Below, piece by piece: positions 1-64,000 of a stretch of 64,000 nt of DNA (its first letter is position 1; each line of letters starts with the position of its first letter). The notes under the pieces were generated by a model that saw only the letters and a program-made list of their open reading frames with translations, did no database searches and was not told where the DNA came from. The stretch covers positions 18,163,974 to 18,227,973 of the forward strand of contig NC_065536.1 in NCBI RefSeq assembly GCF_932294415.1. The letters run 5' to 3'. Source of the DNA: Quercus robur (Eukaryota; Streptophyta; Magnoliopsida; Fagales; Fagaceae). The translations under genes were made by a program, and so were the position numbers.

Positions 1-330
1 ACTGAAATTTTTTTCTAGAGCATGTGAAAGGGCAATGTTAAAAGGCAAATGAATAAGAGATAGCTCAATATGAACCAAGGGGATGTTGCATTCATTAAAG
101 GTGTGGTCTGAGGTTTTATCTTATTTTAGCACATGTTAACATAAGAAAATTTCTGAACTGCCTCAATTTGGGGTTTGACAAAGAAAATGCAATTTGACAT
201 ATGATCGCATTAATTGGCCATCAAACTTAAATAGCTTGAGCAATAAACTTAACTAGTCATAAGAAATATATAAGCTTAAATAGCTTGAGCAATAAACTTA
301 AACTCCGCACAAAAGTGTTAAGGAAATTCT

Positions 331-2215
331 TCAGGATCCAATAAAACTCCTTTTAATCTCTTGCAACTTGGATAAGGCTTCTCTCATAGTAAAACGTTCT
401 TTTGATGAATGAGCAACACAAGATAATCCAACTCCCACCATTGCAGCCACACACTTCTCACTTCTTAAAGCAATGTTGTTGTTGTTGTTGCTGCTGCTAT
501 CTCCACCAATAGAACAACCAGTACTGCTGCTTCGTGTTACAGATTCATAATCCTTGAAAAGCCTTGGATCAGCAATATCCAAGATTTTACTCTCGTGCAC
601 TTCAGAGATGAACTTGTTTAGGCTTAAACCTTCCTGGAACATCCTATCTGTGGGCTTCTTGGCAATGATCATCTCAAGCAGCAGTATTCCAAAGCTATAG
701 ACATCCCCACTGGTTGAAGCCTTTCCGGCCAAGCCATACTCTACAAAAGAATTCAGGATATTAGGATCAAGAATTCCCAACGAGAAACTATTAAAAGCTT
801 AAAGAACTATGCAGGAAAGATAGTGTTAAATATTCCTATTTCTTCCATTCAAATATGTTCTTTGGGTTAAATGTAGCAGGAGAAGTAGAGTGGAAACATG
901 TTCGGAACTTGAAATTAGTTGAGCTGGTACTATGATAAATTACCATTTGTCCTAAAAGCTTAATCTATTAGGAAATGGTAAATTTAATCATAAGTTCCAT
1001 TCAAGTTTCATACTATAAGATTTACATACCTGGAGCAATGTAACCAATTGAGCCTTTTAGACCAATTGTGCTGCTTTCATTCTGTGATGAATCATGGGAG
1101 AGAAACCTTGCCAACCCAAAATCTCCAACATGAGCAGTCATATCTTCGTCCAAAAGCACATTTCCGGGTTTCAAATCACAATGCGCTACTGCTGGATCAC
1201 AGTCATAATGTAGGTAATCTAAGGCAGTAGCTACATCAATGGAAATATTCAGTCTCTGGGTTAATGTCAGAGTCGATCCACATTCAACATCCTCTGGATA
1301 CAACCACTTATCCAAGTTACCGTTAGACATGAATTCCATAGCCAAAGCCTTGAATGCAGCTCCTGTGTGATCAATGCTAGAGCAAGAAGTGAACACCTTA
1401 ACAAGGTTCCGATGGCGGATGTTTCTTAGAGCTTCACATTCTGCATCAAAACTCTTGGAAGCTTTACTTTGTGTCAAGTCTAGAACCTTCACTGCAACTG
1501 TGGTCTGGGTTCCATTCTCACCAGTACTGAAAACAGCTTTATAAACAGACCCAAATGCTCCCTTCCCTAACAAATTTTCTGTGGCAAAACCATTTGTACC
1601 AAGATGGATTTCTGAGTAAGATAGCCTTGGGGTTAAACCCCTGACTACAGATGAAGAAGTTCCATTGTTTCTTATCTTGCTCTTTTTTTTGGTGATTAGT
1701 GCCCACACTAAACACAATGCACTGACAAGCACAATGATAGCAGAAATTGGAATAGTGACTTTGAGTACTAAATGAGAATTTGACTTCTTTTTTGTGATAC
1801 AAGTATTGACTCTTAGCTTTTCGGCAGCATCATGGTCAAATGCACAGAGCCTGGAGTTTCCCTGGAGAGAATCCCAGCTGATTTTTGCAAAGACACCATT
1901 TTTCGGTACATCTCCTTCAAAGTTGTTGAAAGACAAATTTAACATCTCCAAAACATGAAGGTTCTGTAACTCTTTGGGGATTAGGCCTGAGAGATTGTTG
2001 GAAGAAAGATCCAAGCTCTCCAGTGCCGCTAGATATTCCAGCGACTTTGGTAATGAGCCAGTTATCTTATTTCTTGCAATGTTGAGCCTGCGCAAACTTA
2101 AGTATCTCTCAGTTATTGCAGGAATATATCCGGATAGCTGGTTGCCAGAAATGTCCATGATTTCACACTGTCTCAAATGGCCAAATTCGTAGGGCAGAGA
2201 ACCGCTTAAAGTGTT
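331..2215 (-). CDS. LRR receptor-like kinase, C-terminal part (last LRRs, TM, kinase)
   Basis: Two exons (2,215-1,030 and 740-331) joined by a GT-AG intron of 289 bp that rebuilds the APEYG motif of the activation segment. In the numbering of the uninterrupted 1,028-residue protein, the last LRRs reach about residue 610 and a membrane helix lies near 646-672. The kinase has a glycine loop (GKGAFGSV, about 714), the ATP-binding lysine in VAVKVL (about 740), HCDLKPGN (842-849), DFG (862-864) and APE (891-893). HCD in place of HRD makes it a non-RD kinase, the class typical of plant immune receptors. The C-terminal tail contains a short polymorphic Asn run encoded by a GTT/GCT-type repeat (about 478-500). 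The part is open throughout but is cut off from its signal peptide by the insertion. Confidence 0.9.
2211..2215. repeat. target-site duplication (left), GTGTT
   Basis: The five bases next to the left LTR are identical to those at 11,981-11,985. This is the 5-bp duplication expected of LTR-element integrase. It lies inside an LRR codon run of the host gene. Confidence 0.95.
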
Positions 2216-2885
2216 TGATGGTGCTGAAAACAATACCACCAATGAGTCGCACGCTCCTCACTCGATCGCAAATGGCACCTGCACAACGAAAAGGAATAAC
2301 CTAGCAGAGAGCACCGGTGTGGTACCGGCCGAATACCCTCCGAAGGTCAAGTTAGAACTATTCTCACTGCTCTAGAGTGCTAGAGAGGGTAAAATTACGC
2401 GTACCTTGGTTTGTGAGGGTGCCTGGGTTTTTATAGTAGAGAGGGCTGACCCTCTTTTCCTTGGAGTAGAAGTCTTTTCCTTATCGGAGTCTTCTTGGGC
2501 GTATTTTACGGGATCCTTTCCATATAGGAGTCCTTAGGTTCCATGAAACATGGGGAGCAAGTTATTTATTTGTACATGTAAACGTGCGGAATAGGCATTT
2601 CATAGACTGACGCCGTCAGTCTATGTTATCCCGTCAGTCTACACTTATCCCGTGACCTTCAGGATGTTCGGCTTTATGTGTTCTTTTGCCTTAGGTCACC
2701 GTCAGCCTCGAAGGTATGCTGACGGCAAGACCGTCTCGTCACCCTTGTTAAGTCTGCATCTTCACCATTGCAAGGCATGCACCGTCGCCCTTGTTAAGTA
2801 TGTGCCGTCACCCTTTTTAGGTCTTCACCGTCGCTCTTGTCAGTTATGTACCGTCACGCTGGCCAGCATAATTTTATCCTCATCA
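2216..2885 (-). repeat. 3' LTR of the Tat element (left in window)
   Basis: 670 bp. It matches 11,311-11,980 except at 2,358 (C against T at 11,453) and 2,550 (A against G at 11,645). It is followed on the plus side by the polypurine tract, which identifies it as the 3' LTR of a minus-strand element. A TATA box lies at 2,436-2,428 on the minus strand. From the presumed start near 2,400 to the end of the LTR there is no ATG on the minus strand. Confidence 0.95.
2601..2625. repeat. 25-bp perfect palindrome in LTR U3 (left copy)
   Basis: Two 12-base arms (catagactgacg and its complement) flank a single C. The arms contain TGACG in opposite orientations. The second LTR has the identical palindrome at 11,696-11,720. 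It lies upstream of the TATA box in element orientation, so it could be a bZIP-type binding site. Confidence 0.9.
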
Positions 2886-2895
2886 TTTGCCCCCT
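2886..2895 (-). other. polypurine tract of the Tat element
   Basis: Minus strand AGGGGGCAAA directly upstream of the 3' LTR. It is the expected plus-strand primer site for reverse transcription. Confidence 0.8.
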
Positions 2896-3066
2896 ACTCC
2901 ATAACTCCGTCACCCTCTATACTGACGGGCTATGGAGTTTGTTTTCAAAAGAGGCAGAAACCTCGTTTGCGTGGATCTGAGCATTTAATGCCTTGGACAG
3001 GTGGCTCGTTCCCATTGGCCTCACTTCTGACGAGACGTCGCTTCGTCTTCCGCGCCATTTTTTCCA

Positions 3067-3074
3067 TATATAAA
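3067..3074 (+). promoter_or_regulatory. TATA box of the opposite-strand gene
   Basis: TATATAAA on the plus strand, about 245 bp before the ATG at 3,314. A donor CCG|GTAAGT at 3,209 and acceptors at 3,305 or 3,313 would remove a 5'-UTR intron of about 100 bp and place the ATG right after the junction. The arrangement suggests an internal promoter independent of the LTR. Confidence 0.6.
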
Positions 3075-3313
3075 CAGCGTTTCCAGTCATTTTTTCACTA
3101 TTTCATCCTTGCTGAACTTGTGGAGAGACAGACCGTCGCTCACCTTCCGTCAGCTTCACTTCCGTCAGTTTATCCGTTGCTGTAGCCGTCCAGAAGGCTT
3201 CCATACCGGTAAGTTTTCATCCTCTCTCCTTCCTTCTTCTTTTTATTTTTGCCTCATTAGTGAGGCCGTCAGCCTAGGTACTTAGTTTGAACCCGTCACT
3301 TGTAGGTAGTCAG

Positions 3314-5524
3314 ATGTCGAGTGACGCGTCTTGTGACGAGTCGTCAGTCCGCGAAGGAGCGGGCTACGACGAGACCTTTGGTTCTGGAAACGAGTCAGAC
3401 TTCTCCCTCCCGTCAGAGAGAGAGTCGTCAACCCAATCTCCTGACGGCAATGAGAGTTTTGCTGAGGGAGATGATGAGGGAAGAGGGGATGAAAATGACG
3501 GGGGTGGAATGGATATTGACGGAGAGAATAGTAACGGGGAGGAGAGATCCAGTGAAGGAACCTCGGAGGGTACCGTAGATAACCGTCCCTTCATTCTTCC
3601 TGAGGATTGGGCCGTCAACAGATTTTTGCCTGGGATGAGTGGTAAAGTTTTTAGGGAGTTACGGATCCGTTATCAAATCCCAGACCACATCCCCCTCCGT
3701 CTCCCTAGAGAGGGTGAGAGGTGTTACTCCGGGCGGACAGCGGACGTCGGCATGTATGACGCCATGTTTGCTGCCGGCCTGAGGTTACCGTTGACGGCTC
3801 TGCACCGTCAACTAGCTGACTTCCTTGGAATATCTGTCACCCAGGTTGCCCCAAACGCCTGGAGGACTTTTATAGGAGCTGAAATCCTGTGGGGCAGCTT
3901 TAGTGGAGGGCACCGTCAGCTTACACTCGGAGAATTTTTTTATTGCTATAGGCCTCATCACATTGCCTCGTCTAAGGGGACTTATCATTTTAATGCCCGA
4001 GAGAAAGGGCTACGGTTAGTGTCAGATATGCCTGACTCAAATAGGAACTGGAAGAGTAGGTATTTTTTCGTTGAAGGGACGGACTGGGTGTGCCGTCAGG
4101 AGGAGTGGGCGACGATGCCCAGTGGTTACTTTGACAATACCTGGGCCTTTGTCAAGGATTCAGGTTAATCTCGTCACCCATGAGGCTCGTGCGTTTTTTT
4201 GAAGTGACGGTGCTAACTCTTGTTATTTTTTTCTTTTTCCAGCTTATACCCGTCCGCATATAACTGACGAGCAGGAGGAGTTCATCCATCGGATTCTAGA
4301 AATTCCTTTGGAGGACCGTAAGTGCAGGGATTTGATCACCCTTGACACCCTCCATTTATACTGTGGGGGCCTAGATCCGTCAGCGGAAGCTCGTAGGTTG
4401 GAGGAGTTTGCGCGACGACGTAAGTAGACTTTTATTTTGCCGTCAGTTTCATTCTTTCCGTCACTTTTCCTAAAGTGTTTTCTTTGTGTTGTAGAGATGG
4501 AATCTGCGAAGCAAAGGATACGGGCTGCCGCAGCTCGTCAGAAGGAGGAGAGGAAGGCCAAGGAAGCAGGGGGGGAAGCCTCGTCAACCCCCACGGCCGT
4601 CGCCAAAGTGGCGAAGAGGAAACCTGACGGGAGTGACGGCCGTCCCTCGAAAAAGCCTGCCGTCACTCCGTCAGTCGAACCATTGAAGGAAAAGTCCCCT
4701 CCGACGTCTGGCCATGGTGCGGGAAAGGGGGTGATGACTTCCACTGGTCCCGTCACTGAGGGTCCGTGCCGTCTCCTAACCCACAAAGAATATGCCGTCG
4801 GGGAGGTTGAATCCCTGATAAAACCGACGGACATGGAGCCCTGTGATCAAGTAGGGACGGAGGATTTAGGGGCGTCGGCCCTCTTTGATCTCTCTAGGGT
4901 AAGTTTCTCATATTTTTGGGTTGAACATGCCGTATCTTGTTTTGGCGTACTTTTTATCTGACGGATACGCTCTTTCAGGCCTTGGTTCGTGTCAAAGCCC
5001 TCCGTGACCGTTGTGTGGCGAAGGAGGGGGTCGTCAGTCGAGTTCGCAGCCATAACAAGAACTTGCTGAATCAGCAGGCTCAGTATAAGGAAGCCGTCCG
5101 TCTCCTTAACCAGGAGCTGCAGGAAGTTAAGGAGAAACTGACGACGGTCAGTGGCGAGAACGTCAAGCTCCAAGGAGAGGTGACGGCTCTGGAGGAGAAG
5201 TTACAGACGGCGGGGGCTGACGCGATTGGAGACTTCAAAACGTCGCAGTCATTTATCGACTCATGTGGTCAATATTACGGCACTGGGTTCGATGACTGCC
5301 TTCGACAGGTCGCGTCGGCCTTCCCGGAGCTGGACTTATCTGGGATTTCAATGGATGATGGAGACGACGTCTCTCTTCAGCCAGAACCTACTCCGGAGCA
5401 TGACGGCTCGGTAGTCCTGGCTCAGCCTGCTGCTAATCCTACAGCTTCAGATTCTCCAACCGTTATCGTGGATGTCGAAGACCATCAGGCTGACGGAAAC
5501 CCTGCTGACGCTCCCGCTGCTTAA
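3314..5524 (+). CDS. opposite-strand four-exon gene inside the Tat element
   Basis: Exons 3,314-4,163, 4,243-4,419, 4,495-4,898 and 4,979-5,524. All three introns are short (75-80 bp) with GT-AG borders, and the joined frame gives 658 residues without a stop. Each exon alone runs into a stop soon after its splice site, so the structure is clear. Residues 1-95 are acidic and Ser/Glu-rich. From about 98 (FILPEDWAVNRFLPGMSGKV onward) the sequence resembles the plant 'putative gypsy type transposon' domain found in extra ORFs of Tat elements. Exon 3 has a basic KRK/KK region around 383-395 that could be a nuclear signal. Exon 4 starts with a coiled coil (about 478-560) and ends in a low-complexity acidic tail. 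It is antisense to the element RNA. Function is unknown. Confidence 0.85.
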
Positions 5525-6720
5525 TTATGGCTATGTAAAATTTTTTTTTTTTTTTTTTTTTTTGAAAATAGTTGTAATCTTTAGACGGTCTTTTGGAGAA
5601 CAGTTGTAATTTTTTAAACAGTTGTAGTTTTAAACAGTTGTAATGTTTAAGTGCCCTCGTCGTTTATGTTCGTATTTCATTTCCCGTCTGCTTGGAATAC
5701 GTCAGCTCTTTAACCTGTTGAAAACCCCGTCGGTTTTTTGACCGTCGGTTTGCAATTGTTGTCTTTTTGACTTCTTTGTCGATCCGTCAGTTTTGAGGAT
5801 CTTGTCCCTAAGATGGTTATTCCATCATGTTGCATCGTTAGCCTTTTGGCCTTTTTGGGCCGTCAGCCTTTTTTTTGACCGTCGGTTTACAATTGTTGTC
5901 TTTTTGACTTCTTTGTCGATCCGTCAGTTTTGAGGATCTTGTCCCTAAGATGGTTATTCCATCATGTTGCATCGTTAGCCTTTTGGCCTTTTTGGGCCGT
6001 CAGCCTTTTTTTTGACCGTCGGTTTACAATTGTTGTCTTTTTGACTTCTTTGTCGATCCGTCAGTTTTGAGGATCTTGTCCCTAAGATGGTTATTCCATC
6101 ATGTTGCATCGTTAGCCTTTTGGCCTTTTTGGGCCGTCAGCCTTTTTTTTGACCGTCGGTTTACAATTGTTGTCTTTTTGACTTCTTTGTCGATCCGTCA
6201 GTTTTGAGGATCTTGTCCCTAAGATGGTTATTCCATCATGTTGCATCGTTAGCCTTTTGGCATTTTTGGGCCGTCAGCCTCTTTGGCCGTGGCCTTGGAT
6301 GTTTTTTGACATCGTTCTAGCCCGTCAGTTTTTAGGCGTTGATGTCTTTTGACATTTTTGTCGATCCGTCGGCCTTTTAGCTTAGCCTTTTCGGACCGTT
6401 GTTTCTTTGGCTTTTTAGCCTTGGTGTTTTCTTTTACATCTTCATTGGTCCGTCAGGTTTTTCTTTAGTCCGTGTGTTATGGACTTTGTCGTTTTCGGGC
6501 CGCAAACTTAGCGGACCGTCGGAAAAGAATACACTTCAGCAATTTCTGAATAAAACTCCTCTTATTGCCATGTATTTAAATAAAAGTAATTAAAACCAAA
6601 TTCTGCCCCTTGGGCTAAAAAAGTAATGTTGCGAAAAAACTGGAATAAACGATAAATCTGAGGAGTTAAACTATAATTTGCTGAAAAATAAAAAAGAAGT
6701 TGGTCTTCATGCTGCTGCTC
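5525..6720. other. non-coding spacer between the two convergent genes of the element
   Basis: Apart from the 137-bp array this stretch has a run of T at about 5,540-5,562 just after the stop of the opposite-strand gene and T-rich CCGTCA-studded sequence. No coding region is supported. Transcripts of the plus-strand gene and the minus-strand gag-pol converge here. Confidence 0.7.
5741..6288 (+). repeat. four tandem 137-bp repeats
   Basis: Units begin at 5,741, 5,878, 6,015 and 6,152. They are nearly identical, each containing CCGTCGGTTT, a CCGTCAG and a TTTTTTTGA end. Units 2 to 4 are closer to each other than to the first. The array lies between the end of pol and the opposite-strand gene, where Tat elements often carry tandem repeats. 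The shorter CCGTCAG-Tn motif continues to about 6,520 without clear periodicity. Confidence 0.95.
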
Positions 6721-9700
6721 CTATTGGTAGTACTTCCGAAGGTGCTCGGTGTTCCATGGATGTGGTAGTTTCTGTCCCTCCAATGTTTCAAGGTGGTAAG
6801 TACCTTTTCTCTGCCACGACGAAACTCGGTAAGGACCTTCCCAGTTGGGGCCGAGTTTCCCTTGGGTAGGGTCCCTAGCGGCGCCCATGACCTTTCTAAG
6901 AACAAGGTCTCCGACTTGGAAGTCTCTGTGTCGGACCCCAGAGTTGTAGTATTTGGCCATGCGATCCTGGTACCTAGCGAGCCTTTGTTCTGCTGCTGCC
7001 CGGATCTCGTCCACTAGGTCAAGCTGTAGTCGCGTAGCCTCATCGTTTTTGCTCTCATCGTGGTTGTGTACCCTGTAACTTGCGAGTCCAACTTCGGCCG
7101 GGATGACTGCTTCGCTTCCGTACGTCAGGCGGAACGGAGTCTCTCCTGTGGGTGTTCTTGCCGTCGTCCTGTATGCCCATAGTACACTTGGCAATTCTTC
7201 GGGCCATATACCTTTTGCCCCCTCGAGCCGAGTCTTGATGATCTTGAGCAAGGATCGGTTCGTGACTTCGACCTGTCCATTAGCTTGAGGGTGGGCGGGG
7301 GAGGAGTAGTGGTTCTTTATTCCCAACTGTGAGCAAAAGTCCCGGAAATGATCGTTGTCGAACTGTCTCCCGTTGTCCGAGACAAAGACTCTAGGAATGC
7401 CAAACCTGCATACGATGCATCTCCAGACGAAGCTCCGAACGTTTTTTTCAGTAATCGTGGCTAAAGCTTCAGCTTCCACCCATTTCGTGAAATAGTTGAT
7501 GCCTACTACCAGGAATTTCAGCTGCCGCATAGCTGTAGGGAACGGTCCCATAATATCTAACCCCCATTGTGCGAACGGCCACGGGGCCGTCATCGGGGTC
7601 AGCTCTTCGGTTGGTTGTCTAATGATATTGCTGAACCTTTGGCATTTGTCACAGGCCCGGACGTAGGCTTCGGCGTCCTTCTGCATGGTGGGCCAATAGT
7701 AACCCGCTTGCACAAGCTTGTGTACCAGCGATCTGGACCCTGAGTGGTTTCCGCAGATTCCTTCATGCACTTCCCTCATCACGTAGTCTGCCTCTTCCGT
7801 ACCCAAGCATCTTAGATATGGTCGGGAGAAACCTCTCTTGTACAGGACGTCTTTTATCAGGACGAACCTCGCCGCCTGAACTTTAAGTTTTCTTGCGGCT
7901 TCCTTCTCGTCTGGTAAGATGCCGTCTTTTAGGTACGCGACTAACGGCGCTGTCCAGCTGCTGTCGGAGCATATTTCCTGCACGTCACCGATATCTATCA
8001 GCGGGGAAAGCTGTATGAAGGAGAGTACATTACCAGGGACGACCATCCGTTCTGCTGAGGCGGCCTTGGCGAGACGGTCTGCTCGCTCGTTTTCCTCTCT
8101 GGGAATCTGGATGATTTTGGCTTCTAGGTCGCCTACTCTTGCTCTTACTTCATCAAGGTACTTCTTCATTTTTTCGCTCTTGCACTCGTAGTCTCCATTT
8201 ATCTGGTTGGTGATGACCTGTGAATCGCAGTAGACGACTACCCTTGCGGCTCCTGCTGCTTTGGCGAGGTCGAGTCCTGCTATCAGTGCCTCATATTCTG
8301 ATTCATTGTTGGTGGCGGGAAAGTTTAGACGGACCATACATTTAATGGTGTCTCCTTCAGGTGATAGTAACACAATGCCGGCCCCTGCGGCTTGCCTGTT
8401 GGATGATCCGTCCGTATGTATGCTCCATTGAGGGGACTCTGCTGCCCCCTGGTCCTCGTCATGGGTGAACTCAGCTATAAAGTCGGCGACAGCCTGTCCC
8501 TTGATGGCGGTCCGCGGACGATACTGAATGTCAAATTCGCTCAGTTCGATCGCCCACAATGCCAGTCGGCCCGCGGCCTCGGGGCTGCTCATTGCTCGCC
8601 GTAAAGGCTTGTCAGTCAGGACATTTACCGTGTGAGCTTGGAAGTACGGTTTGAGCTTTCGGGCTGCCGTAACCAATGCGAAGGCAAGTTTTTCCATCAG
8701 CGGGTATCTTTCCTCGGCACCGCGAAGCGCTCGGCTTGCGTAGTATACGGGCTTTTGCACTCTTTCTTCTTCTCTCATCAGGGCTGCGCTAACAGCTGCG
8801 GGGGAGCTATCCTTGGGGCAAGCTCTGTTAAGGTCGGTGAAGTCCACACACATCCGCCATTTCCCGCTCGCTTTCTTCACCATTACTACATTTGCTAACC
8901 AGTCGGGATAGTACACTTCCCTGATGAAGCTTGCTTCCCGTAGCTTTCTGACTTCCTCTGCTATGGCTCGGTCTCGCTCCGGGGCAAACACCCTCTTCTT
9001 TTGTCTGACGGGTGAAAAGGCGGGCGACACATTCAGCTTATGCACCATGATTGAAGGATCTATTCCTGGCATATCTTCATGACCCCATGCGAATACGTCT
9101 TGATTTTGCCTAAGGAATGTTATGAGCTCTTGACGGGTCGTGGGGTTAGCGAGTGTTCCAATTTTGGTCATTCGGCCAGGATCGGAACTGTCAAGGGGTA
9201 TTTCTTCTAGCTTCTCAACCGGCTCCGTTACCGTCCGGTGCTCTTCTATACTTAAAGTCTGAACCTGATCCTCCATTTCCACCATGGCTATGTAACATTC
9301 GCGCGCGGCCATCTGATTCCCGCGCAACTCCCCTACTCCGTAGTCAGTTGGGAACTTAATCATCAGGTGGTAGGTGGAGGTTACTGCCTTCCATGAGTTG
9401 AGCGTGGGTCGCCCGAGGATAGCGTTGTAGGCTGATGAGCAATCAACAACCAAGAATGTCACGTCCCTGGCTATCTGTTGGGGGTAATCACCCACAATTA
9501 CGGATAAGGTGACTGCGCCCAGTGGGAATACTCGGCTCCCGCCGAAGCCGACAAGCGGGGCATTTGTTGGGATCAGTCGCCCCCTGTCGATCCTCATCTG
9601 CTGGAACGCGGTGTAGTATAAAATATCTGCTGAACTGCCGTTGTCGATGAGCACCCGGTGCATATTGTAATCTCCTACACGCAAGCTGACGACGAGTGCG

Positions 9701-11250
9701 TCGTCATGTGGATGGTGAAGGCGTCGTGCGTCTTCTTCTGAGAATTCGATCACGGGACCTTCTCTTCTTGCTATCTTCGGCACGGCTCCCGTCAGTTGAA
9801 CATTCTGTATCATCCGGAGATAGGTCTTACGGGCCTTCTTGGATGACCCGGCAGCGGTTATCCCTCCTACGATCATCCTTATATCCCCAATTGGGGGCCT
9901 TGGTCGCTCATTGTCCCGTCGGGGGTGCTGGTCTTGTGCGGGGGGATCCGCCCTCTCTTTGCTAACGAATCTCTGCAGCTTTCCTTGTCTAATAAGGGCT
10001 TCAATCTGCTGCTTGAGGTCATAGCAATCTGCTGTGTCGTGGCCGTGGTCGCGGTGGAATCGGCAGTACTTATCTCGTGAACGTTTGTTGGGGTCACTCT
10101 TCAGCTTTCCTGGGAACGTCAGCGATTCCTCGTCCTTGATCTGCATAAGGACTTGATCTATCGGGGCTGTTAGCGGAGTGAAGCTTGTGAACCTTCCCCC
10201 CAGGGGCTTAGGGCGTCTTTCGTCCCTTCGGTCCGCGGTTCTTGCCTTCTTTCGGCTTTGGTCCTGCCGACCGTCTTCCTGCCGTTCTCTTTTTCTAGGC
10301 CTCTCTTCCCGAGCTAAGAGTGCATCTTCAGCGTTCATATACTTTGTGGCACGATAAAGTACTTCTGACATGGTTTTTGGGTCGTTTTTGTATATGGAAA
10401 ACAAAAACTTGCCATTCTTCAAACCATTTGTAAATGCCGCGACAAATATCTTGTCGTCAGCTTCGTCGATCGAGAGCGCCTCTTTATTGAAACGGGAGAT
10501 GTAGGCTCTTAGAGTTTCGTCTTCTCGCTGCTTCATCAAGCAAGCCGTAGACTTCTTGTACCGATGGCCTCCAATAAAGTGTGCGGTAAACTGAGCGCTG
10601 AGTTCCTTGAAGGTGCTGATGGAGTTTGGGGCCAGTCGACTGAACCAAATTCTTGCCGCGCCCTTTAGCGTTGTAGGGAAGGCCCTACACATGATGGCGT
10701 CCGCTACTCCTTGAAGGTGCATTAGGGTTTTGAAGGTCTCCAGGTGGTCCAGTGGGTCCTTGACCCCGTCATAACTGTCTATCTGCGGCATGCGGAACTT
10801 GCTTGGCAACGGGTAGGAGTTGACGGTAGTGGTGAACGGTGAGTCCGTTCGGTTGACAAGGTCGTCAAGGTCGCTCGATACTCGTCCCTTGAGAGCATTC
10901 ATCATAACCTCCATTTGTTCCTTCATGGCTTGCATCTCCGCGAGAACGAGGGGCGGAGTGGTTTCCGCGAGGGAGGGGATGCTCGTGTTCTGTCGTTCAG
11001 GTTTGCTCGGGGCGTTGCTGGCCTGGGGTCCTTCCTGGTTTCTCCTGTCAGCGCTGGTTCCTTCCTGCTCTGCTCCTTGGTTGTTGGGAGCTGCATTCTT
11101 CTGTCTCAGTTGCTCTTCTAGGTCGTGATTTCGCTTTGTGAGGCGCTCCACGGCGGCGGCGAGCGTCCTCACCTGTCTTTCAAGCGCGGTTGTAGGAGTT
11201 TCTTCTTCTTGAATGTCGTTGTTGGTCGCCATTGAGCGAGTGAGTACCAT
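6721..11250 (-). CDS. Tat-lineage gag-pol polyprotein lacking the RT catalytic core
   Basis: One open frame of 1,509 residues. The first ATG after the LTR (11,250) is taken as the start; the frame is open without an ATG back into the LTR. Order of parts: coiled-coil and gag core (about 20-330), a degenerate Cys-His knuckle (CRFHRDHGHDTADC, about 396-409), aspartic protease (LIDNGSSADIL, Asp near 536), N-terminal RT (about 750-815), first RNase H remnant (about 836-915), second RNase H (HTDGSS, NNESEYEAL, YCDSQ, ENERADRLA; Asp 947, Glu 985, Asp 1009, Asp 1058), integrase with HHCC zinc finger (about 1162-1203) and D-D-E at about 1232, 1292 and 1328 with 35 residues between the last two. After the RT motif FTDLNRACPKDS the sequence jumps to the RNase H approach (SPAAVSAAL). 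The polymerase fingers and palm with the YxDD motif, roughly 230 residues in relatives, are absent with the frame kept. Confidence 0.92.
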   Translation of the reverse strand: MVLTRSMATNNDIQEEETPTTALERQVRTLAAAVERLTKRNHDLEEQLRQKNAAPNNQGAEQEGTSADRRNQEGPQASNAPSKPERQNTSIPSLAETTPPLVLAEMQAMKEQMEVMMNALKGRVSSDLDDLVNRTDSPFTTTVNSYPLPSKFRMPQIDSYDGVKDPLDHLETFKTLMHLQGVADAIMCRAFPTTLKGAARIWFSRLAPNSISTFKELSAQFTAHFIGGHRYKKSTACLMKQREDETLRAYISRFNKEALSIDEADDKIFVAAFTNGLKNGKFLFSIYKNDPKTMSEVLYRATKYMNAEDALLAREERPRKRERQEDGRQDQSRKKARTADRRDERRPKPLGGRFTSFTPLTAPIDQVLMQIKDEESLTFPGKLKSDPNKRSRDKYCRFHRDHGHDTADCYDLKQQIEALIRQGKLQRFVSKERADPPAQDQHPRRDNERPRPPIGDIRMIVGGITAAGSSKKARKTYLRMIQNVQLTGAVPKIARREGPVIEFSEEDARRLHHPHDDALVVSLRVGDYNMHRVLIDNGSSADILYYTAFQQMRIDRGRLIPTNAPLVGFGGSRVFPLGAVTLSVIVGDYPQQIARDVTFLVVDCSSAYNAILGRPTLNSWKAVTSTYHLMIKFPTDYGVGELRGNQMAARECYIAMVEMEDQVQTLSIEEHRTVTEPVEKLEEIPLDSSDPGRMTKIGTLANPTTRQELITFLRQNQDVFAWGHEDMPGIDPSIMVHKLNVSPAFSPVRQKKRVFAPERDRAIAEEVRKLREASFIREVYYPDWLANVVMVKKASGKWRMCVDFTDLNRACPKDSSPAAVSAALMREEERVQKPVYYASRALRGAEERYPLMEKLAFALVTAARKLKPYFQAHTVNVLTDKPLRRAMSSPEAAGRLALWAIELSEFDIQYRPRTAIKGQAVADFIAEFTHDEDQGAAESPQWSIHTDGSSNRQAAGAGIVLLSPEGDTIKCMVRLNFPATNNESEYEALIAGLDLAKAAGAARVVVYCDSQVITNQINGDYECKSEKMKKYLDEVRARVGDLEAKIIQIPREENERADRLAKAASAERMVVPGNVLSFIQLSPLIDIGDVQEICSDSSWTAPLVAYLKDGILPDEKEAARKLKVQAARFVLIKDVLYKRGFSRPYLRCLGTEEADYVMREVHEGICGNHSGSRSLVHKLVQAGYYWPTMQKDAEAYVRACDKCQRFSNIIRQPTEELTPMTAPWPFAQWGLDIMGPFPTAMRQLKFLVVGINYFTKWVEAEALATITEKNVRSFVWRCIVCRFGIPRVFVSDNGRQFDNDHFRDFCSQLGIKNHYSSPAHPQANGQVEVTNRSLLKIIKTRLEGAKGIWPEELPSVLWAYRTTARTPTGETPFRLTYGSEAVIPAEVGLASYRVHNHDESKNDEATRLQLDLVDEIRAAAEQRLARYQDRMAKYYNSGVRHRDFQVGDLVLRKVMGAARDPTQGKLGPNWEGPYRVSSWQRKGTYHLETLEGQKLPHPWNTEHLRKYYQ

Positions 11251-11290
11251 GTAACTCTCTTGTCTTGAAAGCGAGAACGTGCTAAAGCGG

Positions 11291-11308
11291 TTCCCACAGA
11301 CGGCGCCA
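11291..11308 (-). other. primer-binding site of the Tat element
   Basis: On the minus strand, two bases after the 5' LTR, the sequence reads TGGCGCCGTCTGTGGGAA. TGGCGCC is the start of the common plant gypsy primer site complementary to a tRNA 3' end (tRNA-Asp-like over the first nine bases). The exact tRNA is an inference. Confidence 0.7.
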
Positions 11309-11522
11309 ACTGATGGTGCTGAAAACAATACCACCAATGAGTCGCACGCTCCTCACTCGATCGCAAATGGCACCTGCACAACGAAAAGGAATAACCTAGC
11401 AGAGAGCACCGGTGTGGTACCGGCCGAATACCCTCCGAAGGTCAAGTTAGAATTATTCTCACTGCTCTAGAGTGCTAGAGAGGGTAAAATTACGCGTACC
11501 TTGGTTTGTGAGGGTGCCTGGG

Positions 11523-11531
11523 TTTTTATAG
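11523..11531 (-). promoter_or_regulatory. LTR promoter TATA box
   Basis: Minus strand CTATAAAAA, about 450 bp into the LTR in element orientation. Transcription would start about 30 bases on, near 11,495. The first ATG downstream is the gag start at 11,250. The same box occurs in the 3' LTR at 2,428-2,436. Confidence 0.7.
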
Positions 11532-11695
11532 TAGAGAGGGCTGACCCTCTTTTCCTTGGAGTAGAAGTCTTTTCCTTATCGGAGTCTTCTTGGGCGTATT
11601 TTACGGGATCCTTTCCATATAGGAGTCCTTAGGTTCCATGAAACGTGGGGAGCAAGTTATTTATTTGTACATGTAAACGTGCGGAATAGGCATTT

Positions 11696-11720
11696 CATAG
11701 ACTGACGCCGTCAGTCTATG
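11696..11720. repeat. 25-bp perfect palindrome in LTR U3 (right copy)
   Basis: Identical to the palindrome at 2,601-2,625, roughly 165 bp upstream of the LTR TATA box in the 5' LTR. Confidence 0.9.
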
Positions 11721-11980
11721 TTATCCCGTCAGTCTACACTTATCCCGTGACCTTCAGGATGTTCGGCTTTATGTGTTCTTTTGCCTTAGGTCACCGTCAG
11801 CCTCGAAGGTATGCTGACGGCAAGACCGTCTCGTCACCCTTGTTAAGTCTGCATCTTCACCATTGCAAGGCATGCACCGTCGCCCTTGTTAAGTATGTGC
11901 CGTCACCCTTTTTAGGTCTTCACCGTCGCTCTTGTCAGTTATGTACCGTCACGCTGGCCAGCATAATTTTATCCTCATCA

Positions 11981-11985
11981 GTGTT
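11981..11985. repeat. target-site duplication (right), GTGTT
   Basis: Second copy of the 5-bp duplication, directly after the right LTR. Removing the element and one copy restores the host reading frame. Confidence 0.95.
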
Positions 11986-13476
11986 ATTCGCCAATATCAA
12001 AAATTTTAGCTGGGGAAGCTCAAAAATTTGCTTTGGAATGCTTCCATTGACCGCTGTCCCAGCTAGAACAAGTTTCTCTAACAGCTGGCATGTAGCTATA
12101 CTCATGGGAATTCTACCAGATAACTGGTTATTTCCCATATAGAGCTCAAATAGTCGTGTGAGATTGCTAAAGATGTCTGGAATTTCTCCGGAGAAGAGGT
12201 TTTCATGTACGTGAAGTTTTTCTAGTTTCTGAAGCTTTCCAATGGACTTTGGTATTTGGCCTCTGAAAGAATTTTGTTGAATTGATAAGGCTAAAAGGTT
12301 TTGGTACCTCTCAAATCCTTGAGGGAAGCTACCGGTCAACAAATTATCATCAATACAAAATTGTTGGAGATTGAATGAGAGATTTGCAACCGAACTGGGA
12401 AGCTCACCAGCTAATTGGTTGGAATTGAGAAAGATGTACTCTAACTTGGTACATTTTGTAAGGGAACCAAATACTTGAAAATTCTGCTCTGTTGTAGAAG
12501 ATAATTTGTTTAGGCCAAGAATTAATTTGGCAAGATTTTTCAAGTTACCAAGTAAAGGAATAGGCCCAGTGAAATTATTTGAAGGGAGATCAAGGATTTC
12601 AATATGTGAAGCATTGGATAAAGAACTTGGTATTGGCCCTTCCAAACTATTGCCCCCCAGGTGGAGTTCCCTTATGTTGGGAAGGGTAAGACCTATATTG
12701 GATGGCAGCTTTCCAACAAGCCTGTTTTCTGTGAGAGATAAGAACTTCAAGGAGGATATGTTGAAAATAGAAAAGGGTATCTCACCACTTAATTGATTCT
12801 CCGATAGTTGTAGCATGACAAGATTATGGAGACGACCCAATTCATTTGGAATTTTGCCAGATATGTTGGTTCTTGCTATGCTGAGATTGGTCATAGTGGA
12901 GAGATTGCCAAAAGTAGAGGGAATTGCACCAGTAAGATTGTTCATGGATACATCAAGAATTTTCAGTCTAGGAAGTTGGCCTAGTTCACTAGGAAGGAGA
13001 CCGGTAAGTTTGTTGTTCCCAAAACTCATCTGTTCAAGCATAAGGCAATCAGATAGACTAATAGGAATGGTGCCATTGATGTTGTTTGTTGCGAGAATTA
13101 TACTCTGAAGGCTAGTAAGACGGCCTAGCTCAGAAGGAATTTGGCCAAAAAAAAAGTTGTTGGAAAGGTTTAGAGTCTTAAGGGAAGTGAGATTGGAGAG
13201 CCGAGGAGGAATATTGCCAAAGAGCCCAAGACTTGTAAGGCTTAGTGATTGGACTTGGGTTCCATTGCTGGTGCAGTTCACACCAAACCAAGTACAATGA
13301 GATGAATTTATGTTCCATCCAGAGAGAGCATTCTGAGGATCAAAAACTAAGGATTTGAAAGCTAGAAGGGCTTCTCTGTCAGTGCTGAAGTCAATGCCTC
13401 CCACCATTTTCATGCCATAACTTGAAATGATTTGAAAGAGGGAAAGAAGAAGAATTAAGAAACGGAAATGCTTCAT
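11981..13476 (-). CDS. LRR receptor-like kinase, N-terminal part (signal peptide and LRRs)
   Basis: Starts at an ATG followed by a hydrophobic stretch (FRFLILLLSLFQII) that looks like a signal peptide. An LRRNT segment follows (TDREALLAFKSLV...W, with a Cys pair around the HCTWFGVNC motif), then a long run of plant extracellular LRRs of the LxxLxxLxLxxNxLxGxIPxxLGxL type. About 497 residues are encoded before the reading frame runs into the LTR at 11,980. The last receptor residues are ...LKFLILANN. The product would be the ectodomain of a plasma-membrane receptor, the part that recognises a ligand. Downstream readthrough would add LTR-encoded residues and then stop, giving a secreted LRR fragment if the transcript is stable. 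The family assignment is firm; the ligand is unknown. Confidence 0.9.
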
Positions 13477-13527
13477 ATTTTCATGTAAGAGAGAATAGTA
13501 GGGTGCATATGAGCAATGTGTTCCCTT

Positions 13528-13538
13528 CTATTTATTGG
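13528..13538 (-). promoter_or_regulatory. possible TATA box of the receptor kinase gene
   Basis: On the minus strand the sequence reads CAATAAATAG about 55 bases upstream of the start codon at 13,476. It is the only TATA-like stretch close to the start. Position and composition fit a core promoter, but this is weak evidence. Confidence 0.3.
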
Positions 13539-14055
13539 CACAAATTGTAATAATTAATCTTTGTGCACAAATGGCAGGCAATGTCTGTTCAACCATTGCT
13601 AAGCGCAGTCCCTTTATTTCTCTATCAAGCAGATGCATGTAGACATAACTTAGTTTTGGATTGTTTATATTTTTCTCCCACACAAAAATTGAATTTTCAA
13701 ACTTCAGCACAATTTTTACTCTGGAAAGGGATCGTTAGGACTAGTCATAATGTATTAGACTAAAAAGTTAGCATTGCATTTGAGTCAAGATGGGTGTCTT
13801 TAAGGTGGACTTGAAAGTGACCCATATAAGCCTCTTCCAATCGAATCACCGTTTACTTATCAATCAATCAATATATATATATATAAAAGTAGAGACCTCA
13901 TGCAAGAGAGCGTGAAGTTCTACCAAGTGACACTTTAATTTTGCATTTAGCTTTGATCACTAACTTCTTCCCACTATTCTCCAAAATGTTTTAAATTTCA
14001 TTAAAGAAAAAAGCCCATTAACATGAAAAACTAGAGCAAATAACAACACAAGCTA
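13539..14055. other. upstream flank of the receptor kinase gene
   Basis: AT-rich sequence with a short AT microsatellite near 13,871-13,885. No gene is supported. Confidence 0.5.
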
Positions 14056-14182
14056 ATATTTTGCCATGTAGATTTTTTCTCATGTGATGAAAGTGTATTT
14101 TTTAGTTAAATAGCCACATAGTTGAATTTTAAGAGATGAACCTAAGGAACAACACCTAAGGTACTATACCTAAGTTTTGTCC
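14056..14182. mobile_element. partial MITE, same family as 15,633-15,811
   Basis: The right half matches the complete copy: GTATTTTTTAG, TAGCCACATA, AACCTAAGGAACAACACCTAAGGTACTATACCTAAGTTTTGTCC. The left inverted end is missing or diverged, so this is a truncated copy. Confidence 0.65.
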
Positions 14183-15632
14183 TTCTATTAATAATAAAAT
14201 AAGAACAATTAATTTTTCCCATGTTTAGATGAGAGTTTAACAATTGATTGTTCCCACGTTTTGCTCCTTTCAAAACTACAATTTGGAGTCTCAATGTAGT
14301 TAACGGTTTCAATAAATTCTGAAGATTAAAAGATTTCACCGTTTTTAGTCTCTTGGACTTCAGTCACTTTTTCCTATTCTTTTTGACAATTATACAACTT
14401 ATTGGACTCTTGCACTAATAATTTATTTATTTTTATTGAAATCAAAGAGTTTCTCCCATTATTTGCATATTATAAAAACCTGTTATAGCTGAAAAAAAAG
14501 AAAAAAGAAAAAAAAGTGAACCTCCAATTTTATTCTCCCACTCTGCCTTTGCTTCCTCCATTGATGCCAATCTACTTTGAAGCTCATATATTTCTCTAAT
14601 AGCTGTGTTTCGAATCAAACTTAGATCTGCATTTCATTCTGTTTTGGCTAAACTCAAGGTATTCTTTACCTTTTATTTTCTTCTCACCTTTTTATTATTT
14701 AAATAGTTATGTTGTCTACTTAAATATTAAATGGGTATTTTGTACGCAGAGTGTTTGTTAAAATGCCCAAGTGCTTTGCTCTTTTATTTTTATTTATTTA
14801 TTTTTTTTTAAGAATTTGATTTTTGATAACATACCTCCTATTTCATTTTGCCTTCCCCTAATAGAAATGAATAATAGGATGAAATTATCCTATATCTTTA
14901 ACTTTTGTGATTTTACTTTACTGTTAATTAAGCTTTGTTCCACTTTATTGCATTTGAGCCATTTGCACAATAAAGTGATCTTAGAAACCTTTTGTGGTGT
15001 GTGGTTAATGGCTTGAAATTCTTCACCGAGGACAAAGTTGAGTTGGTTCTAAGTGGTAATGGAAGTAGTAAAATTAGAGTGCATGGATTTTTTAAAGCTC
15101 TCAGATTTATTATTTTGTTTGTTTCTTAATGTATCAATGTTAAGGATTTAATGTCAAACTTATTTTGTATAGGTACTATTTTTTTAGTTGTGGGCAAATT
15201 TTGATGGGTTTTGATGTTTGTGTTTGCAATTCACAAGTGGAGGGATATTGCTACACTGGAGGTGAATGGTGATGTTGGGGTCTCAGACAAATATGGTAAG
15301 TTACATGTCTTCGATATCAAGGTTTTTGATTTCCTTTTATTAGTTTTAGTTTTGTTCAATTTTTTTTTTTTTTTGTGTTAATTTTTAAATTTTCTTTTCT
15401 TTTCAATTATCGTACAAAGTTTAGTAATTGGTTCCATAATGATTATAAAATGATATTCCTCCTTTTATTTTTGTACTGATAAATCACCTATGGTGCCATG
15501 GTGGTGCTTAATGCTTTAAAACATCAAAAGCTAATCACAAGTAGCATATGCAATTAGTACTTTCCTAAGTCCAACACATTTTTCTTTTCTTTTTTGTTTA
15601 GTGACATTTAGTACTACCCCTATTTAACTAAA
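14183..15632. other. intergenic AT-rich sequence
   Basis: No supported coding region. It has homopolymer tracts and short open frames that look random. Confidence 0.5.
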
Positions 15633-15811
15633 GAGCAATACTTAGGTATAGTATTTAGGTTTTGTTCCTTAGGTTCTCCCATTAAGATTCTGCTATATGA
15701 ATTTTTTCTCATGAGATAGAAGTGTATTTTTTAATTAAGTAGCCACATGACTGAATCTTAAGAGGGGAACTTAAGGAACAGCACCTAAGGTACTGTAACT
15801 AAGTTTTGTCC
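15633..15811. mobile_element. Mutator-like MITE (179 bp) with 9-bp target duplication
   Basis: Imperfect terminal inverted repeats of about 50 bp; one end contains ACTTAGGTATAGTA and the other end, complemented, ACTTAGTTACAGTA. It is flanked by the identical 9-mer TTAACTAAA at 15,624-15,632 and 15,812-15,820. A 9-bp duplication points to Mutator-type transposition. Confidence 0.85.
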
Positions 15812-15973
15812 TTAACTAAAAGTGAGTTGGTACTTCCTTTTTTGTTTTATTGAAGTCATTTGCAATTTATGGAGCCGAAGATAAATATTACGTTGATGGA
15901 AAATTGTATTGATGTAGCATGTAACTACAATTTATTTTGCTTAAAGGACTATTAGTGTTGGGATTCACATCCA

Positions 15974-15996
15974 GTGCAATACCTAGGGTATTGCAC
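15974..15996. repeat. short perfect inverted repeat
   Basis: Ten-base arms gtgcaatacc/ggtattgcac around TAG, followed at once by another GTGCAATACC at about 16,000. Function unknown. Confidence 0.8.
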
Positions 15997-16328
15997 GGGG
16001 TGCAATACCTCAAATCTCAGCCGACTGTGTAATCCAAGGCTCATTAATTTGACACGTTATAACTCCAGCCTGGCAATCCGTGTCTCCCACTTTTTCTTTT
16101 TCATTTCAGCTACCCAATTTGAATTCAGTAAAACTCTTTCTCTCCCACCTCAACTGGGTTTCTCTTTCTCTCCCTAACGCTCCATTCTCTCAACCCGACT
16201 GTGCTTCCACCACTCTCTCAACCTCCACACTTGCTCTGTGCGTCTCCCTCAAGTCCTCAACCCCTTCATCACCGTTACCAGCATACCCAACTCAGACCCA
16301 TCAGCAAAAACAAAGAAAAAATAGCAAC

Positions 16329-16778
16329 TCACCATCTGAAACCAAATCCCCAAACACTCACACGCCTCGTAGAGCACTTTTTAGACCCAGATGAGAGAGA
16401 GAGAGAGCGAGAGCAAGGGTTGAGGTTTGGAGAGAATCGGGTGTAGAGAGAAGTGGATGCTTTTGGGGTTTGATCTAGGGAGGGAAATGAGATTGAGAAA
16501 TTTGGTCCGAAGAAGCCACCATCGGAGGTGGTGCTGAGTGGTGGTTGTGATGAGCCATGGCAGCAGAGAGAGGAAGAGGCTGACTGGTCCGGTAGGTTTT
16601 CCCTTTATCATTTTTTTTTTAATAATTAATTTGTTTTTTATAAACTCTGTTTGGTTGGTAGGAAAGGAAGGAAAGAAAATAATGGTGTCCCAATTTTGTT
16701 GATTGATTTATTTCTGCTGAATTTGATTCTATTTTCTCTTATTTTTTATGTTTTTGGTTTTTAGTTTATGAATTGAAA
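16329..16778. repeat. left arm of a large inverted repeat
   Basis: Matches the complement of 20,614-21,088 at roughly 95% by eye, including a GA-rich segment, the GGTGGTGCTGAGTGGTGG segment and an A/T-rich inner end. The spacer is about 3.8 kb. It could be two oppositely inserted copies of one element, or the long termini of a MULE-type element. C/T-rich sequence lies to the left (16,080-16,328). Confidence 0.85.
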
Positions 16779-16842
16779 TCACCTCTACTTAACCATGTTT
16801 TTGGTTTTTAGCTTAGGAATTGAAATCACCTGTACTTGAACC
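16749..16842. repeat. tandem duplication of about 47 bp
   Basis: Two adjacent copies starting CATGTTTTTGGTTTTTAG and containing GGAATTGAAATCACCT or its variant. It lies at the inner edge of the left inverted-repeat arm. Confidence 0.75.
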
Positions 16843-19800
16843 ATGTACTTATGATTGAGCGATATCAGTTATACGAACTCCACAAATTTCTTGTACTTCA
16901 AAAAATGGGTAATTTTTCCCAGCTTCAGATTTTTGGGGATTTCTATTGGTTGGTGGTGACATTCTATTTAGTTAGAATCTGTTTGTTTTTATTCCAATGT
17001 AGGAAAATTTATGTCCTATTGTTATTAATGGCACACAAGGCATTTTTATAACAAATTAGTTGAAAGAATTTTTCTTAGTGAACTTCTGCTGTTGTTAGTA
17101 GTGACAGCCAGAAATCACCCCTAGGCAAGTAGAATCTCCATTAGAAATAGACCTTTTTAAGCATTTATTGAGAACTATACCTCCATCTTTGCACGCTGTC
17201 CAAATACGAGACATACAGGCAACTATACATCCTTCCTTTATCACTGATTCTAGATTGAGTAAGGTACTTTTTAATTAGCATTCGGACCCATGAAACTTCA
17301 AAGTACTATGCCATTCTCCAACACAGTTTGGCAAGAATGTTAGGGTTCTTTTCTTTATTTGAAAAATACCAAGATCTTCAAGGTCCTTGAGGCTTTGATT
17401 TGTACTATGTTGATTCTGTTGTAACCAATCCTTGCTCAATGTATAACTTTTACTATAAGTGGAAATTCTCCTGTGTTATTATTCTTCTATTCTAAATATC
17501 TAACAATGATTTAGTAACAAATTGGCAACAGAGGTTTCATTCCTTCAATTGGCCTATCGAAGTCAAGTTTTCTTCTGCACCTTTGGAGTTGATGGTTTCT
17601 TCTTGTCTATAACCTTCATCACTTTCCCAAATGTCCCTGAATCTTAAATTATGCTTAATTGTTTGTTGATTATTCTTGTTGAATGTGTTGCAATCAGATT
17701 ATGCACTGTACTGATGCATTTATTTAGTTATGTATCAGTGTATGTTATCTTTTTGAAGGGTTAATTATGTTGATTGTTTGAAGTCAGGTTGAGCTTGAGT
17801 GCAATCATCAAGTTTGCCATTTTTAACATGTTTTTTTTACCCTGACAATGCAGACTTGGACTTTTATGCTTCATCACATATATTTGCTCAATTCTAGAAG
17901 CTCCTTGAAGAGAACTTATTTAGGGGAAGGACAACCAATTTCTTTTACATGCTCTTACTCGAAGCCACTTTTTGAACCGGAATTGTTCTTGGGGAATGAT
18001 ACGTTGTTGGAGTCACAATGTTATGTTGTATTGTAGATTGAATTCTGGTTTTTTGCTTGTTAGAAATTAGTGCGACACTTTGATAACTATAGATATGCAT
18101 TTGATTTATTATCCATTACATTCACTTTTTCTATGGTTATTGTGGTCCTTATATTCATCATAAATTTGTAATTGAACTTTTGTTGTGCTACTATATAATT
18201 ATAGTGTTAGAGAAGTTGGTTATATTGTGTTGAATCTACTTTTAAAAGAATGCTCATTGCAATGAGCTTGTCAAGAGATTTCCCTATGGTTTAATCTGCA
18301 TTAAGCACTTCATTCTCTTTACACATGGCTTGAGTCTCAAAAACAAGCTAATAATGTATGTATTTTTGAGAATGAGGGGAAAAGAAGCTTTTTTTTCCTT
18401 GTAAATAAGATTTACATTTAAAACCCCTGTAAATAAGATTTACAAGGAGCATGCAGATGCTACTAGGCAAAATGGCCAATGGAAAGAGGTTGCGATTATT
18501 AGGTTTATAGAGATCACTTCTACAAGTTAAGAGGTTGTGATTATTACGTTTATAGAGATCACCTCTATGAGTTTTGGCCTTTAATGTGTACATAATAAGT
18601 CAAAATGATGCTTTCTTCTTGTATATCAATCTCTTGACATCGCATGGGAGATAATCTATTCATGCAAAGTTCTAGCACATGTACAATGGCATTGGAATTT
18701 GTACAATTTGTACTTTCTTTTGTGAGAATTTTTTGTTCTCATTGTAAAATCTCCTCTTTTAATAGTAGAGCCACCAAATTCACTTGTCACTTGTTGTAAA
18801 CAATATAATTTCATTGTAATTTTTATCCACAACCAAATTAACAAACCTTAAATAAAAAAAAGGGCTTTATAGCCTAGCCAAATTAGCTTTACAATATGAA
18901 TATGTGATTTCAGTGTTTCAAGAAAGCCAAAATAGCCACATCTTGATAATGATCCCAACCAAAATAGATATGAGTCATTTTCTTTATATCTAAAATTTCA
19001 TGAACAGTTTCTCAAAAAAAATTTCATGAACAAAGCCAACTTTGCGGTAGGTTGAGTAGGCTTCGCTTCTATGTCATCCTGTAGTGTTGAAAAACAAATC
19101 GAGTAGGCTTGGCTTCTATGTCATCCTGCAGTGTTGAAAAATAAATTTCATTTAGTACGGTAACCATAGAATTTTTTTCCTTTTTGGTTACAATCATTAA
19201 AGTCAATAATTTGAACTTACTAGTCAAATATCTACCACAGGTCCACAACTGTAAAGAACATTTTTTTTTTTTAATTATATGAATCATTGATAAATTCATT
19301 ACCATAGAAAAAATCACCAAATTTTGAAACCAAGAACCCAAAATATTTTGGGCATGCACTAAAAAAATATAAAAATATGTAATTCATTACCTAAAATTTG
19401 GGCTAACTTATAAAGTATGATTAGTAACAATTCAAGACAGCAAAAAAATTCATCACAAGTTCATCTGTAAAGAGGCCAAACATATTGTCCTACCACAATA
19501 ATACATTTGCTGCATAGTGCATGGCAAATCCAAATTTAGGAAATAACACGCACTTTAGAAAAAATTAGGACAAAAAAGAAAAATGTCATAAGGATTTTTA
19601 GAATACCTCATGACTAAGTAACAGAATTTCTAGTTAACGTCAAAGAAAAAAAATCCCGAAATTGCTCAAGTGGTACCAATAAGGCGGTAACAAAATACTC
19701 AAAGGCAACAACAACAACAAAGAAACAAGGCAATAACAAAAATCAAAGCAAAGGGGAAAAAACAAGAATATTAATACACATTACTTTACCCTTTATAGAT

Positions 19801-20613
19801 CCAGATTTTTAGATTTGTACTCACTTGCTGCATTTTTTTTACACTAATATAAGCACACTCATGAAACACAAATTTCACCCACATTCAACAACTCGTGTGC
19901 ACCGTGACATGTTTTTACACAATAAAGCACATAAATAGAAACCCATTTTAAAATCAACCCAAATCTAAAAACACCCATCCAACCACCATTCATTGGTTTC
20001 AAATCCAAATAAAAGCTATAACCATAATACATATTTACACCAAGGACACACACAAGCTCACCATCAAACATATACTCAATGACAGCACATTCAGCCATAC
20101 CCAAAGCACAGTAATGAGCTGTGATGGTTTTCAATTGAGTTGTGGAAGTACTACAAGTTATAAAAAAAAAACATGTAACCAAAGTGACTACAAATTAAAT
20201 CCAGCAAGACTAAGATTAAAGAATGCATCTGTAGCAGTTTCTGGGGTTGCCAGGACAATTGAAAGTCTCAAAAAGTAAATTTTGTATAATTACGGATTTG
20301 ATCATTTGTGCTACCCATTTAGTTTCTTCTATATCTAAGGAGTGACACTCAATATGGATCATTCAACACAATAAAATCATCTGTTTAACAACACATCTAC
20401 AAGAAGTCTTTAAAGTCAATATTGTGTAATTATCTCCAAATGGAAATATATGTTGTCAAAATTTTTCTATGAAAGCCTTTCAGTGTATTGAACATTCATG
20501 TTTTGGTCAAATAGCTCAAGGTTCAAACTTTCTTCATTAGGAGCCTCATAATAAGTCCATTGAATACAAATTACAAAGATTTAAGCATTTTTAAACAATT
20601 GACAAAAACGCAG
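16843..20613. other. spacer of the large inverted repeat, no gene recognised
   Basis: AT-rich. It holds a 2-copy repeat around 18,485-18,570 (GATTATTAGGTTTATAGAG type) and a 2-copy repeat of about 47 bp at 19,053-19,146. The longest open frame (20,182-19,859, minus, 107 residues) has no recognisable domain and I do not call it a gene. No transposase was found. Confidence 0.5.
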
Positions 20614-21088
20614 ACAATGTAAGACTTGATTTCAATTCATAAGCTAAAAACCAAAAACATAAAAAATAAGAGAAAATAGAATCAAATTCAGCAGAAATAA
20701 ATCAATCAACAAAATTGGGACACCATTATTTTCTTTCCTTCCTTTCCTACCAACCAAACAGAGTTTATAAAAAACAAATTAATTGAAAAAAAAAAAAAAA
20801 AAAGATAAAGGGAAAACCTACCGGACCAGTCAGCCTCTTCCTCTCTCTTTGCTGCCATGGCTCATCACAACCACCACTCAGCACCACCTCCGATGGTGGC
20901 TTCTTCAGACCAAATTTCTTAATCTCACTTCCCTCCCTAGATCAAACCCCAAAAGTATCAACTTCTCTCTACACCTGATTCTCTCCAAACCCCAACCCTT
21001 GCTCTCGCTCTCTCTCTCTCTCTCATCTGGGTCTAAAAAGTGCTCTACGAGGTGTGTAAGTGTTTGGGGATTTGGTTTCAGATGGGGA
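20614..21088. repeat. right arm of the large inverted repeat
   Basis: Complement of 16,329-16,778. Its outer end carries a small local duplication (GATTTGGT and CTAAAAAGTGCT repeated) and abuts the direct duplication starting near 21,109. No matching target duplication was seen beside the arms. Confidence 0.85.
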
Positions 21089-21108
21089 TTTGGTCTAAAA
21101 AGTGCTTA

Positions 21109-22050
21109 CTAAATTTCAAGAACATAATAAACAAATATATATGAATATTTTTTTGGTGACATATCAAATTAGAAAAACTGTAAAATAAATTTTGTAGTAT
21201 CTTTCGTTTAATTCTATTTTGAAAATAACACTATCTGTGTTTTATCATATATGTGAATATAATTAAAAAAAAGGTAAGTTTTACTGATTATTTATTATTG
21301 AAATTTCAATGTACTAAAAAAACAATCAACACGCTGGTGCCAACTACTCCCATACATTATCTCATCCTCATTTATTTACTTTTTTTTTTCCGCCAAGTTG
21401 TTAGAGTTACAATACACAATAAATTGGTAGCTGTAGCAGAAGTCACAGCAACAACAAGCTTTTTGACTCTTGACTATATTTGTGGTTATGCTTTTTCTTT
21501 ATTAATTATTTTTTTCAAATTTCGGAATCACAAGATATCCAGCTGTCCCACTCAAACATATATAGAATAGTTCTTCAGCAAAGATAAATAGTATTAAACA
21601 GAGTTAGAGAAAGAAAACTGCGTGAACATTGACTCGTCACCTCCGTGAAGTGGGCTAGGTGATGCAGTGCAGCGGTGGTACATTCCTGGAAGAATGTTTT
21701 TGCAGCGGTGGTACTAGAGTCCAGTTTTTTTTTTTTTTTTTTTGAAATTAATACATCTGTAATTTTTTTTTTTTGGAGAATAAATTCATCTGTAATCTGG
21801 TTTGATAAAATGTTTTTTTTTTTTGCTAGTAAATTTTTGAAAGGCCTAAGGATGGGCTTGGTGGTTAATTTTTGTTGGACTATTTCGGTTAAATTTTAAA
21901 ATTTTATTGTGTTATTTGGACGAAATTTTATTTCATTACAAGGCCATGAACTATGTTGAGGGAAAGAAAAAAAGATTTTGGGTAAAGGGGGCTAGGAAGA
22001 ATTTTGCTGGGCCAAACCTTAGAATTTTATACATTTGTATATACTACTTA

Positions 22051-22081
<31 letters not shown>

Positions 22082-22700
22082 GGATTTTTAACTATATACA
22101 GCCATGAAACTCGAGCTATATGCATAAATCCAAGTGCAAAACATGGAATTGTGAATACGGCAGGTAGAGTCGAATCCTTAGAGCACTAGTAAGACGTAAA
22201 AAAGTGCTTATTTTCCATTCTTCAAACTTATTTTATTTATTTTATCATTTTATTTTATAACTCACTCAACATTTCAATTCTTTTTTACACATAACTCATC
22301 AAAATAATATAAATTATACTAACAAATAATATAAAAAAATTAATTTCTCTCTCTTTCTCCTCTCTCCAACAAACCAACATACCACTTAAAATAATAAAAT
22401 TTAAGTTTACCATCCAGTTACAGTAATGTGAAAATGCTAATTGAAAAATTGCTTACCATTCATTTTCAAACTTTGGGACCCAATACCAGTGGGAAACTGG
22501 AGAGAAATTTATTGGGTACGCGCTTGTTTTGGACTCTAGTGTAGTTTATGCATTCTAATAAATTCAGAGAAATTTATTGGGTACGCTCTTTTTTTGGAGT
22601 GTAGTGTAGTTTACGCATTCTAAATTCATATTCAAACTTATTCTTAAAAAAAAAAAAAATTCATATTCAAACTTTCTCTGTTTCTTCTAGACTTTCGCTT
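21109..22700. repeat. direct duplication, copy 1
   Basis: Similar to 23,172-24,560 in the same orientation. Shared landmarks are the AACATTGACT...CTCCGTGAAGTGGGCTAG segment, GCAGCGGTGGTAC, the GGCCTAAGGATGGGCTTGG segment, and the block containing GCATAAATCCAAGT...GTCGAATCCTTA. Copy 1 has a TA microsatellite at about 22,053-22,081 and roughly 240 bp (22,190-22,440) not seen in copy 2. A further 68-bp tandem pair lies at 22,499-22,628. No gene is recognised. Confidence 0.75.
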
Positions 22701-23171
22701 GTTCTCACGTGTTGTCATATTGTGAAACGTTGTGGTATCACTGGGACCCGCCTTGGGTGGCATTTGTGTTTGGAATTTGGATCAGATTCAGAGGCAATGA
22801 GAAACGCTACAAACACAAAATGGTGCATGTGCAACAAATTGTCACAGTGGTTGAATTGTGAGGAAGCTATGACTCCAAGTGATAGGAGGCAAAATCTGAA
22901 CAAAAAATTTTCAATGAAAATCCCAAAAAGAATAAAGTTTTTATGCATCTACCATATTGAATTTTCTCCCAACTTTTTTTAATAGCTACCTCTACCATAT
23001 TAAATACGAGAAGTAGACAAAAAAGAATAGCGAAGCATTAAATTTGTGTAATTAAATATTAATCGATATAACTATATATTGAATTTAATTGGAAAAATGT
23101 TAAATATCTACAAATTTTACTACAAAACTTTCATCAATTAAATTGATATTGTAATGAGTGTGGTTGATGAT
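22701..23171. other. sequence between the two duplicated blocks
   Basis: Contains an 86-codon open frame on plus (22,722-22,982) without recognisable domain. No feature is supported. Confidence 0.4.
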
Positions 23172-23211
23172 AAATTTCAAAAATATAATAAACAAATATA
23201 TGCAATTTTTT

Positions 23212-23412
23212 TTAATAAAAATGCTATATCTACAATATTTTGACAATACTTTCATAACAAATTTTAAGTGATAGGTTGTTACAAGTTGTTCTTGGTAAGG
23301 TAAAAAAGTTATTTCAGTGGTAGATTCAAATTTGAACCAATGACAACTAATCACAGACCACTTGTGATTTGTTATAAAAGTATTATGAAAATATTGTGTA
23401 TATAACAATTTT
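23212..23412. mobile_element. MITE of about 200 bp
   Basis: Inverted ends: ACAATATTTTGACAATACTT... on the left and, complemented, ACAATATTTTCATAATACTT... on the right. Copy 1 of the duplication lacks it at the matching place (about 21,150), which acts as an empty site. Borders are approximate because of flanking T and A runs. Confidence 0.65.
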
Positions 23413-24040
23413 TTTTTATTGTTGACATATCAAATTGTAAAAATTATGTAATAAATTTTGTAATATCCATAACATTAGTGTTAAATTCTTCTTTGAAAAA
23501 AACACTATCTCTTTATCATATATGTGAATATAATTAAAAAATTCATAAGTTTTGCTAATTATTTATTATTGAGTGCTCCAATAAAGTTATCCAGTTATCA
23601 TAGCATCACAAGCTATCCAGCTGTCCTGTCCCCTTAAACAGAGTTGGAGAAACAAAACTGCGGTGAACATTGACTAGGTACCTCCGTGAAGTGGGCTAGG
23701 CGATGCAGTGCAGCGGTGGTACCTTCGTGAGAGAATGGTTTTGCAGCAGTGGTACTAGGGTCCTTTTTTTTTTCTTTGAAATCCATTCATCTGTAATCTG
23801 GTTTGATAAAATGGTTTTTTTTGCTTGTAAATTTTTGAAAGGCCTAAGAATGGGCTTGGTGGTTAATTTTTGTTGGAGTATTTGAGTTAAATTTTAAAAT
23901 TTTGTTGTGTGATGTGAACTAAATTTTAATTCATTACAAGGCCAAGAATTATGTTGAAAAAAAAAAAAAAAGGTAATAAGGGAGGGGGGGGGGGGGTTAG
24001 GAAGAATTTTACTGGGCCAAACTTTAGAATTTTATACATC

Positions 24041-24221
24041 GGACAAGACTTAGGTATAATATTTAAGTGTTATTTTTTAGGTTTTTTTTTTTTTTAAGAT
24101 TCTGTCATGTAAATTTTTCTATAGAGTGAAAGTGTATTTTTAAATGAAGTAGCCATATGACTAAATCTTTAAAAAAAAAAAAAAACCTAAAAAACAATAG
24201 ATATTGTACCTAAATTTTGTC
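24041..24221. mobile_element. Mutator-like MITE, same family as 15,633-15,811
   Basis: Starts GGACAAGACTTAGGTATAATA and ends with the imperfect complement. Flanks TTATACATC and TTATATATC are a near-perfect 9-bp duplication. The middle carries the shared GTATTTTTAAATGAAGTAGCC segment. Confidence 0.7.
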
Positions 24222-24452
24222 TTTATATATCTTTTTTTTTTTGTCCTTATATACAATTATATATACTACTTAAATTTTTTTTTTTTTTTTTTTTTTTTTA
24301 TGGGATTCTTGACTATACAGCCTCGAAACTCAAGCTATATGCATAGATCCAAGTACGAAACATGGAATTGTGAATACCGCAGGTAAAGTCGAATCCTTAA
24401 CAGGTGTCAAATTACTGCTGCGGTCACTTACCATACTAATTCATTTTCAAAC

Positions 24453-25424
24453 TTGGGAACAAGGAGGAAAGTGGACAAAAATTTCTTGGGTACGCACATA
24501 CTCTAAATTCATTTTCAAACTTTAAAGAAAGGAAGACACAATTTCTTTTATCTTTTCTCTCTCTTCGTTGTCTTCTCTATCACGAAATCTCCTTTTTCTT
24601 CTTCTATCCCTCATCATCTCTTTATCCCTTTTTCTTTTGGATAAAAGTTGTTATATACACTTTGTATCACACTTTATTTTTAATTGAGACGTGGTTTGGG
24701 AACAAGGAGGAAAGTGGACACAAATTTCTTGGGTACACACATACTCTAAATTCATTTTCAAACTTTAAAGAAAGGAAGACACAATTTCTTTTATCTTTTC
24801 TCTCTCTTCCTTGTCTTCTCTATCACGAAATCTCCTTTTTCTTCTTCTATTCCTCATCATCTCTTTATCCCTTTTTCTTTTGGATAAAAGTTGTTATATA
24901 CACTTTGTATCACACTTTTTTTTTAACTGAGACGTGGTTTGGGAACAAGGAGGAAAGTGGACACAAATTTCTTGGGTACACACATACTCTAAATTCATTT
25001 TCAAACTTTAAAGAAAGGAAGACACAATTTCTTTTATTTTTTCTCTCTCTTCCTTGTCTTCTCTATCACGAAATCTCCTTTTTCTTCTTCTATCCCTCAT
25101 CATCTCTTTATCCCTTTTTCTTTTGGATAAAAGTTGTTATATACACTTTGTATCACACTTTATTTTTAACTGAGATGTGGTTTGGGAACAAGGAGGAAAG
25201 TGAACACAAATTTCTTGGGTACACACATACTCTAAATTCATTTTCAAACTTTAAAGAAAGGAAGACACAATTTCTTTTATCTTTTCTCTCTCTTCCTTGT
25301 CTTCTCTATCACGAAATCTCCTTTTTCTTCTTCTATCCCTCATCATCTCTTTATCCCTTTTTCTTTTTGATAAAAGTTGTTATATACACTTCGTATCACA
25401 CTATATTTTTAACTGAGACGTGGT
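24453..25424. repeat. four tandem 243-bp repeats
   Basis: Units start with TTGGGAACAAGGAGGAAAGTG at 24,453, 24,696, 24,939 and 25,182 and are about 97% alike by eye. Because 243 is a multiple of three, one frame stays open across the array and reads as a 268-residue repetitive hydrophobic peptide (24,662-25,468). I regard that as a by-product. The unit resembles the sequence near 38,070-38,160, upstream of an EF-hand remnant. Confidence 0.95.
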
Positions 25425-25755
25425 TTCAACTAATGTTTTTAGTTATATATATATATATATATATATAACAACTTCAAATTGTGTCTTCAATTCACAATTT
25501 TAATTTTAAAAAATCGTATAACAAATACTATTCTTTTTTTAATCTCTTCTTCTATTTGTATGTCTTTGAACATTAAGGTATTGTTAATATGGTAAGGTGG
25601 CAATGGTCATACCTTGATAGGACAAATGGAGTTATTAGGGTGAATAACGTAACTATGTTGTGTTACAATTTTTGACGCAACTTTAACATGGTTAATTGTG
25701 AGTGATTATTTATCACTTTTCGCATTGACTTACCAATTTTTCTCCACTCATAACT

Positions 25756-26489
25756 TGTTTGTTTGTTTAGACCTCTTTTAAATCAAATTGTTTAATCTAA
25801 TGAATTAACCAAGTTGATACTTAGGTTTATTATTAAAATCTAGGTTAAACAAGAATAAATCATATCATGCACAGTGAAAAAGTAAATAGCACAACGATAT
25901 AATTACTCCAGAAAACCAATGAAACAAACATTTTTAAAGTAAAAACCTGGTGAGGATTTGACCTAACTATTCTCAAGGTAAAAAGATTCATTATGATAGA
26001 ATGAAAGTTTTTACAATAGACTTAACTCTAAATCTACTGCTACCTCTTGTAGTATTTACTCACATGACCATGTGCAACTTCGAATCCACGGACTCTTCTA
26101 TCTTGAATCTTTTGCACACAAACACCCACGTTTGTAACTTTAAGATCCCACTCAAAAATTTCAGATCACTAGCAGTTGTTGATCTTATATGCAGCAACTT
26201 CAGATCTACCAGTTCTAATGGTATGAGAATGATTTCCGGTAGTAACTTGGAAAAGGAGAAGGCACAACACCTTTTAGATCTCACAAGAGCACCTCCAAAG
26301 TCATTATAAAACGTGCTTTAGGGTTTTCTTTAAATATTATGTGAAATAAATTTGAAATCCTAATCACTTAATGGGCTTAATAAGCAGTTGGGCTTAATTA
26401 AAATTCTTTGAAACCCATGTCTCGATTAGTCGAGCCTTGTTCTTGATTAGTTGAACTTGGCATGTTTCGAATTCCTGAACCTATAGCTT

Positions 26490-26527
<38 letters not shown>

Positions 26528-26644
26528 TATTCTGACTTGTAGCACCTTGAGCATTGTCTAATAAATCCTATAGACTCTAAGATCAATATCTAAACAAGTT
26601 TGTGCTCATAGTTTGCCAATTGTTCTAAACTTTAGAACCTAACA
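25756..26644 (-). mobile_element. probable solo LTR (copia-like)
   Basis: On the minus strand it starts TGTTAGGTTCTAAAG and ends near TGTTTGTTTG complement at 25,756. The overall pattern (GATCTCACAAGAG, a GGGCTTAATTAA block, CTTGTAGCACCTTGAGCATTGTC) is shared with 30,865-31,559. No clear target duplication (ATAAC against ATAAG). A T tract of about 36 lies at 26,491-26,526. Confidence 0.5.
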
Positions 26645-27249
26645 ATAAGCAACTGCATTAAAATTGTAGAAAAAGTTATGTCTACTAGACTTTCTTAAAT
26701 AGGTGAGATAAGTAGTGAATCCACTAGAAAATGATAAATTCTGATCATGAGTTAACGTATGAAAAAGATGTGAATTTGGGTATGGGAAGGAGTGTACCTA
26801 GTATTACTCATCCAAAAATTACATGGATCTGCATTGAGAGTATCCTATAAATTATTTTTGGTGCGAAACTATAGCAAGGTTGTGCATTTCATGGGCCATC
26901 ACCTGGTATAATGTAATTTTGCTGGCCTTTCTAGTCAATTTGGGATTAAAAACAAGCTTCTAAGACAATCTCTTCTATGAGGTTTCTTCCTTCTTAAGAC
27001 AACCTTATCCTACAAACCCTACCCCCATAATTAACTGAATCCTAAGCCTTCACTTTTGAACGAAACAAAGCTACCATTAAGTCCCAAGATTTTCAATCTC
27101 TTCAGTGGACATATGGTAATGGTATATTGATATATTATTTTATTTTATGTTTTCAATAGTTTGGGGTTTAGGGGAATGGAAAGCTTGTTGTATATATATA
27201 GGTATATACAAGGATAGGTTGTAATAATGATATTTGAGTTTGAAGAATA
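26645..27249. other. intergenic sequence
   Basis: No supported gene or repeat structure. Confidence 0.4.
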
Positions 27250-27885
27250 TTGTTTCATAAAGTGAAAATTCAAGTTTTGAAATTTTCTAAGTGAAAATTC
27301 TGAATTAAGCATTTTCGATTGGTCGAAGCTTTGGCTTGATCGATCGAAATGGTAAAGAAAAAAATCCTGGAGTTTCTACCTCGTTCGATCACTATTCGAT
27401 TCCTGTTCAATCGATCAAAAAGAGCATTCGATCGATTGAAAGGACCTCTCGACTGATCGAAACATGAAAACAGAATTTTTTGCAGAATTTTTCTGATGAC
27501 TGTTTGAAAAGGTTGAAGAGGTTTCAAGCCTTGTGAATGGTTTTATGAAACATATTAACTCTCTATACGTGCCTTTTGATGAAATACAACCTTATGTGTA
27601 TAAATAGAGACTTATGTTCACTTGAAGAATAACTAACTCTACAAAATAGTAAGTTAGAGAAAAACACAAGAAATCCTGTGGTCATTCTCCAGAATTGTTA
27701 TCTGTAAAACCCAACATCTTGGTTGTATTCTGAGGACAAATTTGTGGTAACCCTTTAGCAACAATAGTATCGGGGGCAAATATTGTCTAAGGAAAACAAT
27801 ATTATGCCTTCAAGTTATTTATTTTCTATTTATTTTCTGTGTTAATCTTGTTCTTCCATTATTACTTTGTATAATATCTCCAACA
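27250..27885 (+). mobile_element. probable LTR remnant
   Basis: Has many CGATCGA-type motifs at 27,310-27,470, a TATA-like TGTATAAATAGAGAC at about 27,597 and a downstream GGTTGTATTCTGAGGACAA...CCTTATGG segment. This layout is typical of plant copia LTRs read left to right. Borders are not determined. Confidence 0.4.
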
Positions 27886-28612
27886 AGGCCTTATGGCTCA
27901 ATTGACATTTTTTGTCGTTTCTAATAGAAACATTTTGGGTTATGTTTTGTTTTTTTAATCCATAATTTATAATTTTGTGTGTGAATTAAGCGGGTTAAAA
28001 TTAATTAATTAATTTTAATTTTAAATTTCCAAATGTCAAATTCAGTGTGGTCACTAAATTAGATCTTGCAAAAATTTTGCTGGGCCAAATAAGAGCCTGC
28101 AAATGCTTAAGGTATTGACTAACTATTTCAACAACAAGCCACCCTCCAACCAACCCAAGTTAGGTCCGCTAGTTTACAGTCACAAGACAAATTTGGTCAT
28201 GTCCAAACTTGGTTAGTTACGTCTGAAGGGAAAAAAAAAAAATAAAATAAATTAGAACAAATAATACCTTCATAATATTAGGGAGCTAGAAATTTTGGGC
28301 AAGAGAATGCCTCATCCTCATGACACATTGATGTTCAAAGGACAATACACCTATGACATTACCGACATCATTTTTTGATTCATCAATAACAGTTTGCCAT
28401 GTATGATTTGTAGTGAAAACGTTATGTTCCTAACTTTACTTAATGCCCAAAAACTCTAAATTAAAGGCTAATTAACCCTTGGAAACCCTCAAATATAGGA
28501 ATCACAAAGTATGCATCTATATATGTGAAGTCCAACAAAGTTAAAATTGATTGGAAAAAAAAAAAAGGAGGTTACAAGTTACAACCATTGAGTCCAATTT
28601 TCTTCTTTCAAA
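27886..28612. other. upstream region of the EF-hand pseudogene
   Basis: From about 28,350 the sequence parallels 38,230-38,470 (both contain CTCTAAATTAAAGGCTAATTAA and a CCAACAAAGTT segment), so promoter and gene were duplicated together. No other gene is seen. Confidence 0.5.
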
Positions 28613-29054
28613 ATGAGTGTAGCCATGGTTAATAGCTCCACAGTAATGGGATTCATCCAAAACACAAAGAAGTTCAACAATTGCATCAATGAATGTTTTG
28701 AGATGCTAGATATTGATGGTAATGGTATGCTTTCAAGAGATTGCTTTATGGGCGTCTTCATAAGCTTTTGTCATTGGAAAACAATACCAACCAAGAGGAA
28801 GAGATCAATAATCTCTATGAAGTAATTTTCAAGAGGTTTGATAAGGATGAAAAAGGTTTCATTGATCGAATGGAATTTGAGTCTCTTTTATTAGGGAGCT
28901 CATGATAGCCATGGCTCGAGGAATTGGTGATTTGCCAATTCTAGTGGCTTTTGAGGAACACAGATTGCTTATGAAGGCTGTTCAACATGAAGTGGCAAGC
29001 TTGAAGGAAGGTAGTCGAAATAATAAAAGAAAGAGAGAAGAATGTGCTTCGTGA
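28613..29054 (+). pseudogene. EF-hand calcium-binding protein pseudogene
   Basis: The ATG-led frame begins MSVAMVNSSTVMGFIQ and runs into one EF-hand loop (DIDGNGMLSRDC). A frameshift near 28,765 moves to the next frame, which gives LYEVIFKRFDKDEKGFIDRM, a second EF-hand. Another shift in a T run near 28,887 continues with IRELMIAMARGIGD and ends at a TGA at 29,054. The order fits a small plant two-EF-hand protein of about 140 residues. With two frameshifts it is very probably non-functional, although an unseen intron cannot be fully excluded. Confidence 0.7.
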
Positions 29055-30864
29055 TATATGCCTTTGTTGTCACAAATTGGAAACTAGCTAGTAACAAAAC
29101 GTAATAGCAATTTTGGGTTTTTTATTTTTATTTTGCTCCTAATAGAAACGTAATAGCAATTAGTTTTGTAAGTCTTAAATATTTATGAGCTAATTTTTTT
29201 TTTTGGGGGGGAAATTTATGTGCTAAGTTGATACACTACACAACTTAATTCATTAACATCTTTACAATTATTGTATTTACACATATCTCTAGTGTCATGA
29301 ATTTACTCCTTTTTTTTTTTTTTTTTTTTTTAAACCCTATTTTGATTAATCCCATGCCCTCGCTAGTGATCAACAAAATAATAATGAAGAAGGTTATACT
29401 TATACATAAACAAATTATGAGTTAAGGGCTTAAGGCTCACGAAATATAAGCAAGGCATCACACAGTCCCTGATGTTCTCGGTCTCAACTCTGAAGGGAGT
29501 ATATGATCTGTGACATATCTGATACTAAATTATAGCATAAGATTTACCAATGTAAAAATTTCTAGTTTACACCGCCAATGTTTATTATGCAACCAAATTT
29601 TTAATTAAGTAATGATTTATCTAGCCAAGAGTCTTTAGCCAATTTGGATTTCTGATGTTCCAATGGAGATGTCTAGGAGTTTAAATCTCTCATCCCCAAC
29701 TATAGAATTATATTTAAAAAATTATTGATTTATCTCAATTAAGTGATCCACCCAAATAATTATTATTTACTACAATTTAGCTTATGGCAAATCATCAAAC
29801 GAGAAATATAAAAACTATAACAAAGGAAAATTTGGTAACGAAGTGAAAAACTGATGAAAAATCTCTTCAAACATTTATACAACTCAAGGACACAAATAGT
29901 CCAATGGAAAATCTACTATGAAGGAACAATTACAAATAATCAGGACTCAAAACCTTGACTATTTCTAACAATGTCACTTGAGCAAGTGTTGAGCAAACAT
30001 TCTGTTTGACTTATATGATCGCTTGAGCAAGTCCTTAATACACTGAAGTTAAACTTCCGAAACTTTGGATCTTCATGTAACTTATGACTCAAAACTTTCA
30101 ACAATATTACGAACATACCTATTTTCACATACAATTTCACAACTCACTAACTTGTACGAATGTAAGTGGTCAACAAAAAGTGATGGGTCTATATAATGAG
30201 TGGGAGAAAGTTTAAGGACACAATAAACTATCACAACATTTTCACAACCAGAGGTGGTGCCACATTCATTATAGGGGGTTTCATTTAAATCCCTTGAGCT
30301 GGCCAATAAAAAAAAAATTATATATAATTTGAAAGAGATATAATTCATAGGATTGATAATGAAGCTATATATTATGCAATGATTTCAAAATATGAAATCT
30401 TGTGGAAGATAATTGTAGGACTTCATGTATTCGAGTAACACTTTTTTTTGCAATGTCAATATACTCAAGTTTTCTTTTGTTTAGATTTTCTATAATGTAT
30501 GTTTCTTCTTAAATCTCTTTAAAAAAAAAAAAAAAAAAAATCCTGAAGTGGCCACTATTCACTACCCCTTTTTTTAGTTGAGGCAGGTTTGAGTGTAATA
30601 TTTTATTATTTTATTTTAATCTATGATGGGTTGACACCTTAGTTGTTGTGAAAAATGTTGCGATTGCAAAACAACTACTATAATTAGCGAGCAGAAATTT
30701 CCAACACTCACAATTGCAAAAATTAATATGTTGTGAAATTGGGTATGCGCTAGATTTATTCCAAAGTTTACCTAACTAATTTGTAACGATTATCACACTT
30801 TTTTGGCACAATAATACGCAACACAAAACTAGTCCTCTCAAATATAATTATGGAAAATGGTTAT
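29055..30864. other. intergenic AT-rich sequence
   Basis: Contains poly-T and poly-A tracts (about 29,311-29,331 and 30,520-30,540) and no supported gene. The 66- and 88-codon frames on the minus strand at 29,940-30,348 look random. Confidence 0.4.
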
Positions 30865-31559
30865 TGTTATGTTTTAAACCCCTATAAAACATAATATGTT
30901 TAACCCAATTTATTAGCCAAGCTATTACTTAGATTAATTATTTAGATCTAGGTTAAACATTCATCACATATAACATACACTATATCAAATTGAGATTTAC
31001 AGTCAAGAATACAAGTTTGTAGTAAGTCTAACACAGTTGCCAAATTGGGCTCTAAACTCCTCAGACTTCTTTAATCTGGATCTACTCTCACATGAACCTC
31101 CAGTTCATGTCTCGATCTTTTGTACACTTGATAGCTGAAGGCTTGACTACAACTTTACTCCACAAGTACTAGAATATAGATTTGATATCTGGTAGGTGCC
31201 TGATAGAGATAAAATTTACAAAACCTCACAGATCTCACAAGAGTAACTCTCAAGACTTGAAAAACGTGTATTAAGGTTTTCCTTTTATACTTAGTAGTGT
31301 TGGACTCAAACCTTAAATGTTTCGTGGGTTGTTGGGCCTTATTTAAAATTCTGTAGAATCACAGTTCAATCGGTCGAAGGCTTCTCTCAATCGGTCGAGC
31401 TTGACAGATTTTGAATTCTTCATTCTGCTGCTTATACGTTCTTGAATCTTGACTTGTATCAACTTAAGCAATGTCTATAACACTTTAAAGACCCTAAGAT
31501 TTAATCCTAGACAAGTTTTTGTTCTCGGTTTGCCAATATATAACATATTTAGAACCTGA
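30865..31559 (-). mobile_element. LTR remnant related to 25,756-26,644
   Basis: Shares GATCTCACAAGAG, a CTTGACTTGTATCAACTTAAGCAATGTC-type segment and the ...TTTAGAACCT end with the first copy. It is cut at its right end by the LTR element starting at 31,560. The expected terminal TTAGAACCTAA is found again just after that element (33,839). Confidence 0.55.
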
Positions 31560-31971
31560 TGTCACGAAAGCCTGAAAAAAGCATACACGATACTCTCTTT
31601 ATGGAATAGAAACTAAACTATTAGCTTCTGGTAGTAAACCTTGAATCCATAAAGGATTTCCCTGAATCCACAAGGAGATAAACTGGAAACCATCAGAGAA
31701 AGAATTTGACAAAAGTTTGTGTTTATTGATAATAGTTTAAAAACCGAATTGCCTTTGGAGACTACAATGTGTTTAGATAGTAAAAAGAAAACCTAGGACA
31801 ACTAGAAATCCTAAGGCGACTACAAAAGTATATAAAACCCTAATTTGACTAAACAACATTAAAAACACTTAAAAAGAAGGAAATAAATGCCCTAAACCTA
31901 AAATAAAGAAAATTACATAAAAATACCAAATATAAAAATTACAAAAATTAATTTGAATATTCTGTCCTACA
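31560..31971 (-). repeat. 3' LTR of the 2.3-kb element
   Basis: Pairs with 33,430-33,838. About one difference per ten bases by eye implies an old insertion. Confidence 0.85.
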
Positions 31972-32138
31972 TTAAACCCCTCCACTTAAAACAAACTTGT
32001 CCTCGAGTTGATGGTTGAAATTTGAAATCTTCCATGCCAAGAGAACAAATACTTTGAATACTTCATCTTCCTTGTCTTCTTGCCAAACTTGAAAGTCATC
32101 AATTAAGCAACTTGAACTTCTTGTCCCTTGATCCTCAT

Positions 32139-32651
32139 TCAATTGACAATATTCACCAAATAAGAGTCAATAATCAAATCAAATCTTTCCACCCCAATAA
32201 AATCAAGAAACTTTGTTTTGGTGTCTCCCACCAAAATAATAGGAGCTTGAACGTTGCAATCATCTAATTTGACTTCATCAAGATCCTTGAAACTTTGCTC
32301 TTCAACTTCATCCTCAATTGTCTCTACCATCTTGACTTCAAGATATTTCTCTATAATAGGGCTTTCATCAATCTCTTCCACAATTTTTATTTCAGGTTTT
32401 TCTTCAATTATAAGGCGTTCATTAATTTCCTCAGAAATCTCTAGATTTTCTTCTTTGACTTCTACATATTCTTCAAGAAAAGTATTTTCTTCAACATGCA
32501 ATTCCTCCCTTATTTGTGGAATATTTGGCTCTTCAAAATAAGTCGAGTATGAACTTCTTGGCCAATAATAATCTTGTATTGTATACGACAAGATTTCTTC
32601 AGATTCCAAAGGATAAAATTTGATAGCAAACATCTTTTTCATCCTTGCCAT
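32139..32651 (-). CDS. acidic ORF of the 2.3-kb element
   Basis: 170 residues, starting MARMKKMFAIKFYPLE, followed by a long Glu/Ile/Val-rich stretch with imperfect repeats (EEI, EEKPEIKIVEEIDE) and ending near ...FLDFIGVERFDLIID. It has no recognisable enzyme motif. Similar charged ORFs occur in internal regions of plant non-autonomous LTR elements, so it may be a gag-derived or element-specific peptide. Coding status is uncertain. Confidence 0.45.
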   Translation of the reverse strand: MARMKKMFAIKFYPLESEEILSYTIQDYYWPRSSYSTYFEEPNIPQIREELHVEENTFLEEYVEVKEENLEISEEINERLIIEEKPEIKIVEEIDESPIIEKYLEVKMVETIEDEVEEQSFKDLDEVKLDDCNVQAPIILVGDTKTKFLDFIGVERFDLIIDSYLVNIVN

Positions 32652-33320
32652 GAACGAATCTTGTCTTTACCTTGTCAGATTCTATTAGATTGTTCTCATC
32701 CCTTCCAACATAAGGCATACTTATTAAGTTTATAGAAAGCAAGTCCAACTTTTCTCTCATAACAAATATTCTCATAATCAAATAAATACTCTAGATCAAG
32801 TAACCAATCAAGAAAATCTTCTTTTAAATAATAACAATTAAAACTTGCAATTCTGTTATAAGGCCTATATGAGATTTGCTTACCAATAGGTTGCCCATGA
32901 GTTACGTTTCCGCTGTAGTTATCCCATTATTTTTATTCTTCAATGATGCCATCCTAGCATAGATATTTGTGTGCTTGTTGTTGGCCATGAACGAATCTTA
33001 TCTTTACCTTGTCAGATTCTATCAAATTGTACTCATCCCCACCAATATAAGGCATACTTATTAAGTTTATACAAAGCAAGTGCAACTTTTCTCTCATAAC
33101 AAATATTCTCATAGTCAAATAAATCCTCTAGATCAAGTAACCAATCAAGAAAATCTTTTTTTTTTTAAAATAACCATTAAAACTTGCAATTCTATTATAA
33201 GGCCTATATGAGATTTGCTTACCAATAGGTTGCTCGTGAGTTACGCCTCCGCTGCAATTATCCCTATTATTTCTATTCTTCAATTATGCCATCCTAGCAT
33301 AGATATTTGCGAGTGCTTGT
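32647..33320. repeat. two tandem copies of about 337 bp inside the 2.3-kb element
   Basis: The GCCATGAACGAATCTT start recurs at 32,647 and 32,984, and similarity continues to the GCCATCCTAGCATAGATATTTG segment. The second copy has a longer T run near 33,158. Confidence 0.85.
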
Positions 33321-33429
33321 TGTACGTCATGTAATACTCGCTAAGTTATTCGCCGTTGTTGTGGTGGTGGTTAACGTCTCACCGGTTAGAAATCAAACTA
33401 GGGTAAGTCAAGGCTTTGATATCAACTGA

Positions 33430-33838
33430 TGTTGTGGAAGCCTGAAGAAAGCACACATGATGCTCTCTTAATGGAACATAAACTAAACTATTAGCCTTTG
33501 GTAGTAAACCTCGAATCCAAGAGGGGTTTCCCTGAATCCACAAGGAGATAAACTGGAATTCACCAAAAAAAGAATTTAACAAAAGTCTGTGTTTATTGAT
33601 AATAGTATGAAAATTGAATTGCCTTTGGAGGCTACAATGTGTTTAAATAGAAAAAAGAAAACTTAGGGCAACTAGAAACCCTAAGGGAGCTACGAAAGCA
33701 TATAAAACCCTAATTTGACTAAACATTATTAAAAACACCTAAAAAAAAAGGAAATAAATGCCCTAAACCTAAAATAACGAAAATTACATAAAAATACCAA
33801 ATATATTACAAAAATTAATTTGAATATTTTGTCCTACA
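33430..33838 (-). repeat. 5' LTR of the 2.3-kb element
   Basis: Pairs with 31,560-31,971 and is followed in element orientation by the primer-site-like sequence. Confidence 0.85.
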
Positions 33839-34069
33839 TTAGAACCTAAACATTTATGACTAAATATTTATAACCTAATAGTTATATCACAATTTTACAA
33901 AGTCTTGAATTTGAGTCACATAAGAAGCATTGTCTCCCATTTGGTTCATAATCTCTCAACAGCCCCCACCCCCCAAAAAAATTACATAACCATAGTCGGT
34001 CTAATTATTATTATTATTATTATTTTGAGGGTGAAACCTGAGATTCAACTATATATATTTTGCTCAAAA

Positions 34070-34102
<33 letters not shown>

Positions 34103-34120
34103 CAACAAAAAATGTCGTCT

Positions 34121-34157
<37 letters not shown>

Positions 34158-36323
34158 TTGTATGTATGTATGTATTTGTTTGTTGATTAACAAAGAAAAA
34201 TAACATGATTGATAGGACCTTTCGTTTGTTTGTGGATTGTTCCATATGTGGTAGAGGAAGGAAGATCATATGACATCGTTATGCTTTGTAATGTTCCTGT
34301 TCATGCAAAACATTCTATTTCAAAAGAAAAAAAAACATTTGGCAGAAAGAATCGGGAATAATAAGAATAGAAATTGGTTGTTTAGTGAAAAAACCATTTC
34401 ATCAGAAAAGAAAAAAAAAAAAGTGAAAGGATTATTAGATCTTATGGTTGTTATGGAGTGATTGAAATGATTTTCATATCAAAGAAAGCATTCCCAACTG
34501 TTGTCTATAGTATCATTGAAAGAAACTAGGAAAGTCATTCAATAAATTAATCAAATCTGCTAATTAATCTTTCTTTGGATTCCTAACGTAGAGTTAGAAA
34601 CAAGGGTTAGCAAAGTCACTAAATGGACTCCTATTGGCATTTGGCAATCGGATTTAAACTAAAGTTTTAATGGTTTGGAGGGTCCTGAATCTTATTCCTT
34701 GAGGTGGAACATGCCAAAGGGAAATGGAGAGCCCTATGTCAATTTTCAACTCTCACCGGCGGATTCCAGCTTATAAGAGACAATGAAGTAGAACTACAAA
34801 TAGAAGTTGACAGGAACATAGTTACCTAAAGTTTATACTAGTTTTTTTTTAAAAATAATAATAATTACTTTGTACTATCTAATTGATGATAGATATAGTA
34901 GAAATCCTATAGTTCAGGCTGATATATATAGTCAGATTTTTCAAATATATTTATGGGGAAGGTAACCAAGTTTTGACAATTTGGCTAGGGTTAGTACATT
35001 CATTGACAAATGCAATAATGTGGTATTTCAATTTCGTTTATAATCTATGAGGGTTGTATTTTTTTAATATTTTGGGTCTGTGTGTATCGATGGCAATGGG
35101 ATTATTAAAAAAGACCTGTCCTATAAACCCCACCCCTAATGGGCTGGTAAAAAGTTTGAAAAATGGATAATAAATTATGAGGTCACATTATTATACTTGT
35201 AAGAGAATGAATCATAGCCCTCGACCCTCATCATTCCCCTCTTATTGCACAGCAGTAGCCATGATTAAATCTTTTGCCTTTTTAATCTAACTTTCTTTTT
35301 AAATTTGGTAAAATGTAAATACTACATATCTTGATTTTAATTTGGGTCAAAATCAAACTTACTGTTTGGTCTTCTAATTTGAAATTAGAAACTCCTAAAT
35401 TTTGAGAAATATCCAAATTAATTTTATCTGCCAAAATTTTCGTCTCCTTCCATTGTGAAAATGCATGACGAAAAAAAAATTTTAATTAAAATTTAATTTT
35501 ACATTTTAATATAAAAAATTAATCACAAAGAAATGAAGATTTAGACAGAATGATCAAATTTGGTATTTTTCAAAGTTGAGGTTAATTTCTAATTTCAAGC
35601 TAATAATTTTAAGGGTTAATTTGACTTTATTTATCCTATTAATCAAATTTACACAGTTTGAACTATTTTTTTATTATAAAAAAGACGAGTTAGATGTGAT
35701 TACGTGAGTATCAAAATTTTCATGTGAAGTTGGGCATGGTGAGAAATATTTTATGAGTATGGAGGGAGGTTTTAAGTCACAGAATAATGAGAGGAATGGA
35801 TAAATATATCCATTCTACCCCATTGTCATCCTTACTCATGTTTCACTGAGTGGTTGTGTGGTTAATTTTACTTACACCAGACCCACAGAGGAAGGGGATC
35901 TTTTAAATTCCTAGCTTTTCTTTTGATGATCAATTCAACCTTCGATAAATAAATATATCTTAATTATATTTCATCTTTGAGTGAAGAAAGAAAGTTGGTC
36001 CTTATATTTTGGCAAAGATTAAAAAAAAAAAAAATCAATATTAAGAACCAGTATCAAATACCATATATGATGGAATATGTGGTAACTTTGCAAATATTTT
36101 TTATTTTCTCAATAGAATTTGCAATTACTACAGCAAAAAGTAGAGATAAGAAACCTATCCAAAAAAAAAAAAAAAAAAGTAGAGAAGAAATTTTGAAGTG
36201 CAGATCTCATGATAAATGGGGTATGGCCTGATAGTTACACGTAAATATGGGGATTTGCCAGATATGTTCATAACATTGTGCAACCCAAGTAATCTTGGAA
36301 GTTGGAATTGGATATATATAGAA
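33839..36323. other. intergenic AT-rich sequence with microsatellites
   Basis: AT repeats at about 34,078-34,100 and 34,126-34,152, followed by a TGTA repeat to about 34,175. No gene is supported. Confidence 0.5.
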
Positions 36324-36509
36324 GGGTCACGCTAACAAGTGCCCTTAGGGTACTAGTTAAGAATCCAGTTAAAAAAAGTTTTTATGGGAAAAGAAAAAAA
36401 AAACAATTAATGTTTTGACAACTTTTTTCATTTCCTATAAAAGTAATGTCAAAACTTTCTTCAATTGGATTCATAACCAGTGCCCTAAGGACACTCGTTA
36501 ACATTTCCT
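36324..36509. mobile_element. Mutator-like MITE (186 bp) with 9-bp target duplication
   Basis: Inverted ends of about 40 bp: AACAAGTGCCCTTAGGGTAC and, complemented from the right, AACGAGTGTCCTTAGGGCAC. Flanked by the identical 9-mer TATATAGAA at 36,315-36,323 and 36,510-36,518. Confidence 0.85.
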
Positions 36510-36551
36510 TATATAGAAAATCACTCTAATGCTCTATCTATAGTCTATATT

Positions 36552-36599
<48 letters not shown>

Positions 36600-36879
36600 G
36601 AAAAGAGTATTCAAAACTATTTGATTCCCCAACAATCAAACATCCCCACCGTATGCACAAAACCAGCCACATATAAAAGATATGAATCATGTGCATTTGT
36701 AAATGGAAATATAAAGTCGTGATTCGTGAATCCAAATTAAGATTTCAAGGACGCCTCAACCTTTCTTTACATTCTCTATAATCTATATATATGCATGCAT
36801 CATAATCATAATAATTTTGGAGCACCCAATGTGCATGCATGGCTCTAACCACCAAGATATCAATAAGATACTACTACAT

Positions 36880-37039
36880 GGGAAATTATTGTGTACTCCC
36901 AGAGTACCATAAATGCGTACTCCTTCCTCTCACATAAATAGTGGATTCTACTAATTAAATTCATGATGAAACTTACTATTCATGTGAAAGGGGGGAACTA
37001 CACATTTATGGTACTCCAAGAGTACCTAATAATTTTCCC
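36880..37039. mobile_element. MITE (about 160 bp), second family
   Basis: Inverted ends of about 45 bp: GGGAAATTATTGTGTACTCC on the left and the near complement ending ATAATTTTCCC on the right. Flanks agree at 7 of 9 positions (TACTACATG, TACCATATG), a decayed 9-bp duplication. Confidence 0.75.
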
Positions 37040-38470
37040 TACCATATGTGTGGTCTTTTTTTAATAAGAAAAATAAAATTTATGTATCTTTTGTTAGGTC
37101 TATTGAGAGATCAAAAACAAAATTATTGAAAGATTTTACATAAGAATATATATATACACACGCCTTAACAAAGTATATTTAAAAAAAAAAAAAAAAACCA
37201 TTACGCTTGTTTGCCATGGACACCTCTTTTTTTTTTTTTTTTTTTTTTAAATTATTTAAAAGGAGGACCTTGGGAATGTTAGATCTAACTTGTTATATGT
37301 GTTGGTTTGGACATTGGATAAGGCTTCTTCTAATATTTAGTTAAAAATAAAAACACAAATGATGATAATTATTCGTGTGGGGGTATATCTGCAATGTTTC
37401 AATAGGCTTTAAAAAATAATATTCTAAATAATGTCGGTTTTCCAATACAACAATCCCTTTTCTGGGTCCAACACCAACACCTGCTATTCAGAGTTCACCA
37501 ATACCCGAGGCAATTTTTAACACCCAACGCTATAGTTTTTGGGTTGACGTAGAAGAAATCGAACCTGGCCTTAGAATTATGGTTGGCACATGTTAGAAAA
37601 AAAAATCAAAGAACCTGAAAGTTCATTCAGATAAGATTAAAACTAAAATATTCGTTTTTTGTTAGGAGTCCATGTTGTAGAGAGAGACTAGAAATAAATA
37701 AAGTCATGCAGGCAAAGTATACTATTGAATAGGACCAAAAAAAAAAAAAAAATTGAAGGTGATTAGTTGTTGAAATTCAGCCAGAATACTATAATATATG
37801 CAAAAAAGAAAGTTAAGGAAACCAAAAGAAAGTAACTTTAGTATAAAGTCTATAAAGAACTTGGCCTAGCAAACATAAATAAATAGAAAATTGTTGTCTT
37901 CTAATGAGTTTTGTTGCCTGATTGATTAAGTCTGGCTGTGTGAATTGTTTATATATTATATGGTATGCTTTGTCATGTATGTATTATCCAAAAACCACAT
38001 CCAACAACACTGAACTTATTATTGGTCACCCAAACGCAGAGGCTGAGAAGACCGGTGAAAATGCTATCTGGACAGGAATTTCTTGGCTACGTCATACGCA
38101 CTTATTCTGAAAGTCATTTTCAAAACTTTAAAGAAAAGAAAACACATTATCCTTTATTAGTTTTTCCTCTTTTAATCTCTTATTTTATATTTTTATTTGC
38201 ATACGTCTTTGTACAAAATTGTTGACATCATTTTTTTTACCTACCTATAATAGTTTGCCACTTATAATTTGTTTTGAAAATTTTTTGTCCTTAGCTTTAT
38301 GCACTATCCAAAACCTCTAAATTAAAGGCTAATTAACAATTGGAAACCCTAAAATATAGGAATTACAAAGTCCACATCTATATGTTAAGTCCAACAAAGT
38401 TTAAATTGACTTTGAAAAAAAAAAAAAAAAACAGGTTACAACAATTATTGAGTCCAATTTTCTTCTTTCA
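37040..38470. other. intergenic sequence, upstream of the second EF-hand remnant
   Basis: The part 38,060-38,170 resembles the 243-bp unit at 24,453, and 38,230-38,470 resembles 28,350-28,610. No gene is supported in 37,040-38,000. Confidence 0.45.
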
Positions 38471-38760
38471 AAGTAAGTATAGCTCCTCGGAAACGGGATT
38501 CATCCAAGTCACAAAGACCTTCAACAATTGCACCCGTTAATGTTTTGAGATGCTAAATATTGATGGTAATGGTATGCTTTCAAGAAAAGTGCTTTATGGG
38601 GTCCTTCATAAACTACGACCTAAGAGGAAGAGATAAGTTATCTCTATGAAGTAATTTTCAAAAGATTTGATATAAATTGGAATGGGTTCATGGATTTTAT
38701 GCAATTTGAGCCCCTTATTAGGGAGCTCATGCTTGCCATGACATGTGGAATATGCTCTCC
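38471..38760 (+). pseudogene. second EF-hand pseudogene remnant
   Basis: Parallel to 28,613-29,054: the GGGATTCATCCAA, AACAATTGCA...TGTTTTGAGATGCTA and TTGATGGTAATGGTATGCTTTCAAG segments recur. The start codon region is changed, stops interrupt the EF-hand frame, and the middle carries deletions. It ends near GAGCTCATGCTTGCCATG. A dead copy. Confidence 0.65.
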
Positions 38761-39064
38761 TCTTCCATAAATGTGAATCTCGTATACAGACTGACATGTG
38801 AGGTTCACGTTTATATGAGAGAAGAGTGTAGTATATTGGGTGTACAAAATAATTTCATCTAGTTTTGTGGCTTATTAGATTTAGGGTGCTCTTAATAATG
38901 GTTTTGAGGATCTACAATAGGCTGGACATGTGGGGTTAGCCCATTTTTACTTTGTCCATGAGCTTAGTAGGTTGGACCAGTGGATCGTTGATTAGTCAAC
39001 AAGTTGGGTTAGAAGAATATCCTAGCCCACGGCCCTATCCATGGACAATTCCCATTTCATCTTT

Positions 39065-39160
39065 AGCAACTAGGCAACTATGGGGCTAATGGGCAACCCA
39101 TGGACTTTTTTAATGGATCTTTGATGGGTTCACCCATTAGCCCATAGTTGCCTAGTTGCC
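39065..39160. repeat. 96-nt hairpin with arms of about 36 bp
   Basis: The left arm contains GCAACTAGGCAACTATGG and the right arm its complement; there are about two mismatches or bulges and a 24-nt loop. It could be a MITE remnant or a small-RNA precursor. No flanking duplication was recognised. Confidence 0.75.
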
Positions 39161-39508
39161 TAGTTATCTCAGTATTTGTCTTTATCATATCTCAAGTTCG
39201 ACCCCCTCCCAAATTTATTGAGTTATAAATTCTGGGCTATTGAGATTTGGTTTTGCAACCGAATTTGTAGCACTTGTATTCAATATTGATGCGGAAGCCA
39301 CCAATGTTGTGTCTTGTGTGTCTTTTTATATATTTTTCTTTTTTCTCGAGTAAATTTTTGCTTGCTTATTTGTTTTATTTTTTTTGTTTGTCTGTTTCTA
39401 TTTTGTATTTTTAATTCTCAGGTTATTTTAATTTCCTTTTCATTTTTCTATTTAGGTTTTTCTTATGCCACCTGGCAATCCATTTCACATCTATGTGGCA
39501 CAAAAATA

Positions 39509-39539
<31 letters not shown>

Positions 39540-40551
39540 TATCATAGTTGTTAGTTATATCAGTATTTTTCATTCATTACAACAATGACTATTTTGGTAC
39601 AAGTCAACAGTTAAGTACATAAATTTTTATAATTAAGTGGAGCTAATATTTTATTTGGGAATGTTATATCCGATACACTGTTCAAACTTCAAAGACCCGA
39701 TGGAGTATGTTAGTGATTGATTATTTCCACAAAATAAATGTATGAAAATATTAGTGGGTGATACTAGAGATATCATTTGTACTTACATCCATGAAACCCG
39801 ATATTAAAATTTGCACAAGGAGGAAAGTGGAGATAAATTTCTTGGGAATATGCTTAGTTTTTATTCCCCTACAGTCACACACTTTATTTTGGAGTGCATT
39901 CACCAATCCCATTGATATATGTTTAAAACATACACATTCAAATTGATTAAATTTAAAAGTGATAAACATGACATCATCTTGCCATTCAATGTTATCATCA
40001 TGTTCATTATCTTGTGAAATTGTTTATTCAATGACATCTTCTTCATCATTATCATCATCAACATTTACTATGTCTTATTGTTCTTTTATTTTAATAATTT
40101 TTCATCATATTTCTTCCTGGTATTCTACTAGCTTCTTTAACTTATAATAATAATGGCAAAAATAATTATATTGTCATTTAATATCTTAATTATAGTATAG
40201 AAAATAAATTTGTAAATATGAAAGTAAAGTGTCAAATGTGTATAGTCTAAATTTTGTAAGAGAAAGAGATAAGAGAGGTAAAAAAAAAAAAAAACTCATG
40301 GACATATTATTTTGTTTAGTATCTTCAATAGACTACACTCTACTCTTACATAAATGTAAGTCTTAAATGGGACCTATATGTAATGTTCACTTTTATAGGA
40401 GAGAAATGTGTAATATTCCAAAAGTACTAAATAATTTCAAGCTTTAATAAATTTAGCATGCTCTTAATAATGGCACAATATTTTCTCTTTTAAAAACAAA
40501 ATAAACACGGGCTTTAGATTTTTAATGCATAAAACAAAACTAAGATGGGCT

Positions 40552-40785
40552 TTAGATCGTCATTAATCGGTGGAACATCCAACCCTCATTATCTCCAGGC
40601 ATTTTGTACCACAACCTATTTACAAATGTATACCCAAACTCTTTACAGATGGCCTCAATTTCTACCTTAGACCACTTATCAGGATCATAATCATCTACTA
40701 CCCCCACATCACCCCTCACATACTCCTTAGGATTTTCATTGAAATACCCGCCATGATGTACATACAAAGTAAAGAACTCATCCAT
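40552..40785 (-). pseudogene. MuDR-like transposase N-terminal fragment
   Basis: From the ATG at 40,785 the frame reads MDEFFTLYVHHGGYF and continues with a KWSKVEIEAICKEFGY segment and LWYKMPG, ending after GWMFHRLMTI at a stop. This matches the PB1-like N-terminal domain seen in plant MuDR/MURA-type transposases. Real transposases continue for several hundred residues with MULE DDE and zinc-knuckle parts. None of that is present, so only about 77 residues of the N terminus remain. The sequence just upstream ends in a CAG, a possible acceptor. Confidence 0.65.
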
Positions 40786-41076
40786 TCTGCATGCATGAAA
40801 CATATAGTAAACATTATTTAATCCAATAAAGAGAAAACCCAACCAAACAGTCAAACATGCACTGACACTATTACATTCAAAACAATATTCCTCCAACATG
40901 GAACACAAAACAATATAAAATAAAGCTTAATGCTAATAAGGAACACATGGACCACCTTGTTCCCTTAAAGGCCAAACATAAAATACCAACCAAACAAACA
41001 ACAATGTTGAAATAAAAGCATAAACAAACATTTAAATAATGGTCCCTAACCCATGAGAGAGACAGATATGGTATGT

Positions 41077-41145
<69 letters not shown>

Positions 41146-41811
41146 TAGAGAGGGACATAGATACATACACATAGACAAAGAGAAAGTGAAAAGAAGTTAC
41201 CTTTTCGAGCTTGAAACTTAAACCCACTGCTACACACTTGAAACTTCACCCACTGATTCTCGCGATGTTCTCCCTCGTCCAATCACATTAATGTTCCCTC
41301 TTCAAATCATAAGGTTCGGTGTGATTTTTGTGTGAATCAGTATCTCAGTTCACTGATTTAGGTTTTCTATTGACAATGGGTTTGATTTGGAGATTTTAGG
41401 GTTTAGGGATGAGGAGGTGGAAGACGAGATTATTTGGGGATTTTAGGGTTCCTCTAAAATTTGGGGGTTTTAGGTTTGGGTAATGCGTGAGGTAGTTGAT
41501 GAGTGAGGTCACGTGGGGTCACATGTGGGGTTGAGTGGCAAGAAGCTGACATGGAATGGTGAGGTGTGGGTCATGTATCTATCACGTGAGCTTCAAGGTA
41601 CATGTAGGATTAGTTAATTATTATTTAAGTAGGTGGGTTTGATGTAAGCATTTCATCTGCCACGTACAAGATTTTTGTTAGTGGGATGACGGTAGTAACC
41701 AAAATAGAATTGGGTTTATATTTTTAGGGACTACATTTAGTAGCAAAATCAAAATAGGAACTAAAATGAGAATAGACCCAAAATGTAGGGACCAAAAATG
41801 CATTTTTGCCT
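40553..41811 (-). mobile_element. MULE fragment inserted in copy A
   Basis: Absent from the matching place in copy B (about 59,955-59,990), which marks it as an insertion or a large difference. It contains a MuDR-type N-terminal domain, a long GA microsatellite and a GGTCCCTACATTTTGGGTCTA-type block on the minus strand. No terminal repeats were recognised, so the borders come from the copy comparison. Confidence 0.55.
41080..41142. repeat. GA microsatellite
   Basis: About 31 GA units, uninterrupted, inside the MULE fragment. Confidence 0.95.
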
Positions 41812-42099
41812 TAACTTTAATAATATAGTCAGGCTTCCTATTTTCAAGTTCAAAATGAGACCCAACCTGAACCAGCCCACACACTCCTTTCTTTTTAGCC
41901 TATTTTAAAGTGTTGGATAAACCAAAGTAAGGCAAAGTTGACTACCAAAGTCCATGTTATTTACGAAGAAGAAATGACCACCTTTTGTCATCTGGATCAA
42001 GTCGAAACATGGGCTAACTTTTATTTTTAGTAAATAAGAGAAGACCCAATAACTTTCTATTTTCAATAAGAGTTGGTTCTTTTAAACCAATGCAGTAGT

Positions 42100-43954
<1,855 letters not shown>

Positions 43955-44216
43955 AGCATCGCATTAAAACTATATTGTGCATTTATGTTTATTTCTCAAG
44001 CTGTTTGAAGCTATAAATTCTTATGATTAGAACAGAAAATTGATATGAGAGTCTCTTTAATGTCCAGTTAATTTGATCATATGTCAAATTTTTTCAATTC
44101 CATTTTCTTTATCAATCCCCCATTTTGAGACAGTTCAGAAATTTTTTATGCGAATATTTGCTAAAATGTGTGAATGCAAGAAGGTGCAATTTTTGTAAGG
44201 ACATCATATTCTTCAT

Positions 44217-46135
44217 TCATAGGTGCAATTTTATATGAGGGAGGTTCTGTGGTATAGTAATCAAGTTATCATAGGATGTGTGTTTGTGACAAACAAGGAT
44301 GTAGTATGTATAAGAAGGTTCTGGTGGGGAAATATCTGGTGCCAAAGTGGCTGGTGGAGAAGGATAGGCATGTTGAGAACTAGTTTCTGTAGAAACTAGG
44401 GAAACTGAAGGTAAAGGTAAAGGTTTCAGTAAAGGTAGAGTAGAAGAGGATTGTGCAGTGGAATTAGATTGAGTAGAGGGCTGAAGAATTGTTTGAGAAA
44501 AAGAGTGCAAAAAAAAAGTAAGCCAAATAGTAGGTGAGGGAGAATTTGAGGGAGGAGCACTGGATTGTGAGGATGAAAGTTGTGTTAATGCAGAAAATCA
44601 TTTTGATTAAATAAAACATGCCTGGTAACATAAATTCTGTGAGAGTGAATTTCAAGACATATCTTTTGAGTAGAGAGGGTAACCTAAAAATACAAAAGAA
44701 GAAGAGTGAGGTTGAAATTTTTGGGTATTATATGGCTTAAGAAGAGGAAAACAAGTACACCTAAAAAATTTCAAGTGTAATAAATCTAGTTTGGAATGAA
44801 AAGAGGAGCTCCCAAGGTGAAAGATTACGGAGTAAAGGAGTGGGTAGTCTGTTAATGAGATGCAAAACAGTAGAAATAGCATATGCCCAATAAGTGACAA
44901 GTAATTTTGAGTGCAAAAGCACAGTCAAAGCACACACAACAAGATGCCTATTTTTCCTTTTGGCCACTCCATTTTGTTGGGGTGTGTGAGGGCAAGATAA
45001 TTGATGAGTAATACCATGATTAGAGAAAAATTCATTAAAGACATTGAAAGTGAATTCAGCCCCACAATTCAGATCTAAGAATTTTGATTATATGATCAAG
45101 AAGATTTTCAATGGTGCCTGTAAAATGTTTGAAAGAAGATAGGAAATTAGATTTCAATTTCAACAAGAAAATCCAAGCAAACTTGGTGAAATCATCAACA
45201 GGTACAAGATGGTATTTAAAACTATTGATAATTGTATTGGAGCTGGACCACATACATCAGTGTGTATTAATTCTAAAGGTTTGGAAGACTTTTTCTAAAG
45301 AAACCTATTTACGGAATTTACACAAAGCTGCATATTTCGATTCTTTGATTTGGTAGATGAACCAGGATATGTATCCAGATGTGAAGGTGATGAAGATGCA
45401 GTTGATGCTAAGGTTTTGGAGTAGATTTGATAGACTCCATCTTCACTCAAACCCTAGTATAGGATTTTCCTGTCAGAATATCCTGACATTGGAATTTATA
45501 AGCATTAAAATGATAATTGTTGTGCAAGTATAATTTGTGAACTAATAGTAGATTTGAAGCAATACTAGGAACATATAACACATTTCTAAGTTGGAAATTG
45601 TGGTATTTAGTGCTAAGAGAGGCATTACCTACATGAAACTTCCTCCTCTACCATAGTTATGTGAATTTCTTGCTTGACCTCAATTTCCTCCTGAATTCAG
45701 ATACATCTGCACCTGTGAATGATTCACATTCTGCTTCTGGTTTGATGAGGCATACGTTGCCATAGAATGTAAATTTCCATTAGTGTTTTTAATCAGAGTT
45801 TTTTCATATGAAATTGATTAACTCCAAGTCCTGATTGCAGAAAACAAGTGAGCATACTCCTTAGGCAAGCCTCTGAGGACTATGCTAAGTAACTCTTCGT
45901 TATATAATGTAACACCAACCGCTAGTAATCGAGCTCTTGCAACATTGATTCTCTGTAAGAATCCATTGATAGTGTCAGTGCCTTTCTTGATACTTCGTAG
46001 TTCAATCTTCAGATTCAAGATATTAGCCCTTGAAGTTGAAGTAAATCGTTGCTCCAAAGTATTCCAAACTTCACTAGCATTGTTGATTTCAACCACCAAA
46101 GAGAATTCTAAAGGCTCTACTACCATGTGAGATTC
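44217..46135 (-). mobile_element. decayed Ty1/copia retrotransposon
   Basis: Minus-strand pieces in order: a gag segment at 46,126-45,818 (VWNTLEQRFTSTSRANILNL, with a GLPKEY segment), an integrase core piece at 45,253-45,056 (YHLVPVDDFTKFAWIFLLK), an integrase C-terminal piece at 44,967-44,761 (AKRKNRHLVVCALTVLLHSK, with the typical INRLPTPLL), and the Ser/Pro-rich linker before RT at 44,560-44,217. No RT is found; LTRs were not recognised. The downstream part is shared with copy B, so the element was there before the duplication. Confidence 0.75.
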
Positions 46136-47470
46136 AACGAAGGAATAGAGAGATATAAAAGAAAATATCTAAATGATTGTATTATCTCAGAAACTATGTG
46201 TTAAATTCATGCTTATATAGTCATTTACAGGATTACAGTCAGTTACAGATCTAACAAACTATTCGAGACAGAAATAGTAATCTTAGAGTTAGTTAGTACA
46301 CTTGGATCTCGCATGTTGTAAGTTAATTAATATCCAAGACTGAAATGGCATTGTTCTCTTAAGTCATTCTTTCATTTAATGAAACGGTGTCGCATGGCTC
46401 TTAGCTTTAGTAGGAATGCAGTGCCATTTGTGCTGTTTAAGTTGACAGTCATTTATCTCTATCTCTATCACAAGTTTCATGCTTCCCTAAATGCTAATTT
46501 GGTTCTTGACTAAACAGCCTTGAAACTGAAAGCATAAAGCATAGATCCAAGTAAACCACATGGACTTGTGAATATCTTTACTGCTACATTTCCATGCATC
46601 AAGACTCCAAGGTAGTGTCAAATCCCAAAGGCAGTCATACAATTTTGTAAATTGGTGTACAAGTACTTTCAGATGTTTAATTTCACTTTAGTATTTTTTT
46701 TTTTTTCAATGAAAATATTCATGAGTATCTCAAAACTAGGAAGGAAAACAAAAAAAAAAAAAAACTATATGGTCACAGGCAAAGGCTTCCTGCATGAGAA
46801 CTTTTAGTTCAACTCAATTCAGTAATGTAGAAAAAGGAAGAAGTTAAAAGAGGAAAATGAGATATGAAGAAATCGGAATAATCTGCATTATTTTAATGGA
46901 TGAAGTACATATAAATATTTTTACATCTTCGCCAATTCAATTACGCACAAGAAGAGGAAGGATTGCAACTGCACATCTTCAACTTTAATAACATATAACA
47001 CTTTCAATTGTAAACTTTCATTAACAGAATTATAAATATTCTATTGATGAGCATAGGTTGGTTTTGCTGAGCAAGTGGCAGGATTGCAAACAGGGCATAC
47101 AAAACAGGTGTTAAATATTGACCCATTCTCACAGCTCACAAACAAAGGAAGTCGTAGATTTTTTGAAAATAGAGCAAACACTTTAGCAAAATTTCAACCA
47201 TAATCTATTGCCATAATATTATGTCGGTGCCAATCAGTACGAAAAGGCACCTGCAAAAGGCTTATACAGTGAACTCTTTAAAGCAGATTAGGACACCCCT
47301 GTTATGTCTTTGAAAGTCTCCATACTCTCTTGGCCTTTGGTATCGAACAGCATGGCTGGAAAGATGGGTAGTGTCATGGTGGGAGTATTATTGTTGCTGA
47401 CATTCTGATTGTTGCTGTTTTTGCTGTCCATAACTTCAAGAAATCAATGAAATGCATAAAGTAGAGACAT
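46136..47470. other. intergenic, with a dispersed block at 46,500-46,740
   Basis: The 46,490-46,740 segment (TTCTTGACTAAACAGCCTTGAA and GCATAGATCCAAGTA) recurs at 58,150-58,400 and, more diverged, in the 21-24 kb duplication. No gene is supported. Confidence 0.5.
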
Positions 47471-47484
47471 TGTGGTTGACATAA

Positions 47485-47566
47485 TTAGGGATTTTCAGCA
47501 CCAACATATTTCAACGCACCTGTTGGTGTTGTCTCTCCCAACGCACCTGTTGGTGTTGTCTCTCCA
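47485..47566. repeat. 27-bp tandem pair downstream of the TNL pseudogene
   Basis: AACGCACCTGTTGGTGTTG occurs twice, 27 bases apart, within a minus-strand open frame (47,802-47,485) that encodes GETTPTGAL twice. Whether this frame was the gene's last exon is unclear. Confidence 0.6.
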
Positions 47567-48727
47567 TTTGTCACAATTGTGGTGGTGGCAATTTTAGGTA
47601 TGCCTCTGGCTATTACTCTGCTTTGGCTTATTCTCTGAAATGCATGATGGATGATCATGCTTGCCTCGGCACCTCCTTGCCTGTGAGACACTGGGTTAAA
47701 CATAACAATCTGCACTGACAAAACAGGCACCCTTACATTAAACAAGATCAAGGTAACATAGGTTTTTTCCTTAAAGAGGCAATGAAATAGTACCCCATCC
47801 AATTTGATTTCTTAGCACAGTATCCTTCACAAATATTAGAGATTTCTTAGAACAAATATTAGAGATTTCTGATCGGTCAAGAATGATACGGAACTTCAAA
47901 CACTTCTATGGTTGAAATAAATTGGAATTTTAGTTCCTGGAAGTACAAGCTTGTATCCACCACCATCAAGTTTAAATGAAGACTCCATTTTATGAGCAAA
48001 GTCCGTTTCAGATGGGTAGTCTTGAAGCGATAATCCCCTTGAACATACAATATTCCGTGGAAGCCCAACCTTTTCTTCAAACTGCATGCAATTAGCAAAT
48101 TAAAGAAACTACAGTTAAGCAAATCTAGTAATATAATTGGGAAAGTTAACCAAAATTGCATCTTTTTAAAACTTTGAATTGAGAAAAAGAGATGAACCTG
48201 ACTCAATAATCTTATTCTAGATTGTGAATCCAGCGAATTGCATCTTGTTATAAATACAGTATGTATACATGATGGAAGTCTTGGAATTTTCTGCAGACTC
48301 CAGTAGCCGTGGAGATCAAAGGTCTTTAATTGAGGAAATATGTTAGCGATGCTAGGGAGGGTAGTAGTGTTGCTGTACCAAAGAAATCAAAAGTTTTAAT
48401 TTGGGGAAGCAATTAGGAGTATCGAAGGCCTTCGTGAAATTTTCACACTTATAAATATAGAGGTTCCTAAGATTTTGTAACTCAGAGATGTTACTTGGAA
48501 GATGTTTAAGATTTTTAGAACCCATGCATAACGTACGAAGGCTAGTGAGATTTCCAATTGATGAAGGCAGAGCTAATCTTTCCGTTCTTTGCCCAATATC
48601 AGGGAATTTCATTAATTACATTACATAACAAAATTTACAATTATTAAATTGTAAAGAAAATAAATGTGGATAAACTTATATTTTCTTCACCACTAAAAAA
48701 TTAAAAAAGAAATGAGAAAAATATTCA

Positions 48728-49903
48728 CTACTTATGCCTCGAGAAACAAGGGAATAGATAAATCAAAATGATTTGTACCATATTTGCAGTATATACTTCG
48801 AGAGCAACCCCATAACACAATAGCCTTCTATTCTTCTTTGACACTTCTGATTCGTGTTGAGCAATTTCCCAACCCATCTGTTGTATCAAGTCATGCATTG
48901 ATAATTTGTTATTTTTAGCATTAACAACTATGAGAGACTTATCTATAAGTCTTTGAATATCATTAAATGGGTCATGCGAATTGCAACTTTGTAATATATT
49001 TACGGCAACTTCCATGCGTAATCCTTTAAGGAAACATGCTATATCAAGGAAAATATCTCATTAAGCTTTGTCTAATCCATCATAACTTATTTTGAGCACT
49101 TCTTGAATATCTGGATTAAGAATTCTTTTATACTTATCTAGTACACTTTTCCAACAACGAATATCTCTTTGATACAAATCAGAACCTATTATTTTTAAAG
49201 CTAATGGAAGACCTTTGGCATAACTTATAAATAGGTTTACGAGTTCGAAATAATCTTCCTTAGGCTTGTTTCTTTTGAATGCATTTTGACAAAAGAGTTC
49301 ACGAGATTCATGTTCATCTAATTCCTTGACCTTGTAGCTATAGTAGGTTAAATGACAATCTTCTTGAAGGGTAGACAATAACATTTTGTCTCTTGTTGTG
49401 ATAATAATTCTAAGTCCAGAAGCAAACCAATTGCATTTTCCAAGCAAATTTTTTACTTGAACTACTTTGTCCACATCATCAAGAATTAAAAGAATTCTTT
49501 TGTGGTGAAGCATGTCCATTATCACAATGATTCTTTTAAATACGCCATGCATCTTCAAATTTCGATCCCCTGAGATCTCAAAATAAAGTATCTCTTGTAA
49601 TTGAATTACGCCATTGTTTGTTCTTGACTTTTCTCTAACATCTTCTAGAAAGCAACTTCCTTCAAAATGATATGCAACTAGTTAAAAATAGCTTTTGCAA
49701 TTGATGTCTTTCATATTCCTGGAAGGCCATGGATCACTATCATGCAAACATCATTTGACTCAATATCTAAATGCCACTTTACTATTTCCTCTACAAGAGA
49801 ATCTATTCCAATAGGGTATTTAACAACAAATAATTGTGTACAATTTAATTTAATACATGAGATCTCTTCAGAAATCTCTTGGATAAATCTATGTTGAGGA
49901 TAG
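48728..49903 (-). pseudogene. NB-ARC exon of the TNL pseudogene
   Basis: The acceptor GGCAG precedes SYPQHRFIQEISEEIS at 49,903. P-loop Gly codon GGA is TGA. A one-base shift occurs near 49,680, after IAKAIFN. The 165-residue open part 49,558-49,061 holds kinase-2, RNBS-B and GLPLA. Frame continues past two stops into the ARC2 part with MHD (about 48,900). Confidence 0.8.
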
Positions 49904-51270
49904 CTGCCAATTACAAAGCATTAAAAACATGTTAGAAAATAGAATATATATGTACATGAACTAAATTCAAAATTTAATATTGTGTACCATGACTGAAATA
50001 TTGTTAATACAAGTAAGTGGCATGAAATTTATAGATTTTTTTTTTTTTTTTTTTTTGAGAAACATGAAATTTATAGATCTAAGAATAAAATTAAGTATGA
50101 AATTATGAACCCTTTTCTTCTTCAGCTGTGAAATCAATTTTAGGCTTTTAGTTCAAAGACGCGTGGAAGATCTGCTTATGTAGTAATGAAACAAACTTCT
50201 TCAATATCCACTTATAATACTAGCTTGAATGAATTTATTAAGAATTTTTTGGGAAGTTTCTAAACATTATATTTGTGGGCACGGCAGACAGCACTAGACC
50301 TAACCCTAAACAATTTGACCAAAAAAGTTTGTTACGTGTGTACTTAATAATAATTGAAAATCAATTTTCTTAACAACTTATAACAGAGATGTTTATAATA
50401 CTTTTGACACAAAAATTTAATTGACATTTGCATTTCAAAAAACAAGAATGGTTTCTGAAACAAAAAAAATTATATAATATCAAAATTTGAATAAATGATA
50501 TTTAAATATTAAAAAGCCCTAAAATTTATCACCTAGGTGGTTCCACTTTTTCCTATTGAAAATCCAAACTACGTGTTTGGTAACGTATTGCAAACACGCT
50601 TTGTAAAAAAGTCTTTTTTTTTCCTAATACAGAGGAGACGCACAAGATCGTGTGGCAGCAAGGGAGCTGCAATTGCAAAAGGCCACAAGCGTGTTTGCAA
50701 TATTACCATTGGAAGGTTCAGCCAATTTCCCAAATTACCCACTATTTTTCCTTAAAATCCAATTTTAACCCTTTTACTTAAAAGACAGATTACACGGTGC
50801 AGCCCCATAACCAGAGATCTCACAAATCTATGGTGTAGTCCCAAAACTAGAGCAAATCTACGGGGCTCCCTTTGCTGCCACTAAATTTCCTCTCCTCTGT
50901 GCTTCTTCTTCTTCTTCTTCTTCTTCGGGCTTCTCTCATTTTTATTTATATATTTTATGTCTTATGTATCTCTTTTCTTCTTCTTCTTGTCATTTGGGTG
51001 AAGAAGAAGAGCTGAGGAAGAGATATGTTGGGAGGAGGAAAAAAAAAAAAAAAAAGATAATTGATGGAGAACTGGAAGAAACGGGTGGATGAAAATAAAT
51101 AAATAAATAATAAAAAAAAGTGAGTTGAGTGGGATATGTGTCTCATCATGTAAGTAGATTTATAAAAATAAAAATTACAATTGTATTAAAACACAACAAA
51201 TTATCACAACATATTTCACAACCGTTGAGGTGTCAAATATTTCATATGTCAAAAGAAAATTAAATATAGA
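49904..51270. other. 3' part of the long TNL intron
   Basis: AT-rich with homopolymers and a CTT microsatellite near 50,905-50,925. No gene is supported. Confidence 0.45.
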
Positions 51271-51863
51271 ATAAATTACAAATTACATCCCTAAAATTTG
51301 GGTGGGAGTGTTTGGATTTTACAAATTACAAATATATAAAGTTTTGGTGGGAGTGTTTGCATTTTACACCTGAAGTTTCAGAATTTAGAATTACCCATCC
51401 CAAAGTTTGGAAGTGTTTGAATTTTACATCTTGATATTTTAGAATTTGGATTTTAAGGTATAAAATCCAAATACCTCCAAACTTTAGTGAGTAAAATTTA
51501 AACACCCCTAAAATTTGGATGGGAGTGTTTGCATTTTACACCATAAAGTTTCAGAATTTGGAATTACTCTCCCCTCCCAAAGTTTGGGGGTGTTTGAATT
51601 TTACATCTTGACATTTCAGAATTTGGATTTTAGGGTGTAAAATTCAAACACCCCCAAAATTTAGGGAGTAAAATCTAAACACCTCTAAATTTGAGAGGTA
51701 AAATTCAAATTCTGAAATGTTAGGGTGTAAAATCCAAATACTCTCAAACTTCAGGGGGTAAAATCCAAATTCTAAAACTTCAAAGGATAAAATCCAAATT
51801 CTGAAACTTCAGGGTATATAATTCAAACACCTCCAAACTTTAGGGGTGTAATTTGTAATTTAT
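51271..51863. mobile_element. fold-back element (about 593 bp)
   Basis: The ends ATAAATTACAAATTACATCC and its near complement mark a long inverted repeat. The inside is built of repeated AAATCCAAA/TTTGGATTT and TTCAGAATTTGG/CCAAATTCTGAA motifs in both orientations, so most of the element can fold back on itself. No coding part. Flanking duplications are unclear. Confidence 0.65.
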
Positions 51864-52169
51864 CCTTAAATAAATTAACAAAATATTAGACTAGGATTGA
51901 TCAGAACTAAAAACAAAGAATACTATGAAAATATTGTGATATTTTATTGTGTCCCTAAAATTTTTGAATTTGTGCTATTTTTCTTTAGAAAAAAAAATAG
52001 TGCTATTTACACAATATTTTCATAACAATTTCATAAAAAAGTTTTCATAACAAGTTGTTATTGGTTCTCATCTAGACCTACTACTGACATTATTATTATT
52101 TTATCTACCATTAACAATTTGCTTTCAGGAAAAAAATAATTTGAAAAGAGTTGTTGTTATTAATAATAA

Positions 52170-55100
52170 CTAGTCGCAGACCCACGCAATGCGTGGGAAA
52201 ATTTGATATCATAATTTTTTATTCAAACTTTATTAAATTAATATATTATATATTATATATTGTATATTTTTAAAAATTCAGTTTGTATTATTTGAAATTG
52301 GGTTTTCAATTACAACATAGGAACAAATCCCACGGTATATAGCCCTTTAAATTCATAACTTACATGATTACTTGGATTATATGGTAAAATAAGACCAACA
52401 CATCCATCATGGCATTGCAGAGTCATTTAAGTATAGTCATATAAAACCCCTGTTTTGTTGATCTTGTCTCTTAAACCATAATTACCATTTATGCAACTAA
52501 TAAGATCTTTAGAGAGTATCATATGATAGAGAATTCTAGTAGATTGTCTTCAACATTGTGAGATAAAGATATTTATTTTTTCTAGGGAGTGTACATGTTC
52601 AACCAAGAGGAATTAATCACGGAATATTTAATCACCGTCAACCATGTGAGTTTTCTCTTTGATTTTCCTGGTTTCTCACTTTTTAGAATGAAGATGGCAT
52701 TGGCATATACGAACTATAGTGATTGTCGAGTAGTTATACAAAACTCTTCAATACATTATTGTTCATGGTATCTAAAAGTTTATTCTCCATTTAGGCTTGC
52801 ATTACAAATACCAAAGACTTCATCATAAAAACCAAAACTGTTGAGAAGCTTATGTGGTGTAGTGCTTAATTGGGCAAAAGTGGGGGCACCGTAGGCATTG
52901 CATTTGTTGTTCCCATAACATAAGCTTAATCTGGTGCTGATTGTTAAAATAGAATTTGTGCAATTTCAAGGCTTGCAAGGAGACTAAAAGGGGAAAATAA
53001 ATAATAATAAAATATTAATTCAAAAATATTAAATGAAATAAGCATTGCATATATGTAATATTTAAGTAAATAATGAGACACCACAAAGGATGTCATTATT
53101 GCTAGGCTATCACTTTGAACTCCCAAAAATTAATATAAGGGATCTAGATATAAGGATAATTGGAATAATAATAAGTGCCAACAAAAAAACAATCCAGTTA
53201 CTCAAGTATTTATACATAAAAACATTAATAGCATAATGATGTTCTCAAGTAAATTATATTTAATCTTATTCTCCTTTTGGTCTTTTCCTAAAGATGATCA
53301 GCTAAGTAAATTAGAAGCTTACCAAGAAAGCTTAAATCAATAAGAAATTTGATGGTAGAGATGTTGATTATTTGTAATAGAATGACCAAAAGTAAAATAT
53401 ATACAGTTTTGAGAATAAAATATAAGAAATCTAAAAGCTATTTTACCAATCACATGGGATGCAACAATAACAAAATAGCTACATTGAAGATTTTATGACT
53501 TTTCCTATACTCTACAAATATGTATGAATCCACCATTTTGTTCATATATTAAAGAAATGCGGAAATTTTTCATTATCAATTTGCTTCATATCAACATCAA
53601 GAAATTTGACAGTAATGATGGGCTAAATAAAATAGTGTTAATTTCCATCTGCATCCCATAAAATTAAGCAATTATGAGTCCATATTTAGTGGTGGCGTCT
53701 CTATTAGCTCCAAAATGTCAAATAGTTTTCTAAGTGAAGGCTCTTCAAAGTAAAAATTTGTGAGCTTCAATAACCGATTGAGCTTGATTGTTTCCAACAA
53801 CAAAATATTTATAAATTAGTTTCAAAGTAACATTGGATTATGAATTAATAACTCTCTTTTTTTTGTTTGGTGATTTGTTATTTTTATACTTAGAAACATT
53901 TCTAGATTTTTTAGCTTTTCAAGTCATGTCTATAAAATTATATAAAAAAAGTGTAAAGTATAGTTTTACAACAATCAACAATGCAAACCCGCATACCCAC
54001 ATCGAACATCTTATTTCTACGACTAACAAAGAAAGTCTTTTTCCCCTTCAATCTTATGCTTGCAATTACTTACAAAAGAAAGTGCATATGCAAATGTGAA
54101 CAATAAAAACACAAACATTAAAATCAAAATCCTCACCATAAGGAGCTGTAATTCATGCAATATGTAAATGGCATTCATGGACATAAACTTAAGAAACCTC
54201 TCCCAACCATTAGGAGCCACAAAAACATTTGAAGCTCAATTGTGGAGACATCCATTAAGAGAATGGTGCTCAAGTTTAGAAATAGTGTTCAAAGGTATAC
54301 TCCCCATTGATAACCTGCTCCTTTCATAACATCAAAATTTTCAAGATTCATGTCTTAAAACTTTATCTAAGAGACATTTCATACCACACATCTAAGAGAA
54401 ATTTCATCCAAATATATGTCATGCAACAATAACCAAAAAAGCAAAATTGTTTGACATTCCACATGGGATAAACAAACAAATGGGTGACAATTAAAGAGTT
54501 TGTATTGACAAAAAGGAGAAAAATTACTGACAAAAAATCAAGCCTAAAGATTGATCGTTTTATCTTTGCAGTTTCATCAATATGTCTCTTTTGCTTTTGC
54601 ATTGTCTAGTTCTCCGGTTTTCTCAACAGATTAAATTAGATGGACAACGGAGTAATCAAGAGCATGAAACACAAATTGGGTCTTAGTAGTTTGGGTTTTG
54701 GTAAATAGAGAAAAAGGAGATAGTATGAGAGACAGATTGGTTACCTGGTCGATTGAAGAAAAGCAAAAAAAACCGTAGCATTACCGAGTCCAATGGTGTT
54801 TTTATAGCATTTGTAGAAGTGGAGAGGGAGCAATAGCAATTTATATGGAAAACAAATCAATAGGGGGAGAATAGGAGTTGAGATCAAAGAATTGAAGTAC
54901 TATTGAATTGATGTTAAAATGGATTTAATAAGGTAGTGGAAAAGTGGGGTGATGTTATCTATTTGTTTGATGGAGAGAGAGACTAAGGAGGATTGTTAAT
55001 TGTGAATTCGAATAGTTAGCCGGTTGGGTTTAATGGAGTAATTGGGGAAGGTGAGTGGGTTGCGGTTAGATCAGTCATTATGAAGAGGTTATCCAAAAAA

Positions 55101-55553
55101 AATGAGGAAGATGAAAAATAGGAAAACATTCAATGGATAGTTGAGGGGATTTTTTTTTTTAAAGAAGCTTTTGAGTAATAGGAGGAGAGCATAATTTAAT
55201 GCAAAAGAGTTGAGACTATTTAGAATGTGTAAAGTCATGAGAATATATAAAGTCATCGTATGTTTTGCACAATTTAAAAAAAAGGGAAGCAAAAAAAAAA
55301 AAAATAAATAAATAAATAAAAGGAAGCATAATTTAATGCAAAAGAGTTGAGACTATTTAGAATGTGTAAAGTCATGAGAATATATATAGTCATCATATGT
55401 TTTGCACAATTTAAAAAAAAAAGGGAAGCAAAAAAAAAAAAAAAAAAAAAAGGAAAATAAAAAACAAATAAAAAGATGACATGGACAATGATGTGGCTCA
55501 ACAGGAGCGTAGCAACATTAATTGCTACGCTTCAGCTTTTAGATATATATAGA
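52170..55553 (-). mobile_element. non-autonomous Helitron (3.4 kb)
   Basis: On the minus strand it begins A|TCTATATATATCTAAAAG (55,553) and ends with a hairpin CCCACGC-ATT-GCGTGGG, then TCTGCGA and CTAG|T (52,170). The 5' TC, the 3' CTRR end with a hairpin 11 bases upstream, and insertion between A and T without duplication are the Helitron hallmarks. No Rep/helicase frame is present; the longest open frames are under 90 codons. A two-copy repeat of about 131 bp lies at 55,190-55,430 near the 5' end. It sits in the long first intron of the TNL pseudogene. Confidence 0.8.
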
Positions 55554-55700
55554 TGAGTATAATAATTACAAAAAGAAAAATATAAGTCTCAATAAAAACT
55601 TATTGCAAAGATTTATACAACTAAAATTATTAAATTTTAAGATAATGATGGTGTATTCCATTCTAAGAAAAATTAAAAGGGTCAATTACTATTGAGAAGT

Positions 55701-55785
<85 letters not shown>

Positions 55786-55810
55786 GGAGGTAATTAACAT
55801 GACAACTTCT

Positions 55811-55848
<38 letters not shown>

Positions 55849-56319
55849 TGTCATTTTTGGTAATTTACAACTCAAACTGCCACTTTTATAAGTGCTAGCC
55901 AAATACTAAACTTTTTAAAAAAACAATTTTTGACAGTTTTTACAAAACACTTTGCTTTTTTAAAAAACCAAATTTCATACTACACTTTCTAATTACTTGA
56001 TGACAAAGATTATTGATCATATACTCTTCCATTTCCTAACTAGGCTTTTTTGGATATACACCACTGTCACTTTCTTGAAGGCCTTCTTTCCTCTCCCCGT
56101 ATGTGTGTGTTAAAATACTTAGTATTCTAAATAAATAAATAAAAAATGCTCACTTTTCAGAAATATGAACAAAATATAATACTTTTATACTTTCAACAAC
56201 CAAAAAAAAAAAAACCGTCTAAGAACACAAACAATAAAGCTTGAGAGTTTTTTTTTTTAACGGAAAAATTTATTGGTGATATAAAAAATAAAAATAAAAA
56301 GTTGTCATTAAATACATAC
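55554..56319. other. 5' part of the long TNL intron, microsatellite-rich
   Basis: Holds an AAT run joined to an ATT run (about 55,704-55,784, self-complementary) and an AT run (55,813-55,847). No gene is supported. Confidence 0.6.
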
Positions 56320-56814
56320 TCATTTTTGTAATGTCAACCAGATATATTGCCTGCTTCATGTAGCACTATCCTCCATTCCTACACCTTCTTCATGTTATTC
56401 TTGAATCTTTCTTTGTGTTTTGTCAAAACTTCTCCAAAGTTTCCATTTTGGTTACGTACTTCTAATTGATCCACCTTGAAAAAGATTGGTTGCACAATTT
56501 GGCCTTTTTTTCTTACACTCAATAATTTTGACAAGTTCATCCAAACACCAAGTAGAAAATGCATAATTTTTAGAGAATACAATTATCGAAATCCTTGAAC
56601 TTTCAATGGCTTTGAGAAGTTCTACAGAAATTTCTTCTCCCCTTAGGAGCTCATCATCCACGAAGGTGTTAATACCTCTATCACGCAAAGTGTCATTCAA
56701 ATAACTCGTAAAACCATTGCGGGTATCTTCACCTCTAAAACTCAAAAACACATCATATCTGCATCTATGAAAGAAAGTGGAAGAGGAGTCTCCTTTGTTA
56801 GTCAAAAAAGCCAT
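56320..56814 (-). pseudogene. TIR exon of the TNL pseudogene
   Basis: The start is the ATG at 56,814, because the TIR motif follows within about 20 residues. Upstream in-frame sequence to 57,186 is low-complexity 5'-UTR with a CT/GA tract. The exon ends at a GT donor (AATGA|GTATG). One frameshift and two nonsense codons are seen. Confidence 0.8.
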
Positions 56815-56917
56815 AGTGATTAGGATAGACAGTTGAAAAGATTTTAAAGGAAGAGGAGAAAGAAAGATGTGATGAAATTGGAATGGTAAGAGTAAAAGTG
56901 AGATATTTCTGAATGGA

Positions 56918-56953
<36 letters not shown>

Positions 56954-57201
56954 TGTAAATGGCAGAGTAAAGGAATTGAATTTTTGTTCTTGTGAGGCCA
57001 ATAAGAATATGATAGTCTGTTATTGTGCAAATACTGTTGGTAGTTCGATTCACATTTTAGAGATTGCAATTTCGTAGTTGGCGACTGGGTGGCCCAAACG
57101 TGGAGGCTGAGAAATACTAATTGGAAAGTCATAGTCAGAGTTGCCATTCTGGGTTGAGGATACCCAAACCTATTATTGAGAATCAAATCTTAGTCCCGAT
57201 C

Positions 57202-57672
57202 TGATAAGGGTAATATTGTAAATATACTCATTGATATAAAGGCGTAGAGCGACGTTCCAGACAAACCCGTTGGCCTTGTATCCACTAACACATGGCAACA
57301 GTATGGAGTCTATGACTTCATACTGACGGGGTCAACCTAGGTTGAAGATGGAAAGCTAACGACATTAAGCTGAAGGGTATGCATGAGACTGACGGTCCTG
57401 ACGTAACCTAAACTTGGCCTCCACTCATGCGTATGTAAGGAAATATCTTGTGCCCCACACTTAGAAATACTCCTACAGGGTTCCGTAAAATACGCTCGTA
57501 AGGACTCCTATAAGGAAAAGATGTCAACCCTCTACTACTATAAAAGTCCCAATACCCTCACTAACCAAAGTACGCATAATTCACCCTAGCTCTGGTATTC
57601 TAAAGTTGTGAGAAGTTCTAACTTGACATTCGGAGGGTATTTAGCCGGCATCACACCGGTGCTCTCTGTTAG

Positions 57673-57719
<47 letters not shown>

Positions 57720-57779
57720 CAGGTATTGTTTCGAGCACGTAACGTCATGTGATTTAATGTTGATTTTTTGGCATCATCA
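57202..57779 (+). mobile_element. solo LTR related to the Tat element
   Basis: 578 bp, TGATAAGGG...CATCA, flanked by the perfect 5-bp duplication CGATC (57,197-57,201 and 57,780-57,784). From the TATA box (CTACTATAAAAG, about 57,534) through ACTTGACATTCGGAGGGTAT and CACACCGGTGCTCTCTG it matches the LTR at 2,216/11,311 with many differences. A run of 45 T (57,675-57,719) replaces the segment next to the AACGAAAAGGAATAACC block. It also carries TGACGG motifs. It arose by recombination between the LTRs of a lost element. Confidence 0.9.
57675..57719. repeat. run of 45 T
   Basis: Homopolymer inside the solo LTR. The true length may differ because such runs are prone to sequencing error. Confidence 0.8.
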
Positions 57780-57855
57780 CGATCAATGAAAATCATAGTT
57801 AGAGTTGCCATTCTGGGTTGAGGATACCCAACCCATTATTGAAAATCAAATCTTA

Positions 57856-58690
57856 AATGATGTAATATCTTTCTTCTTTTCTTTTTCTTTTTTCTAATAT
57901 TCTTTTTTATCTGCACGTGTCTTTATACATTAAAATACCAATAAAATGCTGTGGTCACTGGTCACCAATATTTTCTTTCTTTCTCTGTTCCTTCTAGATT
58001 CTTGCTCTGTTCAAAAGTGTTGTCATATTCTAAAACAATACAAACACAGAGTCCACAACAAATCTTCATTACCGTTTATAGTCAAGTTTTTATTAATGGT
58101 AGTAATCTTCATTACCGTTGATAGTCAAGTTCTTATTCAGCTTAGCAGGCCTAAATGCTAATTTGATTCTTGACTAAACAGCCTTGAAACTCGTAGCATA
58201 TGCATAGATCCAAGTACAACACATAGAATTGTGAATAATTTTACTGCTGCATTTCCATGCATCAAGACCCCAAGGTAGAGTCAAATCCCTAAGGAAGTCC
58301 TACAATTTCGTAAATGGGTGTATAAAACAGTATAAGTAGTTTCAGATGTTGAATTCACAATAGTGATTCTTTTTCTTTTTTCAATCAAAATATTCATGAG
58401 TATCTCAAGACTACTTAGGAAAAAAATAGGATACAGGAAAAGGCATGGTGATTTGGATAGACAGTTGAAAAGATTTAAAAAGGAACAAGAGAAAGAAATA
58501 TATGATGAACTAGGAATTGTAAGCGTTAAAGTGAGATTTTTCTGAATGGATTTTTGAGAGAGAGAAATAAGAATGGGAATGGCGTAATAAAGGTATTATC
58601 TATGATCATACGAATCTGCCATTTATCCTCAAAAAAAAAAAAAAAAAAAAATTCTGTTATCATACGAATTTCATAGTTGGTGACTTGTAG
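57856..58690. other. duplicated upstream sequence of the TNL gene
   Basis: 58,440-58,680 resembles 56,812-57,030, the 5'-UTR side of the TNL start (ATAGACAGTTGAAAAGAT, GTGAGAT..TTTCTGAATGGATTT). The TIR exon itself is absent. 58,150-58,400 is the dispersed block also at 46,490. Confidence 0.6.
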
Positions 58691-59064
58691 CCCAGTCCCT
58701 AACTCAGATCTCTCTCTTTTTTTTTCTTTTTCTTTTTTTGAAAAAAATAAAAATAGCTCTTTGAACTATGTGGACAGCCGCTTCCGAATACAAATATTCT
58801 GCCCCACTTTTTATATTTTACTTTATTTTTCACCAATCACAATTTGACAAGCATTTATTAAACTTTTTTATATAAAATACCCAAAGTTTAAAATAGAAAA
58901 ATATCAAACGCATGGCTTACCATAATTTTTTTCTTTAAGAAATGACTTACCATAATTGGTGAAACATAAAATGGAATATAAAACATGAGACCAAGGATAT
59001 GTATTCACCAATTACCACAATTCCCATTAAATTTCAAAATTTGGAACCCCCCCCCCCCCCCCAC
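58691..59064. other. intergenic sequence
   Basis: AT-rich, ending in a run of C at about 59,048-59,062. No gene is supported. Confidence 0.4.
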
Positions 59065-59326
59065 CACACAGTCATGCACTTTTTTTCAAGTGTATTCACC
59101 AATCCCATTAATATATGTTTAGAACATACACATTCAAATTGATTAAATTTAAATGTGATAATACATGCCTTGTGAGCCAAAATAATAACACCATCTTGCC
59201 ATTCAATTCCTTCTAAGTCAGGCCATTTTGTAGTCGTACATTGGGTTAAGTAATGAGTCTGAACTTGGTGAGAGTGTAATTAAGTGTGTGTGTGTAGCAG
59301 TTAGTTTGTATCTAAAGTAAAATTTT

Positions 59327-59362
<36 letters not shown>

Positions 59363-60062
59363 CTAAGTTAATGTTATCATTATATTCATCATCTTCTAAA
59401 ATTATTTATTTATTGAATTTTTTTCATCATCATCATCATCAACAACATTTACTAGGTCTTATTGTTCTTTTATTTTAATCATTTTTCTTTATATTTCTTC
59501 TTGGTATTCTACTAACTTCTTAGACTTATAACAATAACAACAAAAATAGTTATATCGTCATTTAATACCTTAATTATAGTATAGAAAACAAATTTGTAAA
59601 TATGATAGTAAAGCGTCAAATGTGTAGTCCAAATTTTGTAGAAGAAAGAGAAAAGAGAGAGAAAAAAAAAATCGTGGACATGTTTTTTTGTTCAGTATCT
59701 TTAATAGACAACACTCTACTCTTACATAAATGTAAGTCTTATATATAAACGAGACCTATATGTAATGTTCACTTTGAAATGAGAGAAATGTGTAATATTC
59801 CAAAAAGTATTGAATAATTTCACCAAATTTTTAGCTTTATTAAATTTAGCATGCTCTTAATTATGGTTCAATATTTTTTTCTTAAAAAAAAAAAATAGTT
59901 CAATAAACACGGGATTTAGATTTTTAACGCAAAAAGAAAACGAAGATGGGCTTCAGCTTTTTAACTTAAATCAAGTGTTGGTTAATTGACTTTAATATAG
60001 TTGGGCTTCTAATTTTGAAGTTCAAAATGAGACCCAACCTGAACCAGCCCAAGTAAGACTAA

Positions 60063-60398
60063 GGGTCCGTTTGGATACAGCTGAAAACTGAAAACTGAAA
60101 CTGAAAACTGAAAAACACTGTAGCAAAATAATTTTTAAATGTGTGAATAGTATCGTGGGACCCATTTTTAATGAAAAACTTGCTGAAAAGTGAAATTTGT
60201 GGGTCCGTGAACAGTACACGATGTGCTGTGATTGGTCCAAAAAAATTTGAAAAGTCAAAGTTTGCGGCTACTGTTCATTGAACAGTGCATGAACAGTAGC
60301 CGCAACCCTCAAAACGCTCAAAAACGCGTGAAAAAAAAAAAAAAAAAAAAAAACGTAAACGCAAACGCAGAAGTTTTCATCCCAATCCAAACGCACTC
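60063..60398. mobile_element. Tourist-like (PIF/Harbinger) MITE, 336 bp
   Basis: Ends GGGTCCGTTTGGAT and, complemented from the right, GAGTGCGTTTGGAT (12 of 14 match). Flanked by TAA at 60,060-60,062 and 60,399-60,401. The GTTTGGAT terminus and the 3-bp TAA duplication fit the Tourist group. It is missing from copy A. The flank AAGTAAGACTAAG is itself repeated on both sides. Confidence 0.8.
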
Positions 60399-60559
60399 TA
60401 AGTTGAATAAACCCAAGTAAGACTAAGTTGAATAGTAATACCAAACTTCATGTTCTTTGCGAAGAAAAAATGACCACCTTTCGTCATTTGGATCAAATCC
60501 AAACATGGGCTAACTTTTATTTTTAGTAAATAAGAGAAGACCCAATAACTTTATATTTT

Positions 60560-62941
60560 TAATATGACTTAATTCTTTTAAACTAATGCAATCTTCTGAA
60601 GGACCAATACCAAGTTCTTTATCCAACGCTTCAAATATTGAACTCTTCAAATAATTTCACCGGGCATATTCCTTTACTTGGTGACTTGAAACACCTTGTC
60701 CAGTTACTCCTTGGTGGGAACAGTTTATCTTCTACAACAAAGCTCAATTACCAAGTATTTGATTCCCTTACAAACTGTACCCTGCTAAGGGAAATCCATC
60801 TGAATTCTAACCAATCAGCTGATGAACTTCCCCCTTCTGTTGCAAATCTCTCTGTCAATCTCCAACATTTATTCAAAGATTGGAAAAGTATCAAAACCTT
60901 GTGTACTTATCAACTGAGAAAAGTTTTTTTCAAAGGCAAAATACCAAACTCCATTGGAAAACATCAGAAACTAGAAAGAGTTATGGTTACTGACAACTTG
61001 TTCTCTGGAGAAATTCAGGATATCTTTAGCAATTTTACACAGTTATATGAGCTCGACATGACAAACAATTGGTTATCTGGTAGAATTCCCATGAGTATAG
61101 CAACATGCCAGTGATTAGAGATGCTTGTTCTAGCAAGGACAGCACTCAATGGAAGCATTCCAAAGCAAATTTTTTTAGCTTCCCAGCTAAAATTTTTGCT
61201 GTTGGCAAATAACTCTTTAAGCAGTTCTCTGCCCAACGAATTTGGCCATTTGAGACAGTTTGACATCATGGACATTTCTGAAAACCAGCTATCCAGAAAT
61301 ATTCCTGCAATAACCAACGTCACAACATTGCAAGAAACAAGATAACTGACTCAATACCAAAGTCACTGGAAAATCTAACAGAACTGGAGAGCTTGGATAT
61401 TTTTTCCAACAATCTCTCTGGCCTAATCCCTACAGAATTGGAGAACCTTATTGATTTGCAGATGTTAAATTTGTCTTTCAATAGCTTGAAAGGAGAAGTA
61501 CCGAAAAATGGTGTCTTTGCCAACATCAGTTGGGATTCTCTCCAGGGAAACAATCAGCTCAGCGCATTTGACCATGAGACTGTAGAAAAGCTAAGAGTCA
61601 CTACTTGTGTCACAAAAACAAAGTTGAATTCAGATTTAGTGCTCAAAGTCATTATTCCAACCTCTTCTTTCATTGTGCTTGTATGTGCATTGTGTTTAGT
61701 ATGTGCAGTGATCACCCAAAAGAAGAGAGAGACAATAAAAAATTGAAGTTCATCATCTGAACTGAAGGGTTTACCACCAAGGCTTTCTTACTCTGAAACC
61801 CAAATTGCAACAAAGTTTGACACAAAAAATTTGATAGGGAGGCGTGCTTTTGGGTCTGCTTATAGAGCTGTTTTCAGTACTAGTGAAAATGGAATCCACA
61901 CCACAGTTGCAGTGAAGGTTCTTGACTTGACACAAAGCAAAGATTCCAAGAGTTTTGATGCAGAATGTGAAGCTCTAAAAAACATCCGGCATTGGAACCT
62001 TGTTAAGGACTTCACTTCTTGTTCCAGCATTGATCACAGAGGAGCTGAATTCAAGGCTTTAGCTATGGAATTCATGTCTAATGGTAACTTGGATAAGTGG
62101 TTGTACCCAGAGGATGTTGAGTGTGGATCAACTCTGACCTTGACCCAGAGACTGAATATTGCCATTGATGTAGCTTCTGCATTAGATTACCTACATCATG
62201 ATTGTGACCCACCTGTATTCCATTGCGACTTGAAACCTGGAAATGTGCTTTTAGATGAAGATATGATTGTTCATGTAGGAGATTTTGGGTTAGCAAGGTT
62301 TCTCTCCCATGATTCATCACAGAATGGGAGTAGCACAATTGGACTAAAAGGCTCAATTGGTTATATTGCTCCAAGTATGTTGTGGATCTTACTTTATGAA
62401 ACTTAAAAGGATTTAGGGCCCGTTTGGATTGAGGGGGGAGGTAACACCCTATGTTTCTACATGCTTTCCTAAAGCTTTTATCATTTCTGGTTGGAAATAC
62501 TTGATTCTAATATCCTGAAATTCTGTTGTAGAGTATGGCTTGGGTGGAAAGGCTTCAACCAATGGGGATGTCTAATAGTTTTGGGATACTGCTGCTTGAG
62601 ATGATCATTGCCAAGAAGCCCACAGATGGGATTTTCCAGGAAGGTTTAAGCATAAACAAGTTCATCTCCGAAGTGCATGAGAGTAAAATATTGGATATTG
62701 CTGATCCAAGGCTTTTCAAGGATAATGAATCTTTTTTTGCAAAGCAGCAGTACTAAGTGAAGATAGCAGCAGCAAGAACAAAAACAACATTGCTTTCAGA
62801 GGTGACAAGTGTGTGGCTTCTATGGTGAGAGTTGGACTGTCTTGTGCTGCTGATTCATCGAAAGAACGTTTTCCTATGAGAGAAGCCTTATCGAAGTTGC
62901 AAGAGATTAAAAGATGTTCTATTGATGAAGCATTGCATTAA
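60560..62941 (+). pseudogene. LRR receptor-like kinase pseudogene, copy B
   Basis: Starts at the same truncation point as copy A, inside the LRRs. The LRR part has a stop after TCQ (61,114) and a frameshift near 61,340. An open segment 61,393-61,746 holds the last LRRs and the membrane helix (VLKVIIPTSSFIVLVCALCL). A stop follows near 61,744. The next open segment (61,831-62,406) holds [20 protein letters not shown] and DFGLARF; the glycine loop is changed to RRAFGSAY. Exon 2 (about 62,532) has one extra base after GGGGATGTCT, which ends the frame. Better preserved than copy A but broken at several points. Confidence 0.85.
62418..62445. repeat. short MITE-end fragment in the kinase intron
   Basis: GGGCCCGTTTGGATTGAGGG interrupts the intron of copy B at a place where copy A has unique sequence. 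It looks like one end of a PIF/Harbinger-type element. Confidence 0.45.
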
Positions 62942-63265
62942 ATCTATTTTGTGTATTTATGTTTGTTTCCCAAGCTGTTTGAAGCTATAAATTCTTATGA
63001 TTAGAAAATGCAAATTGATATGAGGATCTCTTTAATGGCCAGTTAATTTGATCATATGTCAAATTTTATCAATCCTATTTTCTTTATCAATCCCCCATAT
63101 TAAGAAAGTTCGGAAAATATTTATGTGAATATTTGCTAAAACGAATGAATGCAAGATAATTGCTTAGGCCATGTCATAAGGGCATCATATTCTTCATTCG
63201 CAGGTGCAAACCAGTGTGGGAATTGGGCTGCAATTTTATATGAGGGAGGTTATGTGGTATAGTAA

Positions 63266-63860
63266 TCAAGTTACCGTAGGATGCGTGTATGTGCCAGATA
63301 AGGATGTAGTATGAGAAGGTTCTAGTGGGGAAATATCTGGTGCAGAAGTGGCTGGTTGAGAAGGATAGGAATGCTGGGAACTAGTTTCTGCAGAAACTAG
63401 TGGAAATGTAGGTAAAGGTGAAGGTTTTAGTACAGGTAGAGTAGAAGAGGATTGTGCAGTGGAATTAGATTGAGTAGAGGGCTGAAGAATTGATTGAGAA
63501 CAAGAGTGCAATAAAAAAGTAAGCCAAAGAGCAGGTGAGGGAGAATTTGAGGGAGGAGCACTAGATTGTGAGGATGAAACTTGTGTTAATGCAGAAAAAT
63601 CATGTTGATTAAATAAAACTTGCATGGTAACATAAATTCAGTGAGAGTGAGGTTCAAGACATCTGTAACCTTTTGAGTAGGGAGGGTAACCTAAAAATAC
63701 ACAAGGAGAAGTGTGAGGTTGATATTTGTGGGTATTATAAGGCTTAAGAAGAGGAAAATAAGTACACCCAAAAACTTTCAAGATAGTATTTAAAACTATT
63801 GATAATTGTATTGGAGCTGGACCACATTCATCAGTGTGGATTAATTCTAAAGGTTAGTAG
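63266..63860 (-). mobile_element. Ty1/copia fragment of copy B
   Basis: Carries the Ser/Pro-rich linker frame (63,625-63,266: TQSNSTAQSSSTLP, with a TSSQHSYPSQPATSAPDISP segment) and a short integrase piece, collinear with 44,217-45,290 apart from a deletion near 63,780. It may continue to the window end. Confidence 0.65.
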
Positions 63861-64000
63861 ACTGAAAAATCAGATTTAGCAAAGGCAGTGTCTACAATGC
63901 ACATCAGAGTTATTTGCAGTACATGATTTTGAAAGAAAAGGAACTGCCGGGGCAAGAACTTTATCACTAGGGTGTTTTAGTCTGTGATGCCATGGCATCC

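Follow-up and report, generated by a model that had tools for sequence, protein, structure and literature searches.

Can a spliced gene with a promoter of its own be housed on the opposite strand of a retrotransposon and, if so, what would its protein do there? The question is raised by positions 3067–5524 of a 64,000-nucleotide stretch of the Quercus robur genome (contig NC_065536.1; hereafter, the window, to which all coordinates refer), in which a first-pass annotation made from the letters alone had placed such a gene.

The host element

The strand opposite the gene belongs to a young LTR retrotransposon with the following parts:

2211–2215, with the other copy at 11981–11985, unstranded: target-site duplication GTGTT
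2216–2885, minus strand: 3′ LTR, 670 bp, with a sense TATAAA at ~2435 (LTR sense position 450)
2886–2900, minus strand: polypurine tract adjoining the 3′ LTR, GGAGTAGGGGGCAAA in element sense
6721–11337, minus strand: gag-pol frame, 1538 codons, TTG start as listed, comprising gag, RNase H, a second RNase H, and integrase
11311–11980, minus strand: 5′ LTR, identical to the 3′ LTR at 668 of 670 bases (99.7%)

An LTR pair with a 5-bp target duplication is general to plant LTR retrotransposons; two further Retand features accompany it here, a second RNase H and a pol–3′LTR region (2886–6720) of 3835 bp. The pol matches follow one another as RT_RNaseH (843–935), RVT_3 (975–1093), Integrase_H2C2 (1183–1235), and rve (1254–1350), and the RVT_3 match would correspond to the second RNase H (aRH), whose position between RH and INT is common to Ogre and Retand (PMC6317226); the pol–3′LTR region of Retand elements measures 2,933–6,566 bp in PMC11963269. 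The host is probably a Retand/Tat-type Ty3/gypsy element on the minus strand, and the second RNase H, the long pol–3′LTR region, and the orientation of the element bear out the earlier assignment of the gene to the opposite strand of a Tat-type element.

Within the gag-pol frame, no RVT_1 (reverse transcriptase core) match was obtained with Pfam up to E 10, under filters that drop most matches above ~0.1; the frame runs directly from ACPKDS to SPAAVSAALM near 8808 and stays open over 1538 codons despite the undetected RT core. Lacking a detectable core, this copy would have moved with enzymes supplied in trans and is most likely non-autonomous. It is inserted in an LRR receptor-kinase gene, with LRR matches on both sides and the kinase domain on the left; the interrupted pieces, both on the minus strand, are an LRR ORF at 11935–13476 and an LRR-kinase ORF at 1022–2242.

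Elsewhere in the window, plus-strand ORFs at 60638–62406 and 42202–42567 read like LRR receptor-kinase pieces, and minus-strand ORFs at 49061–49558 and 56452–57186 are TIR/NBS-like, all named from their translations. Inverted repeats of ~460 bp (16325–16786 and 20622–21092, 88–97% complementary by segment) flank ~3.8 kb, the whole possibly being a DNA transposon with long inverted ends. At 24453–25481, four copies of a unit spaced at 243 bp, 85–100% alike, are traversed by an open frame of 268 codons (24662–25468).

The spliced antisense gene and its product

The gene model was rebuilt on the plus strand at 3067–5524 with every feature that the first-pass annotation had described, namely, a TATA promoter of its own, a probable 5′-UTR intron, and four exons separated by three GT-AG introns, which when joined encode a product of exactly 658 codons:

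3067–3074, plus strand: putative TATA box of the antisense gene, TATATAAA, divergent from the LTR's sense TATA
3209–3305, plus strand: putative 5′-UTR intron (GTAAGT...TTGTAG)
3314–4163, plus strand: coding exon 1, with the acidic N-terminus and a TRP28/PF04195-like region (aa 150–212)
4164–4242, plus strand: intron 1, 79 nt, with a CTAAC branch-point-like site
4243–4419, plus strand: coding exon 2
4420–4494, plus strand: intron 2, 75 nt
4495–4898, plus strand: coding exon 3, with a basic, bipartite-NLS-like patch (aa 383–396)
4899–4978, plus strand: intron 3, 80 nt
4979–5524, plus strand: coding exon 4, with weak coiled-coil-family matches, an acidic C-terminus, and the stop at 5522–5524
5734–6284, unstranded: tandem array, 4.0 copies of a 137-bp unit with 8 CCGTCA in total, within the putative 3′ UTR
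6549–6692, plus strand: four AATAAA (6549, 6579, 6644, and 6687), putative poly(A) signals of the antisense gene

When the longest ATG frame was sought by dynamic programming, with at most three GT-AG introns allowed, the 658-codon frame was recovered; 200 dinucleotide shuffles averaged 211 codons and never exceeded 401, and the reverse strand gave 201. The best frame without introns has 284 codons. The word GTAAGT stands at three of the four model donors and occurs four times on the plus strand of 2886–5524, a count reached in 2 of 1000 shuffles, and not once on the minus strand. The length of the frame, the donor words, the T-rich introns (42–49% T, compared with 16–25% in exons), and the in-frame stop that would follow retention of any one of the three coding introns together argue that the antisense gene is real as a sequence model, its transcript and splicing being predicted. 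Codon usage modelled on gag-pol makes the true frame the best of six only in exons 1 and 3, two of the four.

Short putative signals lie at both ends of the unit. The sole plus-strand TATAAA within 2216–6720 lies inside TATATAAA at 3067, and a TATAWAW is present in 12 of 1000 shuffles of 2886–3313; this putative promoter and that of the LTR (sense TATA at ~2435) diverge over ~630 bp. Since the ATG preceding that at 3314 is at 2988, with none between, the start codon is the first ATG downstream of the TATA box; the last 247 nt before it are also ATG-free in 183 of 1000 shuffles. AATAAA is absent from 2216–5524, and the putative poly(A) signals end just before the pol stop at 6721; four such words were reached in none of 1000 shuffles of 5525–6720 and in 11 of 1000 shuffles of its AT-rich tail alone. 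Bounded in this way, the antisense unit would fill the pol–3′LTR region almost exactly.

How introns could survive in an element that moves through RNA was explained in the first-pass annotation by strand, and the rebuilt model supports that logic: the antisense transcript alone would be spliced, whereas the genomic RNA would carry the introns as CT-AC and so preserve them through retrotransposition. The companion argument, that the intact frame and splice sites suggest selection, fails for this copy. Two LTR differences in 670 bp correspond to ~0.0015 substitutions per site since insertion and thus to ~3 expected substitutions in the CDS, 4.6% of which would be disabling; the neutral chance that the gene has stayed intact since insertion is 0.86, counting 12 splice-site bases and point substitutions only. 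Intactness of this copy therefore says little about selection, and the long frame would speak instead for selection before insertion, in the parent lineage. No relative was confirmed when viral contigs were scanned with exon 1, two pol stretches, and an integrase segment or when genome contigs were scanned with exon 1 and the integrase segment; these scans covered viral and prokaryote sequence, in which a plant relative is unlikely. A tblastn search of plasmids with a pol stretch gave five records, all below 60% identity, which we read as distant integrase/RNase H matches.

The predicted protein opens with an acidic N-terminus (net −23 across residues 1–90), followed at residues 150–212 by a weak match to PF04195 (Transposase_28, TRP28; E 5.8e-4, profile positions 5–67 of 69) that scores 20.5, below the Pfam gathering score of 26.2. 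The well-conserved TRP28 positions are G21, P25, L34, P46, N47, and F55 (PMC11963269); when residue 155 is taken as G21, four of these six (G21, P25, P46, and N47) are found at the expected spacing, and alanine stands in the places of both L34 and F55. A PDB sequence search with this region returned seven sequences, all TRPV2 (E 0.16 to 0.28), judged to be chance. A basic, bipartite-NLS-like patch lies at residues 383–396, and several coiled-coil families match weakly, below cut-off, between residues 473 and 584. The domain layout first proposed is supported, with the transposon-type domain and the coiled coil represented by weak, below-cut-off matches. With its acidic tail, TRP28-like region, NLS-like patch, and possible coiled coil, the product may be nuclear and perhaps oligomeric.

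The CCGTCA array

The antisense unit and the adjoining LTR are also the site of an unusual accumulation of one short word:

2613–6455, unstranded: dispersed CCGTCA/TGACGG array, 44 sites, spanning the LTR U3, promoter, exons, introns, and tandem array

No hexamer of 2216–6720, the stretch from the LTR to pol, is more strongly over-represented than CCGTCA/TGACGG. With extra copies of the tandem array omitted, 38 sites are found against 1.66 expected (z 29), and none of 300 shuffles held more than 6. By a second, analytical score, the word ranks top in the CDS alone (z 15.5) and in non-coding sequence alone (z 23.1); by that score, the best non-repetitive word reached at most 9.0 across 12 control windows (4094 bp, 11981–61108), the one scoring 9.0 containing a tandem array, and the best word of gag-pol reached 4.7. 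Beyond the array, CCGTCA occurs 6 times in the 4590 bp of gag-pol, 4 times over the 52 kb on the element's right, and nowhere in the 2.2 kb on its left. All six sites in the LTR are upstream of the sense TATA (sense positions 29–267), and the interval separating the two divergent TATA boxes contains eight. The CDS holds 18, in all five frames that avoid a stop, compared with a mean of 4.2 and a maximum of 11 in synonymous-codon shuffles (n = 2000).

Several simpler origins of the array were considered and rejected: tandem-repeat spread as the only cause, because the count of 38 sites already allows for a single array copy; age or GC content by itself, because gag-pol, part of the same insertion, has so few; and protein-driven repeats, on the strength of the synonymous-codon shuffles.

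The word varies at its edges. Neighbors that differ at the first letter (TCGTCA, 11 vs. 2.0 expected; GCGTCA, 5 vs. 1.5) or at the last (CCGTCG, 11 vs. 1.7; CCGTCC and CCGTCT, 7 each) are enriched, and CCGACA and CCGCCA are absent. Among the forms that CG decay would produce, CCATCA is mildly high (4 vs. 1.5) and CTGTCA is not (1 vs. 1.9). The sites tend to extend as G, then Y, any base, and T; one orientation is shared by 16 of the 20 sites outside exons (binomial P 0.012) and by 9 of the 18 in the CDS. CCGTCA would on this evidence look like a maintained DNA site, not decayed repeats.

Judged by titles and the starts of abstracts, none of the papers listed in literature searches concerns such an array in retrotransposons. 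A text search for the word itself surfaced VaccSat6 of Vaccinium, both of whose primers hold CTGACGG/CCGTCAG at or near the 5′ end and whose units have likenesses placed in an Ogre-like Ty3-gypsy element (PMC7290377); the resemblance may be chance.

Relatives, rivals, and possible function

The kind of gene described here is already known from relatives: antisense TRP28 genes characterize the lineage, such ORFs being found in 97% of the Retand clusters surveyed by Vicient (2025; PMC11963269), and the PF04195 domain is reported in 23% of Retand elements (PMC6317226). Maize Grande gene23 (Gomez-Orte 2013), as recounted in PMC7264820, is reported to have an upstream promoter of its own and to encode a nuclear protein. 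The novelty that the first-pass annotation saw in the gene and its promoter is reduced accordingly; its caution that the function of such extra ORFs is not established was right, and the literature consulted gives the function as unknown. Introns in antisense Retand genes are described in none of the literature consulted, which for gene23 comprised the account in PMC7264820. In the main text of PMC11963269, a word search finds neither “intron” nor “splicing,” and “spliced” only in a reference title; PMC7264820 urges attention to possible antisense and spliced transcripts. The Ogre intron between gag-pro and rt-rh-int (PMC6317226) likewise belongs to a Tat-clade element but is removed from the sense transcript, whereas the introns here are antisense.

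Like the Retand TRP28 ORFs of PMC11963269, our gene is antisense between pol and the 3′ LTR and has a TRP28-like region with four of six conserved positions at matching intervals, and the elements share a long pol–3′LTR region (3835 bp here), tandem repeats, and non-autonomous relatives. That survey relied on ORF Finder, whereas our protein is spread over four exons. Tandem units there measure 8–100 bp, compared with 137 bp here, and an intact RT domain was required for inclusion, which left RT-less elements such as ours unsampled. Grande gene23 is similarly an antisense accessory gene downstream of pol, with a reported promoter and nuclear protein, but the account in PMC7264820 mentions no motif array of the kind found here. 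PvRetro13 ORF2 and other SMC-domain antisense ORFs (PMC7264820, PMC11963269) occupy the same place, and their SMC matches suggest long coiled coils, for which exon 4 offers weak family matches. The counts in PMC11963269 (57 TRP28 ORFs, 17 other domains, and 72 ORFs with any domain) imply, by our arithmetic, that most other domains sit in ORFs separate from the TRP28 one, whereas here both regions fall within one spliced gene model. To judge from the full exon map, surveys restricted to ORFs may have split one protein into “TRP28” and “coiled-coil” ORFs.

We propose that the locus is an antisense accessory gene (aORF-3R/eORF-3′R, TRP28 type) of a Retand-lineage Ty3/gypsy element and that its protein binds the element's own CCGTCA(G) sites, an explanation toward which we lean with modest confidence. 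The unit would comprise its own TATA promoter, the 5′-UTR intron, four coding exons, and poly(A) signals before pol; its nuclear protein would bind sites in the LTR U3 and throughout the antisense unit, and binding could control the transcription or silencing of the element's own copies. CCGTCA is thus a candidate, proposed and unproven, for the binding site of the antisense protein.

A host bZIP factor is the main rival for CCGTCA binding. CCGTCA/TGACGG contains TGACG, the core of plant bZIP as-1/TGA sites, and the eight sites between the divergent promoters would suit a host factor that drives both. The sites, however, also fill the coding exons, introns, and tandem array, reaching 6450, ~3.4 kb from the antisense TATA, and ACGTCA, the better-known bZIP context, is not enriched (2 vs. 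1.73). Were the host factor nonetheless the reader of the array, the spliced TRP28 gene would be real and its protein otherwise employed, e.g., in nuclear entry of the pre-integration complex, whose import and accessory factors are discussed in PMC7264820; we regard this combination as unlikely, if worth keeping in mind. An intact but non-functional passenger, a remnant in a recently moved non-autonomous element, would account for a pol without an RVT_1 match and for a frame whose neutral survival since insertion is ~0.86, yet nothing is missing from the frame, the splice sites, or the promoter-like and poly(A)-like sites, and such ORFs are retained across the lineage (97% of clusters; PMC11963269), which makes this reading distinctly improbable.

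Still less probable is that the antisense RNA is the functional product, pairing with the element RNA to trigger or buffer silencing while the frame is secondary. The predicted transcript would complement most of the pol–3′LTR part of the element RNA, and PMC7264820 raises the possibility, but such an RNA would not need a 658-codon frame kept across three introns, and splicing removes pairing at the introns. Capture of a host gene by the element, which its introns and promoter-like site might bring to mind, is hardly credible: PMC11963269 reports TRP28 similarity nowhere outside transposable elements, and both the weak PF04195 match and the antisense position agree with the lineage.

For an element protein that binds a short word repeated through its own element, as we propose for CCGTCA, VANC of the VANDAL transposons is a precedent (PMC5735166). 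The resemblance to VANC anti-silencing proteins (PMC5735166, PMC10398659) is one of working principle only: in both cases, a transposon encodes a protein and carries a repeated short DNA word, known here from sequence alone. VANDALs are DNA transposons, whereas ours is an LTR retrotransposon; VANC21 sites are non-coding, whereas CCGTCA crowds the coding exons as well; and binding and demethylation have been shown for VANC, whereas here there is a motif array plus a candidate protein. The VANC comparison has already been raised for extra ORFs of other LTR retrotransposons (PMC12844716). A bolder form of our proposal, which we offer tentatively and consider rather doubtful, is that Retand-type elements carry a self-recognition system in which the DNA-binding nuclear protein of a spliced antisense gene would mark the members of its own family and de-silence (or limit) them, its target CCGTCA(G) having built up in the U3 of the LTR, in the bidirectional promoter region, in the introns, and in the protein's own coding exons. 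If true, this would be the LTR-retrotransposon counterpart of the VANC/VANDAL systems.

Antisense TRP28 ORFs are present in nearly all of the Retand clusters surveyed (PMC11963269). The CCGTCA array turns the statement that they “may regulate transposition” into a concrete binding assay, and if the protein binds CCGTCA, plant LTR retrotransposons would own a sequence-specific, trans-acting control system.
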